From Acorus gramineus (taxonomy: Eukaryota; Streptophyta; Magnoliopsida; Acorales; Acoraceae), in assembly GCA_030737835.1 (NCBI GenBank), contig CM060851.1, positions 11,836,897-11,900,896 on the forward strand: DNA of 64,000 nucleotides, written 5' to 3'. Numbering within the stretch: the stretch's first letter is position 1; the number at the start of each line of letters is the position of its first letter. The translations under genes were made by a program, and so were the position numbers. The notes under the pieces were generated by a model that ran no database searches, was not told the DNA's origin, and saw only the letters and a program-made list of their open reading frames with translations. This document shows, in pieces, positions 1-64,000 of the stretch.

Positions 1-380
1 TTGTGGAATACATGAGAAACCCTCTATTTATAGGGTGCATGGAGGAATCCCAAAAGGGAAAGTTACAAGTATATAAAGGTGAGGGGGTAGATAGTGGGAT
101 GATTAATAATGGGGGTTATGGAGTTGAAGAGTGGGGGAGGTTATGGCTTTGAGGAGTGGTGGTTATCCACCATATTCACAACAGTATGCACAATTTCTTT
201 TTGTCAAAACCCTTTTTCGGCTACCTTGACTGACTTGAGCGTCAGAGGGTCTTTCGCAGGTCCCCACCTCCCTGTGTCTATGGCGTTCAAGGAGTGCTCC
301 CCTGCGGAATCAGGCAGAGGTGAACGGGAGTGGCCAGATCCGCTTACCTGAACCCGGAAGGAAAACTTTCTACCCCTCCA
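1..380 (+). mobile_element. Partial LTR (3' part) of a Tat-lineage Ty3/gypsy element
   Basis: The stretch ends in CCCTCCA at 380 and is followed at once by TTTGGCGTTGTCTATGGGA, the leader sequence that typically follows the LTR in Tat-lineage elements. Its last ~180 bases (from about 196) closely match the end of the LTR at 18483-19075 and, more loosely, 25421-25586, all sharing a CTGACTTGAGCGTC-like block. The first ~195 bases do not match the 5' part of the 18483 LTR, so the two may be different subfamilies. A TATA-like CTATTTATAG lies near 26-35. The LTR is cut by the window start. Confidence 0.7.
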
Positions 381-904
381 GTTTGGCGTTGTCTATGGGA
401 CCAGAACGAAAAGCCTAGCTCATCGTTATGCCTCCCAAGAAAACTCCCCCGCCAACGTCGGTGCTGGCTAGCATGTCAGCGGCCAACCCATCATCCTTTT
501 CTGGCTTGACTGAAGGACGACGAACCTAGCCCCGAGGTCATCGTTCTACAGCGAATCTATGACGAGGCTCTCATCCAAGTGGAGCGTGCAAAGAAGCGGA
601 TCGAGGAATTGGTCCGGACGATCGAGGTGGCCCGAGAAGAGAACGAGCTTCTCCAGGCCGAATGGGATAATTCGAATCCCCGAGCCAGAGGCAGTCCGTG
701 CCGCCGGTGCCTAACGACCCCCAGTGAACCAACGTGCACATCGACCCCCCTGAAACGATAATCCAGAGCAACCAGTATTCTCATCAAATGCCGTTGTGCC
801 TTCCAAGTGACCCCGTGAAGCAGATCATGTTTGGCACGACAAGCAAGACAACATGACGAGAGAGGTAGATCATCGCATCCTCCACAACCTGAAGCCCCGG
901 ACCC
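381..904 (+). pseudogene. gag: Tat-lineage gag, N-terminal remnant, interrupted by a retrotransposon
   Basis: An ATG at 428 opens a short frame (MPPKKTPPPTSV...) that breaks after ~30 codons. A second frame around 535-700 carries a charged, coiled-coil-like stretch (AKKRIEELVRTIEVAREENE) as in plant Tat-type gag proteins. The reading frame is frameshifted and then cut at 904 by insertion of the 905-10301 element. The same element's gag appears to continue at 10307, because the two sides carry the same 5-bp duplication GACCC (900-904 and 10302-10306). Confidence 0.6.
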
Positions 905-1166
905 TGTTATATATGTGTCACTTTTAGCCTGCTGGTAACCGTTGGAGCGTTCTGGCAGTTTTTCATTTTTTTCGGTTTTGATCGGAACCGCTAATTTTTG
1001 GACTGTTAGCTATCGTCCTGAGTTAGAGGACTCCGATTAAAAATCTAACTGCATATTTGGTGTCCTGGTGCCGTTTTAGACCTCTCACGAAAATTTCGTC
1101 GAATTCCGATAACGTTTCCAAAAATTTCGCAGTTCCGGGGCGTATCTGGGTTTTTAAGTCGCACAC

Positions 1167-1173
1167 TATATAA
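1167..1173 (+). promoter_or_regulatory. TATA box of the 5' LTR promoter
   Basis: TATATAA within CACACTATATAAGGATGG. The 3' LTR carries the same box at 7349-7355. Transcription would start about 30 bases downstream, making U3 only ~290 bases and leaving a transcript leader of more than 2.7 kb inside the LTR. Confidence 0.6.
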
Positions 1174-1687
1174 GGATGGGATCTAATTTTCGAGGTACTG
1201 TTCATCATCCCTACCAAATGAGTTTTTCTCTCTCCCCTCTCTCTTTTTCTCACTTTTGACCCCCCTAGAGCCCTCAAAGCTTAAAACCTAAAGCATAGGA
1301 AGTGTAGATCGGGTCCCGATCTACACCCCGGTGCTTTCAAATTCGAATTCCGGCGAGATTTGCCCCTCCGTCCCCCCTCTCTTCTTCCCTGATTTGAGCC
1401 ATATCGGTGGTGGAGGTAGATCCGGGCGTTAGAATCCTTTTGAGGGAGGTTTCGGTGCGTGGAGAGCAACCGGACTTCGCTTCCTCCCCTTGGTAAGCCT
1501 CTTTTCCTCTCTTTTCTTGCATAGATGTATGCTAGGGGGATGGATTTGGGGTTGGGTGGCTGTGGGTGGCCGTCGGAGTGGTGGTCGGACGCCATTGGTG
1601 GCCGGAGGTGGGTGGTAGGGGAGCTCGGGCTGGCAGGCAGGCAGCAGCACAGGCAGCAGCAGCAGGCGCAGCAGGCAGGGCCACTGG

Positions 1688-2160
1688 CAGGGCGCGCGCG
1701 TGCGTGCGCGCGGGCGTGCGCGCGGGTGGCGCTGGGCGCTGGGCGCGGGTGCTGGGCGCTGGCGGGCGCAGTCGGGCGCGCAGTCGCGCGCGGGTGCGTG
1801 CGTGCGGGTGCGCGGGTGCGCGGGAGTGGTCGCGCGAGTGCGTGCGGGTGCGTTGGGCGCAGGGCGCCTGGGCATGCGCCTGGGCGCGGTGCTGGGGGCC
1901 AGTGCGTGCGCGTGCTGGGGCGTGCGTGCAGTGCGCGCGGGGGCGCGCTGGGCTGGACGCGCGGTGCGCGCGGGCGCGCGCGAGCGTGCGCGTGCGTGCG
2001 GCGGTGCGTCGGGGCGCGCGGGCCGGCGTGCGACAGTGCGCCGGTGGTGTCCGGGTGTGCGGGCTGGGCTCGGCAGTGCGCCTTGGCGCGCGGGCCGAGG
2101 CTCGGCTGTGCGCTCGGGGCGGGTGGCCGTGCGTGCGGCTGCCCGGTGGGTTCGGGAGTG
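1688..2160 (+). repeat. GC-rich alternating CG/TG low-complexity tract in the 5' LTR
   Basis: Built of GCGCGGGTGCG- and GCTGGGCGC-like units with almost no A or T and strong G over C bias on the plus strand. The counterpart in the 3' LTR (about 7883-8515) is longer by roughly 160-170 bp and accounts for nearly all the LTR length difference. Long open frames on both strands here are by-products of composition. Confidence 0.85.
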
Positions 2161-3093
2161 AGTCGGGATGCTCGGATACACGTGCGTACGGGCCGTATGT
2201 ACGTTTATCTGAGTGTTGGGTATTTTAGATGTATTTTTGGGTATTTTATGCATTGTTCTCACCATATTGAATGTCTGTCTTGCAGATCTAGACGGACGGT
2301 CGCGCGACGACCCAGATACCGGTGAGTGGGACAATCCAACCCAGTAGAGAGGTGTTATACGCACTTGGGCGTATACCGACCTCTCCTGGGGCACCATGGA
2401 TAAATATTGACATATTGTAATGTGTATATCATGCGAGCATGATTAAATTGTAGAATGCATGTTACCCTAGACTTTGCATGTTAGGGACCTGCACCCTTAG
2501 GATTGTGTATGAGCCATGCAGCATGTCCCCTGGTTCCATGTTAGGAAGCCCGGCCGATGCATGTGCCCTACTAGTTTATTTATTAAATTAAATGCTAGTA
2601 AATGTTAAAATGCATGTTATAGTGAATATTATAGGGGAGGGGCCTTGCGAGGACAGCGGTGAGACCCGGGTTAGGGTACACCGTGTTCCTTGTTTGGTTG
2701 TCGGGGTGTCCTATAACGGGAACTCACGCTGCCCTCCCGAGTTTCTTTCCCCAACGATATTCCACCTTGTTATAACCTTATGCATGTTCCCCGCATCGTA
2801 GTTATGCGCCCTGGTGGGTTCTGAGGAATTCAGAACATTAGTGTTGTTATGATGTGTTGTCTGCGGATCCGAGTGGATCATATGCGATGGATAGGCTGTT
2901 CTGTTCCCTTCGTTGGATCCTTTAGAGACTACCTCAGCGTTAGACAGGTTGTCCCGTGCAGGGGCTCCCAGTAGTAGGCGCCTCCTGATTTGGTGAAGGA
3001 CTGTGCTGAACGTGGGAGTGGCCAAACGACCTACGGAGTGAGGAGAGACTATCGGTGGACCAAGGGTGACCAACAGCCTAGTCAGTCCCAAGA

Positions 3094-3420
3094 GCCTATG
3101 TCACCCGGGTGAGGGTGTAGTGGGTTGGCGATGAGCGACCCGCTGGATTTGTCTATGGATGATTGTCAGTCCCAATATCCTATGTCACTCCTGTTGAGGG
3201 GTGAGGGTGAGGGTGTAGTAGGTTGGCGATAGCGACCTGCTGGATTGGTGTAGTAAGTCCCAATATCCTTGGTCACCCATTGAGGGTGAGGGTGAGGGTG
3301 TAGCGGGTTGGCGGAAGCGACCCGCTGGTTTTGTGTTGATTAGTCCCAATATCCTTGGTCACCCATTGAGGGTGAGGGTGAGGGTGTAGTGGGTGGGCGG
3401 TAGCGACCCACTAGTTTGAG
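3094..3420 (+). repeat. Four ~85-bp tandem repeats with covarying hairpins (5' LTR)
   Basis: Four units each contain AGTCCCAA(T/G)A, GAGGGTGAGGGTGAGGGTG and a stem-loop. Left and right stem arms are at 3119-3125/3138-3144, 3217-3223/3235-3241, 3302-3308/3320-3326 and 3388-3394/3406-3412. Arms read AGTGGGT/ACCCGCT, AGTAGGT/ACCTGCT, AGCGGGT/ACCCGCT and AGTGGGT/ACCCACT, so base changes in one arm are matched in the other. The same array sits in the 3' LTR at about 9444-9770. Confidence 0.85.
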
Positions 3421-3956
3421 GAATTGTTGTTGTTGTGGCTTGATAATGTGTTGTGGATGTTAAGGTTTATCTGGTTGTGGTCAATATTGTCTGTGATGCA
3501 TGGGTTGTGCCGTTCACTGAGCGTGTGGCTCACCCCTCGCATAATATTTTTCTACAGTGTCATCTGAGTCGGATCTGGAGGAGGAGCTCCCCGAGGGACT
3601 TCATCAGTAGCGGAGTAGCGCCACGTCCCGCGAGTTGCAGAGACTATCAGCATCCCTTGTACCAGTATGTATTATTTTCCGTGCTTGGGCACGCGTTTGG
3701 TTGTATTTGGATGTCTTTGTATGTATATTGGCTCTCACAGGACATGTGATTATGTATGGAGTCTGTAGTGTGTTTTGATTACAGATTCAGTCTTTAGTTA
3801 TCCGCATTTGGTGTATATATCATGTCAGCCCTGCTTTTGTTGTCTGTGTGTCATGTTGGTTGCTTGTGTATGTTATATTATTGACCTCCTGTGTAGATTC
3901 TGATATTATATATACACTTGCCGCGTCTCGGGGACGCCCGGGGCGTGACAAATTGG

Positions 3957-3968
3957 TGGTATCAGAGC
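3957..3968 (+). promoter_or_regulatory. Primer binding site, initiator tRNA-Met type
   Basis: TGGTATCAGAGC lies six bases after the LTR end (3950). It is complementary to the 3' end of plant initiator tRNA-Met, the standard primer for plant chromoviruses and copia elements. It fixes element orientation as plus. Confidence 0.9.
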
Positions 3969-4070
3969 CTGGTCCTGTCAGAGCCAATGGTCTTCTTTCG
4001 TAGAGATGAGTCCTAGGATTTTGATATGAGTATTCTGATCCTAGAGTCTGGTTTTCTTAGGATTGCTGAT

Positions 4071-5384
4071 ATGTCTCCTCGTGGAGGACGGCGCGGACAT
4101 GGTCCCTCTCGACCTTTGGAGGTTTCCGGACCTGCTAGAGGCGAGGATGCTACTGGAGAGTCCACGGCTGTGAGGCCAGGATCGGCGCAGGAGCCTCCCG
4201 CACGGGAACGTGCGTTCGCTCGGATAGCGGATTCGGTGGAGACTCGGATCAAGGCACTGGAGGCCCAGACCATAGTGTTGGTAGAGCAGACGCGGGAGAT
4301 CCGGGAGCTGAGGGCGGCCCGTGATGCAGTTCCACAGGTCCCCTTGGTGGCAGATCCGCCTGTGGTACCCGAAGTACCCCCAGTCCCCGTGGTGATTCCA
4401 GCGGCGAGGGTTCAGAATCCCCTGGCGAGGGAGGTTGGGCTAGAGGCTGCAGCGCGAGTGCAGCAGAGTGGCCTCGCAGCCTTTTTGAAGCTCCATCCTC
4501 CCGGTTTTATGGCCAGTTGGCGGATCCCCTTGCCCCAGAGCGATGGTTGATGGAGTGGAGGTGATCTTCTCGACCATGCTTTGCACCGATCGCCAGCAAG
4601 TCTCTCTGGCCACCTTCATGTTGAAGGGTAGCGCTGCCGACTGGTGGGCTACCCGAGTGGTGGACATTCCAGAGGGAGTGGAGCAGCTTTCTTGGGCAGG
4701 ATTCCGGAGGTATTTCCTGGAGGAGTACTTCCCGTTCTCGGCGCAGCAGATCGTGGTGCAGGAGTTTGTGCGGTTGACGCAGGGCTCTATGTCTGTCGCC
4801 GACTACTCCACGCGCTTCACGAGGCTATCCAGGTTCGCTCCAGCTTTGGTGATGGACGAAGAGGCGCGGTGTCGCCGTTTCGAGCTTGGTCTCTGCAGCG
4901 CCATTCGGGTGCATGTCTCCTCCCAGGCTTTCTCGAGGTTCTCGACTTGGTGTCTCGAGCGAAGACAGTCGAGCGAGACCTCGGGATCATCGTAGGGGTT
5001 CCGACCCCATCTGCAGATCAGGGTCCTTCCGGAAGTCGGGACCAGGAGCAGCGCAAGAGAAGGAGGCCCCGTTTCGAGCAGTCAGCGGCTGCCTCTCCTC
5101 CAGCAGATGCGGTGCCAGAGTGGGATCCAGCACCCATTGCGGCAGTGCCCATCCAGTCCCGGCGACCGGAGAAGCGGCGCTGTTTCCATTGTCAGCGCAT
5201 CGGGCATATCAGATACAATTGCCCTGATGCTGGCCGACCCCGTGTGCTACCTCAGCAGCGGCAGCCGGCGAGGCGTGCTCTTGCTCCTCTGCCGCAGTTT
5301 GTTCAAGGCAGGGTTGCAGCGCTTTCGGCTGAGGAGGCGCAGGTTTCGGGCGTCATGGTTCGAGGTAATGTTCTGTTTCCCTAG
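4071..5384 (+). pseudogene. gag: Gag polyprotein of the 905-10301 element (frameshifted)
   Basis: The likely start is the ATG at 4071 (MSPRGGRRGHGPSRP). The frame runs to ~4515, slips near 4515-4545, continues in another frame through the retrotransposon gag core (GSAADWWATRV, then FRRYFLEEYFP, QGSMSVADYSTRFTRLSRFA), slips again near 4930-4960, and continues to a CCHC zinc knuckle, CFHCQRIGHIRYNC, at about 5189-5230. The stop is near 5384. Domain order (basic N-terminus, gag core, linker, zinc knuckle) is normal for plant gypsy gag. The protein normally runs on into protease, but homology stops just where protease should begin. At least two frameshifts mean no intact gag is made from this copy. 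Confidence 0.85.
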
Positions 5385-5394
5385 CTCCCTGTGA

Positions 5395-6500
5395 ATGAAT
5401 ATATATGTGTGTGTTGGTTGCTGTTAAGCATGTGTGTATTATCTCAATGAGCGGGTAATGAGTGTGGTTGTTCGAGTTAAAGAGGCCGGGTTGTAGCCGT
5501 CCTGGCAGGAGGCTCTCATCCGTAGGTACCGCCGATGCATTCGGAGGGGTACTGATCGTGGGAGTGTGTCAGGTAGGGGCTAACCCGGAAATGGATAATG
5601 GATGGTGGCGCGAGCGTGGAATCGCTCTCCCCTTTCGTTGGATCCGCGTAGTACAGCCCCGGCGTTAGACAGGCTCCCGGTCAGAGGACCAGGCGAGCTA
5701 CGGAGCGGGGAGAGGCTACCGGTGGACCAGGGGTAGAGAGCAGTCTAAGTCTCTCCCAAAGTCCCAAAATGTCTCCTTTCGGGAGTGAGGGTGTGGATGA
5801 GGCGAAGACGGGTCGCTCGTGACCAAATGGTTTATTCGACCATTCCCGATGATGTTGGGTTCGGTCCTGTAATGGATGATGTCGCGAGTATGGAATCGTT
5901 CTTTCCTTTGCTGGACCCGAGTAGGGACTCCTCAGCGTTAGAGAGGCCTTCCTGACAGAGGGCTCCCCTCAGTAGGCACCTCATGATTTGGTTTCGGACT
6001 GTGCTGAATTGTGGGAGCGGACCAGGCGGCCTACGGTGTGGAGGAGAGGCTACCGGTGGACCAGGGGTGAAGAACAGTCTAAGTCTCTCCCAAAGTCCCA
6101 AAAAGTCTCCTGAAAGGAGTGAGGGTGTGGATGAGACAAAGACGCGTCGCCTCGTGACTCGGTCGTGGTTCGACCGTTCCCATAGAGGTTGGGTCCGGTC
6201 TTGAGATGGATGTTGAAGGATATCGGTGGATGATTATCTAGATGTAGATGATCCGGTGAGGTTGGTAATGTTCTTTAATAATGATGTCTTCTTCTAGTGT
6301 TCCTTTCTGGATTAAGGGGCCTTGTGAGGTCGGCGTTGAAACCCGGGCTAGGATACTTCGTGTTCCTTGTTTGGTTGTCGGGGTATCCTATATCGGGATT
6401 TCATGGTGCCCTCCCGAGGTTTCTTTTCCCAGGCAAGGGATACCATGGAAGCATCAGATGGATGGTAGATCAAGTATGAGTTTTGGTTGGTGGTTAAGGC
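5395..6500 (+). repeat. LTR-derived sequence inside the internal domain, replacing pol
   Basis: Instead of protease and RT, this stretch holds diverged copies of segments of the element's own type of LTR. Sections near 5590-5800 and 5870-6180 resemble LTR 2860-3110 (TTCGTTGGATCC, GGCGTTAGACAGG, CTACGGAG, CGGTGGACCAGGGGT). A section at about 6300-6440 resembles LTR 2630-2755 (GGCCTTG, CCTTGTTTGGTTGTCGGGG, CCTCCCGAG). The order is rearranged compared with the LTR and the first segment is present twice. It has no coding content that I recognise. Confidence 0.7.
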
Positions 6501-6503
6501 CTT

Positions 6504-6800
6504 TTGGGCTGGGTGAATTCTGGTAAAGGTATATCTGTGGACCCGGGCAAGACGCTCGTCGCGTCAAATTGGCGCCGACCGTCGAACCCCGCGGGGATTC
6601 GGAGCTTCCCGAGTTTAGCAGGTTATTGTAGGAAGCTTGACGAGGGACTCTCGAAGATAGCTGTTCCTCTTAACCGCCTTACTTGGAAGGATGTCCGGTT
6701 CGAGTGGTCCCCGTCTTGCGAGGAGAGCTTCCTGGAGTTTACTCGGAGGCTCACCTCAGCGCCAATTCTTACCTCTCCGTCTTGGAGTGGTGGGTTCGCA
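6504..6800 (+). pseudogene. pol: Pol fragment: RT/RNase H junction of a gypsy element
   Basis: The translated stretch reads SGKGISVDPGKTLVA, then RPSNPAGIRSF, LAGYCRKLDEGLSKIAVPL, RLTWKDVRFEWSPSCEESF and LTSAPILTSPS. This is the well-conserved join between reverse transcriptase and RNase H of plant gypsy pol. Everything upstream in RT, including the YxDD site, is absent, and the following RNase H is absent after ~90 codons. It is a relic left by a large internal deletion. Confidence 0.8.
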
Positions 6801-6809
6801 GTTGGGTAA

Positions 6810-7039
6810 AGGTGTGTCCACGATCCTGCTCACGTCGTCCCGTTCGAGCTGCTCGTCTCTGAGCCGGACAGTCATTCGTGGAGCAGTTGATTGAGACCAT
6901 GGACCGCCGCGTGAGGAGGCTCTGCACCAAGACCGTCCAGTTGGTCGAGGTGCGATGGCAGCACCGTTCCGGTGTCAAGGACACATGGAAGCTCATGGAT
7001 GCCAGGTGTGACGCGTATCCGCATCTTTTCTCCTCCTAG
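6810..7039 (+). pseudogene. pol: Pol fragment: C-terminal end of integrase
   Basis: Scraps (VHDPAHVVPFELLV) resemble the region after the integrase core. The frame from ATG 6899 to the TAG at 7037-7039 encodes 46 residues (MDRRVRRLCTKTVQLVEVRW, then DTWKLMD, YPHLFSS). They match the last part of plant gypsy pol, which usually reads like 'LRxKxIPLVKVxWxxxxxEEATWExExxMxxxYPxLF'. It is directly followed by the PPT, as expected for the true 3' end of pol. Confidence 0.7.
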
Positions 7040-7072
7040 ATGTTTTTGCATATTTTGAGGACAAAATTTCCT

Positions 7073-7085
7073 AAGGGGGGAAGAA
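7073..7085 (+). promoter_or_regulatory. Polypurine tract of the 905-10301 element
   Basis: AAGGGGGGAAGAA abuts the first base of the 3' LTR (7086). The upstream context GAGGACAAAATTTCC is typical of plant chromoviruses. It primes plus-strand DNA synthesis in the family. Confidence 0.88.
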
Positions 7086-10000
7086 TGTTATATATGTGTC
7101 ACTTTTTAGCCTGCTGGTAACCGTTGGAGCGTTCTGGCAGTTTTTCGTTTTTTTCGGTTTTCGATCGGAACCGCTAATTTTTGGACTGTTAGCTATCGTC
7201 CTGAGTTAGAGGACTCCGATTGAAAATCTAACTGCATATTTGGTGTCCTGGTGCCGTTTTAGACCTCTCACGAAAATTTCGTTGAATTCCGGTAACGTTT
7301 GCGAAATTTCGCAGTTCCGGGGCGTATCTGGGTTTTTAAGTCGCACACTATATAAGGATGGGATCTAATTTTCGAGGTACTGTTCATCATCCCTACCAAA
7401 TGAGTTTTTCTCTCTCCCCTCTCTCTTTTTCTCACTTTTGACCCCCCTAGAGCCCTCAAAGCTTAAAACCTAAAGCATAGGAAGTGTAGATCGGGTCCCG
7501 ATCTACACCCCGGTGCTTTCAAATTCGAATTCCGGCGAGATTTGCCCCTCCGTCCCCCCTCTCTTCTTCCCTGATTTGAGCCATTTCGGTGGTGGAGGTA
7601 GATCCGGGCGTTAGAAGCCTTTTGAGGGAGGTTTCGGTGCGTGGAGAGCAACCGGACTTCGCTTCCTCCCCTTGGTAAGCCTCTTTTCCTCTCTTTTCTT
7701 GCATAGATGTATGCTAGGGGGATGGATTTGGGGGCTTGGGTGGATGTGGGTGGCTGTCGGAGTGGTGGTCGGAGGCCATTGGTGGCCGGAGGTGGGTGGT
7801 AAGGGAGCTCGGGCTGGCAGGCAGGCAGCAGCACAGGCAGCAACAGCAGGCGCAGCAGCAGCAGGCGCAGCAGGCAGGGCCACTGGCGGGCGTGCGCGCG
7901 GGCGTGCGCGCGGGTGGCGCTGGGCGCTGGGTGCTGGGCACTGGGCGCGGGCGTTGGGCGCTGGGTGCTGGGCGCTGGGCGCGGGTGCTGGGCGCTGGCG
8001 GGCGCGCAGTCGCGCGCGGGTGCATGCGTGCGGGTGCGCGGGTGCGCGCGGAGTGGTCGCGCGGGTGCGCGCGGGTGCTGGCGCGAGCGGGGGTGTGCGC
8101 GGGAGTGCGCGCGGGTGCGCGCGGGCGTGCGCGCGAGCGTGCGCGCGCGCGGGCAGGGCGCCTGGGCACTGTGCCTGGGTGCTGGGCAGGGCGCCTGGGC
8201 ATGCGCCTGGGCGCGGTGCTGGGGGCCAGTGCGCGCGGTGCTGGGGGCCAGTGCGTGCGCGTGCTGGGGCGTGCGTGCAGTGCGCGCGGGGGCGCGCTGG
8301 GCTGGACGCGCGGTGCGCGCGGGCGCGCGCGAGCGTGCGCGTGCGTGCGGCGGTGCGTCGGGGCGCGCGGGCCGGCGTGCGACAGTGCGCCGGTGGTGTC
8401 CGGGTGTGCGGGCTGGGCTCGGCAGTGCGCCTTGGCGCGCGGGCCGAGGCTCGGCTGTGCGCCCGGGGCGGGTGGCCGTGCGTGCGGCTGCCCGGTGGGT
8501 TCGGGAGTGAGTCGGGATGCTCAGATACGCGTGCGTACGGGCCGTATGTACGTTTATTCGAGTGTTGGGTATTTTAGATGTATTTTTGGGTATTTTATGC
8601 ATTGTTCTCACCATATTGAATGTCTGTCTTGCAGATCTAGACGGACGGTCGCGCGACGACCCAGATACCGGTGAGTGGGACAATCCAACCCAGTAGAGAG
8701 GTGTTGTACGCACTTGGGCGTATACCGACCTCTCCTGGGGCACCATGGATAAATATTGACATATTGTAATGTGTATATCATGCGAGCATGATTAAATTGT
8801 AGAATGCATGTTACCCTAGACTTTGCATGTTAGGGACTTGCACCCTTAGGTTTGTGTATGAGCCATGCAGCATGTCCCCTGGTTCCATGTTAGGAAGCCC
8901 GGCCGATGCATGTGCCCTACTAGTTTATTTATTAAATTAAATGCTAGTAAATGTTAAAATGCATGTTATAGTGAATATTATAGGGGAGGGGCCTTGCGAG
9001 GACAGCGGTGAGACCCGGGTTAGGGTACACCGTGTTCCTTGTTTGGTTGTCGGGGTGTCCTATAACGGGAACTCACGCTGCCCTCCCGAGTTTCTTTCCC
9101 CAACGATATTCCACCTTGTTATAACCTTATGCATGTTCCCCGCATCGTAGTTATGCGCCCTGGTGGGTTCTGAGGAATTCAGAACATTAGTGTTGTTATG
9201 ATGTGTTGTCTGCGGATCCGAGTGGATCATATGCGATGGATAGGCTGTTCTGTTCCCTTCGTTGGATCCTTTAGAGACTACCTCAGCGTTAGACAGGTTG
9301 TCCCGTGCAGGGGCTCCCAGTAGTAGGCGCCTCCTGATTTGGTGAAGGACTGTGCTGAACGTGGGAGTGGCCAAACGACCTACGGAGTGAGGAGAGACTA
9401 TCGGTGGACCAAGGGTGACCAACAGCCTAGTCAGTCCCAAGAGCCTATGTCACCCGGGTGAGGGTGTAGTGGGTTGGCGATGAGCGACCCGCTGGATTTG
9501 TCTATGGATGATTGTCAGTCCCAATATCCTATGTCACTCCTGTTGAGGGGTGAGGGTGAGGGTGTAGTAGGTTGGCGATAGCGACCTGCTGGATTGGTGT
9601 AGTAAGTCCCAATATCCTTGGTCACCCATTGAGGGTGAGGGTGAGGGTGTAGCGGGTTGGCGGAAGCGACCCGCTGGTTTTGTGTTGATTAGTCCCAACA
9701 TCCTTGGTCACCCATTGAGGGTGAGGGTGAGGGTGTAGTGGGTTGGCGGTAGCGACCCACTAGTTGAGGAATTGTTGATTATTGGTGGCTATGGTAAATG
9801 TGGTTGTGGATGTTAAGGTTTATCTGGTTGTGGTCAATATTGTCTGTGATGCATGGGTTGTGCCGTTCACTGAGCGTGTGGCTCACCCCTCGCACAATAT
9901 TTTTCTACAGTGTCATCTGAGTCGGATCCAGAGGAGGAGCTCCCCGAGGGACTTCATCAGTAGCGGAGTAGCGCCACGTCCCGCGAGTTGCAGAGACTAT

Positions 10001-10301
10001 CAGCATCCCTTGTACCAGTATGTATTATTTTCCGTGCTTGGGCACGCGTTTGGTTGTATTTGGATGTCTTTGTATGTATATTGGCTCTCACAGGACATGT
10101 GATTATGTATGGAGTCTGTAGTGTGTTTTGATTACAGATTCAGTCTTTAGTTATCCGCATTTGGTGTATATATCCTGTCAGCCTTGCTTTTGTTGTCTGT
10201 GTGTCATTTTGGCTGCTTGTGTATGATATTATTGACCTCCTGTGTAGATTCTGATATTATATATACACTTGCCGCGTCTCGGGGACGCCCGGGGCGTGAC
10301 A
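7086..10301 (+). repeat. 3' LTR of the 905-10301 gypsy element
   Basis: 3216 bp, near-identical to 905-3950, with a TATA box at 7349-7355, a longer GC-rich tract (about 7883-8515), and the hairpin tandem array at about 9444-9770. It ends CGTGACA, followed by the GACCC duplication. Confidence 0.92.
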
Positions 10302-10306
10302 GACCC

Positions 10307-11990
10307 CGGCAGATATAGTCATGCAAACAACGCACCTAATCAATAACTCTCCATTCGTGGATGATATCGTCCGCGCGCTCAAATTCGATAAGTTCACCCC
10401 TCTGAAATTCAAACTGTTTGAAGGGAAATCAAACCCCACTGAGCACATCTTTCATTACCAGCAACTCATGTCCCTCAAGACAAGAGATGACGCATTTCTT
10501 TGCAAGGTATTCCCTCAAATTCTCGAAGGACAAGCCTTGACCTGGTTCCGCAAGCTGCTGGCCGGTTTCATTGGTGACTTCTTGTGAAGCGTTCATTAGC
10601 CATTACCTATGCCATTGTAAGACAAAGAAGGACGTGGTGAGCTTGTTCGGGATGAAGTAGGCAGAGGGCGAGCGCCTCCGTGATTATCTCGCACGCTTCA
10701 GCGTGGAAATGACACAAATCAAGGCATGCAATCCTCAAACTGCGGCGATGGCATTTCGGGGAGGACTGATCCCTACCGGGCATCTTTATGAGTCCCTTGT
10801 CCGTAAACCTCCTACCAACATGGCAGACGTGCTCTCTCGTGCGGAAGGTTTCATTCGCCTGGAGCATGACGTCTCCTTTACCGCTCGCAAGGTGACTACT
10901 ATCATCACAGTTGGTCCCCCTCGCAAAGAGAGCCAACCCCCAAAGAAGCAGTCTTTCGCAATGTCACAAAAGGACGATGAAAAGCCTGCCAGCTCTCGCC
11001 CTCATAGAGGGGAGGACTTCGTAACGACTCCCCTCACTGTGTCAGAGCGACAACTTTGGCGCGACAACAAGGACAAGGGGTATTTCAAAGCCCCTTTTCC
11101 AATTCGAACCCCGGCCGAGAATCGTGACCAAACCCGCAAGTGCGAATTCCATAATGAAGTAGGACACCACTGAGGAGTGTAGGAGCCTACGCGGCCAGAT
11201 TGAGAATTTGATCCGGGACAGACGCCTCGCACACTACGTCGCGTGGCAACCCAATATAGCCAAGCCAGACGGCGACAGGAGCATGGATGCCCCCAAGCTA
11301 GGTGAATCCCCGATCATGATCGTCGCTGTCATCCATGGGAGGCCCATCCCTGATGGTGTAGAACCAATCTCAAGGGGCCAGTTGGGGTCGTGGAAGCGCG
11401 ACATCACGGAACCAGTCTACGAGCGTGAAGTCGCCATCAATTCGATCCGCTTTAGGGCCGATGATCTCGAGCAGGTATCCTTGCCACATGCCCCTGGTTA
11501 TTACTATCTACACATGCAATTTCCAGGTGCAAAGGGTTATGATCGACAAAGGCAGTAGCACGGACATCTTGTTCTTTGATGCTTACCGTCGGATGGGTCT
11601 GGACGTGGAAGGCATCAAGCGCTCCAACCCTTCGTTGATCGGATTCAACGGCAGGAGGGTGAGCCCGGTCAGTGTGGTTACCCTTCCGGTCACGGCCGCT
11701 GACCGTACCCTTAACGTCGAATTCATCGTTATCGACTCCCCCTTGGCATACAGCGCTATCATGGGATGCGAGTTGATCCACCGAATGGAGGGAGTTCTGT
11801 CCACTCTGCATCAAGTCATGCAATGTCTCACTAGGGATGGGCATTCCACCATCAACATCCGCGGAGATCAGGTAGCAGCTAGAAAGTGCTACGCCCTAGT
11901 GACTTGGGTGTCAGATTGCCGCACATAGGGACATCCCTAGATTCATAGCAATTAACTGACCGGCCATCGAAGTGGGCACAATCAGGGGCC
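10307..11990 (+). pseudogene. gag-pro: Tat-lineage gag-protease, continuation after the inserted element
   Basis: The frame from 10321 (MQTTHLINNSPFVDDIVRAL, then HIFHYQQLMSL, GQALTWFRKL) is a Tat-type gag core. It breaks at ~10585 and resumes through ERLRDYLARFSVEM (10671-10712). A zinc-binding motif CEFHNEVGHHTEEC lies near 11141-11180, with an in-frame TGA in the clean copy's place. Aspartic protease follows in another frame at about 11530-11925 (VMIDKGSSTDILFFDAYRRM, then FIVIDSPLAYSAIMG and STINIRGDQVAARKCYA). The active site reads DKGSS where family members have D-T/S-G-S-S. Multiple frameshifts and stops show that it is dead. RT does not follow on this strand: near 11,990 the sequence changes to a minus-strand element. 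Confidence 0.8.
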
Positions 11991-12725
11991 AAGTGGTGAC
12001 TCCGAAAGAGCATTTTGTCGCGTTTAGTTTGAGGCGTTACTTACACAGCACATCAAAGATTTCTTCCATGTGGGCCAAGTGGTCAACTCGGCGCTCACTT
12101 TTTACCATCATGTCGTCGATGTAAACCTCAACAGTCTTACCAATCTGATGTTGAAAGATTTTAGTCACCAACCTCTAATAAGTAGCCCTTGCGTTCTTTA
12201 ACTCGAACGGCATCACTTTATAGCAGTAAATGCCCGTAGGGGTTATGAACGTTGTCCTCTCCTGGTCGGGCTCGTGCATTGGGATTTGGTGGTAGCCTGA
12301 ATAAGCATCCATAAAACTCATTAGTTCATTACCCGATGAGGAGTCCACCAGTTGGTTGATCCTCAGAAGTGGGAAGTTGTCCTTCGAACATGTGTTGTTT
12401 AGGTCGGTGAAGTCCACGTAGACCCGCCACTTCTTGTTCTTCTTTCGAACCACCACGGTGTTGGCCAGCCGCTCAGGGTGTTGTACTTCACGTATGAACC
12501 CTGCGGCCAGGAGTTTATTCACCTCATCCTGCACTGCCTTAGCGTGTGTGGTGGCCATTCGTCGCTGCTTCTGTCGGACTGGACGGATGATCGGCGATAT
12601 GGACAGCCGATGGCTTGCCACCTCAGGATCAATTCCCGACATGTCTTGAGGCTTCCAGGCGAAGATGTCCCTGTTCTCGATGAGGAGGTCGAGTATCGCC
12701 TTTCTCTCTTCTGCGGAGAGTAAAC
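11990..12725 (-). pseudogene. pol: Reverse transcriptase fragment of the minus-strand Tat element
   Basis: The minus-strand frame 12642-12175 reads MSGIDPEVASHRLSISPIIR, QRRMATTHAKAVQDEVNKLL, GFIREVQHPERLANTVVVRK, WRVYVDFTDLNNTCSKDNFP, LMSFMDAYSGYHQIPMHEPD, TTFITPTGIYCYKVMPFELK and NARATY. A TAG (12175-12177) then replaces the Gln of the usual ATYQRLVT. The frame continues to the catalytic YIDDMMVKS motif near 12110-12085 and LNATKCSFGV near 12020. It is a clear RT palm and fingers of a plant gypsy element. The reading stops being RT-like at about 11,990. Confidence 0.9.
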
Positions 12726-12849
12726 TCTCGACGAGAAAGTATTTCTCGGGGTCGAAGGGGTCTATTGGGACCTTCTCGAGGTCTTCAAGGACCCTGTCTT
12801 CGGGACCGGGTCGGCGCTCATCAGCCTTGACTCGGTTCTGCAGTAATTG

Positions 12850-13290
12850 CTACCTTTTTGGATGAATTTCTCCATCCTCAGGCTGCTCCTCGAAGTCTGG
12901 TAGGGCCGACTTCCCTGCCATTGCCGCCATGTAGCACCGCTTTGCTGCAACTTGGTCTCCTCGAATCTCCATTATCCCCTCGGCCGTGGGGAAACGGAGC
13001 CGTTGATGGTACGTAGACGGAATCGCCTTCATCGCCACCAACCAGGTGCGTCCGATGATGGCATTGTATGGAGACAGGAGGTCCATGATAATGAACTCCG
13101 TCATAGTGGTTCGATTCCCTGCTCAAACCGGCAGTGTGATTCGTCCAGCGAGGATGACTTGTGCTCCGTTGAATGCGACCAGAGGGTCCTTCGTGGGAGT
13201 GAGGTCAGCGGCTTTTAACCCCATCCGAAGAAAGGGTTTCATGAAGAGGATGTTGGCCGAGCTTCCTATATAACTGAGAATTCTATTAAC
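12850..13290 (-). pseudogene. pro: Aspartic protease fragment of the minus-strand Tat element
   Basis: The minus-strand translation gives GSSANILFMKPFLRMGLKA, then PLVAFNGAQVILAGRITLPV, FIIMDLLSPYNAIIGRTWL, STYHQRLRFPTAEGIMEIRG and DQVAAKRCY. This matches the protease of Tat-lineage elements and is homologous to 11530-11925 on the other strand. The catalytic Asp before GSS reads as Ile (YIGSS), and an in-frame stop lies near 13125, so it is inactive. Confidence 0.8.
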
Positions 13291-13404
13291 GTGGAAATTA
13301 GAGATACGCAGGGTGATTACCAGGGCGTCCGAGTGCGGGGCTTGGACTCCTTCCAGGTCGGCGTCAAAGAAAGTGATGGCTCCTTCATTACCACTTCTTT
13401 GTCT

Positions 13405-15008
13405 TTACACGACCAGCTTCGGCTTCTGGTCGATGTGCATCATTTCGAAGGAGACCTGCATCGTCTTTGAGTCTCGACGAGCACTTTTTAGCGATATATA
13501 ATGCGGTACGCCTCCAAAAATGACATCGATGATTCCTGCCGATGTACTAGGGCCAATGCTCGTCACATGCCGCTCACCGAAAGCCGGGGGTTTCTCGACA
13601 GGACCATATTCCTTTAAGCATCCCTTTTGGAACTGGGTTTCCAAGAGGCCCCGGAGGATTCGGCATTGGTCGGTAGTATGGCCCACGCTCTTATGGTAGT
13701 CGCAGAGGAGAGCTTGGTCCCGCTCTGATTCGTCGCACCTCATGGGTGCCGGCCATCGGAACCACGGCTCCCCCTTGATTTTGGATAGGATCTGTGACAA
13801 AGGGACCTTGAAGAACATCCCCTGTCCTTCTCGTACCTCGTTTGTTGAGGCACCAAGCTTCTTGACCTTCTCGCTCCGCTGGTCCTTCTTATGCAGCTCC
13901 TGCGGACGTTTGACTGCTGGTGACGGGGCGGCAACCGTTGGTGGAGACCGGGACGCAGCCATCGCCTGCTTAAGGGTCCTCGATTCTACTTCCACCTTGG
14001 CGTACTTTTCAGCACACCCCATAAAATCGCGCAAGTCACAGCGGGTACACCTGATAAGAGACTCCTTGAGGCCGTTTCCAAACGGTAGGCTGTTCTGAAA
14101 AACCATTATTGTTGCGTCCTCGTTGCAGTCTTCCACTTCGACTTACAGGATGTGGAAGCGATCAAAAAACTGCCGAATCGTCTCTCCTGATAGCATCTGG
14201 ATCTTCATGAGATCGCCGAGGTCCTTCCTCCACCGACTACAGATGAAGTGCTCGACGAACATAGTGCCGAGCTCCTCGAAAGTTCTGATCGTCGCAGGGG
14301 AAGGAGGTGGAAACATGTCAAAGCAGCCTCTTCCAGGCTAGAAGGGAAGAGGCGGCACATAAGCCCATCATAGAGCTCATACAAGGCCATCGAATGTCGG
14401 AATGCCAAGATGTGATCATAGAGATCTATCGTGCCATTGTACATCTTGAATTTGGGTTGGACGAACTTCCGGGGAAGTCGTTCCCTGAGAATCTCTGTGC
14501 AAAACGGGGAGGCGAATCCCCATATTGCATGCTCCACCATTTCGCGATTCGGAACACGCCGTACCTCGGAGCGAAAAGCGTAACGTGGTTGCGCGACCGC
14601 TTCCCCAGCTTGAGGGCGGGGTGGGGAATCATACCGACACCCCTCCGAAACCTCACGTAAGATCGATCGCCCCTGGTGCGTTTGCCTCCGAGAGGCCTCC
14701 CGTCCCGCGGAGCGTTCTCCATGAGGTGAGCGCCCGCGCCTTTGTCCTTCGTGGGGCTGTCGACCCGCCCGAGGGGTGCGCTAACGCCGACGAGACCGCT
14801 GCCTCTGATTGGAGAAAGAAGTACTTCCTTCCGAACCTTCAGCGTTGATGGTAGGGGGGTTGGACCGTACAGGAGGTGGCCGCCGGATTTCTTCCTGGAC
14901 TGGCTGTTGTCGATCCCCGTTCGTATAGAACTGTTGCATCGAGGCTTCGATCATCTGCTGCATTGACTCTTGCAGACGAGTAAATAGAGTTTCCTGCGTG
15001 GACTCCAT
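13405..15008 (-). pseudogene. gag: Gag of the minus-strand Tat element (broken frame)
   Basis: The N-terminal frame starts at 15008 (MESTQETLFTRLQESMQQMI), Gln-rich. The core lies at about 14490-14140 (KFVQPKFKMYNGTIDLYDHI, then DGLMCRLFPSSLEEAALTCF, and GETIRQFFDRFHIL in a shifted frame). The C-terminal part runs 14136-13405 (MVFQNSLPFGNGLKESLIR, then CDYHKSVGHTTDQCRILRG near 13700-13640, a zinc-knuckle-like motif of Tat gags). Frame changes near 14,330 and 14,145 and stretches between 14,850 and 14,540 without the expected frame show decay. It precedes protease in the expected order. Confidence 0.8.
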
Positions 15009-15175
15009 TACCCGCCTGAGGCCCTGGACTTGACTAGCAAAGGTTTCCGGGGAGCCGTCGGCAGCATCGGATGGGAGAACGTCTTGTTCCTGTCATCCTC
15101 CTACATTAGTGTCACTTGGACTTGACATTGGGGACACTGGCTTTTTGTTTCAGTTTCCCACAGACGACGCCAAAC

Positions 15176-15970
15176 TGTGGGGGATATTTTCCCCCTTCAG
15201 TTAGATTTGTAAGGTTACTGGAAAAAAGAACTCAAGCAATACGAATTCTCACAGCTATGCTTCGATTCTCTCCATGACTGAATAGGAAATAACACAAATA
15301 GAGCTCAATGATTGGGCTTGACTCAATGGGTAACTCTCTTCACCTTTCTCGACTGTCATTGACTGAGCCTGTAGAGTGCTTAGCGCGCGACCTCTTTATA
15401 GGCTGCCTACGTACCCCTTGGGGATCAAGTCACACGTAGTTCCTTTAACGTCCTTGTAACCGCCTTGCCACTAAATGCTTAGTGGGCCTTTTTCCAGGGA
15501 AACGTTCCCGGTATTTATGTTCCACGTCGGTCCTTGACTACCCATGTTCTGTTGGTAATGGGCCTTAAATGCTATCTCGGCAATTACAGACGTTCGTTGT
15601 CTTCTGACCGTTTCTTCTTCTTGCTCAGGGTCTCTTGATGTGCTCGCACATACGCTTCACATCATGCCTTCGAGGAGTAAGGTCGACCGACCAGACCTCA
15701 TGTCTGGTCGTGCCTTAGACTACTTGCCTTCGAGGAGTAAGGTCGACCGACCAGACCTCATGTCTGGTCGTGCCTTAGACTACTTGCCTTCAGATTCCCA
15801 ACCGCCCAACTAGACACTGGATCTAGTCGTGTCGGCACATCTGGGAGAGTCATCATGATCAAGGATTGGAAATCGGATTTGCGGGTCCCACGGTAGGCCC
15901 ACGTTCGTCCTGGTGTGACGCAGTACCCCTTGAGGTGACACGTGTCGCAGTGAGGATTTTTACCTCCACA
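15176..15970 (-). repeat. LTR of the minus-strand Tat element
   Basis: On the minus strand it starts TGTGGAGGTAAAAATCC and ends GGGGGAAAATATCCCCCACA (795 bp). It is the same family as the plus-oriented solo LTR at 61820-62698. It contains two near-identical 60-bp units (15666-15725, 15726-15785) built round the stem CGACCAGAC/GTCTGGTCG. The other family copy carries about four such units, which can account for its 84-bp greater length. Confidence 0.85.
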
Positions 15971-16215
15971 TATTGCTATTAGTAAGTAAATGCCGTTCTT
16001 TTCGGATTTTGATCCCAACTTATTGTCCAATGTTCCATCATGTCTTGCAAATCGAGTTGATTGCGTCGGGGTTATGTCGACTAACTTCGCTCCTACCTCG
16101 CGCACTCTCAATTATACACAAATTATTAACAACGATAGCTCAATCCCACGTGCGCAAAAGATGACGTAGGATCAGTGCTAACTATCCTGTCCATCTATAG
16201 TACGGCCAGGGTTGC
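15971..16215. other. Unassigned sequence between LTR and tandem repeats
   Basis: No coding content or repeat that I recognise. By position it should belong to the 3' non-coding part of the plus-oriented Tat-like element whose LTR lies at 18483-19075. Confidence 0.4.
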
Positions 16216-16530
16216 CACACGACCACCCAGTTTGGCCATGTCGCCCAAGCGACTCGAGCCCAAGGTGGTCCAACTCTTATAACCACCCCGTCCAGCCACG
16301 TCGCCCAAGCGACCCGATGCCAAGGTGGTCTAGCTCTTATAGCCACCCTGTTCGGCCACGTCGCGTAAGCGACTCAAGCCCAAGGTGGTCCTACTCTTAT
16401 AGCCACCCTGTTGGGTCACGTCGCGCAAGCGACTCAAACCCAAGGTGGTCCTACCCAAATAACCGCCCCGCTTGGCTACATCGTGCAAACGGCCCAAGCC
16501 CGAGGTGGTTCATTTCCCTAACGGCTGATC
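16216..16530 (+). repeat. Five tandem copies of a 60-bp repeat
   Basis: The motif CAAGGTGGTC recurs at exactly 60-base spacing (16261, 16321, 16381, 16441, and CGAGGTGGTT at 16501), each with GGCCACGTCGC-like and AAGCGACTC-like blocks. Divergence rises toward the right end. Because 60 is divisible by three, one strand stays open as a 199-codon repetitive frame, which I do not regard as a gene. Tandem arrays in the 3' untranslated region are common in Tat/Ogre elements. Confidence 0.85.
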
Positions 16531-16864
16531 GGCCGTGCCACGCACCTGACTCAGGCCCCAGGCAGCAATCTCATCCCACCCCGGTGGGCCGCATCGCGCT
16601 AACCGAGCGGGTCAACGGGCATTCCAAACCCCAAAAGCCCATACACAATCGTATTATACTAAAACTCCAGCGCATGGGGGCAATCGGTCTTCCCAGCCAG
16701 TGCAGTAAAATAAAAAGTTTTATTGCGGAACTCAGTACATGCAAAAAAAAATTATTATTTCGAATGCCCTCGTCTACCACCCCAACAGACGGGAACCACG
16801 GGGCCGATTGAGACAGCGATGGGGAAGTTCCAGATGCATGTTTGGAGCTAAACCCTCCTCCCGA

Positions 16865-17878
16865 TCAATGACTTTTGATGGAATCCTCATCGAGCACCCC
16901 ACGAGTAGAAGCGCGGCACCCCCATGCCTTCCGGTATGTGCGAGCCTGCGTCAGGCTAAGTTCGGCTTCAAGGTCGTCCTCGAGAGCCCAGACCTCCCCT
17001 TCGAGCTCCAATGCCCAAGTCTGCCACCGCGTGGCCGGTCGATGGAGGGAGTCCCGTTCCGCGGACACCGAAGAGTGCTCCACAGCAGCTTGAAGGGCCG
17101 ACTCCTCCGCCCTGGCCAACGCCCCAGGGGAGGGTGTTCGGCCACCCGTAGGGGCAGGAGCGACATCACCCTCCTCACCACCCGACGCGGAGTCCTCATC
17201 GTCGCTCTCGATAATGAGCCGACGCTTCCCTCAGAGGTCATCGACTCGGGGCTGATGGCCGCCCACTGTACTGCTCTCCCCGCGGTTAGGCACACTACCA
17301 CTTGCACCACTTTCGTGAGTAGGAGGGAAGAAACGTCGTGCACCCGCGATGGCCAGCAGTTCCCTAGCATCTGGGACTGGCATCTCCATCGTGATCAGGT
17401 CGAAGGAAGCTTGATCCCACATCAGCATCTTCACCACCTCGAAGACGGTGTCGTTCAGGAACCAAACTTGGGATTTGGGCATCCCTACAGTGGGGTCAAG
17501 ACGCCCTACGAAAACAATGACATGCAAAGTCAAAATAATGGAAAGCTACAAACAACGACGGTAAATAAAAGTTCTACGTACTCAATTCGCCGAAGGAGGT
17601 CCGAATAGGGTGCATGCCTACGATGGGGCACTACCATGGCCCCCCGACCACAGCGACCTCTTCCTTCAATCCCCGGTCCCGATCGGGGATGCCTTGCACA
17701 AGGAATCCATCCCCCCGCATGACAAAGCAGTATCTTTGGGAGCTCCTCGGACACCGCGCGAATTGGTAGAAGAACATCACCTCACGGATCCCGAGGCGAT
17801 ACCCCCGTGTCTCGTTCAGGTAGACGGCGGCACAAGAACTCAGAACACGTTCGGGTGGACTTGCATCGGTGCCATCCC

Positions 17879-17900
<22 letters not shown>
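16865..17900 (-). pseudogene. Antisense ORF remnant upstream of a Tat-like 3' LTR
   Basis: The minus strand, opposite to the LTR at 18483, shows coding-like frames. About 17,860-17,620 reads YLNETRGYRLGIREVMFFYQ, CFVMRGDGFLVQGIPDRDRG and LKEEVAVVGGPW, with a stop where a residue is expected. After a possible ~80-base intron (acceptor TTTTCGTAG before GGCGTC), 17,500-17,235 reads GRLDPTVGMPKSQVWFLNDT. A frame at 17119-16865 reads EESALQAAVEHSSVSAERDS and WALELEGEVWALEDDLEAEL, a likely coiled coil. Tat-lineage elements often carry an antisense ORF between integrase and the 3' LTR, and the position fits. Assignment is by position and general resemblance; the frame is broken. Confidence 0.5.

Positions 17901-17914
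<14 letters not shown>
17880..17914 (+). repeat. (AAAG)n microsatellite
   Basis: About nine uninterrupted AAAG units. It lies 5' (minus-strand sense) of the antisense ORF remnant. No function is evident. Confidence 0.95.
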
Positions 17915-18436
17915 GTGGGGATGAAGGGGTGAAGCGGGAATTAGACGGCCGTCAAATGATAGACGGAAAAGTAGGCCTCCCCCGCAAGGAGTCCAACTCC
18001 ATCACGATCGAACAGATCGACCTCCACTAGCTTCACCGTCATCCCCCGCGACAACGAGAGCCTCCTTTGCACCATCTCGACGGAACGACAAAAGAAAACA
18101 GAGAAGATTAGAAACGATGGGCGAAGTCATGATGGCAATCTTCACCATTTCAAGGCGATATATAGGGTTGGAAATCCGTCCCTCCATCTTCGTTGCGTCG
18201 TTTCACCAATTGCTGCGACCATTGATGACAGGGTGAAATCATTACCCCGCATTAACCGACGAGCCTGCAGGATGAAGCGACGTCCCTTCGATTCAAGCAA
18301 CATCACGAATCCACATTGATTGTCCTCAGAACTAGGACGAGCCACCGAATCAGAATAGGCCGTCGAATCCCAGCATCATCATTTCGACGGGACAGAGGTT
18401 TCGTCCAACACGTGGCGCTCTCGAAGTAGTTTTTCC

Positions 18437-18478
18437 CATTCGACAGGAAGAACTACCTGTCGAATGAGAAAAAGGGGG
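18437..18478 (+). promoter_or_regulatory. Hairpin plus polypurine tract before a Tat-like 3' LTR
   Basis: A perfect 11-bp stem, CATTCGACAGG (18437-18447) and CCTGTCGAATG (18456-18466), encloses an 8-base loop. It is followed by the purine run AGAAAAAGGGGG (18467-18478), and four bases later by the LTR start at 18483. The purine run is the expected plus-strand primer for the element. The hairpin right beside it is unusual. Confidence 0.65.
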
Positions 18479-18482
18479 CATC

Positions 18483-19075
18483 TGTGGGTGCCAAATTTTC
18501 AAGCTGTGCAAAGCGGGTCGGGTCGTGGGTCCCATCGAATCTAGCCCAGCAGAACAATGGCTCATCCAGCCCGAGTCCGAACAGACTCAACTAGAAGGCC
18601 CATACTCGTCCGACTACAAAAGGCCAAGTCAATATTTACCCACTCACGTATTGCCCAGATCTTCCTAGATATATTGCATTATCTATAATTATCATTATTT
18701 AAATCCAATCAATGCTGGTCTTTATCACCAAATCAAGTCATCATTGGCTGTGTCAACAAAATCCTAACAAAATATGGATAAACATGGCAACTTATAATTG
18801 ACCAAATCCTACGATTATATCTATTGCCCCCTCACTAATGACTAATGAATTCTTGTCCATCTGATGGAAAGAGGTCGATTTCTTTTTGTAAAATCTCTTT
18901 TTCGGCCACCTTGACTGACTTGAGCATCGGAGGGTCTTTCGTAGATTCCCACCTCCCTGTGTCTACGGCGTTCAAGGAGTGCTCCCCGGCGGAAGACGAC
19001 GGAACCAAGCGGAGAAGAACAGAAGTAGTTGGATCCGCTTACCCGAACCCGGTAGGCAAAATTTCTGTCCCTCCA
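18483..19075 (+). repeat. 3' LTR of a Tat-like Ty3/gypsy element (plus orientation)
   Basis: It starts TGTGGGTGCCAAATTTTC after a polypurine tract and ends CTGTCCCTCCA (593 bp). The last ~180 bases closely match 196-380. If this is the partner of that LTR, one element spans most of 1-19075, but the 5' parts of the two LTRs do not match, so a mixture of subfamilies is also possible. Confidence 0.7.
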
Positions 19076-19220
19076 TATGGTTTTTTTAAGGGTACACCAA
19101 CTATGCATGTAACACAGAATAATAACCACCTGCTTTGATTAGGTATGCAATTAGCTAGGGACCTTCCAACATATATATACACCTTAAGCTTAAACTCAAA
19201 ATCATGGCGCGGGACCGCGG

Positions 19221-19480
19221 GTGATCAGGGGGTGGTTTGTTCACTGTTTCCGTACATGCATAAAGATCCTAAATGATATAACCCGCAGGGTTGGTAAGGG
19301 TTTTGTTATACTCTGCTTTGATTTAATGAGAATTATTGGAATAGGTTATAGAAGTTGGTTATTGGCTTCCCCGTTGAAGGCAGAAGCGGAAGCAATTTGG
19401 CTCGGAATAAGATATGTAAAATTCATGGGATTGAAAAAGTTAATTGTATGTACTGATGCCCAACCAGTAGTCTAGCTTTA
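19221..19480 (+). pseudogene. RNase H-like domain fragment
   Basis: The plus frame contains WLLASPLKAEAEAIWLGIRY and MGLKKLIVCTDAQPVV, a pattern of the plant RNase H-like (RVT_3) domain found at the ends of non-LTR retrotransposons and in many plant pseudogenes, with the conserved AEAEAI block and (S/T)DA(Q) block. The frame ends at TAG just after the second motif. No upstream RT domain is present. It is a decayed fragment, not an expressed gene as far as can be seen. Confidence 0.55.
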
Positions 19481-19717
19481 GCAAGATGAAAGGGTTGGAC
19501 CGCCACAGCTCCAGGATTGTGTAGCAGATATATACGATATATATGCTAATTGTTCTCTATAGGAACCTGTTTACTTTGTGAAGGTTTTTAGACAATGTTG
19601 TTTCTGTACCTGAACAACTAGCTAAATTAATTAGCACAACGAATACAGAAATCACATGTTGCAGTTGTGGCCTAAAAGATGACAGGGATTTGTCATTGTA
19701 TATTTTTTTTTTTTTTT

Positions 19718-19965
19718 TTAAGTCCTCACAAACCATCATATTTAGTGATCGATCCCTCATTTCTTCATATTTAGGTTTTAGTCCCCAGATTTAAAAGATA
19801 ATTCCTTTTTAATCCCTGATAGGGACCTATCCGTAAATTATTTAATTTTTATTGTAGTCCTTGATGGGGACTAAAGAAGAATTATCCTTTAAATCTGGGG
19901 ACTAAAACTCAAATATGAAAAAATGAGAGATCGATCACTTAATATGATGATTCGTGAAGACTTAA
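19718..19965. mobile_element. Fold-back MITE
   Basis: The left arm (19719-~19815: AAGTCCTCAC, GTGATCGATCCCTCATTT, TTTTAGTCCCCAGATTTAAA) is the reverse complement of the right arm (~19880-19964) with a few mismatches, leaving a short centre. Arms of ~90 bp on a ~245-bp element make a near-complete hairpin. It is flanked by T-rich runs, so a target duplication cannot be read. Confidence 0.7.
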
Positions 19966-20080
19966 AAATAAAAAACTTTTTTTTTTTTTTTATACTCCAC
20001 GGGAGTGTGAACAGAAACTGCGTTGCTTCATATTTTGCAGATGATATACGCACTTAAGGTTTCAAAAAATAAAATAAAAA

Positions 20081-23000
20081 AGGGAAAAATCGATATGACC
20101 CCCTATAAACTTGCGTAAATTGATTCCAGTCCTTATAAAATCGGATAATCGCCGTAAGTCCCTGTAAAAATTAAAAAACAGTCGTTTCAGTCCTACCGTC
20201 ACATGTGTTAACTAGAGGTATAGTTAACTCTAACCACATATGTAAATGACTAGATTGCCCTTCATATACCTTTCAACCATAACATTTGACCTAACTATTC
20301 AATCTCTCTCTCAAACACACTCTCTCCCTCTCGTGGATGGTCTGCGCAACCGGCGTCTTCCACGGCGACCACCGAGCGAAGGGACTTGAAGGGCATCTCG
20401 AAATCTCCATTTCATCGACTGAGTAAGTGCATTTAGGGTTTATAAATTATGAATCAATTGAACTAGGGTTTTGAATGTTTTATTTTTGAAATTTTTTGGG
20501 GTTTCTCAGATTTATTTAGGGTTTTGAATATACGAGGATATTGGGATGGGTTTTTTGGGGGTCCTGAGATTTTTCCCTCATATTTGAAATATTTTTGGGT
20601 TTGCAAGGTTTGATATTTTAAATTGTTTTGGGTCTGAGTTTGATTTTTGTTCATTTTTGGGTGTTTTGGGTTTACATTTGAAATGCTTATGTGATGAAGG
20701 CCCCTATTCGATGTTGAAATGGTGCATGTGAGTTGTTTTTTGTTTTGAATAGCACATGTACACCAACAAATCTTGCATTGTGTTATGGCATTTCCAGTAC
20801 TGTTATGGTTTTGCACTTTTTAATTTTGAGTTTGATATTTTTATTTCTCGTTTGGTGTATATTGGTTTTCAATTTTCTGATTTGTCAATTATCTTAGTCA
20901 ATTCTATGAGATTGAAATATCTTTGTTTGTTGGTTATTTCAATAATTATAATGGAAGATTTATTTCGTGTAACATTTCTATATGGTGGATATTGGAAGCT
21001 TGTCAAGTCACGAAATGGGCAAAATTATGTGGAGGGTAAACAGTTCAGTAAAATGCTAGATCGGGATAAGATTGCGATGATAGATCTGTGGGATGATTTT
21101 TCAGAGTGGTCCAAAACAAACAGTACAAAGTCCATCACATTTGCATATTTGTTGCCTAATGTATTGCCAAAAAAAATATGTTGAGGTAAAGACAGATGCC
21201 CAATTGCTAGATATATTCAAAGAGAATGAGAAGACCCACAAGTTCAGTCTATATTTGATCAGCTCAGATAAATCAACAGATGAAGTGGTGGAGACTGTTG
21301 AGAGATCAAGGACAGACAAGCACTCAGATATGGTGGACCTAGATATACATGAAGGGGCTGATAGACCTGCAGAAGAAGAGGCTGAGAGACCTGCTGAGGT
21401 AGAGGCTGAGAGACTAGCTGAAGAAGAGGTTGTTAGATCTGATCCTGTTGAGGTAATGGCTGATATAGTTGCTGAGGTAGTGGTTGATATAGCTGTTGAT
21501 GCTGATATTGCAGAGATAAGGGTCTTGAAGCAACTGTTCCCATAGTTTTTCCTAGCGCAGAGCATCATACTTGTGTTAGACACTTGTACAAAAATTTCAA
21601 AAAGAAGAATCCAGGTGAGAGACTAGTGTGGTTGTGTGCCAATTCATACCACCTGTCAGCATGGGAGCCGATTCACCAAGCATGGGAAGATTCCCACATG
21701 AAATTAATTTTGGTGGAATTTCAGCCCAAACAACTAGCAGTGGAATGAGGTATACTCTTAGCTAATTTATATGAGTAGACACTAGTTGATTTAGTAATTA
21801 ATGCTTTTAATTTTTCTCATTTTAGTATTAGTGTTGGAGGAATGAATGTCAGTGGTCCTAGTACACAAACTAGTGTACATCATTCAAGGTATAAATTTTT
21901 TTGATGTGTATTACACATTAGCCTGACTAATTTAATGCTTTTCACTGCAAGTACACAGAGTAGTGCCCATGAATTCAGGTACTGATGAGTTCAATTTGAA
22001 CCATTTTTGTATATAGTATTGCAACAAAATAAACATAGTTATGTTCAGTTCTGGCACCAGGTCCAATGTTATAGGGGGGAGAGGCAGAACCTTGGGAGTT
22101 AGAAATAAGATCCTGACCAAGAGAAGCCAGCATTTCCATTGAGGATGACAGGTCTGTTCTACTTTGTTTAACACAAAATAAATAAATAAAGAATGAGTAA
22201 GATGTAAGAGGTGCTAAACATATTGATTTTCTTTTGATGTTTAGTGCTGCTACAAGGTGATCAAGGTGCTAAAATTGCTGCTGCTGCTACTTCTGAAGAC
22301 TTCTGAAGATAATTGAGTGTTTAGTGCCTGCTGCTACTTCTGAAGACAGCTTGTTTCAGGCTGCTGCTGCTCAAGATTCCTTATTCAAGGCTTCTGCTGC
22401 TGTTGGAGATTTTTTTTTCTCTAGTTTGCTGCTTTTGAAGATTGTGTGTTTTGCTTGCTTTAGATCAATGTATCATGTGTTTAAACAATGTGTATTATGT
22501 TTGTTATGGAACAGTGTGTGCTGTTGAACTTGTGGTTTTTTGGTTGTTGTATTTGTGGTTGGACTAAATATGTTTATCTGCAAAACAAATGATTTAATTT
22601 ATAATGTGTTGTTTACAAGTGTTCAGGTCTCAACTATGTGTTGTTTATAATGTGAGATAATATTCAGATCTGCTGTTGATTAAGTAGGTGCAGAATATTC
22701 AAGCTGAAAAGACATGATGTTTACAAGTATGTGCAGAATTTTCAGAATTTTTTTGAATGTTGGAGTTGCCTCAAAAAAAAAAAAAAAAAGTTGCCCGTTG
22801 GAGAAGATGAGGGCTATTTCGAAATTTCACTTCGCTCAAGGGCATTTTAGGCATAGAAAAGGACTTATATAGATTTACTCACTTTTGTAGGGACTTTTTC
22901 GAATATTAGTTTCACGGAGTCCGTTACCCGGATGGAATATTCGCAGCGTATACCATTTTTTTTTTTTTTGGACTTTTAACTCGGGGACTAAAATAGTTAA

Positions 23001-23097
23001 CTCGGGCAAAATATAGGGACCTATATCGATTTTATGATTTTGCAGGGACTGAAATCGATTTTTCTGACTTTACAGGGAGTTACATCGATTTTTCCCT
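20081..23097 (+). mobile_element. Internally deleted MULE (Mutator-like) transposon
   Basis: Terminal inverted repeats begin AGGGAAAAATCGAT at 20081 and end ATCGATTTTTCCCT at 23097. Imperfect similarity (CCCTATAAA..., CAGTCC-TATAAAATCG) extends inward for ~60-100 bases. The flanks are A-rich (AAATAAAAA versus AAAAAAAAA), compatible with a 9-bp duplication with one mismatch. Inside are the N-terminal and C-terminal parts of a MULE transposase with the middle missing, so the copy is non-autonomous. Confidence 0.75.
20951..21760 (+). pseudogene. MULE transposase remnant: N-terminal PB1-like domain plus end of the core
   Basis: From the ATG at 20951 the frame reads MEDLFRVTFLYGGYWKL, YVEGKQFSKMLDRDKIAMID, TKSITFAYLLPN, like the N-terminal PB1-like domain of plant MuDR-type transposases. 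A frameshift near 21170-21180 (a run of A) leads to YVEVKTDAQLLDIFKENEK and SLYLISSDKS, then an acidic Glu/Val-rich linker to ~21510. In the next frame at 21512-21650 comes GLEATVPIVFPSAEHHTCV followed by RHLYKNFKKKNPGERL, the end of the MULE catalytic core. The segment with the DDE acidic residues is missing. Tail pieces at ~22060-22110 (GGRGRTLGVRNK) resemble the usual basic C-terminus. Not functional. Confidence 0.75.
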
Positions 23098-24710
23098 AAA
23101 AAAAAATCCCAAATGATATGGACGGGTGAAATGTCATAGTCGTGACTAATCATTGATTACACGTGTCAACGGTTGGTTGACCGACGTGGACAGTGGAACA
23201 AGTTATCGTGAGAACAACCGTTGGCGGGGGCCAGTGACAACCGGAATTGATGTGGACTCGGCTCCTGCCATTTTTTTTCCAAACCACACTCAAATTAAAA
23301 CTCATGCTTCACGATGCGTCCCTGCTTATACGAGAATTTATTAAACACACAATCTGTGTGCGTAATTGTTATCTAAAAAAGATATAATTATTCTAAAATT
23401 TATGATTATTATGTCATCTAATAAAGATACATAACAAATGATTTCTTATTTAATTATATTTTTAGTTGTTTATGAAAAACAAATAATGAAGCTTTTGTTG
23501 TTTAGTTGATCATGGATAAGGTATAAAACAGATGTGAATAAAGTGTGAATAATGATTTATAAAAATGTGAAAACATTATTTAATTTGTAGGTCCATTAAT
23601 TTATAAGAAGTAGTGACAATTGATTAGATAGTGAGACTCTTTTATACTAGTGGAATGGATTGTATAAAATAATATAATTCTAGGGGAACTTGAAATACAA
23701 ATATCAATTTATTCCCATCTATTCTGTCATAGCTATACCCATATATTCTTTCTGAACAAACTGCTTTTTAGGCTTATTCTCCCCCTACTCCCTCCTATTC
23801 TCCTCCAATTCCTCTACCAAACAGCCTGTAATGGTTTACTCGCTCCTCCCATGTCTCCAACACAGAGAAATGGGCCATGTGTTTATTTTTTTTAGTGTTG
23901 TTACATTTATTCTTTTTTACAATCTCAATGCAGTCCCATATATTATGTTGGTTTCTTTCACTCGTTGTGATGAGATATATATCTTATTGAAAAATTCATG
24001 TTTTTTTATAAATGATGATATCATTCAATTAATCAAAGTATAAATTTCACCTATTATAAAAGTGCATATCTCATCAGATAAACGACGATGTATATGATTT
24101 AAAAAAAAATAAAAACACATGAACTATGATCAACTCTGAAAATGAGACCGAGTGTAACATTTTTTTTTTTTTTGAGGAATATGAATCCGTGTGTTTTTAT
24201 TTCATGTTGTGTGATTTTTTTGCATACTTTAAAATTATACTCACCAATGGTAGTATTTTTACTACTGGTTGTTCAGGATCTCAATTCAAGTTGACCCCTA
24301 CATGGCTTTCTGAGTAAGTACAACAAAGCTCAATAATTAAAATCAGGAAGGCAATGCACCAAATTTTTTCTAACATTACAGCTGGTTCAAGTGACTCGTC
24401 AAATGAATATATTGTTAAATAGAACTGTCAGTGGATGACTATATATCAGAAGATACAAAATTTAGCCTAACAAATAAGAAAAGGATACCGCATCCCTTGT
24501 AGTTTATTGTGTTGGACTTTCAAGGAAGATTTCGAGAGGGGGATCCTTCCCGGAATCCCGGATCAAATTGATGATCCCAACATGAGCCTCTGGCCATTAG
24601 AATATACAGAAAATGATGCCTAACTTGAGCCAGGGATATTTTTTTTTATGTCATGCACAATTGCACTAACTCTTTGAGGTGGCACTGCTTGACCAAATCT
24701 TCAACGAAGT
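23098..24710. other. AT-rich intergenic sequence with one degenerate MITE-like repeat
   Basis: No gene is recognised. About 23485-23765 resembles the MITE copies at 31486-31870 and 59559-59998 in reverse or forward order (GATAAGGTATAAAACAGATG, CTATTCTGTCATAGCTATA), but ends are not preserved. Short open frames here show no family features. Confidence 0.5.
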
Positions 24711-25900
24711 TAAGGCCGGCTCTTAGTATAGATGACCAAGGCAGTCAGCCGGTCACCTATGACCCCCCAACTATGCAGGGCCCTCTAAATCCTAATAAGA
24801 GTAATCAAATTTTTTTAATTTTTATTTCTTTTTTTATTTTAATTTTAAACGTATCTTTTTTGGTTTATTTTATGTAGGGCCCATTTTCTTACCCGTTTAA
24901 CTATGCTCCATGTGTACGCGATCCAAGACCTGATTAGCGAGAGCCCACGACCCGGATAACCCACTGAACATGAATCCGAACGGTTAAACCCTCCATATTC
25001 GACGATCAAAAAAGATCAAGTCAGTTGGGGATCAAATTCCTACGGAAAATATGATTTTGGGATCAATGTAGAGATCTTAGAATCTCATGCAAATATCATA
25101 TTATATATTGCATTTGAAACTATCATTGGTTGATTTTTAAATCCCAACAATATATATTTGATTTGAGAGCTTCAATGATTGATCTCCCAAATCCTAATAA
25201 TATATATACTTAATTATGGACCATCAATGGTTGATTTTTCAAATCTAACAATGCATATTTTAGATTTGGAGCTATCAATAATTGATTCTCAAGTCCCAAA
25301 AATATGTGTTAATTTGAAAACATCATTAATTGATTCCATAAAACCCAAACAAAATATGTATAACCAGTTTCCCTATTGAGGGATGTCAGAAATATTTTTC
25401 TACAACACAACCCTAATTTTCCATCGGCTGACTTAAGTGTCGGAGGATCTTCTGCAGGTCACCCTCACCCTGTTTCCATGACGCTCGAGGAGTAAGATTG
25501 CCAGCAACCAAGCGATACCCATCGGAGGATAGCGGAGCAGACGGATCTTCCTACCTAGACCCGGTTCATCATTTTTTATCCCTCCATTTTATTTGTTGTT
25601 TACTTATTTTATTATTTTTTAATTGAATTTTTAATTATTATTTAATTTATAAAGAATATTGTATTTTTCTTTTTATTTTTTTATAATTACATTTTTTAAA
25701 ATCGTGTGCATTATTGTATATATCTATTTTAATTTCTACTTGTTCTTTATTTTTTCTTGAGATTTTATTGGGATTTTTTTTATCTTATTTGAAAGAACTT
25801 TTGTGGGAGAATTTTAAATTTTTTTTACGTTATATTTTTAATCAACAATAGAAATTTATGTGAATATGGAGCCCCATTTTAGGATCTCGTCTAAGGCCTT
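24711..25900. mobile_element. Possible hAT-like remnant containing a degenerate LTR
   Basis: The left side (AAGGCCGGCTCTTAG at ~24711, then GACCCCCCAACTATGCAGGG) and the right side (GAGCCCCATTTTAGGATC and CTAAGGCC near 25869-25898) look like the ends of plant hAT elements of the GGCCGGC type. Between them are ~24909-25586 LTR-like bases, with four or five degenerate ~57-bp AT-rich repeats (ATCAATGGTTGATTTTTCAAAT-like cores, 25120-25350). No transposase coding is seen. Confidence 0.35.
25421..25586 (+). repeat. LTR 3'-end fragment, Tat-like family
   Basis: GGCTGACTTAAGTGTCGGAG, GACGCTCGAGGAGT and CCTAGACCCGGTTCATC are shared, with divergence, with 210-380 and 18915-19075. It ends TATCCCTCCA at 25586. 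No gag or leader follows, so it is a solo or truncated LTR. Confidence 0.65.
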
Positions 25901-26127
25901 ATTTGGTAACACGGTTTAAAAATCAGCTTTTAACTTTTGATGCTTTAGGTACATCTTTTGAGGATGTAATGATGATAGCTGTTTTATGAAACACAAATTT
26001 TGAGGTATAGTTTAGAGATAAAATCTAGTAATAATGATATATTTAAGTTGATCTGTTTGGTAACAATTCTTAACTTTAGCTTATAAAAAAATTAAAAATG
26101 TTTTTTAGAGTGTTGCCAAATGAGTCC
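25895..26127. mobile_element. PIF/Harbinger (Tourist-like) MITE, 233 bp
   Basis: Ends GGCCTTATTTGGTAACAC and GTGTTGCCAAATGAGTCC are inverted repeats. The 3-bp duplication TAA lies at 25892-25894 and 26128-26130. TIR type and TWA duplication are those of Tourist-like elements. No coding content. Confidence 0.7.
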
Positions 26128-26130
26128 TAA

Positions 26131-26837
26131 GGCACCATTTAGCTAATGGTTTTTCAAGGCCATCATCCCTGAATGAAGTTCTAGTAGAACTTGTGTTAAT
26201 CGGTCATGTGCGTGAAGACATGGTGGTAGGAGTATTTGAGTGTATGATCTTTTTTTTAATTTATCCATTTTCATTGGGGTGGCCATAAAAAATCCGACCC
26301 TGTCCTTAATTTGTAGAAGAATACATTTTTTTTTTTCTTTAAGATAATGATAGGCATTCAGCTTTAATTAATATTAAATAAAAAAATATTAAAAATATAT
26401 TTTCTTGGTGCTGATGAGCATATTAATGGTAACAATGGATTATCAGGGAGGGTGAATGTGATGAAGTTCCAACTGGAGATCGTCAGAGGGAATGCCAGCA
26501 CTAGAAAACACATGCTTGATAAGATGACTTTGTCACTGGTGTGATATCTGTCACATGTCCTCCTACACTCTAAGTCAGAAAATGAAACCCTCCTTTCTTC
26601 GTGTAAAGAAAGAGAGACAAGAAAGTACAATACTTTGAGAAAAATGAATCTCTTACCACGATTTCGAGGGTGTAGATCTCTATTTATAGACGAAACTTGA
26701 TGTGTCAAGTACATTTTACTCATGTCATAAGAATACACATGTCACGCTGTGGTGATGCCACGTGAAAAATGCTTATAAGCGTACAAACATGTCTAAATAT
26801 AATTTGTGTGCTCAAATAGTTAAAATCGTTATGAGAT
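26131..26837. other. Intergenic sequence, nothing recognised
   Basis: A 124-codon minus-strand frame (26738-26364) lacks recognisable domains. A TATA-like CTATTTATAG on the plus strand near 26681 could mark an old LTR, but no LTR ends were found. Confidence 0.35.
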
Positions 26838-26846
26838 GTCATATGA

Positions 26847-27024
26847 TGAATTGAGATCCTCAGCTTGTTTTTATATACTTGTATCTTCTTTGATTTTTAT
26901 TGTGGTGTTGCCACATCATCACATTTAAAATAAGATAGTTGCAAATGCATGATGATGTGGCAATCTCACATTAGCCAAGCAAGATACAAGTACAAAATAA
27001 AAAACAAGCAGAGGATCTGGATCC
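26847..27024. mobile_element. MULE-type MITE, 178 bp, with 9-bp duplication GTCATATGA
   Basis: Flanked by GTCATATGA at 26838-26846 and 27025-27033. Arms contain GATCCTCAGCTTGTTTTT and, inverted, AAAAACAAGCAGAGGATC. A second inner palindrome is TTGCCACATCATCA versus TGATGATGTGGCAA. A short element with no coding content. Confidence 0.7.
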
Positions 27025-27788
27025 GTCATATGAGGGGCCGCATGTTACACGTTGACTGAGTCAATATCTTCCCTTAAGCATAGTTTGGTAACTTGTCTAG
27101 AAGTACTTCTACGAGAAGTTCCTTGTAGAAGAAGTTATTTCTAAAGAAGAGGTTTCTTAGAGTAGAAGCTGTTTAGGAACACACATTGATGAATGCTTTC
27201 AAAAAGTATTTTTGTAATATAAATCACATGAATTGTCTAAAATATCATTGCACCCATATTATACAATTATCTTAATAGATCAATCTAAATAAAATAATAT
27301 AATCAACTATATAGATCTCAAATACTAACAAACTTTTTCTAACCACAATTGGTTACAAAATCAAACTAACAAATCTTGACAATTAAGATACTAACAAACT
27401 TTCTTTTTTTGAACAAAAGGTAGATATTATTAATAAATTTATTCTAACAATTCAAAGATACTCATAAGCTTATTTAAATTTAAAATAGAAAATAACTTAA
27501 ACTAATAAATCTAAATAGATTTTAGATTTGTCTTACATCACCTAATGAGATAGGTGAGAGAAACTTTTGTTTTATATAGTAGTTAAAGCCCATGTTTAGT
27601 TTAAGAATAGGGCTATAATAAATGGAAATAAATAGAAATAGTTTCAAAACAGGCAAGGGCGGATCAATGTTGAGGCGAGTGGGGGTCCCCACTCAGTTTT
27701 TTTTTTAATTTATTATACCGATAAGTTTTAAACACCCTCATGAATCTCTAAGACTATCAGAATATCCTCAACTTTAAGTGAGTCCACT

Positions 27789-29102
27789 TATCGGTATCGG
27801 ATTTCGGGGAAAGGGGGAGTTAGGTGCCTTCTCTTCCTCCTCTCCTCGGCTCCTCTGGTGGTTTGGTGGGTGTGTGGGGGTTCTTCAGAGGCTCAGATCC
27901 TAAGAGCTGCGCCTTGGCGGGCTCGGTTGGATAGTCTCTTGGAAGAGGTGGGGTGGTTGGTTGTTCATTCCTGGCTGAGGCGGCCGACGGGTCCTCAAAA
28001 GGATTCAGGGGGGGTTGTTGTGATCGCCACTTGCTTTTCTCAAAAAGCAGAAAAAGTTGGAGCGGATTTGATCGCCTTCGTGAGGAGTTTGTGGGGTCTC
28101 CGCTCTGAGACACGGATATGCCGTACAGAGAGGTGAAGACAGGGATCCTCTTCTGCTTCGGGGACCTGACTAAAGGAGAATTGGGACTTGAGGTGGGCTA
28201 GGGAAGGGTCGGCTAGTTGTCTTTAGCCGCCTGGTGGGGGGCGGCTAGTTGTCTTTAGCCGCCTGGTGGGGGGCGGCTAGTTGTATTTAGCCGCCTGGTG
28301 TTTGGTTCAATTTGGGTGGAACCTGGGTAGGGTTTGGTTTTGGCAAAGGTTAGACTGGATTTAACCTGGGTTTTGGAGAGTGGATTTGAAGAGTGGTTTG
28401 GTGTATGAAATGGATTTCTCTCTCACTTTTCTCTCAAGGGTTTGAAGTGGTGGTGTGGCTTGATGGTTGGGAATGTGGGTGGTTGGGGGGTTATTGATGG
28501 GTATTTATTCTTGGGAATGTGGGTTGTTGTGTGATATTGATTTTTTAATAAATGCTTAGGGACCCCCTTATTTATAGTAAAAGAGGGGTATGGGAATATT
28601 CATTGGACAATAGATCAAAATGGATAATAAGGTGCTTGATTTGACCTTCCCTTAGATCTTTGTTCTCTGACAGTGTCCAGGTGAGGGGCGGCTAATGGTA
28701 TTTAGCTGCCTAATGGTATTTAGCCGCCCCCATCATAACCTGCCATATGTCTCATCTCTGACAAGCGGTGGCTTGGGTCGGTTACTAAGGACGAACCGGC
28801 TGAGATGGGGCGGCTAGAAGGGACAATCCGCCGCAATCATGCTTGCTTTATGTCCCATCCAGGAAGGCGGTTTGGGGTCGGTCAGGGGGGCGGCTAGTTT
28901 CAACTAGCCGCCCGGGATGGGGCGGCTACTCTCAAGTAGCCACCCCTGTCCAGGCTCTTAGATATTTCTAAGTGTTGGACTTAGGGTTTCTGGTTTTTGG
29001 TTTCTGAAGGAGTTTTCTATTGGATGTCCAAATGTGGTTATTTTTCAATATTACTTGAAGTAAATTTATTTTCTTTGGATGGTCAAAATTAGGGTATCTA
29101 CA
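27789..29102 (-). mobile_element. Solo LTR, minus orientation, 1.3 kb
   Basis: On the minus strand it begins TGTAGATACCCTAATTTTGA, a start typical of plant gypsy (Tat/Ogre-like) LTRs, and ends CCGATACCGATA. It is flanked by a perfect 5-bp repeat CCACT (27784-27788 and 29103-29107). A minus-strand TATA box (CTATAAATAAG) lies at ~28567-28577. No internal domain is present, so it arose by recombination between two LTRs. It contains an array of GCGGCTA/TAGCCGC hairpins. Confidence 0.75.
28210..28293. repeat. Three 32-bp hairpin repeats inside the solo LTR
   Basis: CGGCTA...TAGCCG pairs at 28210-28215/28224-28229, 28242-28247/28256-28261 and 28274-28279/28288-28293, spaced exactly 32 bases apart and each with the 8-base loop GTTGTCTT or GTTGTATT. 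More hairpins with the same core occur at 28685-28730, 28888-28913 and 28918-28947. Confidence 0.85.
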
Positions 29103-29904
29103 CCACTGTCCACTGATATTTTGTTGTGGTGTTCCTTATCCACCGTCCGATAGGTGCACCCAAATCTCCGTTCCCACTCAAAACCACCTCCCCAATTACA
29201 TAATCCCATTATGTTCTTCTTCATTGGCTCGGTCGATTCAACCCTAACTTTTTGGTTGGGAACCCAAAATAATGTGAAAAGTGGCTTTTAATCCAAAAAA
29301 TTTACTTGGTAAACCCAATTACACGTTCTCATTCTCTTCTTCATTCACTATTGTTGCCTTTTTGTTTTTAAATGTGAATATGTAGATTTTTTTTGTTGGT
29401 TTATTAGGTAGAATGTCTATTGATAGATTTGATATGTTGTTAGATTTAAAATTTGTTGTGATGTGTTGAGTTTTATGGAATTAGTTTGTCCAACAAAAAA
29501 CACAAAAAAAAATCAAGGTGAGATCAAAACTCAGAAAGTGAAATTGAGGAATCATAAGCCTCTTTATGTGCAATGAGCAATGGATGTTGATATTATGGGT
29601 TCTTTTTGGGGTTAAACACCAAATAAGACTATAAATTGGGACAAGATTTGTATCTATTATGTTTGGCTGCCAAAAAAGAAACGATTTGAATTAGGTTTTT
29701 TTTCTTCTTATTCGGCCCTTTATTAACCCAAAAAATATCGTATTATCAAACTCTATGGATCATACTATTGTTGATGATCTTAGAAGATCTCTAGAATTTT
29801 AAAATGTATTGAGATTTTCTTTCTTGTTTTATATTTTTATTGCCTCATTATGTCTTTTTTTTTATTGTTTGATTAAAATATGAATGCCATAACTTTAGTT
29901 CAAG

Positions 29905-30634
29905 TATCAAAGCGGCGACTCCAAATGATGAGGGAGAGTGGATGGAGTTCTCTACTTCATGATGTATCTTCCTTTATGAAAAACATGATATTAGTGTTCC
30001 TAATATGGATGACAAGTTTTTAGCTCGAGGATGACCCAGGCGTAAAGCACACGAGATGACAAACTTGCATCATTATCGTGTTGAGTTATTCTATGCTGTC
30101 ATAGATATGCAACTTCAAGAGCTAAATAGTCGTTTCACTGAATCAAATACGGAACTGCTTCTTTGCGTGGCATGTTTGAATACATTTGATTCATTCTCTT
30201 CCTTTGATAAGCACTAATTGATCCGCCTCGCTGAATTCTATCCAAATGAATTTTCTTCGTTAGAGCTTATGATATTGTATGATCAACTTGATATTTATAT
30301 TGGTGATGTGCGCTCTACCAATGAGTTTTCAAGATTAAAGGGTATTGGTGATCTAGCTCAAACAATAGTCAAAACTGGGAGAGACATAATATATCCATTA
30401 GTTTACTTGCTTGTGACTTTGGCATTGATTCTACTAGTTGCGACTGCTAGTGTTGAGAGATCTTTTTCAACTATGAAGATTGTAAAGAATCGATTACGCA
30501 ACCGCATGGCTGATCAATGGATGAATGATGGCTTAATTGCATATATAGAGAAAGATATTTTTGGAGACATTGACAACGAAGCTATCATTCAACGCTTCCA
30601 AAGCATGAAAACTCGTCGGGGTCAATTGTAAAAA
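29905..30634 (+). pseudogene. hAT transposase, C-terminal part (TTF/ZMYM1-like)
   Basis: The plus-strand translation shows ESGWSSLLHDVSSF, ISVPNMDDKFLARG, HYRVELFYAVIDMQLQELN, TELLLCVACLNTFDSFSSFD, and LIRLAEFYPNEFSSLELMIL, IVKTGRDIIYPLVYLLVTLA, ATASVERSFSTMKIVKNRLR, NRMADQWMNDGLIAYIEKDI. The last part is the hAT C-terminal dimerisation region. There is a frameshift near 29,970, a TGA in place of Arg in GRSRRK near 30,033, and a TAA near 30,214. The 3' part (30218-30631) remains open for 137 codons. No N-terminal zinc finger or catalytic domain is left. Confidence 0.85.
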
Positions 30635-31485
30635 TACCAATGAAGCTATACATTTTTGTAATCCTAAATTAATGTAAAGGGTGTAACTAGTCAATTTTTT
30701 GTACACAACTTATAGTTCCAGTTTAATTGTTGTAAAAGGTGTAATTAGTCCTTTTTTTTTTATACACCTTAAAATCCTAGGCTTGGTCCTCTTTTGTACT
30801 TCAGAATCTTTATATTATATAGTTTTGTTGAAACTATAAATGAGTTTCAATTACTTTATTTTTTTTCCTTGAATTATTGTAAAGAGTGTGAGTAATGTTT
30901 TTTTTTTTTTTTTTTTTGCACATCCCTTGTAATTTCAGGTTTTTTGGAAAAAAAAAAATAAAAGACAGTATTTGAAGGTCGCCCCGCTGGAGTTAATTTT
31001 CTAGATTCTCATTTATTTCAGCCTTCCAAATACCTGTTTTCAGTGGCAGAGCTAGAATTAAGGTATATACAAAATATGCCAAAATTAGCTGATATAAAAT
31101 GGTATATAGATTCTAGAAAATCCTTGGAATTAAGGTATTCCAGCCAAACAAAAAATCACTTTATTCTTGTTTATATTAGAATAGTCATAAATCTCAGAAC
31201 AACTTAATTCTACCCAAACATGGGCAAAGGGTTTTTTGAAAATTTATAAAATTTTATAAGGGTATTTTGTCAAAACTTTAACATTTTTTTAACTTTTGCA
31301 CAAGTGAAAAAAATTCTTCCATAAAAGGAGTTATTTTCCCTTTATGAAAATAGGAGCCTTTCTCCTTCTGCAGAAAGAGAAGTAGTAGTTACCGAATTCC
31401 CAAATGCGATCACTTCTCCTCCTGTAGAAGGAGAAGTCATTCGAAGGTACTTCTAAACAGTTACCAAACGCACCCTTAGCCCCCG

Positions 31486-31870
31486 TTTGAATACAGAATA
31501 TGATTTATTATTTGGTATACAGTTATTCCAGCATAAGTGAGTATAAATAAAGATAAAATGATTTTGTGTTTGGTTGTGTTTTGAATTATTCTCGTTGGAA
31601 AACGTAATAATAAAACTCTTTCTGTTTGGGTAAAATGTAAATAAAATATGTATAAGGATTTATAAAAGATGAAAAAATAATGATAGTTGATGTAATAGGT
31701 GTTATAAGAGGTGATGACAGTTGATTTGACAGTGGGTCCACATATTTTTTAGGTGGAATAGCCTAGAATAACTTTAATTCTAAGGGTTGGTTGGAATCCA
31801 TATACTAATTTATATCAGCTTATTTTGACATAGTTTATCCCTGGGTATTCCCTGTATCCAAACAACAAAA
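31486..31870. mobile_element. Degenerate MITE related to 59559-59998
   Basis: The left end GCCCCCGTTTGAATACAG follows TTA. Internal blocks (GGTTGTGTTTTGAATTATTC, TTATAAAAGATGAAAAAATA, AGAGGTGATGACAGTTGATT, AGGTGGAATAGCC) match the reverse complement of 59559-59998. The right end (GTATCCAAACAACAAAAAAC) is altered, and no clean target duplication remains. Confidence 0.55.
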
Positions 31871-31925
31871 AACACATATTCTGCTTTATTCTCAATTATT
31901 CCCCGGGCTGTACGGGGATGGACTG

Positions 31926-32140
31926 TACATTTCTTATGCCTCATTTTCTTCAATGTATAGTTTTAGAAGTCCCTTAATAGGTGTAAGTAGGGCTGCAACT
32001 CGGACGGGTTGGGGACGGGGGGGATGGACTGTACGGGGATGGATTATACATTACTTATGCCTCATTTTCTTCAATGTATAGTTTTAGAAGTCCCTTAATA
32101 GGTGTAAGTAGGGCTGCAACTCGGGCGGGTTGGGTTCGGG
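31926..32140 (+). repeat. 121-bp tandem duplication carrying the end of a MITE
   Basis: The block TACATTTCTTATGCC...TAGGGCTGCAACTCGG is present at 31926 and again at 32047, with TAGGGCTGCAAC at 31988 and 32109 (offset 121). Only the second copy continues into the MITE body. Confidence 0.8.
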
Positions 32141-32542
32141 TTGACCCCAACCTGAACTCAACCCGAATTTCAAACTACTCAACCCTAACCCGACCCAACC
32201 CGATTTTCAACCCGAATTGGACCAACCCGAACCCAACCCGTAATTAAATAAACCAACCCGACCCAACCCAAATTGGACCAACCCGATCCAACCCGAATTT
32301 CTAACATGATGTGCAAATTAAATAAATCAACCCGACCCAACCCGTAAGATTAACTAGGTTTACCTAAAATTTGGACTACCCAGATTAGAAGCTACAGAAT
32401 GAACGGCCATGATCTTTTTTTTAACTATTAGTTTATGGGTTCGGGTTGGGTCGGGTTGTGAGTGAGGCCAACCCGAATCCAACCCGATTTGTGAGTCAAC
32501 CCGAATTGACTAATCCGAACGCGAACCCAAATCCGATTTAGT
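32109..32542 (+). mobile_element. hAT-type MITE, 3'-truncated copy
   Basis: It starts TAGGGCTGCAACTCGGGC and consists largely of ACCCGACCCAACCCGAATT-type repeats. It matches 47340-47794 almost throughout but stops after CCGATTTAGT, lacking the right TIR. Confidence 0.75.
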
Positions 32543-33133
32543 AATTTATAGCCACTTTTGAGTGTATATATATGTCCGACCATGTTTACACCTCTTTAAA
32601 ATGAATAATGTAATTTTTCACTTTTATAGGTAGATCCATACAATTTATCAAAATATACACTTGTTTTTTATGAATGTCAATGTATCGTTAAATGAAATAT
32701 ATACTTTTAAAAAATTAAACATGTGATGACTGCATCATAGGTTTAATTTTTAAAATTAAACTTGTGATTGAAATGCATCTACGTGAAACTTGCAAAAATA
32801 CTCCCTATATTATAAAAATATGCACTTACACCCCTAACTATAATTTGAAAATATGCACTTACAAGTACCCCCTATTGTACACTTCTTGTTAAAATAGAAA
32901 AATCAGTAATATGAAAGTACAATTTTACCACTCAAAATAATATTTCATATTTGTCATCCATACATTTTTTTAATAAATGATATTCTTACATCTCAAATTA
33001 ATAATCCATCTAGGTATCATAATTAAAATAAATCATTCATACATTTTAGGTAACAATTTTTTGTGTTATGGTTTTTCTATGTTACCATGTGATTTAATGG
33101 TAGAGGGTATAAATGCATATTCTAAAATGATAA
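32543..33133. other. AT-rich intergenic sequence
   Basis: No gene or structured repeat recognised. Confidence 0.5.
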
Positions 33134-33393
33134 TGTTACGTACAACCCCATTTCAGTTAACAATTTCAGTCTATATGTGTTTTGGATTTTTTAAAAACAG
33201 ACCAAAGAGGTACATATTTTTACAAAAAATAAAACATATACATCCAATAATTTGCACGGATGCATTTATAGAAAATGTTAAAAAAAATTATCAAAACATA
33301 TATTTTGTTAATGTGAGTAAATGCACCGTTAATTTTTTATTGACACATATAAGACTGGATTGGGACTGAAAAAAAAACTCTGTAACAAGACTC
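33134..33393. mobile_element. MITE family A, copy 1
   Basis: Inverted ends: TGTTACGTACAACCCCATTT...TTTCAGTC on the left and, as reverse complement, GAGTCTTGTTACAGAG...TCAGTCCCAATCC on the right. It shares the internal block TTTACAAAAAATAAAACATA and CATTTATAGAAAATGT with copies at 58946-59206 and 59271-59500. No coding capacity. Confidence 0.6.
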
Positions 33394-33461
33394 ATTTTAA
33401 AAATACAAGAGTGAATTTGCAGGCTTCACAAACTTGAGGGGGTCAAAATGCATTATAACAA

Positions 33462-33478
33462 CCCCCCCCCCCCCCCCC
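33462..33478 (+). repeat. C17 homopolymer
   Basis: An unbroken run of 17 C. A (GT)n microsatellite follows at 33824-33850. Sequence between and around them is AT-rich and without recognised genes. Confidence 0.95.
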
Positions 33479-33823
33479 ATTTTTTAAAGTATTAAAATAT
33501 TACTTGGCTAATGAAGTTTATTATTGTATGAAAAAAAGAAATATAAACTTGTATGGATTGAATACATATGTTTTTATATTTTTTGTAATAAAATATATAC
33601 TGAGACAGTGGAATATATATCATTTTAAATGATTTTATATTTTATAATAGTGACATGATGACTGTAAATAGAATGTCAAACGGACTGCATTTATCAACAC
33701 CCAAAATAAATACTCTATATTAAAGATCCGACCTGGCAAGAGCAGATAGAAATGGAGGTCCCAGATCTGAGCCTAACGTGTAGTCCTAGAGAGAGCTTTT
33801 TTTTGGAGGGTTAATCCTAAAAA

Positions 33824-33854
<31 letters not shown>

Positions 33855-34013
33855 AAAGTTATAAAGTATGAAATTAGAGTTTAGGGGAGAGATAAAAAGT
33901 AGATAAATACGAACATGATAGAGGAAGATAAAGTAAGGTAAACACACGTCGATCGGCACTGGATAGATGACCCGTCTATGCCCATGCAGTCTGTTTTACA
34001 GTTCATTTTGCAG

Positions 34014-34200
34014 CCCCATACGTTATAATAACGTAGTCATTATTATAGCATATGGAGTTCTATCATAGTGTATGACCCAATTTTTTTTTATTTTTTCATC
34101 ATGAAAAAAAAATACACTTCTGTATCTATATACTTTATTTTATATAACAGCATGCATTTCAAATAGTGAGTGTATAATTTAAAAAAAAAAAATGGACTAT
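34014..34200. repeat. Dispersed AT-rich repeat family B
   Basis: The block TTCTATCATAGTGTATGA followed by poly-T, TTTTTATTTTTTCA and TATACTTTATTTTATATAAC recurs at about 40225-40400 (near the vicilin promoter) and about 57611-57725. Probably a MITE family; ends were not resolved. Confidence 0.45.
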
Positions 34201-34602
34201 AATTGAGGCTGCAATGAGAGTTGCGTGTATCCATTCCATGCCCAAAAGCCACCAAGGCAACCAAGGCACCTCAAACAGCAGCAACCAAGGTTCAAAGATC
34301 ACCCTGTCAAGGGACAACCCCCCTGGCCCGATCTGTCTTTGGAGCTGAGAAGAATGATGGATTTGTGAGCTTGCGAACAGAGGAGTCTGGGGAAAATGTT
34401 GGATCTGTGAGCGCTGAACGAAGGACCGCCCATATTGTGTTGAGTTTGCATATGAATCCATTAAACACATTCCCATTTACAGTTCCCATGTGGTTTCATA
34501 TATCTCGATTTTTATCAAATAAGGTATACAATTGGTTAGACGAGGTATATACAACAGTTTTAATTTTCATATTTTCTTTAAATGAATGCATACAATTTGT
34601 TG
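34201..34602 (+). other. Unrecognised, coding-like segment upstream of the copia element
   Basis: A 146-codon plus frame begins at 34221 (MRVSIPCPKATKATKAPQTA) and its first ~80 codons have balanced, coding-like composition with Ala/Thr/Lys repeats. I do not recognise a family. It may be a captured gene fragment or chance. Confidence 0.25.
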
Positions 34603-34736
34603 TGTTAGATTATATGTGTTATCTCATAATATGTATAGTGTATTACACGTGTAAATCCTAGATACTTGTATATATAAAGAATTAAATCCTAAGTGGAATA
34701 CAAGGATTCTCATTATTTCATTCGCTCATTCTAATA
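34603..34736 (+). repeat. 5' LTR of the copia element
   Basis: Starts TGTTAGATTATATG and ends CATTCTAATA. The terminal CA is changed to TA compared with the 3' LTR. It contains GTATATATAAAG, a likely TATA region (about 34668-34679). Confidence 0.9.
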
Positions 34737-34749
34737 TGGTATCAGAGCC
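34737..34749 (+). promoter_or_regulatory. Primer binding site of the copia element
   Basis: TGGTATCAGAGCC, complementary to the initiator tRNA-Met 3' end, directly adjoining the LTR. Confidence 0.92.
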
Positions 34750-35560
34750 ACCTCAAAAACCCTAAATATTTTTTTTTGGAATCCTTCATCGCCATCGTCG
34801 ACGTCGTCATCACCGCCGCCATCGTCGTCGTCGTCGTCGTGCCCTTCGCCGTTGCACGCCGCCCCTGCTCGCACTGCCCCTGCCCTGTCGCGCCGCCCTA
34901 CGGCGCTGCCCTGCCTTGCCGAGCGCCCGCCCTGCCGCACCTGGCTCTGTCCGAGCGCCTACCCTACCGCACCTGGCCCTGCCCGAGCGCACGCCCTGCC
35001 GCGCCTGGCCCTACTGCGCCCTGCCGCGTCGCCTAATCTGCACACGCGCAGATTCGCTCGGATTTCTCAGGACCCTGTCTTGGATCTTGTCGCGGACAGG
35101 ATCCTGGATTTCCCGGGCATTTGTTCACGAGCCAAACGCGCAAACGCGTCCCTGTCATTGTCAGCGCACGGTCCCGAGTTTCCCAGGATCCCACTCGCGC
35201 ACGCCCAGCATCTGTCCGCGCCCGGCCAAGCATCCGACCCGGATCCGCAAACCCGGGCCAGCATCCGACCCGAACCCGATCCGGATCTGTGAACCCGGCC
35301 CAGCATCCGACCTGGACCCGACCTGGATCCGCGAACCCGGCCCGGCACCCGACCCGAGTCCACCCTCAGGTCACCTCCGGCTCCCTCCAGCACCTCCGAC
35401 CGCCCTCCGCTGCCTCCGGCACCTCTTTGAGACTTCGAATCACTAAATTAGTCATAACTTCCTCTCCGGAAGTCCGATTAAGGTGATCTAGGAGTCCATT
35501 TTGTACGATTTTTCGTGCTCTACATCCTCGTTTGCTTCTGATCCTCATCCGAGTGGTTCT
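34750..35560 (+). repeat. GC-rich leader with ~50-bp repeats
   Basis: After a run of GTCGTC codon-like repeats (34795-34850) come Pro/Ala-like GCC-rich sequence and three or four imperfect ~50-bp repeats of CCCGGCCCAGCATCCGACC-type (about 35220-35365). Open frames on several phases reflect composition; gag starts at 35566. Confidence 0.6.
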
Positions 35561-35565
35561 GCACA

Positions 35566-36430
35566 ATGTCAGAAATCAACAACGACTCTACTCTTCTGCC
35601 ACCAACTTCGAAGATGGCTGATCTCTCTCAGGCCGCTACTCTCTCTCAGATGGCATGCTTTGAGAATTTTTGGGACAATCTTTTGAACTCGACGGATTTT
35701 CCTCAGTTCTGTCGACGACTTGTCACCCTGGCACATTACGGTACAGAGCGCTCTCGATCGTTCTAATCTTGTTAGTTATATTGATGGTTCTATTGTGCAA
35801 CCTTCTGATCAAGACCCGACATATATCACTTGGCGCATACGGGACAGATGTGTACGCTCCTATTTGATCAACTCTGTTGATCATTTGATCTGTGCAGATC
35901 TCACTGGTTTTCCATCGTCCGCCGCCCTATGGACTCATCTTAGTGGTCGCTTTGTAGAGAAAAGCGGTGCTCGTGATTATCAACTTCTGATCGAGACTCA
36001 GACTGCTACCCAAGGTGATCTATCTGCTCAGACTCTATATGGCCGCATGAGGGTGAACTTCAGGGAGCTTCGTGCCCTTGAGCCTGAACCGATGGCCACT
36101 CCCGTCGAGTGAGAAGCTTTTCGTGATCGTCACGAGTTGTACCAGTATCTGATGGCTCTTCGTCCAGAGTTTTCCGTATTGGCCGGTCAACTCATACATC
36201 GAGATCCACTTCCTCGACTGGAAGCCGTTGTCACTGAGGTTGTCGCTGAGGAGGCTCGTCTTCACACCATTGCATTGCGCCAGACCACTCCATCTTCCAC
36301 TTATGAGGGTGTCTTGGCTTCTACTCCTCCTACGACTCTCACAGGCTTCTCTCGAAAGAATACACTTTGTGCTCATTGCAAGAGGACTGGACATCCGATC
36401 GCCGACTGTTGGAAGCTTCATTCTGAATAG
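35566..36430 (+). pseudogene. gag: Copia gag (frameshifted) with zinc knuckle
   Basis: The ATG at 35566 (MSEINNDSTLLPPTSKMADL) opens the frame, which shifts near 35,740 to ALDRSNLVSYIDGSIVQPSD, WRIRDRCVRSYLINSVDHLI, FVEKSGARDYQLLIETQT. A TGA at 36,110 is followed by an open frame with HELYQYLMALRPEFSVLAGQ and LPRLEAVVTEVVAEEARL. The CCHC knuckle CAHCKRTGHPIADC lies at about 36370-36411. The layout is typical for plant copia gag (UBN2-like core, then knuckle). Confidence 0.85.
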
Positions 36431-36559
36431 CGCTTTGGACCAAAAGGAAGAGGACAGCATCGCCCCATTGCTCCCTATACTTCTGTTGCTGTTGCTACTA
36501 CGCTATGTCTTCCTACACAGATCAGCTTGGGCGTATTCAAGAGAGCCTCAATCAACTGA

Positions 36560-36940
36560 TCGTGCAGTGACCTCCTTCTGGTTCTTCTACTCCCTCTGCT
36601 TTCTCTACTACTTCAGGTACTCTTGTTCATTGGATTTTTGATTCAGGTGCCTCACATCACATGACACCAGACAGTTCCCTCCTCTGTCCTCTCCGGTATG
36701 ACTCCTCATGAGCGTCTTTATTCTTCTCACCCTGATTATAGCAAACTCCACACATTTGGATGTACGTGTTTTGTGCTTCTCCCTCCTCATCAACGCATCA
36801 AGTTGGCCGCTCGGTCAGTAAAGTGTGTATTTTTGGGGATTAGCTACAAACACAAGGGTTATCGCTACTATGATCCTGTTGGAGATCGATTTTGGATCAC
36901 TAGTCATGTGTCCTTTGTCAAGGATGTTCCCTATTTTTCT
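36560..36940 (+). pseudogene. pol: Copia protease fused by deletion to the end of integrase
   Basis: The protease motif WIFDSGASHHMTPDSS (about 36634-36680) is followed within ~20 bases by GMTPHERLYSSHPDYSKLH, FGCTCFVLLPPHQRIKLAAR, CVFLGISYKHKGYRYYDPVG, the C-terminal part of copia integrase. GAG-pre-integrase, the zinc finger and the DDE core of integrase, normally ~1.2 kb, are absent. Confidence 0.85.
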
Positions 36941-38884
36941 TCTTCACCCACTTCGTCCTCTCCTCCTGTGCACTCTCTTGTTCAGGTCTCTTCTGTACAT
37001 TCTCTTGTTCAGGTCTCTCCTATTACGTCTCTTCCTTTTCCTGGCCTACCTCTTGCACTAGAGTCTGTTCCTACCTCTGCCTCTCAACCTGACACTCCTG
37101 CAGATATTCCACCCTCTCCTCCCAATGTGTCTCCTATTGCCCCTATTAAAGATACTTCCGCTGGTCCTCCGACTCTCACGCCTAACACGCCTCCTCCTGC
37201 TGTGGATCCTCAGCTCTTGCCTCGTTATCCTCAGCGTGCGCGTCACCCCCCTTCCCGATTCAGTCACGACTCGGGACCACCTGACCAGTTTGGTTTTGCA
37301 TCTGTCAGTACCTACTCTCCACGGTTTCAGGCCTATCTCACAGGTATACATGCCCACCGTGAGCCTTGTTCTTACCGCGAGGCAGTCGAGTACCCTGAGT
37401 GGAAGGAGGCCATGGCAGAGGAATTTCAGGCATTTGAGCAGACACAGACTTGGGATGTTGTTCCCCTTCCAGATGATGTTACATCTATTAGCTGCAAATG
37501 GATCTTCAAGATCAAGCATCGTCTTGATGGGTCCATTGATCGGTATAAAGCTCGTCTTGTTGCTTGAGGTTTCACCCAGGAGTATGGTATTGACTATGAG
37601 GAGATGTTTGCACCTGTCGCTCAGATGACCACTGTTCGTACTCTCCTTGCAGTTGCTGCTGTTCGTCGCTGGCCTCTCTTTCAGATGGATGTGAAGAATG
37701 CCTTTCTTCACGGTGACCTATCTGAGGTTGCCCATATGTAGCTACCTCCAGGTGTTAGCACTCCTCCTCAGCATGTTTGTCGTCTTCGACGGGCTATATA
37801 CGGACTGAAACAGGCTCCTCGTGCCTAGTTTGAGCGTTTTCGCAATGTTATTCTGACAGCTGGTTTTATTGAGAGCCACTAGGACCACTCTATGTTCGTG
37901 CGTTCCTCATCGCAGGGGCGGGTAATCCTTCTTCTGTATGTTGACGACATGATTATAACTGGCGATGACTCCGCTGGTATTACTCTGGTCAAGAATCACC
38001 TCAGTCGACAGTTTCAGATGAAGGATCTTGGTACTCTTCGCTACTTCCTTGGTCTCGAGATTGCACAGAGTGACCGTGGGATCTTGCTTTCTCAACAGAA
38101 GTATACAGCTGACATTTTAGCGCGTGCTGCCCTTTCCGATACTCGCAATGCGAATACTCCTCTCGAGCTTCATGTGAAGCTTCATCCTACAGATGGTGAG
38201 CTTCTTCCAAATCCTACTAGATACAGACAGATTGTGGGTCAGCTTGTGTATCTCTGCATTACCAGACCTGACATTGCTCATGCTATTAGCATTGTTAGTC
38301 AGTTTATCTCGACCCCTCGATCAGTGCATTATGGTGCTCTTATGCGTATTCTCATATATTTACGTGGTACTATCACTAGATCGCTGTATCTGTCATCCTC
38401 TTCCACTTTGGTTCTTAGAACTTACACTAATACTGATTGGGCTGGAGATCCAACCACGAGATGCTCTACCAATGGGTTCTACATATTTCTTGAAGATTCC
38501 ATCATCTCTTGGCGCAGCAAGAAACAGGAATTTGTTTCCCTGTCCAGCACTGAGGCTGAATATCGAGCCATGGCTATCACCACCAAGGAGATTGTTCATC
38601 TCAGACGTATCTTGGTGGATCTAGGAGTTACTATGACTGGTCCTACTCCTCTTCACTGTGATAACCGATCTGCTATTCAAATTGCTAGCAATCCGGTCTT
38701 TCATGAGAGAACCAAAAACATTGACATCGATTGTCACTTCGTTCGTCAGCACTTTCTTGCAAAGACATTATCGCTTCCGCATTTCTCCTCTGCTGAGCAG
38801 CTTGTTGATTTCTTTACGAAGTCGCATCCAGTTCCTCGATTTCAGTTTCTCCTTCGCAAACTCACTTTGTATGATCCACCATGA
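36941..38884 (+). pseudogene. pol: Copia reverse transcriptase and RNase H with stop codons
   Basis: After a Pro/Ser-rich linker, RT begins at ~37390 (YPEWKEAMAEEFQAFEQTQT, CKWIFKIKHRLDGSIDRYKA). Stops occur at about 37565 (RLVA* for the usual RLVA-R/K-G), 37739, 37827 and 37879. The catalytic YVDDM lies at about 37937-37951, and RNase H spans about 38420-38760 (YTNTDWAGDP, STEAEYRAMA, DNRSAIQIASNPVFHERTKN). The part from 37892 to 38884 is open for 330 codons. RNase H is followed directly by the PPT and LTR. Several stops are single changes of CAG/TGG/CGA-type codons, as expected from cytosine methylation and deamination. Confidence 0.9.
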
Positions 38885-38897
38885 GTTTGAGGAGGGC

Positions 38898-39021
38898 TGT
38901 TAGATCATATGTGTTATCTCATAATGTGTGTAGTGTAACTCCTAGATACTTGTATATATAAAGGGATTAAACCCTAAGTGGAATACAAGGATTCTCATTA
39001 TTCCATTCTCTCATTCTAACA
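38898..39021 (+). repeat. 3' LTR of the copia element
   Basis: TGTTAGATCATATG...CATTCTAACA, 124 bp. It differs from the 5' LTR by a few substitutions and a 10-bp gap. Followed by TGTTG. Confidence 0.92.
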
Positions 39022-39246
39022 TGTTGAAATATAAAAATATGTATATCTTATTAAATAAATATATTATTGCTATGAAAATCAAAACATGTGCAGACTGCGA
39101 AACTAAAATTTTCTTAAGCAAGAGGGATAAAGAAATAATTGGGGCATTCATTCTTGTTGTCGTTGTTGCAGTGATTGGATATTACTACAAGAATTTTTTT
39201 AATGCCCCAGCGTTCATAGTCTCTCGCATGCTTTAATATTTTTAAA

Positions 39247-39987
39247 GGGTTAAAAACATCTAAGTCCCTACAAACATGGGAAAACCCATATAAGTCCCTA
39301 CTAAAATTAGGACATACGTACGAGTCTCTGAAAACTCAGAAAAACCCAATTATCATCCCTGAGTTAAATTTCCATCCAAATGTAACGGAATATTCCTAGA
39401 ATATTCTGTTACATATAATTGTGTAGACATTGAAGTCCTTATAAACAGTCATAAAAGACAAAAATACCCTTCAAAGATTTTTACATTTAATTGTGCAGAC
39501 ATTGCAATTTAAAAATTAAATACCCTCTAAAATACTGCAATTTCTACACAATTAAATATAAAAATTCTTCAGGGGCATTTTTGTCTTTTACATGTACCAA
39601 TTTGTCTTTACGATTATTTATAAGGACTGTAATGTCTATTAAAGTTTTTCAAGAGCAATTTTATCTTTTGCGGGGACTAATTTATCTTTATGATTATTTA
39701 TAGGGACTACAATATATACACAATTTAATGTAAAAGTCTTTTAGGGGCAATTTTATCTTTTGCAGAGACTAATTTGTCTTTATGACTGTTTATAAGGACT
39801 TCAATGTCTACACAATTATATGTAACGGAATATTCTAGGAATATTCCATTACATTTGGATGGAAATTTAACTCAGGGATGATAATTGGGTTTTTTTTAGT
39901 TTTCAGGGACTCGTACGTCTGTTCTAATTTTAGAAGGGACTTATATGGGTTTTCCTATGTTTGAAGGGACTTAGATATCTTTAACCC
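39247..39987. mobile_element. MULE-type MITE with ~220-bp terminal inverted repeats
   Basis: The left end GGGTTAAAAACATCTAAGTC and the reverse complement of the right end GGGTTAAAGATATCTAAGTC stay >90% alike for over 200 bases. A perfect 9-bp duplication ATTTTTAAA lies at 39238-39246 and 39988-39996. No transposase; the 741-bp unit could fold into a long hairpin. Degenerate internal repeats of GGGGCAATTTTATCTTTTGC type occur in the centre. Confidence 0.88.
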
Positions 39988-39996
39988 ATTTTTAAA

Positions 39997-40590
39997 ATGT
40001 GTATATTTTGTTTATTGAATATATATATCATCATAAAAAGAAATGTATACCCTAATAAAGTATAGTCTTATTGATTTTTTTTATAAAAAAATAAAAAATA
40101 TATATTTCATATATAATTCATCATATATATGCCTCAAGGCCCTCGAAAGTGAAACATTATGATTGCATAGCACAACTAAACATAGTAATGCAAAATGAGT
40201 GTTGATACACTAAATTTGTTTTGCAATTTCATGTGTTATAATAGTGTATGAGTTTCTATCATAGTATATAATCTAATTTTTTTTATTTTTTCAAAATAAA
40301 GAACAAAACATTACCGTATCCAAGTATATATTTTATTTCATACAACATGAATATGCAAATAGCACTAAACATGGGCTGAACATAACATTTTTTTCATGAA
40401 AAAAAAAAGGTCACGATTTAGGCTTATTAGCAGCCTCAAAACACTCTCGGTTAAAACCAGGTCAAAAAAAAATTAATTAAAAAAAAACTCCCTCCATTTC
40501 CGGGATCAGTGACTAATGGCACTCCCAACAAAAAACACTTTGCACAGACTGAGTTGGTCCAAGTCCCACTACGCTTGCACAGCCACAACC
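39997..40590. promoter_or_regulatory. AT-rich upstream region of the vicilin-like gene
   Basis: It contains a copy of dispersed repeat family B (about 40225-40400). The last ~100 bases before the TATA box are less AT-rich. No specific binding site could be assigned with confidence in this part. Confidence 0.35.
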
Positions 40591-40593
40591 CGG

Positions 40594-40600
40594 TATATAA
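40594..40600 (+). promoter_or_regulatory. Probable TATA box of the vicilin-like gene
   Basis: TATATAA in CCCGGTATATAATGAAC, 153 bases upstream of the start codon. It would place the transcription start near 40625-40630. Confidence 0.6.
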
Positions 40601-40652
40601 TGAACAAACACCACGCCCGCATAGAGAGGCCAGGTGCACTCCCGAGTTGCCG

Positions 40653-40660
40653 CATGCATG
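40653..40660 (+). promoter_or_regulatory. RY motif CATGCATG near the vicilin-like gene start
   Basis: The palindromic RY repeat is the known target of B3 factors (ABI3/FUS3/LEC2) in seed storage protein promoters. Here it lies ~55 bases 3' of the TATA box and ~93 bases before the ATG, so by the simplest reading it is in the 5' leader. It fits seed expression by inference only. Confidence 0.55.
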
Positions 40661-40752
40661 CCGCGTGTCCCATGCCACACACTCTCTCCCTCTCCCTTCT
40701 TAAACACCTCTTCTTCATTCAGTTTTTTGACAAGGGAGAGAGAATTGAAAGA

Positions 40753-43161
40753 ATGGGTAAGTTTGAGGCCTTGTTGTTGTCGCTCATTGTGCTGCTCTTG
40801 GCATTGTCTGTGAAGCCTTCAGTGGGTTATGAAGGGAAAGGGAAAGGGAAAGGGAAAGGAGGAAGCGAGGGAGAGAGTGCGTTCATGATGGAGAAGTCTA
40901 AGCAGGTGGTGAAGACTGATGGTGGGGAGGTTAGGGTCTTGAGGGGTTACATGCAGAGGGGAACATCCAATCCCATGCACATTGGGTTCATCTCCATGGA
41001 GCCCAAAACCATGTTCTTGCCTCAGTACCTCGACTCATCCCTCATCCTCTTCATCCGCACAGGTATGTATATATCAATCACTACATTCACAAATTTCTAC
41101 TATTCTTTTGTTTCTGTGATGATTTTGTGTTACTTGTGCAGGGGAAGTGAAGGTGGGATGGATACACAAGGATGAGATGGTGGAGAAGCAGCTCAAGACA
41201 GGGGACATCTACCAAATCCCAGCAGGATCCGCTTTCTACTTGCTCAACACTGGCCATGGTCAGAGGCTGAGCATAATCTGCAGCATCGACGTCTCCAACA
41301 GTTTGGGTTTCAACTCCTTCCAGGTCTCATATATACGTTGATCTTTTCCATGTTTCATGTCCAGGATTTCTTGTGTTTGGTTATTTGAAGTGATGGTCAT
41401 TTTTTTGGTGGAACAGTCATTCTTCATTGCGGGTGGGACGTATCCGACGTCGGTTCTCGCTGGATTCGACAAGAGGACTCTGGTGACAGCATTCAATGTA
41501 AGTAGTAATATATAACCCATCATGGATCTTCTGAGATTTAGGCATAGTTTGAAAATAGGTTTGAGGTGCTTTTATTTTACAATAAACTGAGATCTCTGAG
41601 CATTTTAATCGCACATCCAAATGCAGCCTTAATTTCTATCAGATACTAATGGATCATGAGGGTTGTAGGTCACCAATGAGCAACTGAGGGAGTTCTTGGG
41701 CAGGCAGAACAGTGGGCCAATCGTCTACGTGACCGAAGCTAAACAACCCCACACCTGGGCATCCCTCTTGCGTCTGAAGCAAGAAGAGGGAAGGGCAATG
41801 AAACAAGTGGAGGAAGATGACCAAGAAGAAGAAGACCCCCGTCAAAAGGGAGGTGATGATGAGCCCATCTGGACTTGGAGGAAGCTCCTCAATTCCTTCC
41901 TCGGAAAGGGCAGGAGGGGAAAAAAGGGCCCAGTCCGTGCCCCGGACTCTTACAACCTCTACAACAGGAAACCCGATTTCCAGAACAATTACGGATGGAC
42001 AATGGCACTTGACGAGTCCGACTATGCCCCCCTCAGACACTCCGGCATTGGTGTCTATCTTGTTAACCTCACCGCGGTACGCTGAATAACAAGTTTCATT
42101 TGACATAGTGTATCTCTAACCATTTGCTCAAATATTCTTTAAAAATTCCAATCTTCTCCCGGTTACTCACTCATTTGAAAAATAGTTCTCGGAAACTAAA
42201 CATTTTTAGATAATATTTGGGTTTCTTTTATTTGTGTAATTTTTTTAGTTTCCTTTCATTTGAGTATTTTATGGTATTTTTACTCAAATCTAGAATGGGA
42301 ACATGTTAAGTTTGGACAATCTGATCATCCAACTTATTTGTGACTATAGAATTTTATCACATCATTTCAAATGTTGATATATATCATTAGCATTTAATGA
42401 AAAAATATCTATAATACACATATTTTGATCTGATAAGATCAAACACTAAGTTAGACAATCATATTGTTTAACTAGCGTTGGAGCTAACCTTTTCGGAGAT
42501 GATCTATATCCAAATTTAATTAACAATTTTAATAAAAGTTCTGTTTGGTATTGCGTGATTCTAATCATTTACTCAAATATGTTTAAAAAATTCATATCTC
42601 CTCACAATTACTCACTCATTTGGTTAAAAAAAAAAAAAAAGAGCCTTGAAAATTTTTTGGAAAAAGTTTTAAGTCTCCCTTTTATTTAAATGAATTTTTT
42701 AATATTCTTTCATTTGGGTTTGGATAAAGGGTTAATCGATCTCTGATAATTTTCAGGGGTCAATGTTAGCACCGCACGTGAATCCGACAGCGACGGAGTA
42801 CGGGGTGGTGGTGAGAGGGTCGGGGACGATCCAAGTGGTGTACCCGAACGGGACGTCGGCCATGAATTCAGAGGTGCGCGAGGGTGACGCGTTCTGGATC
42901 CCGAGGTACTTTCCGTTCTGCCAGATCGCGTCGAGGAGCGGACCGTTGGAGTTCTTCGGGTTCACCACCTCGTCGCACAAGAACCAACCCCAGTTCCTCG
43001 TAGGGGGGAGTTCTGTCCTCCGAAGCATGATCGGGAGGGAGCTCGCTATGGCGTTTGATGTGAGCGAGGATCGTCTGAAGAGACTCGTTGACGCGCAGAC
43101 CGAATCGATCATACTTCCCACTTGGCCTCTGCCTCCCGCAGAGGAGAGGAGGGAAGAATGA
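40753..43161 (+). CDS. Vicilin-like seed storage protein (double-cupin, At2g28490-like)
   Basis: Five exons by GT-AG splicing: 40753-41062, 41142-41323, 41417-41497, 41669-42076 and 42757-43161, giving 461 residues. A signal peptide (about residues 1-25, MGKFEALLLSLIVLLLALSV) is followed by a Lys/Gly run (KGKGKGKGG), a first cupin (~50-200, with HIGFISMEPKTMFLPQYLDS and GDIYQIPAGSAFYLLNTG), an acidic linker (~238-256, EEDDQEEEDPRQKGG), and a second cupin (~300-440, with APHVNPTATEYGVVVRGSG and EGDAFWIPRYFPFCQIAS). This is the vicilin (7S globulin) architecture, without the long Cys-rich N-terminal domain of some vicilins. Such proteins enter the secretory pathway and accumulate in protein storage vacuoles as nitrogen reserve. 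Possible N-glycosylation sites are N191, N324 and N358. The start has the only Met before the signal peptide after the TATA box. The At2g28490-like subgroup is an inference from the RTGEVKVGW and FFIAGGTYPTSVLAGFD blocks. No damage is seen; the 680-bp fourth intron is the longest. Confidence 0.92.
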
Positions 43162-43556
43162 GGAGAAGGGAAAGAGAGAGCGTTTTAAAATTATAGGTTT
43201 GGATTTCTTGAGTTGTTTTAAGTTATGTTTGGTTATGTTTGTCCCTTTTTTTGTTCGGTTGTCTGTTCGGTCGATGTTGTTGTCGTTTTTTGCCTGTTTT
43301 TGGGACGGAGGACGTGTTTTTAAACACGTGTTGCTTATGAGATGTGAATAAGGAAGTTGTTTTGATTTTGAGTACTTTTAGTGTCTCAATCTTATATGTT
43401 ATGTTAACTTCTGTATATATTTTAATAAAAAAAAAGTAATTATATAAATGTATTCATGCATCTCATTAAAAAATAAAAAACATGTATAAACTGGAGTTTT
43501 TTTAATAAAAAATATATGGGGAAGAGTTGGGACTTAAAAAAAAATGTACATAACAT
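43162..43556. other. 3' flank of the vicilin-like gene
   Basis: Holds the likely 3' UTR: a T-rich stretch after the stop, and GTGAATAAGG near 43344 as a possible poly(A) signal region. No other gene. Confidence 0.4.
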
Positions 43557-44120
43557 ATTTTTTTTTTAGAAAAGATAGATCTTGCTATCGGTACTTTCAT
43601 TACTAAAAGTGGGTTATAAGTTCAAATTGGAGATGAAAGGATAAAGAGAAAAAACAAGAAGAAAAAAGACAATCATTGCACAGAAACAAAAGACGCGGAG
43701 GGTTTGGATGATTAGTAGACGTGATATCTATCAATTACAATTACTCCAATAGACTCCCCCCCGCGCAACCCTATGCCACTGTAAGGTAATGTTCAAACGG
43801 CCTTTGTCGAGAGAAATCCCCATAACCTCTGTAATCCCTCGTCCCCACTCCGTGATAGAGAGAGACATCATCTCCTACATGTTCTCTACATAAACCCGCG
43901 AGCCCTTGAAAATCGCTTCATTCCTTGTTCTCCATATCGCACACGTGACCGTCAGGATCACTGATCGAAGAATGATGTTAATAAGTCTCAAGTTCTCAGA
44001 TTTACGGAGAGACTTCCCCGCCTCCCACAAGGACTCGGTGTCAACGAATGAAGGGCGCCAAGATGTGACCTCCCCCACAACATCTATAGGGCTCTCAAGA
44101 CCTTGCACTGGCAGAAGAGG
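43557..44120 (-). mobile_element. 5'-truncated LINE insertion, minus strand
   Basis: On the minus strand it ends in GATCTATCTTTTCT followed by a poly-A run (plus-strand T run 43557-43567). It is flanked by a 12-bp near-perfect duplication, TGTACATAACAT (43545-43556) and TGCACATAACAT (44121-44132). The 5' part encodes scraps of the zinc-binding (zf-RVT) domain that follows RT in plant L1-type elements: LFCQCKVLRAL, then in another frame AIWRTRNEAIFKG near 43945-43907. RT and endonuclease are missing through 5' truncation. Confidence 0.8.
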
Positions 44121-44132
44121 TGCACATAACAT

Positions 44133-45256
44133 TATCTTACTCTTTAATTTTTATGGTTAGTCTAGAGCATGTATTTTGTATATATATATTTTAAAGAATG
44201 GTGTTCTCAGGATTTAATCAATTGACCTCATTTTACAGAAAGGGTGTGTTAACCGATTTTATCAAAACTCTGCACTTGTGAACGAATTGTTGAATTGTTA
44301 ATGCAGCGTACTCATGGTCAAATCAGTATTAGGAAACCATCAAACATATGATTACATGATTATGAATAACCTGAAGTGTTTTAGGTCTTATTTAGTTTAT
44401 TATTTGTTAGGTTCATTTTATATTTTATTAGTAGAAGATATGATTTGTGGTAATAATAGGTTAGTTTGGTAATTTAGATAAAGTTAATTTGTTGTGATTT
44501 GCATCCTATTTGTAGTCTATTTAAGAAGTTTTTACAGCTCTAACAGGAAATTTTTTATCAATAAAATTGTTTTTATTGAGGCGTCATCACTTTTATTCTT
44601 CATTATGGATTCAAAGATCCTTACATGAGTTCATTGGAACATTATTTCTATTGAGGAATTGTCTTTGCCTCGTTCATCACAGGGCTGAACCTGAGATTAA
44701 TTGGCTGAGATAGGGCTAAGTTCAGTCGGAGCCTAAACTAGGGTTTAAAAATAGGAGAAAATGACATTCCTGAAAATCAAATTTTATTAAGCTATTTTTA
44801 TACAAAATACTGGATTATTGGACGAGCATTGCATCGATCTCACACAGTAAACTAGTAAGAGCAGAGTTGATAACAACCAACCACTGCTTTCACAACATTC
44901 CACGGAACCTAAATAGAAAAACCAAATAATCAGATACAAGAAATCTGCGGTACAAAACAGAAATCCGTTTCTTAACTTACAATTTGCAATGCACAAAGGA
45001 GACACGTATTTGGGTTCCCATCAGACAAGGAGAAATCCCAGACCACAAAAGGCAAAAAAGAAAAAGATAAAGAAATTAAAAAGAATACTTTATATGAATT
45101 ATTCCAACCAACCTCAAAACACAATCACCAACACAAGATACTCCAAACCAGATACAAATACAACATTTAAGAGAAATCCTCAGCAGTCCCTCCCCTTTGC
45201 CTTTCCAAGTTACCAATAATTAACCCAGCTGATGTTTTTTTTTTTTTGTGCCAGAC
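44133..45256. other. Intergenic region between convergent genes
   Basis: AT-rich to ~44780. About 44407-44640 has LTR-like features (TGTTAGG start, CTATTTAAG, CAATAAAAT) but no matching ends or duplication. From ~44780 to 45256 the sequence would include the 3' UTR of the minus-strand IQD gene (for example the T-rich run at 45235-45247 and a possible plus-strand TTTATT at 44785). Confidence 0.4.
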
Positions 45257-48200
45257 CTATTTGCTTCCTCCATTGCCAACACTGATCTCAGAATTAACAG
45301 CAATGTCCTTTACAGAGGCAGAGCCAATATCCACCTTGGGAGGACCCGAATGCCTCCTAGGCATTGCTGGCAACATCCCATGCTTCTCTGCAGCTGGGAA
45401 TGACAGCCGCTTCTTCACTGAGCCAACAGAAACCCTATCCGGCGTCATATCTGGCCTTTCGTTGCTCAGAGGGCTCTGCAGCCGGGACTTTGCCTTGGCA
45501 GACTGTGTGGGGGTCATGTAGTTGGGCACTGCAGGGGAGCTTGCCAGGCTCTCATCGTCCCTCACCGATGATCCCGCAATGCTGTGCTGCCTATGTGACT
45601 GCAGGCTGAGCATGCTCCTTGAATCGTCATCCTGGCCCCACCCGCCTCGTGGGCTCGCAGGCTTTATCTTTCCTGTGATGGATGAAGCTTTGGAGGGGGT
45701 TGATGGAGAGTGACGGCTGGTGGGACGGTTCAACTTCTGGGCGAGGGGAGGATGGTCTGGGGTGAGATCCCTGCGAGCATAGGATTTGGATATTTCACCT
45801 CCAACACTTATGCTTGCACTCTTCACAGATGCTTGTGAGTCGGGCTCCCTATCAGTTGCACTCCGGCTCTCCCATGGCCGCGCTGCCATCCAACGCTCCA
45901 ACCAGCTCCAACCCCATTGTGGGTTGTTCGGATCCATGAACATTGGGTTAACTGACCTTGAAGGATTCTTTAACATTTGCTATATAAAAAAAAAAAAGGG
46001 TTGCCATATCATACAGCAGAACAAACACTGGAAAGGTGAATTTTACAATGATGATAATACAAAAAAGCATCCTATTTAATTTTTCTGATTACTCCAACCC
46101 ATTCATTTTAATCTACATGTTGTAATAGGTATGTTCTCATGCAAATTTAAAACGTAAACACCTTAACCCATTTAAGAAAAATGCAAAAATATGAATGGTC
46201 ATGGGAAAACAATAAAAAAAAAAATCTCTAATGCATAATGAAGAAAAATCCATTAGGCCTTTTGAACAAGTTGCAATCTCTAAATATAATGTAGGTTATA
46301 CTGAAATATCTGGATGAATACAACCAGCTGTTAGAGACACTTTGGCATAATTACGAAAACCTATGCAACTAGCATTTCTCATTCAGAAAATGAATTTTTC
46401 CACGAATTATGGACAGTTGAATATATGTTGTAAGATAATAGGTGTTTCAGGGACCAGAGAAAGAAAATTGAAATCAATGAGAAGAATAACAGAACAAAAT
46501 CAAATTTCGCTGCATAGATTGATGGTCCAGCCAATAAATCTTTACAAGTCAATTCAGACACCACCTAATATTATTTTGTAAAATAATATATGTATGGAAT
46601 ATCTATTGAAAGGGGAGCATTCCCACTTGAGAAGAATCTAAACACTGGAAAAGCTAACAATGGCTGGAGAAGGGCAAGTATTACTTACTTGATGAGTAAA
46701 TGCATATGCAAGTGCTCTTTCTCTTCTTATAGCGGCCTCTTGCTTATGAAGGAGACTCGTTTCGATCTGCTCTTTAGATTGCATACTGTCATCCCAATCA
46801 TCTCCCATCTGTTGCAAATTTAAAATCAATAGTATAAACATGTTGTTGAGAAAATGTCATTGTGATTACTTCTTCGAGAACGAAAAAAAATGAGGAAATG
46901 ATGAAATTGAAATATCTGCTCAAAATGAAACAGAAATGGGGAAATAGACAGGTCAACATAACTGTATATTTTCAGAAGAAAGTCAAACATATTATGCTCC
47001 CCAAAATTTAGTTAGCATGCAGTCCAGGCAAAGTTACTTCAGACAATGAATCAATTTGCTTTAGATTTTTTAAACACCAATATACATAATTTATATAAGC
47101 AGAAGTCCATATACGTAAAATTATTGTTAGATTTGATCCTCTTTGAACTTTCAGAGTGCCACAATCTTCATCAGAGCCAAAAATTTACAAAAGCAGCATT
47201 GATTTAGAATGGCACGGTCAAGAGTATTCATTCAGATCATATAGGATCGCAGGCGCAAAATCTAACTCAATTTTTTTTATCAACATATACTGTATCAGCC
47301 AGTACTTGGATGTCAAAACTGTAGATGACATGCACTGATTAGGGCTGCAACCCGAATTCCAAACTACTCAACCCTAACCCGACCCAACCCGATTTTCAAC
47401 CCGAATTGGACCAACCCGAACCCAACCCGTAATTAAATAAACCAACCCGAACCAACCCGAATTGGACCAACCCAACCCAATCCGATTTTCAACCCGAATT
47501 GGATCAACCCGATCCAACCCGAATTTCTAACATGATGTGCAAATTAAATAAATCAACTCGATCCAACCCGTAAAATTAACTATATTTACCTAAAATTTGA
47601 ACTACCCAGATTAGAAGCTAAAGTTTGATCTTTTTTTTAACTATTAGTGTGCGGGTTCGGGTTGGGAGTGAGGCCAACCTGAACCCAACCCGATTTGTGA
47701 GTCAACCCGAATTGGCCAACCCGAACCTGAACCCGATTTAGTCAACCCAACCTATGTAAAAATCGGGTTCAACCCAACTCAAGTTGCAGCCCTAGCACTG
47801 ATGCACGCATTTATTGAAATATTAATGAATGTTACATGTTTTGTATTGATTCCTGACCCGAGAAGTACCAAAAAGTACAATTTTAACTCCAAGGCAAATA
47901 AATTAGGAAAAAAGGAAAAAAAACAATCTCATTGGCTGATCATAAAAATTGTATGTGCAACGACTGAGGATGACATGTATGCACAGTGTAGTATAAATAA
48001 ATGTTAAATTTATTATTGTATTCATTCCTGAAAGTACCACTTTAATCATCAACAAGGCATATAAATTAGGAAAATCAGAAAGCAATCTATAGGATAACTT
48101 AAACAATGTGTGTGCAGTAAAATTGCCAAATTACTCTACCACAGTAGGACAAGCCAGTTACACTTGTTCTTGTACGGTAAGAAAAGGTCAGTGTGAATGA

Positions 48201-51200
48201 TCACATCAAATGTTAACTAGCCACAATTAATTTTTCATGCATGTAAAATGCTTTTTTAGAGGATTATAAAATTCTATAATCCACTATATCATGAAATGCT
48301 AATCATAACTCAAAAACAAAAGGATAGATAAACAACATAGGATCAACATATAAAAACAAAGGACAACATCTTTTAACTCTTGGAAAAACTTGTCACTCAA
48401 TAAGAATTTTTTTATCCTAAAAGATATGGAATATTATCAAACAGGAAGGATAGCGTCAAAATGTATAGTGGAAATCAATTGAATAGAACAAGTATGTAAT
48501 TACATATGTGAGTGGGTTTTGGTGATTTTAAAATTTATTACAAACAATAATAAAGCATATGGTATCCTACAAATGTGGAGTCATACATATCTGTGTGCAA
48601 ATAGACATGTAAGGTTTATACATAGGTAACTACCATGTGCACTCCTACCGTTTTAGAATGGCAAATGAACAAGATATGTTATGTAGGCTCATACAGCTGA
48701 ATAATTTGACAAAAGAAGGGCTTATTTAGGCTATTTGGCATAGATAACCATATATAGAGCTAGTCCCGTCAGCATGTAAAGTTTATGAATAGCATGTCAT
48801 ATGCACTCCTATCATTTTAGGAGGGATTGATCATACCACCTCACATAGACAACCATATATAGAATTGGTGCCTTCAACATGACCCCTTGTTACATTTTGA
48901 ATTGAATTTTTGGCTTAACCATTCTAATCAATTATAGTTATACTTTTCCAAATTCCAATCAATCAAGGAATTCAATTTCCAATATCTCTTTGAACATCTC
49001 CCCTTCCATTTGAGCGCTGCCAGTCGCCCTCGCCAATCCCCCTCCCATCCTGATCTCTCTATGTTTCTCCAAAACATAAAAAAAGGCTAAAAACCCTAAA
49101 CGATGATGGCGTTGGCGACTGCTACAAGTGGACAGAAGTGTACATAGCAATGTTGGGGGGTCAGGCGGAGTGCTATGAAGAGATGGTAGATCTCATAGAG
49201 AATGTAGTCTCCTCTGACTCTTGTGCATCTGTCAAGCAGCTCTTCGTCGAGAAGCATAAACTCTTTCCAATGGCTTATAAAAACATTCTCAACACCCGTT
49301 GCACCTCTTGGAGTATCATCTCCTCCAATGAGTAGAAATCCTGCAAAAACTCCTCAAGTATCATCTCCTCCATCGTGCAGGAGTTCTGTGCTCGTGACGT
49401 TCTTGTAAAACATTGAGAAGAGGTTATGCCCCTCAATGAAGAGCTGCTCAACCGCTATGGTGGAGTCAGATGGAGAGACTACCTTCTCCATGAACTCTAC
49501 CATCTCATAGCACTTCGCTTGCCCCTGCTTTTCCATGTACACATTCTCCTCCCTACTCGCCACGGTCGTCAACGCCAATACAATTCCTAAACAGAGAGAT
49601 CGGGGTTGGAGGGGACTGGCAGCACTTGAGTGGAAGGGAGATGTTTAAAGGAATATTGAAAATTGAATTACTATGTTGATTAGGGTATGAAAGACTACGA
49701 TTATGGTTGATTAGAATGTACAAGCCAAAAATTCAATTCAAAATTTAACGAGCGGTCATGCGAAGCACAGGCTATACATATGGTTAGCTATGTAGGGTAG
49801 CCTGATCAAGTCTTTCTAAAATGGTAGGAGTTCACATGACATCATAAACTTACTTGTTGTAGGCATTGGCTCTATATATGGTTAGCTATGTGGGGTAGCC
49901 TGATCAAGCCCTTCGAAAATGGTAGCAGTGCACATGGCATGCACCTATGTATGAATCTTATAAGTTTGTCTACACACACGCGCGCAAATAAGTTTGTCCC
50001 GAGTTGGCACTGAGGATGTTGAAGGGTAACTGAAGATTCTACATGTCCTCTGGTCCATAAAACCCTCTCATATATTTAATTACATACCTAATAGCACCCC
50101 AATAAGAATTCTTTATAACTATAAATTTTTAAGACCCCCAATCCCAGCAACAAATGAGAGTTAGAATCCACTAGAAGAACACATTAATAAGAGACAAGAA
50201 TGATTATCTTAGAGAGAGGGAGAAAAGAATGTTGAATGGTTGCAAATATATGAGAATTGCAGCAGCCAATCACTTTGGAAGATGGCTCATTAAAAAGGTT
50301 AAATAAATTACCTTAGAGGGTTATGTATTGCATATTGGTAACACACATACCTGTACCAGCAAACTAAAGCTACAAAGGAGATTTGCTTAATCAAACGCTT
50401 GATATGGTCATAAGAGTACAATTTAACCAATGAATATGATTTAAAGTTTATAAAATATATATTTTCGGTTAATGAACATCACCTTGAAGTTTGGACACTC
50501 TAAATCATTATTTGAATGAGAACATTCAACAGGTCCAGTAATTATTATTCATAAGTCATTCATATATATAATTGTGAATGTTGAGGTTCTTTAGTGAAAT
50601 GTTGTGACATTACCTGCATATAAATATTGAGATTAAATGTTAATAAAAATGTTCTTTCATGTCAAAATTACTCTATAAATATTGTTACTTCTCTGGGTGG
50701 CATGAATAATTTTACCACAATATCATCCAAAAAGAAAAGGAATGCAAAATGCAATGCAAAGAATAAGAAACCAGACTATGATACCTCCATAACCTCTAGG
50801 GAAAACATAATATATTTTAGGAACACATGTATAATGATATAAAAGACAACTTACAGAAGCTCTCAAGTTTTCACGCTCCCGTTCACATTTGAGTTGCAGT
50901 TGGCGCTGAAGAGCCAGATTTTCTTCAGTCATTCTGATCCTCCTCGAGCGAATTTGAGACTGCACTCTAGCCAGAGTCTGCATGCAACGTAATGTGGTAG
51001 TTGCCTGACGTTTAACACTTTGACCATCTATCAGTGCTTTCAGCCTAACAAGTCCTCTAAGTGCCCGCAGTGCTCTCCTTGCCTTAAAAATTAGAGAAAA
51101 GAAAGGAATAAGTAAAACCAACCAAAACTCAGATAGCACACAGCTTTTGATGAATCCTACAGATTTTATCAGACTAACAATGCTTCAAATGTGAAACCAA

Positions 51201-52715
51201 TGTGATACTGAATATGTTTCAGTTAACTTCATCAGAAAAGTTACTTTCTCTATTTTTAAAAACATAAAAATAAGATCTCGTTCATTAAAAATGTAATTTT
51301 TTGTATAAAAAAAAAAAGAAGTTAAAATCCTAGTATCCGACACACCTCTATCACAAAGTTCAAGATGAAAAAAAGGAGCATTCACTGAATTATGATATGC
51401 ATTGAAATTATAGAGGAAAGGTCAAGATATACCCTCACACAGAGTGCAGCAGTTTTAGCCCATGATCTGGGCACCAAATGGAGATTGATTGCCAAGAGCA
51501 TGAGAAAGAAATAGGGAAAGTATTAAAGAAAAAGGAATTAGAGTGGGGAAAAGGGTTGTCCATAATTTACAATGGAAAATCATTAGAGCAGGAGAGAACC
51601 CATAGTCCAAAGAGCAAACATGAACGAGAGTGGAAAGAAATCATAAGTTTCCTGCAATTGATAAACGGATCAACGATAAACAACTAGTGATGAGAACTCG
51701 ATTAACGACCTCCATATTCCAAACTTCAAATCTACTCCCCACTTTCCAGGCAACCCACCAATTGGAAAATTGCCTTGAGAGTACCAATCATTCTATGTTC
51801 GGCTGGATTCATAAAAGGAGACTCTTTTATAGTTTGACAAACCTTGACATATAAGTGCCTACTATTTTCAGTGACCAATATCAACAAAAATGAAGTTTAA
51901 TTTCCAATATTGGCCTCATGAAAACAGACATAAAAGAAGCCAATAATTATCATCCGAAAAATAGGAAAGGATCCAGTCAGTCACTAAATAAGAATTTACA
52001 ACCCACATCGGCCATCTTCAACCCTTACTCAACCAAATACCTAAATTTCACTAAAAATTTGAATAAAAGTTTCATTTGATATGGAATGTCTCCCACCATC
52101 ACTTTGTGTTTTACTCAAAATCTATTAAAAAATTCCCATCTGCTCCCAATTATTTCCTACAAAAGGTTTGAGTCTCCCTCGATTTTTAGATAAAAATTTG
52201 ATTTTTACTCAAATTTAAATTTGGGTATAAGATTGGAGACACTCTAAGAAATACTGAAAGAGAGTTCCATTAGATTTTGATAATTATACCAAGTACCCAC
52301 GGAACGCGGTCTGGATCTTGATGGCAGCAATATCCTCGCTCGACTTCCCGGAGTACCGCGACGTAGGCGTGGTGAGACGAACAACCTCCGCGGCCGCCTG
52401 TGCAGCAGCCACAGCCGCCTCTGCGGCGACGGCGGTGGCAATAGCCACAGAGTAGGCATGCTTGCTCTGCTCATTCTCCACATCCGTGATCTTCACCTGC
52501 TCGTTCGGTGGAGGAGGAGCTGGCGTTGGCGGCTTTTCTGAAGCCGGTGGCCCCGCCGACGATGTTCCCAACGAAGACGAAGAGGGATCTGCGGATCTTG
52601 ATTTCCCGAACCCCCATTTCTTCTTCGACCTGTGGTTTCCCTGTTCTTTCTTCTCCTTCGATTCGGGGCTGAACACCCTCTTCACCGCGCCGAACCAGTT
52701 CCCTTTCTTCCCCAT
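45257..52715 (-). CDS. IQD: IQ67-domain (IQD) calmodulin-binding protein, IQD2/IQD3-like
   Basis: Four exons on the minus strand: 52715-52290, 51082-50855, 46808-46689 and 45979-45257, all phase 0, giving 498 residues. The N-terminus [20 protein letters not shown] is the usual IQD start. After an Ala-rich stretch comes the IQ67 domain (about residues 126-205): [34 protein letters not shown], then [20 protein letters not shown]. Its characteristic phase-0 intron falls right after RGYL. Exon 3 has [20 protein letters not shown] and [13 protein letters not shown]. Exon 4 has [56 protein letters not shown] and KKRLSFP, the DUF4005 end found in the IQD2/IQD3 subgroup. IQD proteins bind calmodulin and are scaffold proteins at microtubules, membranes or nucleus; several help set cell shape. 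Frame and splice sites are intact. Intron 2 is 4,046 bp and contains two transposable elements. Confidence 0.93.
47340..47794. mobile_element. hAT-type MITE, complete, 455 bp
   Basis: Inverted ends TAGGGCTGCAAC and GTTGCAGCCCTA are flanked by a perfect 8-bp duplication GCACTGAT (47332-47339 and 47795-47802). The body consists of (ACCCGACCCAACCCGAATT)-type repeats. It lies in IQD intron 2. A truncated relative lies at 32109-32542. Confidence 0.92.
49103..49350 (+). pseudogene. 14-3-3 protein N-terminal fragment, left copy
   Basis: Starts ATGATGGCGTTGGCGACTGC at 49103. After a frame disturbance near 49120-49140, the frame reads [60 protein letters not shown], then a stop at 49333. Compare the 14-3-3 pattern (VYMAKLAEQAERYEEMV... 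[20 protein letters not shown]). It covers helices 1-3 only. The upstream 100 bases resemble a 5' leader (AAAACCCTAAACG before the ATG). It is a captured, decayed fragment. Confidence 0.85.
49354..49578 (-). pseudogene. 14-3-3 protein N-terminal fragment, right inverted copy
   Basis: The 74-codon minus frame from ATG 49578: [74 protein letters not shown]. It keeps the REENVYM start and EMVEFMEKV block of 14-3-3 proteins better than the left copy. Homology fades after YKNV, where a short repeat (GGAGGAGATGATACT) occurs twice at the centre of the palindrome. The two copies are convergent. Confidence 0.85.
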
Positions 52716-53100
52716 CTTCCCCTCAAATCATTACTCAGCTGACCCTTCCAAACCAAGCAAACAAAAACAAAAATTAGTAAGTATTACCAGATCAGGAACA
52801 TATTGAATAGAATTAAAGATCAGATCAGAGAAAGAACTTACAAATAGAAGGAATGGATGAGATCAGAGAGTGATTTGGAAGTGGGAAGAAAACCAGATCT
52901 TGGAGAGGTGAGGGGAGGGGGGGGGGGGGGGGTGGAAGAAAAACAGCTGTTTGGGTTTTTTTGAGAGTGGACCCAATAATCACAAAGATCATGTGAGAGG
53001 GGGTGGTGGGGAGATGGGACCCACTGTGGAAATGTACAGGTTTTGCAGACACCCAAAACAAGGCTGGCTTTGTGATCACTCTTTCTAAAAATTGGAATCT
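52716..53100 (-). promoter_or_regulatory. 5' leader of the IQD gene with a likely 5'-UTR intron and a G16 run
   Basis: On the minus strand, GTAAGTTC at 52841 (donor) and TTGGAAG at 52745 (acceptor) could bound a ~97-base intron just before the ATG at 52715. Further upstream the plus strand has a run of 16 G (52917-52932), i.e. C16 on the transcript strand, within a purine/pyrimidine-skewed stretch typical of leaders. No clear TATA box is seen. Confidence 0.45.
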
Positions 53101-56100
53101 GTGGGAGTTGGATTGTGGGGGACTCTTTTTATTCGTTCCTAACAACTTTTAAGATGGACTCGAGCTTATGAACTTGGACCTGTCGTGTTTGTTGGGTATT
53201 GATGTTACTATCGGCTGATGTGGATAGTCCACCATATCGATTTCAAAATTTCATAGGGAAATTAATATTAAGGAGGGTTGATTATCACTCTCATTGGAAC
53301 AGAAAAAAAAATTCTTTGTTCCTACTTTCATTCCTTGATATTTTAGATAAATTTTTTTCTTTTCTCATATTCATTCTCTACTAAAATTGGATTCTTAGAA
53401 ACGAGCAATTGTCCTCATAAATTAGGGTTACCAAACATACCCTAAATATTTTTCTCATATTTTTTCAAGTCCCTAACAATACTTTCTTAAGTTTTGTTTA
53501 TCGGTGCTTTGACTAATGGCTGGTGTTTCTACTGCTACCCTAAAAGTTGCACACTCTCCTTGTTCCACATCAAACTTGCATGTCTCTTCTCATCCTCGGA
53601 TCCACCAGTGAACGTGCACGAAGATAAGTTCACCTCGTCTAATGAGGTTGATGACCAGCGACTAGAGGTGTAATTTGATTGGATTAGTTCAGTTTTGTGT
53701 TAAATTAAATTGAACTGAAAAGTGAATTATCACTAAATCCAACTCAAACTCGAACCAAACCGAATTTGAACGCACATTATTAAACTAGTAAATTGAACTC
53801 AATTTGTTTAGTCAATTCACATCGGATCGAACTGAACCAAATTTGTAAATTAGGTTATGTGGTTCTACTAGAATTATAAATGCAAACAACATATCATATT
53901 AATGTTATTAAAATAGAATTTATATAAAAATCTAATAAATGGTGAAAAGTGGATATTGATAACAAGAACGACTAGAATTAAAGAGTTTATCTAAACAGAT
54001 AAAAAAAATTCAACAAGTAGTCCCATCCACTGTATAACAATTTTATGTCGGAATAAGCACATTGTGAATCAAACACGGTTAAAAAACTAAAAATAGAATA
54101 GTATATACTACTCTCATAAATATCAAAGTCAAATGATTTAGTTAACAACTGAAATTAACTTCTAATAAGTTTTCTCTAATTAAAATTCGTCAAAGTTTTT
54201 CTCAAACCAAACCACATCATTTGATTAAAAAAAAATTGAGAGATGATAGCTACCTACACTGGTCCCATGTTTCTCTCCATTAAATAAGTTGTTTTTTTAA
54301 CAAAATTTACTTTTTTAAGAGATGATAGCCAAAGAAGGTATTTTAGTAAATATAAAATATGTTGAATTGAAATTTTGGACACATATAAGCAATTGTTTTC
54401 AATAGTCCATTCTAACACGGGCTATATACCCACCCCATTTCAAAAAAAAATTCACACATTTTTATTTTTATTTTTTGATATCGAAGGAACTCCCGTGGTC
54501 GAATTTATGGTTAAACTTGTTTACCCCGGTCACATGAAATAAAAAATTTGAATAATCGTTAACAAACAGGTAGATAAGTCAACGCTACCCTTAACCATTG
54601 TGTTATGGTCATGGAGAACATAAAAAACATATTATTATATTTTCTAAAACAATGCAAAATCCACCCTTATTTATTCCACCCCGTTTTAACTGATATCAAC
54701 TCTTGGATGTTTGACACTCTCACAATGAAAGAATGAGTGTATCTCACCCCAAAATAAAAGAAAAAAAAAAAAAAAAAAACAAGGTGGAGGTGGTTAATCA
54801 TCTAAATGGGTGGGATTGAAAGAAAACGGGGTTAACATGTCCGCCCCCATTCTATAATTGGTCTCTTATGTAGAAATATGTTTTCTGTTGGACCTAATTG
54901 CGAATGACATTAATGACAAATGCTTGTTTTATTGCAGCCCACCACCTTACCTATAAAATTAATTAAGCAATGCATGATTGTATCTTTACACTCGAGTGCA
55001 ACTGTGAAAAAAAATGTTTTGGAGATAAAAACAAGACATGATTCTAACCTTGTCGAAGAGGACAACCACTTATTAGAAAAGTAAAAAGCCTGTCCCCACC
55101 ATTTCCACATAAGCTTTTTCCGTCACTGAAAGACAGAGCCAATGAACTTGTGTTTGAAGGAGTGCATATGAAGTCCAAGTATATCCTTTTGTCCTCAAAA
55201 TTTTCGATTGAAACAGAGGTGAAACATGCAAATACAATTTCAGTATCTCATCCATCTCACGCAATATGGATCGATATATGTATATATCTGACCACAGCCC
55301 TTCCATTACTTTTTCTTTAATAAATTTGTCTCTTTTAAACCAGGTGTATGGAGGGCCCTTTTCATTCACTATCACTGTGTTAGGAAAATTTTGTTTATTT
55401 TTAAACTATGGATACTGGGGTAGTTCACCTGACACTATTTTGGTGGAACTGCAAGAAGTGGGGTTTAATACATATTTTTTTAATAATAAATAGCAGGTTG
55501 TATTGTGATTAATATGCAGTTATCAATGATAATGTTCTATGGTTTATCTTTCTATATGTATTCATAAAGTTTTTTTTTTTTTTCTTGGTTTCTATTCATA
55601 AAGTTCAATATCAATTGCCTACTTATAAATTGCCTGGAAAGGACTGAGGTACCTTTTTAAAAGAAACCACTTTTTTGATGCGTGTTGAAGTGAAACCAGT
55701 AATTTTTACTGTGATAATTATGTATTTCAATCATATATCACACATTGTTTTAGTATTTGATCTATTAAACACCATAATTAAAGTCCCTTGTCAAATAATA
55801 TTTTTTTAATTGTTGAAATTTTTTGGGTTAAGAGGAGGGTGTAAAACATCTCAATCAGTGATAAAAGATAATTTAAGTGTTACATGAGAGGATGGTTTTT
55901 TTCATTTTTTTAATGATATAAATTTATTAGATAAAAACCATTTTTGGTAGAGTTCTTTAAAACGAATTATTTTGATATATATATTATGTTTAAGAGATTT
56001 TTTTAATCATTTTCTAACAAATGTAGGTTATACATGTAGCCTCAACATCTTCCAAACTCCATGTTTGCAATAGGAAAATGGGTTAAGTTTTTCCTATTAA

Positions 56101-56910
56101 TATATAATATAGGAAAATGTTATGTTTAACCATATTTACATAAATACAGGCCTATATACAACTTACAAGCGTTTTGATTTTTTTTTTTTTTTTTACGTGT
56201 ATGCATGGCTCATAAAATATTTTTTTAATAAATATATACTCATGAATTGAATAATATATTATCATTTTTTTTAATATATACCGATATAGTAGATTATAAT
56301 ACGTTAGATGATTTTATACACTTCATTAATGATGTAACAACCGTATACAAAACAGAATTGAGTGTATCAAGGCTAATGCTTAAAATTTTAAGATTTGATT
56401 ACAATGAATTTCTAATCCATATCATTATCAGAAAAGTATGAGTTGACTTGTAGTAGGATTATGAGTGGGGGTTGGTCACAGATTCAAGCAACTGGAAATA
56501 CTAACTGAAACAAGGAAACTTTCACTGCAAACTTCAGTGAAAGGGATATGATAATCTGCGAGTCCCTTATTGGAACATGCTTTTGTTGCCTTTACATTTT
56601 ACATTAATATTTCTGGGTTGGCCGCCTTCCACGATAATTTTGATGATGAGATCATATTGAAATAAAAGTATGACATTAATTTATTGTTGAGACGATTTCA
56701 TATTGTTGGATGTGATTCAATTATTTCTTCTTACTTCCTAGTCAGAGGTGGTAAGGCATGATGACTCTAAACTACATAAATGGTAATAAATAGGGTCGGT
56801 TGCAGGCCGGAATGTGACAAAATCAATGCCTTCGGCAGTTTCACCAACTAAATTAACCACTCACCAGTCGAGCGCTCATACAGTCAGTCTATTTTACAGC
56901 CTCATACACT
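53101..56910. other. AT-rich intergenic region
   Basis: No gene recognised. A 53640-53880 stretch (AACTGAAC-, CGAACCAAACCGAATTTGAA-like motifs in both orientations) resembles a decayed hAT-type MITE. A minus frame of 100 codons at 55375-55073 has no recognisable domain. Poly-A/T runs are frequent. Confidence 0.45.
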
Positions 56911-57610
56911 GTACATGTTTGTTAAAACTTATAAATTGCAGATTATAGTTTTTATCTTAAAATAAACAGCTATTGGATGTTTGTTTAAACTTTTTAGAAC
57001 TTATTTAACTTAGAACAACTTAAAAAAATCATAATCTCTAAGTTAGGAAAATAATGATTTTGATATTATAGCTTATAAAAGACATTAAATTTTTTATTTT
57101 GGACACTCATGCCTTTAATCTTTTTTTACCAATAACATGTGTATCTATTTTTTTCCTATTACACCAAAAATCACCAAACCATATTTCATCTTCTTATTTT
57201 TTTCACTATTACAAAATATACATTATCAAATTTTTTTTGTAATTCCATTTGTCACTCAATTTATTAAAATTCTAGAATATAATATTTGAAAAACAATGTA
57301 GTGATTTTGAAATATTATTTATGTTAATTTAATTTTCTTTTAAATATTTATAAAATTAATTTTATATGTAAAAATCAACTTATTTAATCAAACATAAATC
57401 AATTTTTACTTCTATAGTGGAGGGTTATTTTTTACAATTGTACAGCAAAAAGCTATTTTATAACTTATTAAACAAACATCTACTGCTGCTTATTTATTGT
57501 TTTTAAATAGTTATAACAAACATGTTTACAACTTATCAGAAAAGTTATAATTTATAATCTATAAGTTATAATCTATAATCTGTAAATTTAAGCTGCAACA
57601 AACACGGCCA
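56911..57610. mobile_element. MITE or other TIR element, ~700 bp
   Basis: The left end TACATGTTTGTTAAAACTTA...GCAGATTATAG and the reverse complement of the right end GGCCGTGTTTGTTGCAGCTT...ACAGATTATAG are imperfect inverted repeats. An inner AACAAACATC repeat also occurs. Target duplication is uncertain. The centre is AT-rich, without coding content. Confidence 0.5.
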
Positions 57611-58196
57611 CTATATACTATCATCGTATATGAAATTAAAAAAAAATATTTCTTTTATTTTTTTAAAATGTATCATTGTATCTCAGTATATACTTCATTT
57701 CATATATGATGGTTATTTGGAAAACAACTGATGTGGCGGCAGTGGCGCGGAAGAAGAAAATCGACGTTTTTCTTTTAGAAGAAGACCTTTAAATCCACAA
57801 GGAAGAAGAAGATCACTTCATCTTCTAGATAAATCATTGAATCAACAAGGAGTCCTTGAAAACACAAGGAAAAATAAAATAAGATAAATTTTATTAATTC
57901 TAAATAATCTATCTTACAATGATGATGGCACCTTTATATATACACCACAATTAGATAACAAAATCTTAACTAAAAAAATTTGAAACAAAACCTAAAAATT
58001 AAAAAGATCTAACAAACTTATTCAAATCTAAAACTGAATAAATCATTTAAAATTCAAAATCTAATCCTAACTAATAAATAATGGTTATTTAGATAATCTA
58101 TCCTACATCAATACAATAATATGTACTTCAATGAAAGAGTATATTGTGTTTTTAAGAAATAAAAACGATGTGTGGATTGCAAATGGAATTGCATAA
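57611..58196. other. AT-rich intergenic region
   Basis: Contains dispersed repeat family B (57611-57725) and an A-rich segment. No gene recognised. Confidence 0.4.
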
Positions 58197-58593
58197 GAGC
58201 ATCTCCAATGGACATGTTAGTTAATCAAGATGTTAAAGTGCCATGTCAGCACTTTATCCCTCAACTAGACACTCATTTACTACATTATTATTTAGTTGGT
58301 TGTTATTACTCCAATAGACTTGCTAAATAACTAGTCAAAATAATAGTGGGCCCACCTCTCCACCCACTCAAATCTGTCTACCCATCCAAAATAATATTTT
58401 TTTTAATCTTTTAAATGGTAGGGGCCACATTTGGTTGGCTAAAGCACTAGCCACAGTTAACACTTCCTTTAACATATGACAAGTGGGACCCACATTTAGC
58501 TTGCCCTTAACACTTCCATTGGAGCACCATTTTTATATGTTTTCTAAAAATCTGACACTAACTAGTGAGTTAACATGTCCATTGAAGATGCTC
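58197..58593. mobile_element. PIF/Harbinger-type MITE, 397 bp
   Basis: Inverted ends GAGCATCTCCAATGGACATG and (reverse complement of the right end) GAGCATCTTCAATGGACATG are flanked by TAA at 58194-58196 and 58594-58596. The GAGCATCTCCAATGG end is very common among plant MITEs. Subterminal blocks (GGGACCCACATTTAGCTTG) have no coding content. Confidence 0.8.
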
Positions 58594-58945
58594 TAAAGAA
58601 TTAAACATATCATTTTTCCAAGTGTATCTTCCATAGGTCCCATTTGCAACAACAAAATTTGACAGGTGCTGGAGAATAATAAGGTGTTGGATGATATTAG
58701 GGATGATATTTTTAAAAGTGTATATTTATATATAAATATTTAGAAACAAGTATATTCTAATAAATTGTATATATCTTATATAAATACATGTATGTGGAAG
58801 CATACACCAATAAATTGTGATGTGATATCCCCTACATTTCACTAGTAATGTACACCAAAATCACCATTTGGAGTACCCGGACGTGTGTCAAAGATTGGTA
58901 GCTTGGAGGCCCATTTCGAGGTCCATTCAACTGAACAATTGGATA

Positions 58946-59206
58946 ATGTTATGAATAAGCCCATTTTTCAGCTCCAATTTAAATCCCTGAATGTTTTAAA
59001 TTTTTTTAAATAGATATCTCATTTAATGAGATAGATATTTTTACAAAAAATAAAACATATACTTCAATAAATTGCATAGATATAATCCATAAAAAATGTA
59101 AAAATTTTTTTATCAAAATATATATCTCGATAACGTGAGTATATAATGCTAACAAAACATATGGGATTGGAACAGGGCTGAAAAAGAACTGTGTGTAATA
59201 GCACTC
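58946..59206. mobile_element. MITE family A, copy 2
   Basis: Shares inverted ends and the TTTACAAAAAATAAAACATA block with 33134-33393. It is the more diverged of the two adjacent copies here. Confidence 0.55.
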
Positions 59207-59270
59207 AACTCAATATTATTACAACCCCCACATGAGTTGTCAAAGCCTGGCAACATTGTTTTTTATAGGA

Positions 59271-59500
59271 AAATGTTACACACAACCATTTTTTCAGCCT
59301 TAATTCCAATCCACATGTATTTTAATTTTTTTACGAACATTACACATCATCCACTGATGTATATGCTTATATAAATCCATTTATAGAAAATGTAAAAATT
59401 TCAAACGACATGTATACCTCGTTAAATAGAGTGTGTATCGCCATCGAGATATATGCACCGGAATTGGAGCTAAAAAAATAATGTATGTATAACAAAACTC
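59271..59500. mobile_element. MITE family A, copy 3
   Basis: Left AAATGTTACACACAACCATT...TTTCAGCC and right GGAGCTAAAAAAATAATG...ATAACAAAACTC are inverted repeats of ~38 bp. In tandem with copy 2, about 65 bp apart. Confidence 0.6.
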
Positions 59501-59558
59501 TTTTTTTATATGAGAGACTAAATTTCCGCCCTTCTATGCATAAATCAACCATGTTAAG

Positions 59559-59998
59559 CCCCTGTTTGTTTTAGGAATAAGCCCCCGGATAATCTCAGAT
59601 AAGGGATAAAAGGTGTTTGGAAACCCTGGATAACCCCTGATAAAGTATGCCAGAATAAACTGGTATAAAGTGGTATATGGATTCCAACTAACCCTTGGAA
59701 TTAAAGTTATCATAGGTTATTCCACTCAAAGAATATATGGGCTCACTGTTAAATCAATTGTCATCACCTCTTATAAATCGCCAATCAAATCAATTATTAT
59801 TTTTTTTTATCTTTTATAAATCTTTATCCATACTTTATTCACATTTTACACAAACAATAAAACATTTATTCTTACGTTTACCTACCAGAATAATTCAAAA
59901 CACAACCGAATACAAAATTATTTTATTCTTATTTATGCTCATTTATGTTTGGATAAATGTATACTCAAAAATAAATTATATTCCTGTTCCAAACGGAG
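59559..59998. mobile_element. MITE with TTAA flanks, 440 bp
   Basis: Ends GCCCCTGTTTGTTTTAGGAA and GTTCCAAACGGAG. TTAA occurs on both sides (59555-59558, 59999-60002), so the duplication is TTA/TAA or TTAA. Related in reverse order to 31486-31870. Confidence 0.65.
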
Positions 59999-60002
59999 TT
60001 AA

Positions 60003-61243
60003 AATCAGCCCTACTAATCAGTTTCACTCATCTGATGGGCGGTGAGTGGTGACCTTCATCACCAAGGCCCTTCTTAAAGCAAATCACTTATTCAGGATAA
60101 TTCAACAAAGTAGAGGGATTGCATACAAATGACAAGTTTTGTGAGTCAGGTCCTCCCCATGTCATATGCCCTCCACGTGGTGTAAATCCTCAATTGTGTT
60201 GTGTACATCCTCCTCTATTTACATGTTCTTCTTTGTGCTGCAGATTTGATGTGACGCTGAATGAAAAAAAACCGTAGTTATAAAATGTGACAGATAACAG
60301 GATACTTTGCAAACATGTTGCTGTTGTGATTTCAACATATACAGGTGTCAAATGGGAAGAATTTATTGATGAATGTTACACTGGTGAGAGGCATATGTAC
60401 TGTGTTTAAATAGATGCACTATTATTAATGTTCCTTGACAAATATAAGGCAGTTTATGCCTTAGAAATATCCCCTCTATCCAACAAATTCATGTGCATGG
60501 AAGCTCAAAACATATACGGCAAAAATTGACTTTGGCTATCCAGTTCATTTCCTCTAAGATATCCATTCAATCTGAACATCAACTCAAAATCCAAGACGGA
60601 TATAGTCATCACCAATAGTGTTGGCTATTGTCCGTCAAGACTAGGACGTCTTTAACATGTTTCATGGAAGCATTAGACGATGAATCTAGGTCATTGCATT
60701 CTGGTTACGGACACCACTGGTGATGCGTGTCCATCGCCAAAGCTTGATTTTTTTCTCATAAATGCATCGTACTACTTGATAGGCCCAAAATAAAAATGAT
60801 TTGTCTCTATGATAAAGAAACCAGTTAAATCTCAACAATGAAGATGATTCACAATTGTAAAAGATATAGACGTGCTGGTCATCATAAAAAAAATTGTAAA
60901 AATTCAATCAGAATCAGTGAGGAACAATTCACTGAAGAATAAAAGTATGGATGCAAAATAATTTTTATCAATACTTACTAGTATGTGCTTTATCTTCATT
61001 AACCCTATTTTGATTGCACACGAAAGGTCCAAATTTGACGAATCACTTCTGTTGGTAAAGGGATAGCAATAGATGAGTCAACTGCATTTTAGTGCTTTCT
61101 TTTGTTATGGTATTAATTGTATTAGATAGCTAAAGTTAATGTGCTTTATGTCTTTGGATCATGATAGAGGGTGAAAGTGGGTGCAGATAAAGAAGAAACA
61201 CATACAGGAGGTTGAAGAACAAAAACAATGACCAGAGGTTGAA
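60003..61243. other. Intergenic region, nothing recognised
   Basis: No open frame of note, no repeat pattern. A short imperfect direct repeat (GGAGGTTGAAGAACAA / AGAGGTTGAAGAACAAG) lies at 61207-61250, just before the SINE. Confidence 0.45.
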
Positions 61244-61259
61244 GAACAAGATCTGGGTG

Positions 61260-61430
61260 GATTTTTTTTTTGGGTAAACAAGGCCCACAAAGGGCAAGTA
61301 CATACAGGGCACAAGGCTCAGAGCACAACTGAAAACTCTCTACAAGAGGGGTATACATACCAGGATCGAACCCCGGTCATCCATGAAGGACGTGTGCATC
61401 CCTTCCACCTCGCTAGGCGAGGGGACATGC
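61260..61430 (-). mobile_element. tRNA-derived SINE, 171 bp
   Basis: On the minus strand the 5' end has an A-box-like TAGCGAGGTGG and a B-box GGTTCGATCC at tRNA-like spacing, then a body and a terminal A-run (plus-strand T run 61261-61270). It is flanked by a 16-bp duplication with one mismatch: GAACAAGATCTGGGTG (61244-61259) and GAACATGATCTGGGTG (61431-61446). The internal promoter, tail and long duplication are all as expected for a SINE moved by LINE machinery. It resembles Au-type plant SINEs, but the family is not certain. Confidence 0.85.
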
Positions 61431-61481
61431 GAACATGATCTGGGTGTTGGAGAAGAATGGGTTTTATGTTCAACTGTTGAT

Positions 61482-63722
61482 TTTAGGGGCAAATCTGTTG
61501 CCTTTTTTCCAAAATAATCACCCCTCATTGCTTAATTACCAAACTAATCACATGTTTCAAAAAATTACCAAACTAGTCATATGATCGAGTCAAACCAGCC
61601 ACGTTAGCGCTTTTATTTTTTTTTAAATCTGTCTGCTAAAAATGCCAACGGAGGTGGCATTTTCACAATTTGTGAATTTTTTTCTTTTTTTCTACTTAAA
61701 ACGTGTAGCGTTATATACATCTTACACATTTAAAGACGCCAACAACGTTGGCATTATACACTAGAAAACAATAAAACACCACTCTTGTTGGCGTTTTATT
61801 TATTTAGGTTTTATAACGCTGTGGAGGTAAAAATCTTCACCGTGACACGTGTCATGTCAGGGCTGACATGTCACACTGAGACGGATATGGGCCGCCTGTG
61901 GGACCCGCGAATTTGAATCCGAATCTTTAGTCATGATGACGCTCCCGAATGTGTCGACACGACTAAATCCAAGGCTTAGTCGAACAGTCAGGCAACTCAC
62001 AAAAGAACACCATCGCGAGTAGTCTAAGGCATGACCAGAGAAGAGGTCTGGTCGGGCGACCTTACTCCTTGAAGATGAGTAGTTAAGGCATGATCAGACA
62101 CGAGGTCTGGTCGGTCGACTTTACTCCTCACAAAATGAGCAGTCTAAGGCATGACTGGACAAGAGGTCTGATCGGGCGACCTTACTCCTCGGGGACGAGC
62201 AGTCTAAGGCACAATCAGACACAAGGTCTGGTCGGTCGACCTTACACTTCACAGACATACTATGAAACGTACGGGCGAGCCTATCAAGAGACCCTGAGTA
62301 GAATGGAGAAACGGTCAGAAGACCACTAACGCCTGTAACTGCCAAGTTGGCATTTAAGGCCCACTACCAGCAAAACGTGAATAATCAAGAGCCGACGTGA
62401 AGCATAAACACTAGGGACGTTTCCCTGGAAAAAAGCCCACTAAACACTTAGTGGCAAGGCGGTTACAAGAGTAATAAAAAACTACATATGACTTGATCCC
62501 CAAGGGGTACGTATACAACTTATAAAGAGGTCGCGCGACAGCACTCTAAAGGCACAGTTAAACGCAGCGAGTCATTAAATCATTTCTACACACATAGTCA
62601 GACAATCCCAGTCAAATACGGCCAAAAAATTCATATAGTTCAAGTTCATTTCTAAAAAAATTTACAAATTTAACTGAAGGGGGAAAATATCCACCTCAAA
62701 CGCCAATCAAAATAAATTATTTTTAAAAATAATGGGATCTTATCTTAAATTTTAATTTTAAATCCTTTTAAAATCTTATTAGGTTTAATTCCTAACAAAT
62801 TTAATTGGTTGAAGAGAGATTATTGAGATCTACAATTTAATGCGAAAGTCTATAAAAAAAACTATATAATACTGTATATTATCCAACTTATTAAGTTTTC
62901 CAAAAAAAAAAAAATGATATTTTTATGGTCAAAACTATTTCCAATTTTATAGGGATAATACTACCCGAAAATTAAAAAAAAAATGAATATTAACCAATGT
63001 GTGTGTACATAATTATTTAGATATGTAGTTTTCTATCTATAATTTTCAAAATTTCAATATTTAATTAAAGATAAAAATGGATCTTAATCTAATTAATAAA
63101 AGTAACAAATTATTGGATAAAAAAATTTAATTCATTTCAAAATTGAGAAAGATTAGAAATTTAAATTTAAGATAAGAGAGATTTTAATTTTTTGATAGAC
63201 TTTAGCATTAAATTGTAGATCTCCATGATCTCTCTTCAACCAATTAAATTTGTTAAGAATTAAACCTAATAAGATTTTAAAAAGGATTTAAAATTTAAAT
63301 TTAAGATAAGATCCCATTATTTTTAAAAATAATTCATTTTGTGAATAATAAAACGCCAATTTCATTGGCGTTATAAAACATAAATAAATAAAACGCCAAC
63401 AAGAGTGGCGTTTTATTGTTTTCTAGTGAATAACGTCAACGTTGTTGGCGTCTTCAAATGTGTAGAATGTATATAACGCTATCTATGTTGACGTTTTAAG
63501 AAGAAAAAAAGAAAAAAAATCACAAGTGTGAAAACGCCACCTCTATTGGCGTTTTTAGCAGACAAATTTAAAAAAAAATAAAAACCCTGACGTGGCTGGT
63601 TTAACTCGGTCATGTGACTAGTTTAGTAATTTTTTGAAATATGTAATTAGTTTGGTAATTAAGCAATGAGGGGTGATTATTTTAGAAAAAATGCCCAAAT
63701 TTGTTATTTTTCGATGCCCCCA
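61482..63722. mobile_element. Fold-back TIR element split by a solo LTR
   Basis: The left arm (61482-61819 and 62699-~62960) is the reverse complement of the right arm (~63040-63722) almost throughout: CACCCCTCATTGCTTAATTA/TAATTAAGCAATGAGGGGTG, AAAACGCC/GGCGTTTT blocks, TTGGTTGAAGAGAGAT/ATCTCTCTTCAACCAA. Without the LTR it is ~1.36 kb and almost entirely palindromic. No transposase. Ends and target duplication are approximate. Confidence 0.75.
61820..62698 (+). mobile_element. Solo LTR of the Tat family, plus orientation
   Basis: It starts TGTGGAGGTAAAAATC and ends GGGGGAAAATATCCACCTCA (879 bp). It is flanked by a perfect duplication AACGC (61815-61819 and 62699-62703) inside the fold-back element. 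Same family as the LTR at 15176-15970 (minus). It carries about four ~60-bp units of the GGTCTGGTCGG(T/G)CGAC type instead of two. Confidence 0.9.
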
Positions 63723-63762
63723 ACGATCATATGGGCTTATTCATCAATTCACGTAGAACTTA

Positions 63763-64000
63763 GGGCCCGTTTGGTAGCACGTTCTACGTAGCTTTTGATT
63801 TTTGGCTGGTCAAAAAGTTGCAAATGGGATGCCAAACACCTTTGCTTAATTGAGAATCATGCAATGGATTCATGTCATTTCTTGCCTCGAAATTCAGTAT
63901 TTTTAAAGCACAAAAAGTCTACTCTTTCGAAATGCCAGTTCTCCAAATTAGTTTTGTCTCATCTATAATGTCCTTTTTACCCTTCAAAATAACCATTAAT
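63763..64000. mobile_element. Left part of a MITE running off the window
   Basis: TTA (63760-63762) is followed by GGGCCCGTTTGGTAGCACG, a typical Tourist/hAT-like TIR start. The other end is not in the window. Confidence 0.45.

Follow-up and report, generated by a model that had tools for sequence, protein, structure and literature searches.

An imperfect palindrome built around two decayed 14-3-3 gene fragments in an intron of an IQD-type gene of Acorus gramineus

The locus described here lies in a 64,000-nucleotide stretch of the Acorus gramineus genome (GenBank assembly GCA_030737835.1, contig CM060851.1), referred to below as the window, in which a minus-strand gene of four exons and 498 codons was found with a single terminal stop and GT-AG introns (Table 1). 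The last exon of this gene encodes a DUF4005 domain (PF13178, 1.9e-8), and the first exon alone matches the IQ motif (PF00612) slightly under the cut-off (9.7e-4); a gene with this combination presumably belongs to the IQD family, which agrees with the name given to it by the first-pass annotation. The second intron is 4046 nt in length with the reading frame intact across it, and an imperfect palindrome is contained within this intron, confirming the earlier placement in an IQD-type host gene that is itself intact. Minisatellite arrays with a CAACCCGAA-type unit were also observed in this intron (47397-47753). Elsewhere in the window (36665-38881), retrotransposon polymerase pieces were detected (SH3_retrovirus, 3.7e-24; RVT_2, 3.5e-21), which we read as Ty1/copia-type.

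Table 1. Window coordinates of the host gene, the palindrome, and its component features.
Feature	Position	Strand	Details
IQD-type gene	45257-52715	-	exons 52715-52290, 51082-50855, 46808-46689, 45979-45257; 498 aa
IQD intron 2, contains palindrome	46809-50854	-	gene model
Left outer inverted block	48492-48520	+	contains 48497-48506, left member of 10-bp direct repeat
Imperfect palindrome	48592-49978	.	arms ~650-750 nt each
Palindrome left distal end	48592-48662	+	inverted pair I3, 77%
Left arm, two subrepeat units	48634-48885	+	direct repeat D4, 82%
Left arm AT-rich middle	48878-49002	+	79% complementary to 49636-49760; one side of 24-bp stem
Left 14-3-3 fragment	49054-49335	+	~44 nt possible leader and ~codons 1-75
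Candidate antisense-capable 21-mer, among left arm's best	49235-49255	+	2 mismatches to donor; stems 49231-49245 and 49247-49259 with 49424-49452
Central loop zone, tandem 39-nt pieces, 45 nt spacing	49305-49388	+	direct repeat D3
Right 14-3-3 fragment	49354-49644	-	~codons 3-59, without recognizable donor leader
26-nt donor identity	49481-49506	-	sense in IQD transcript; run this long or longer in 0.017 of 2000 neutral simulations
Right arm, two subrepeat units, 98 nt spacing	49757-49942	-	direct repeat D1, 86%
Palindrome right distal end	49908-49978	-	inverted pair I3, 77%
Right outer inverted block	50059-50087	-	contains 50077-50086, right member of 10-bp direct repeat

Self-alignment of the intron resolved the palindrome into two arms that are 72-78% identical in five segments with gap columns excluded. 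The strongest opposite-strand self-match spans 48715-49914 (66% with gaps, E-value of 2e-91 by BLASTN), and self-comparison additionally paired the two distal ends; this similarity is far above chance. In both arms, the distal end is followed inwards by two subrepeat units, then by the AT-rich middle, a stretch rich in pyrimidines, and lastly the 14-3-3 fragment. Along this order, the arms are identical at 49/63, 113/156, 94/120, 42/57, and 131/182 positions (0.78, 0.72, 0.78, 0.74, and 0.72), with 8, 9, 0, 46, and 13 gap columns left out, respectively, and with 48663-48714, which is mostly without a partner in the right arm, excluded from all segments. The center of the palindrome includes a tandem 39-nt piece (49305-49343 and 49350-49388), the second unit of which matches donor exon 1 in the plus-strand sense. 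Within arms, the subrepeat units are 82% (68/83, left) and 86% (67/78, right) alike and thus closer than across arms (71-79%), suggesting that exchange may have taken place within each arm after the inversion.

Beyond the ends given by the first-pass annotation, a symmetrical outer inverted block matches at 26/29 positions, with a best score of 21.5 compared to a maximum of 13 among 300 shuffles. The palindrome of about 1.4 kb that had been reported for this intron was therefore recovered, and the outer block suggests a length nearer 1.6 kb. The spacers between the outer block and the arms (48521-48591 and 49979-50058, about 72 and 81 nt) do not align with each other; one or both have therefore been replaced or inserted.

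The innermost segments of the arms were annotated from the letters alone as two convergent copies of the first 75 or so codons of a 14-3-3 gene, each with its leader, and this description was confirmed with corrections to the extent of the right copy and to the leaders. The 14-3-3 identity was confirmed by protein searches, in which the left open reading frame matched Pfam family PF00244 (E-value of 2.3e-8, 34.3 bits compared to a cut-off of 33.2) and a plant 14-3-3 chain (1.6e-10), and the right open reading frame matched the same chain (1.3e-8) with a Pfam score under the cut-off (E-value of 0.069). The two copies are indeed convergent, with the left on the plus and the right on the minus strand, and the left corresponds to approximately codons 1-75 of the donor when aligned to it, but the right covers just codons 3-59 or so. 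Similarly, a leader is weakly apparent in the left arm, where 4/300 shuffles did equally well in the main comparison (3 to 7/300 across four comparisons), but the donor leader was not recognizable in the right arm, where 221/300 shuffles were equally good. The earlier caution that the copies have diverged was right. Both fragments are broken, the left by a frameshift near its start and the right by the loss of its ATG.

With PF00244 as the query against all six reading frames of the genome, 27 exon-level matches were returned, which were grouped as eight gene loci and the fragment in the window. By DNA search, the only relatives of the arms outside their own locus and its allele were a gene on contig C9 and its near-copy on contig C79; the first-pass annotation had proposed searching the same genome for a donor, and this is the nearest gene returned. 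Alignment to this gene gave 69% identity over 285 nt for the left arm and 75% over 173 nt for the right arm, and the donor lineage is that of the present C9/C79 gene. The regions surrounding the pair (L021 on C9, L022 on C79) are 97-98% alike in two stretches of 4096 and 2844 nt; the two genes are either alleles or the product of a recent duplication. Since the captured piece sits inside a single donor exon, DNA-mediated and RNA-mediated capture are not distinguishable.

When the arms were placed in a tree with the eight loci, they were sisters (bootstrap of 100) and joined the donor gene loci L002/L003 (bootstrap of 96); the stem that they share measured 0.267, and the tips 0.245 for the left arm and 0.124 for the right arm. 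Of the 160 columns compared, 15 have a nucleotide that the arms hold in common and that is absent from all seven host genes considered (L003 was omitted for its near-zero tree distance from L002), and 23 and 13 sites were private to the left and right arms, respectively. Additionally, 27 of the 51 codons are invariant in the genes; the left arm has changed 11 of these, the right arm 9, and both arms 6, with the same new residue in both arms at 4 of the 27. These changes common to both arms point either to decay of the fragment before the inverted copy was made or to conversion between the arms.

The inverted arms are clear; the outer block lies beyond a non-matching zone, and the terminal ends are therefore ill-defined. 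Target-site duplications of Mutator elements measure 9-11 bp, and a direct-repeat scan was conducted with ends placed at 48470-48604 and 49965-50109. The best 15 candidates were ambiguous, all of them lying at the outer block and none at the ends of the first-pass annotation. They include a 10-bp direct repeat, TAATTACATA, that is not flush with the arms. Its left sequence, TATGTAATTACATA, reads the same on both strands, and an inverted repeat of a self-palindromic sequence by itself yields a direct repeat.

Further copies were sought across 398.6 Mb of genome in 137 contigs, with all match counts being lower bounds. The whole element gave at least 10 matches, of which 4 were at its own locus and 2 each on C14, C79, and C9; the left distal arm gave at least 3, all at its own locus; and the right distal arm gave at least 5, with 4 at its own locus and 1 on C14. 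A 24-mer from the subrepeats, allowing up to 3 mismatches, gave at least 3 matches, again all at its own locus, compared to 0 for its reversed control. A multi-copy transposon family was rejected at the sensitivity of these searches, as the queries with the full palindrome, with each distal arm, and with the 24-mer returned only the locus itself, the allelic contig, and the donors. Genome-wide, neither a further copy of the palindrome nor a relative sharing its terminal inverted repeats (TIRs) was returned beyond the allelic contig and the donors at a sensitivity that can miss short diverged copies, as seen for a 71-nt piece on C14 (77%) that was found with the whole element and not recovered with the left distal arm. 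The outer block was also considered as the mark of a TIR family and rejected, with 13 matches at up to 3 mismatches compared to 7 for the reversed control being near chance; the sole genome match of the outer motif with fewer than 3 mismatches is the motif itself.

The allelic contig C14 (L019, C14:107000-116592) is 98.75% identical to the window over 8.5 kb (49896-58381). It ends inside the right arm at 49896 and thus covers only the right end of the palindrome, of which it independently carries 49896-49990 at 99% identity. The contig end falls within the palindrome as if the haplotype's assembly had been interrupted at this point. On the other side, the alignment runs no further than 58381.

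In the transcript of the IQD-type gene, the right arm reads as 14-3-3 sense and the left arm as 14-3-3 antisense. The corresponding 1394-nt minus-strand RNA has a predicted fold of -636.7 kcal/mol with 1042/1394 nt paired, compared to -262.9 to -435.2 kcal/mol for ten other stretches of 1394 nt from the window (GC of 0.42 for the element and 0.30-0.48 for the comparison stretches). The longest unbroken predicted stem, 24 bp with one G-U pair, is in the AT-rich middle and outside the 14-3-3 part. Both arms resemble one gene family over lengths well beyond 21 nt (285 and 173 nt). The right arm contains 26 nt identical to L002/L003, in the sense orientation, and the longest identity of the left arm to these loci is 11 nt; the best left-arm 21-mers have 2 mismatches to L002/L003 and 2 mismatches to L001 as well.

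These matches were compared with 2000 neutral simulations, for which branch lengths were fitted to the same data and indels were ignored. A right-arm run of at least 26 nt was reached in 0.017 of the simulations and right-arm 21-mers with zero mismatches in 0.085; a left-arm run of 11 nt or shorter occurred in 0.41 and a best left-arm 21-mer with at most 2 mismatches in 0.64. Across 51 codons, differences at codon positions 1, 2, and 3 numbered 13, 9, and 19 between the arms, 15, 10, and 24 between the donor and the left arm, and 13, 11, and 15 between the donor and the right arm; third positions are mildly in excess between the arms and between the donor and the left arm. Selection on the hairpin was rejected as an explanation, since no consistent signal emerged from segment identities, codon positions, or neutral simulations. 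Among the five arm segments, others are better conserved than the 14-3-3 part, and nothing in these comparisons points to its having been kept paired. No Rfam family was found in the window at the gathering threshold.

Combined, these results are best explained, with a probability of roughly 0.78, by a single-copy relic of a foldback or inverted duplication that is carried neutrally in the second intron of the IQD-type gene. The 5' portion of a 14-3-3 gene of the C9/C79 lineage would have been joined in one arm with sequence lying upstream of it; the piece would have lost its coding function before copying; and the whole arm would then have been copied in inverted orientation, either by duplication on the spot or within an element of foldback or Mutator type whose terminal repeats had been extended, leaving the palindrome resident in an intact gene. 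We infer both the order of decay followed by inversion and the neutral carriage; gene conversion between the arms, rather than decay before inversion, could also be the source of the shared changes. The hairpin in the pre-mRNA may at most be a substrate for Dicer-like enzymes, in which case the resulting siRNAs would be expected to act mainly on the locus itself. Against the neutral relic, the 26-nt match of the right arm exceeds the usual neutral run (0.017, one of four measures), and the differences between the donor and the left arm show the mild third-position excess; the searches can moreover miss short diverged copies, and the allelic contig covers just the right end.

Two narrower forms of this relic can be weighed against each other. 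In one, held tentatively and at somewhat under even odds, the palindrome is a decayed Mutator-type foldback transposon resembling a Pack-MULE, with the gene fragment absorbed into extended TIRs and with tandem subrepeats at both ends. The long inverted arms with subrepeats in both agree with this form, as does a direct repeat at the outer block within the Mutator size range; tandem and extended TIRs have been described for plant MULEs (excerpt of PMC3310237) and gene fragments within transposon inverted repeats for another element (excerpt of PMC2572040). However, the genome searches returned no second copy, matches to the outer motif are near chance genome-wide, the direct repeat is self-palindromic and follows from the inverted repeat with ends that are not flush, and the spacers between the outer block and the arms do not match. 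The capture of a gene fragment by a TIR element, as proposed in the first-pass annotation, is possible, but receives no help from a second copy in the genome searches or from the 15 best direct repeats. The other form, which we consider just as plausible and no firmer, is an inverted duplication in place, by template switching or break repair and without transposition, of an intron segment that already held the 14-3-3 fragment. A single copy at the sensitivity of the searches, the changes common to both arms, and the lack of a clear target-site duplication among the best 15 direct repeats agree with such an event, but the symmetrical outer blocks and the subrepeats in both arms also fit a mobile element.

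A functional role is far less probable than the neutral relic. The first-pass annotation had suggested a trans-acting small-RNA source co-regulated with the IQD-type gene, and a working intronic hairpin of this kind, either an siRNA source or a young MIRNA by which the donor 14-3-3 gene would be repressed upon IQD transcription, is very improbable here. The strongly paired predicted fold, the 21-mers of the left arm that differ from L002/L003 and from L001 at 2 positions, and the perfect 26-nt match of the right arm agree with it, and inverted duplications of coding genes do yield MIRNA loci (excerpt of PMC1790633). However, the arm capable of antisense pairing is no nearer to the donor than expected from neutral decay (0.64), conservation of the 14-3-3 part does not exceed that of the remaining arm segments, the window holds no Rfam family at the gathering threshold, and the longest unbroken stem is outside the 14-3-3 part; on the first two of these counts, the trans-acting proposal gains no support. 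The lack of a near-identical target, which would have counted against that proposal, applies by half, as a perfect 26-nt match to the donor exists but is located in the sense arm, where a plus-strand transcript would be required for it to serve as antisense. Marginally less probable still is a transitional hairpin encoded by the intron, with imperfect arms that would mark a stage between an siRNA locus and a MIRNA gene and with small RNAs, supplied through transcription of the IQD-type gene, that would match the donor 14-3-3 lineage; if true, it would couple a calmodulin-binding scaffold gene to 14-3-3 dose. An assembly artifact, suggested by the end of C14 inside the right arm as if assembly had failed on one haplotype, can practically be dismissed, as the arms differ by more than 20%, which is beyond what mis-joining makes, and as C14 carries the right end independently.

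Overall, the locus provides a clear example of a plant gene fragment forming the arms of a hairpin in the transcript of another gene, and new siRNA and MIRNA loci have been proposed to arise from such material. With the donor-lineage gene and an intact host in one assembly, trans-silencing, self-action, or inertness is directly testable. If the palindrome is neutral, as is likely, it is an ordinary fossil.

Several known systems offer a comparison. FARE of Arabidopsis is reportedly a foldback transposon and is named beside Tetris as comparable, and Chen et al. in 2011 reportedly described plant intronic siRNA loci under the name 'sirtrons'. The excerpts of PMC1790633 and PMC3237417 present inverted duplications of coding genes as a source of siRNA and MIRNA loci, with 16 loci among 48 non-conserved Arabidopsis MIRNA families attributed to this origin in the former. 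The foldback loci of this Allen model resemble the palindrome in having inverted copies of a gene fragment with its flanks at a single locus, a hairpin if transcribed, and a parent gene that is present (excerpts of PMC1790633 and PMC3237417). In contrast to them, the palindrome sits in the intron of an intact gene unrelated to the fragment, the decay of which seems to predate or accompany the duplication; the Allen-model loci yield small RNAs, whereas the palindrome would be a candidate source of them. Intronic regions giving siRNAs are termed 'sirtrons' in the excerpt of PMC5260113, and the likeness is that of an intronic sequence potentially feeding siRNAs against its own host gene; sirtrons do produce siRNA, whereas the palindrome is a candidate. 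In maize, miRNA-like structures accompany more diverse small RNAs and more methylation (excerpt of PMC10760457).

Among mobile elements, plant MULEs can have TIRs arranged in tandem at either end and can incorporate acquired sequence so that the TIRs become extended, with a minor maximum of MULE sizes in tomato at 1300-1400 bp (excerpt of PMC3310237). These elements and Pack-MULEs share with the palindrome the long inverted arms, subterminal repeats at both ends, a gene fragment, and a length of about 1.4-1.6 kb (excerpt of PMC3310237); unlike Pack-MULEs, the palindrome comes with no family found, no firm target-site duplication, and undefined TIR ends. The foldback transposon Tetris of Drosophila likewise has inverted arms that make up nearly the whole element and internal subrepeats (excerpt of PMC4079207), but the palindrome, unlike FARE and Tetris, is single copy and carries a host gene fragment in its arms. 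Turmoil-1 of C. elegans holds host coding fragments within its inverted repeats (excerpt of PMC2572040), but is an animal transposable element, whereas the palindrome may or may not descend from a mobile one. A literature search for plant palindromes that carry a 14-3-3 fragment gave nothing relevant among the matches listed.
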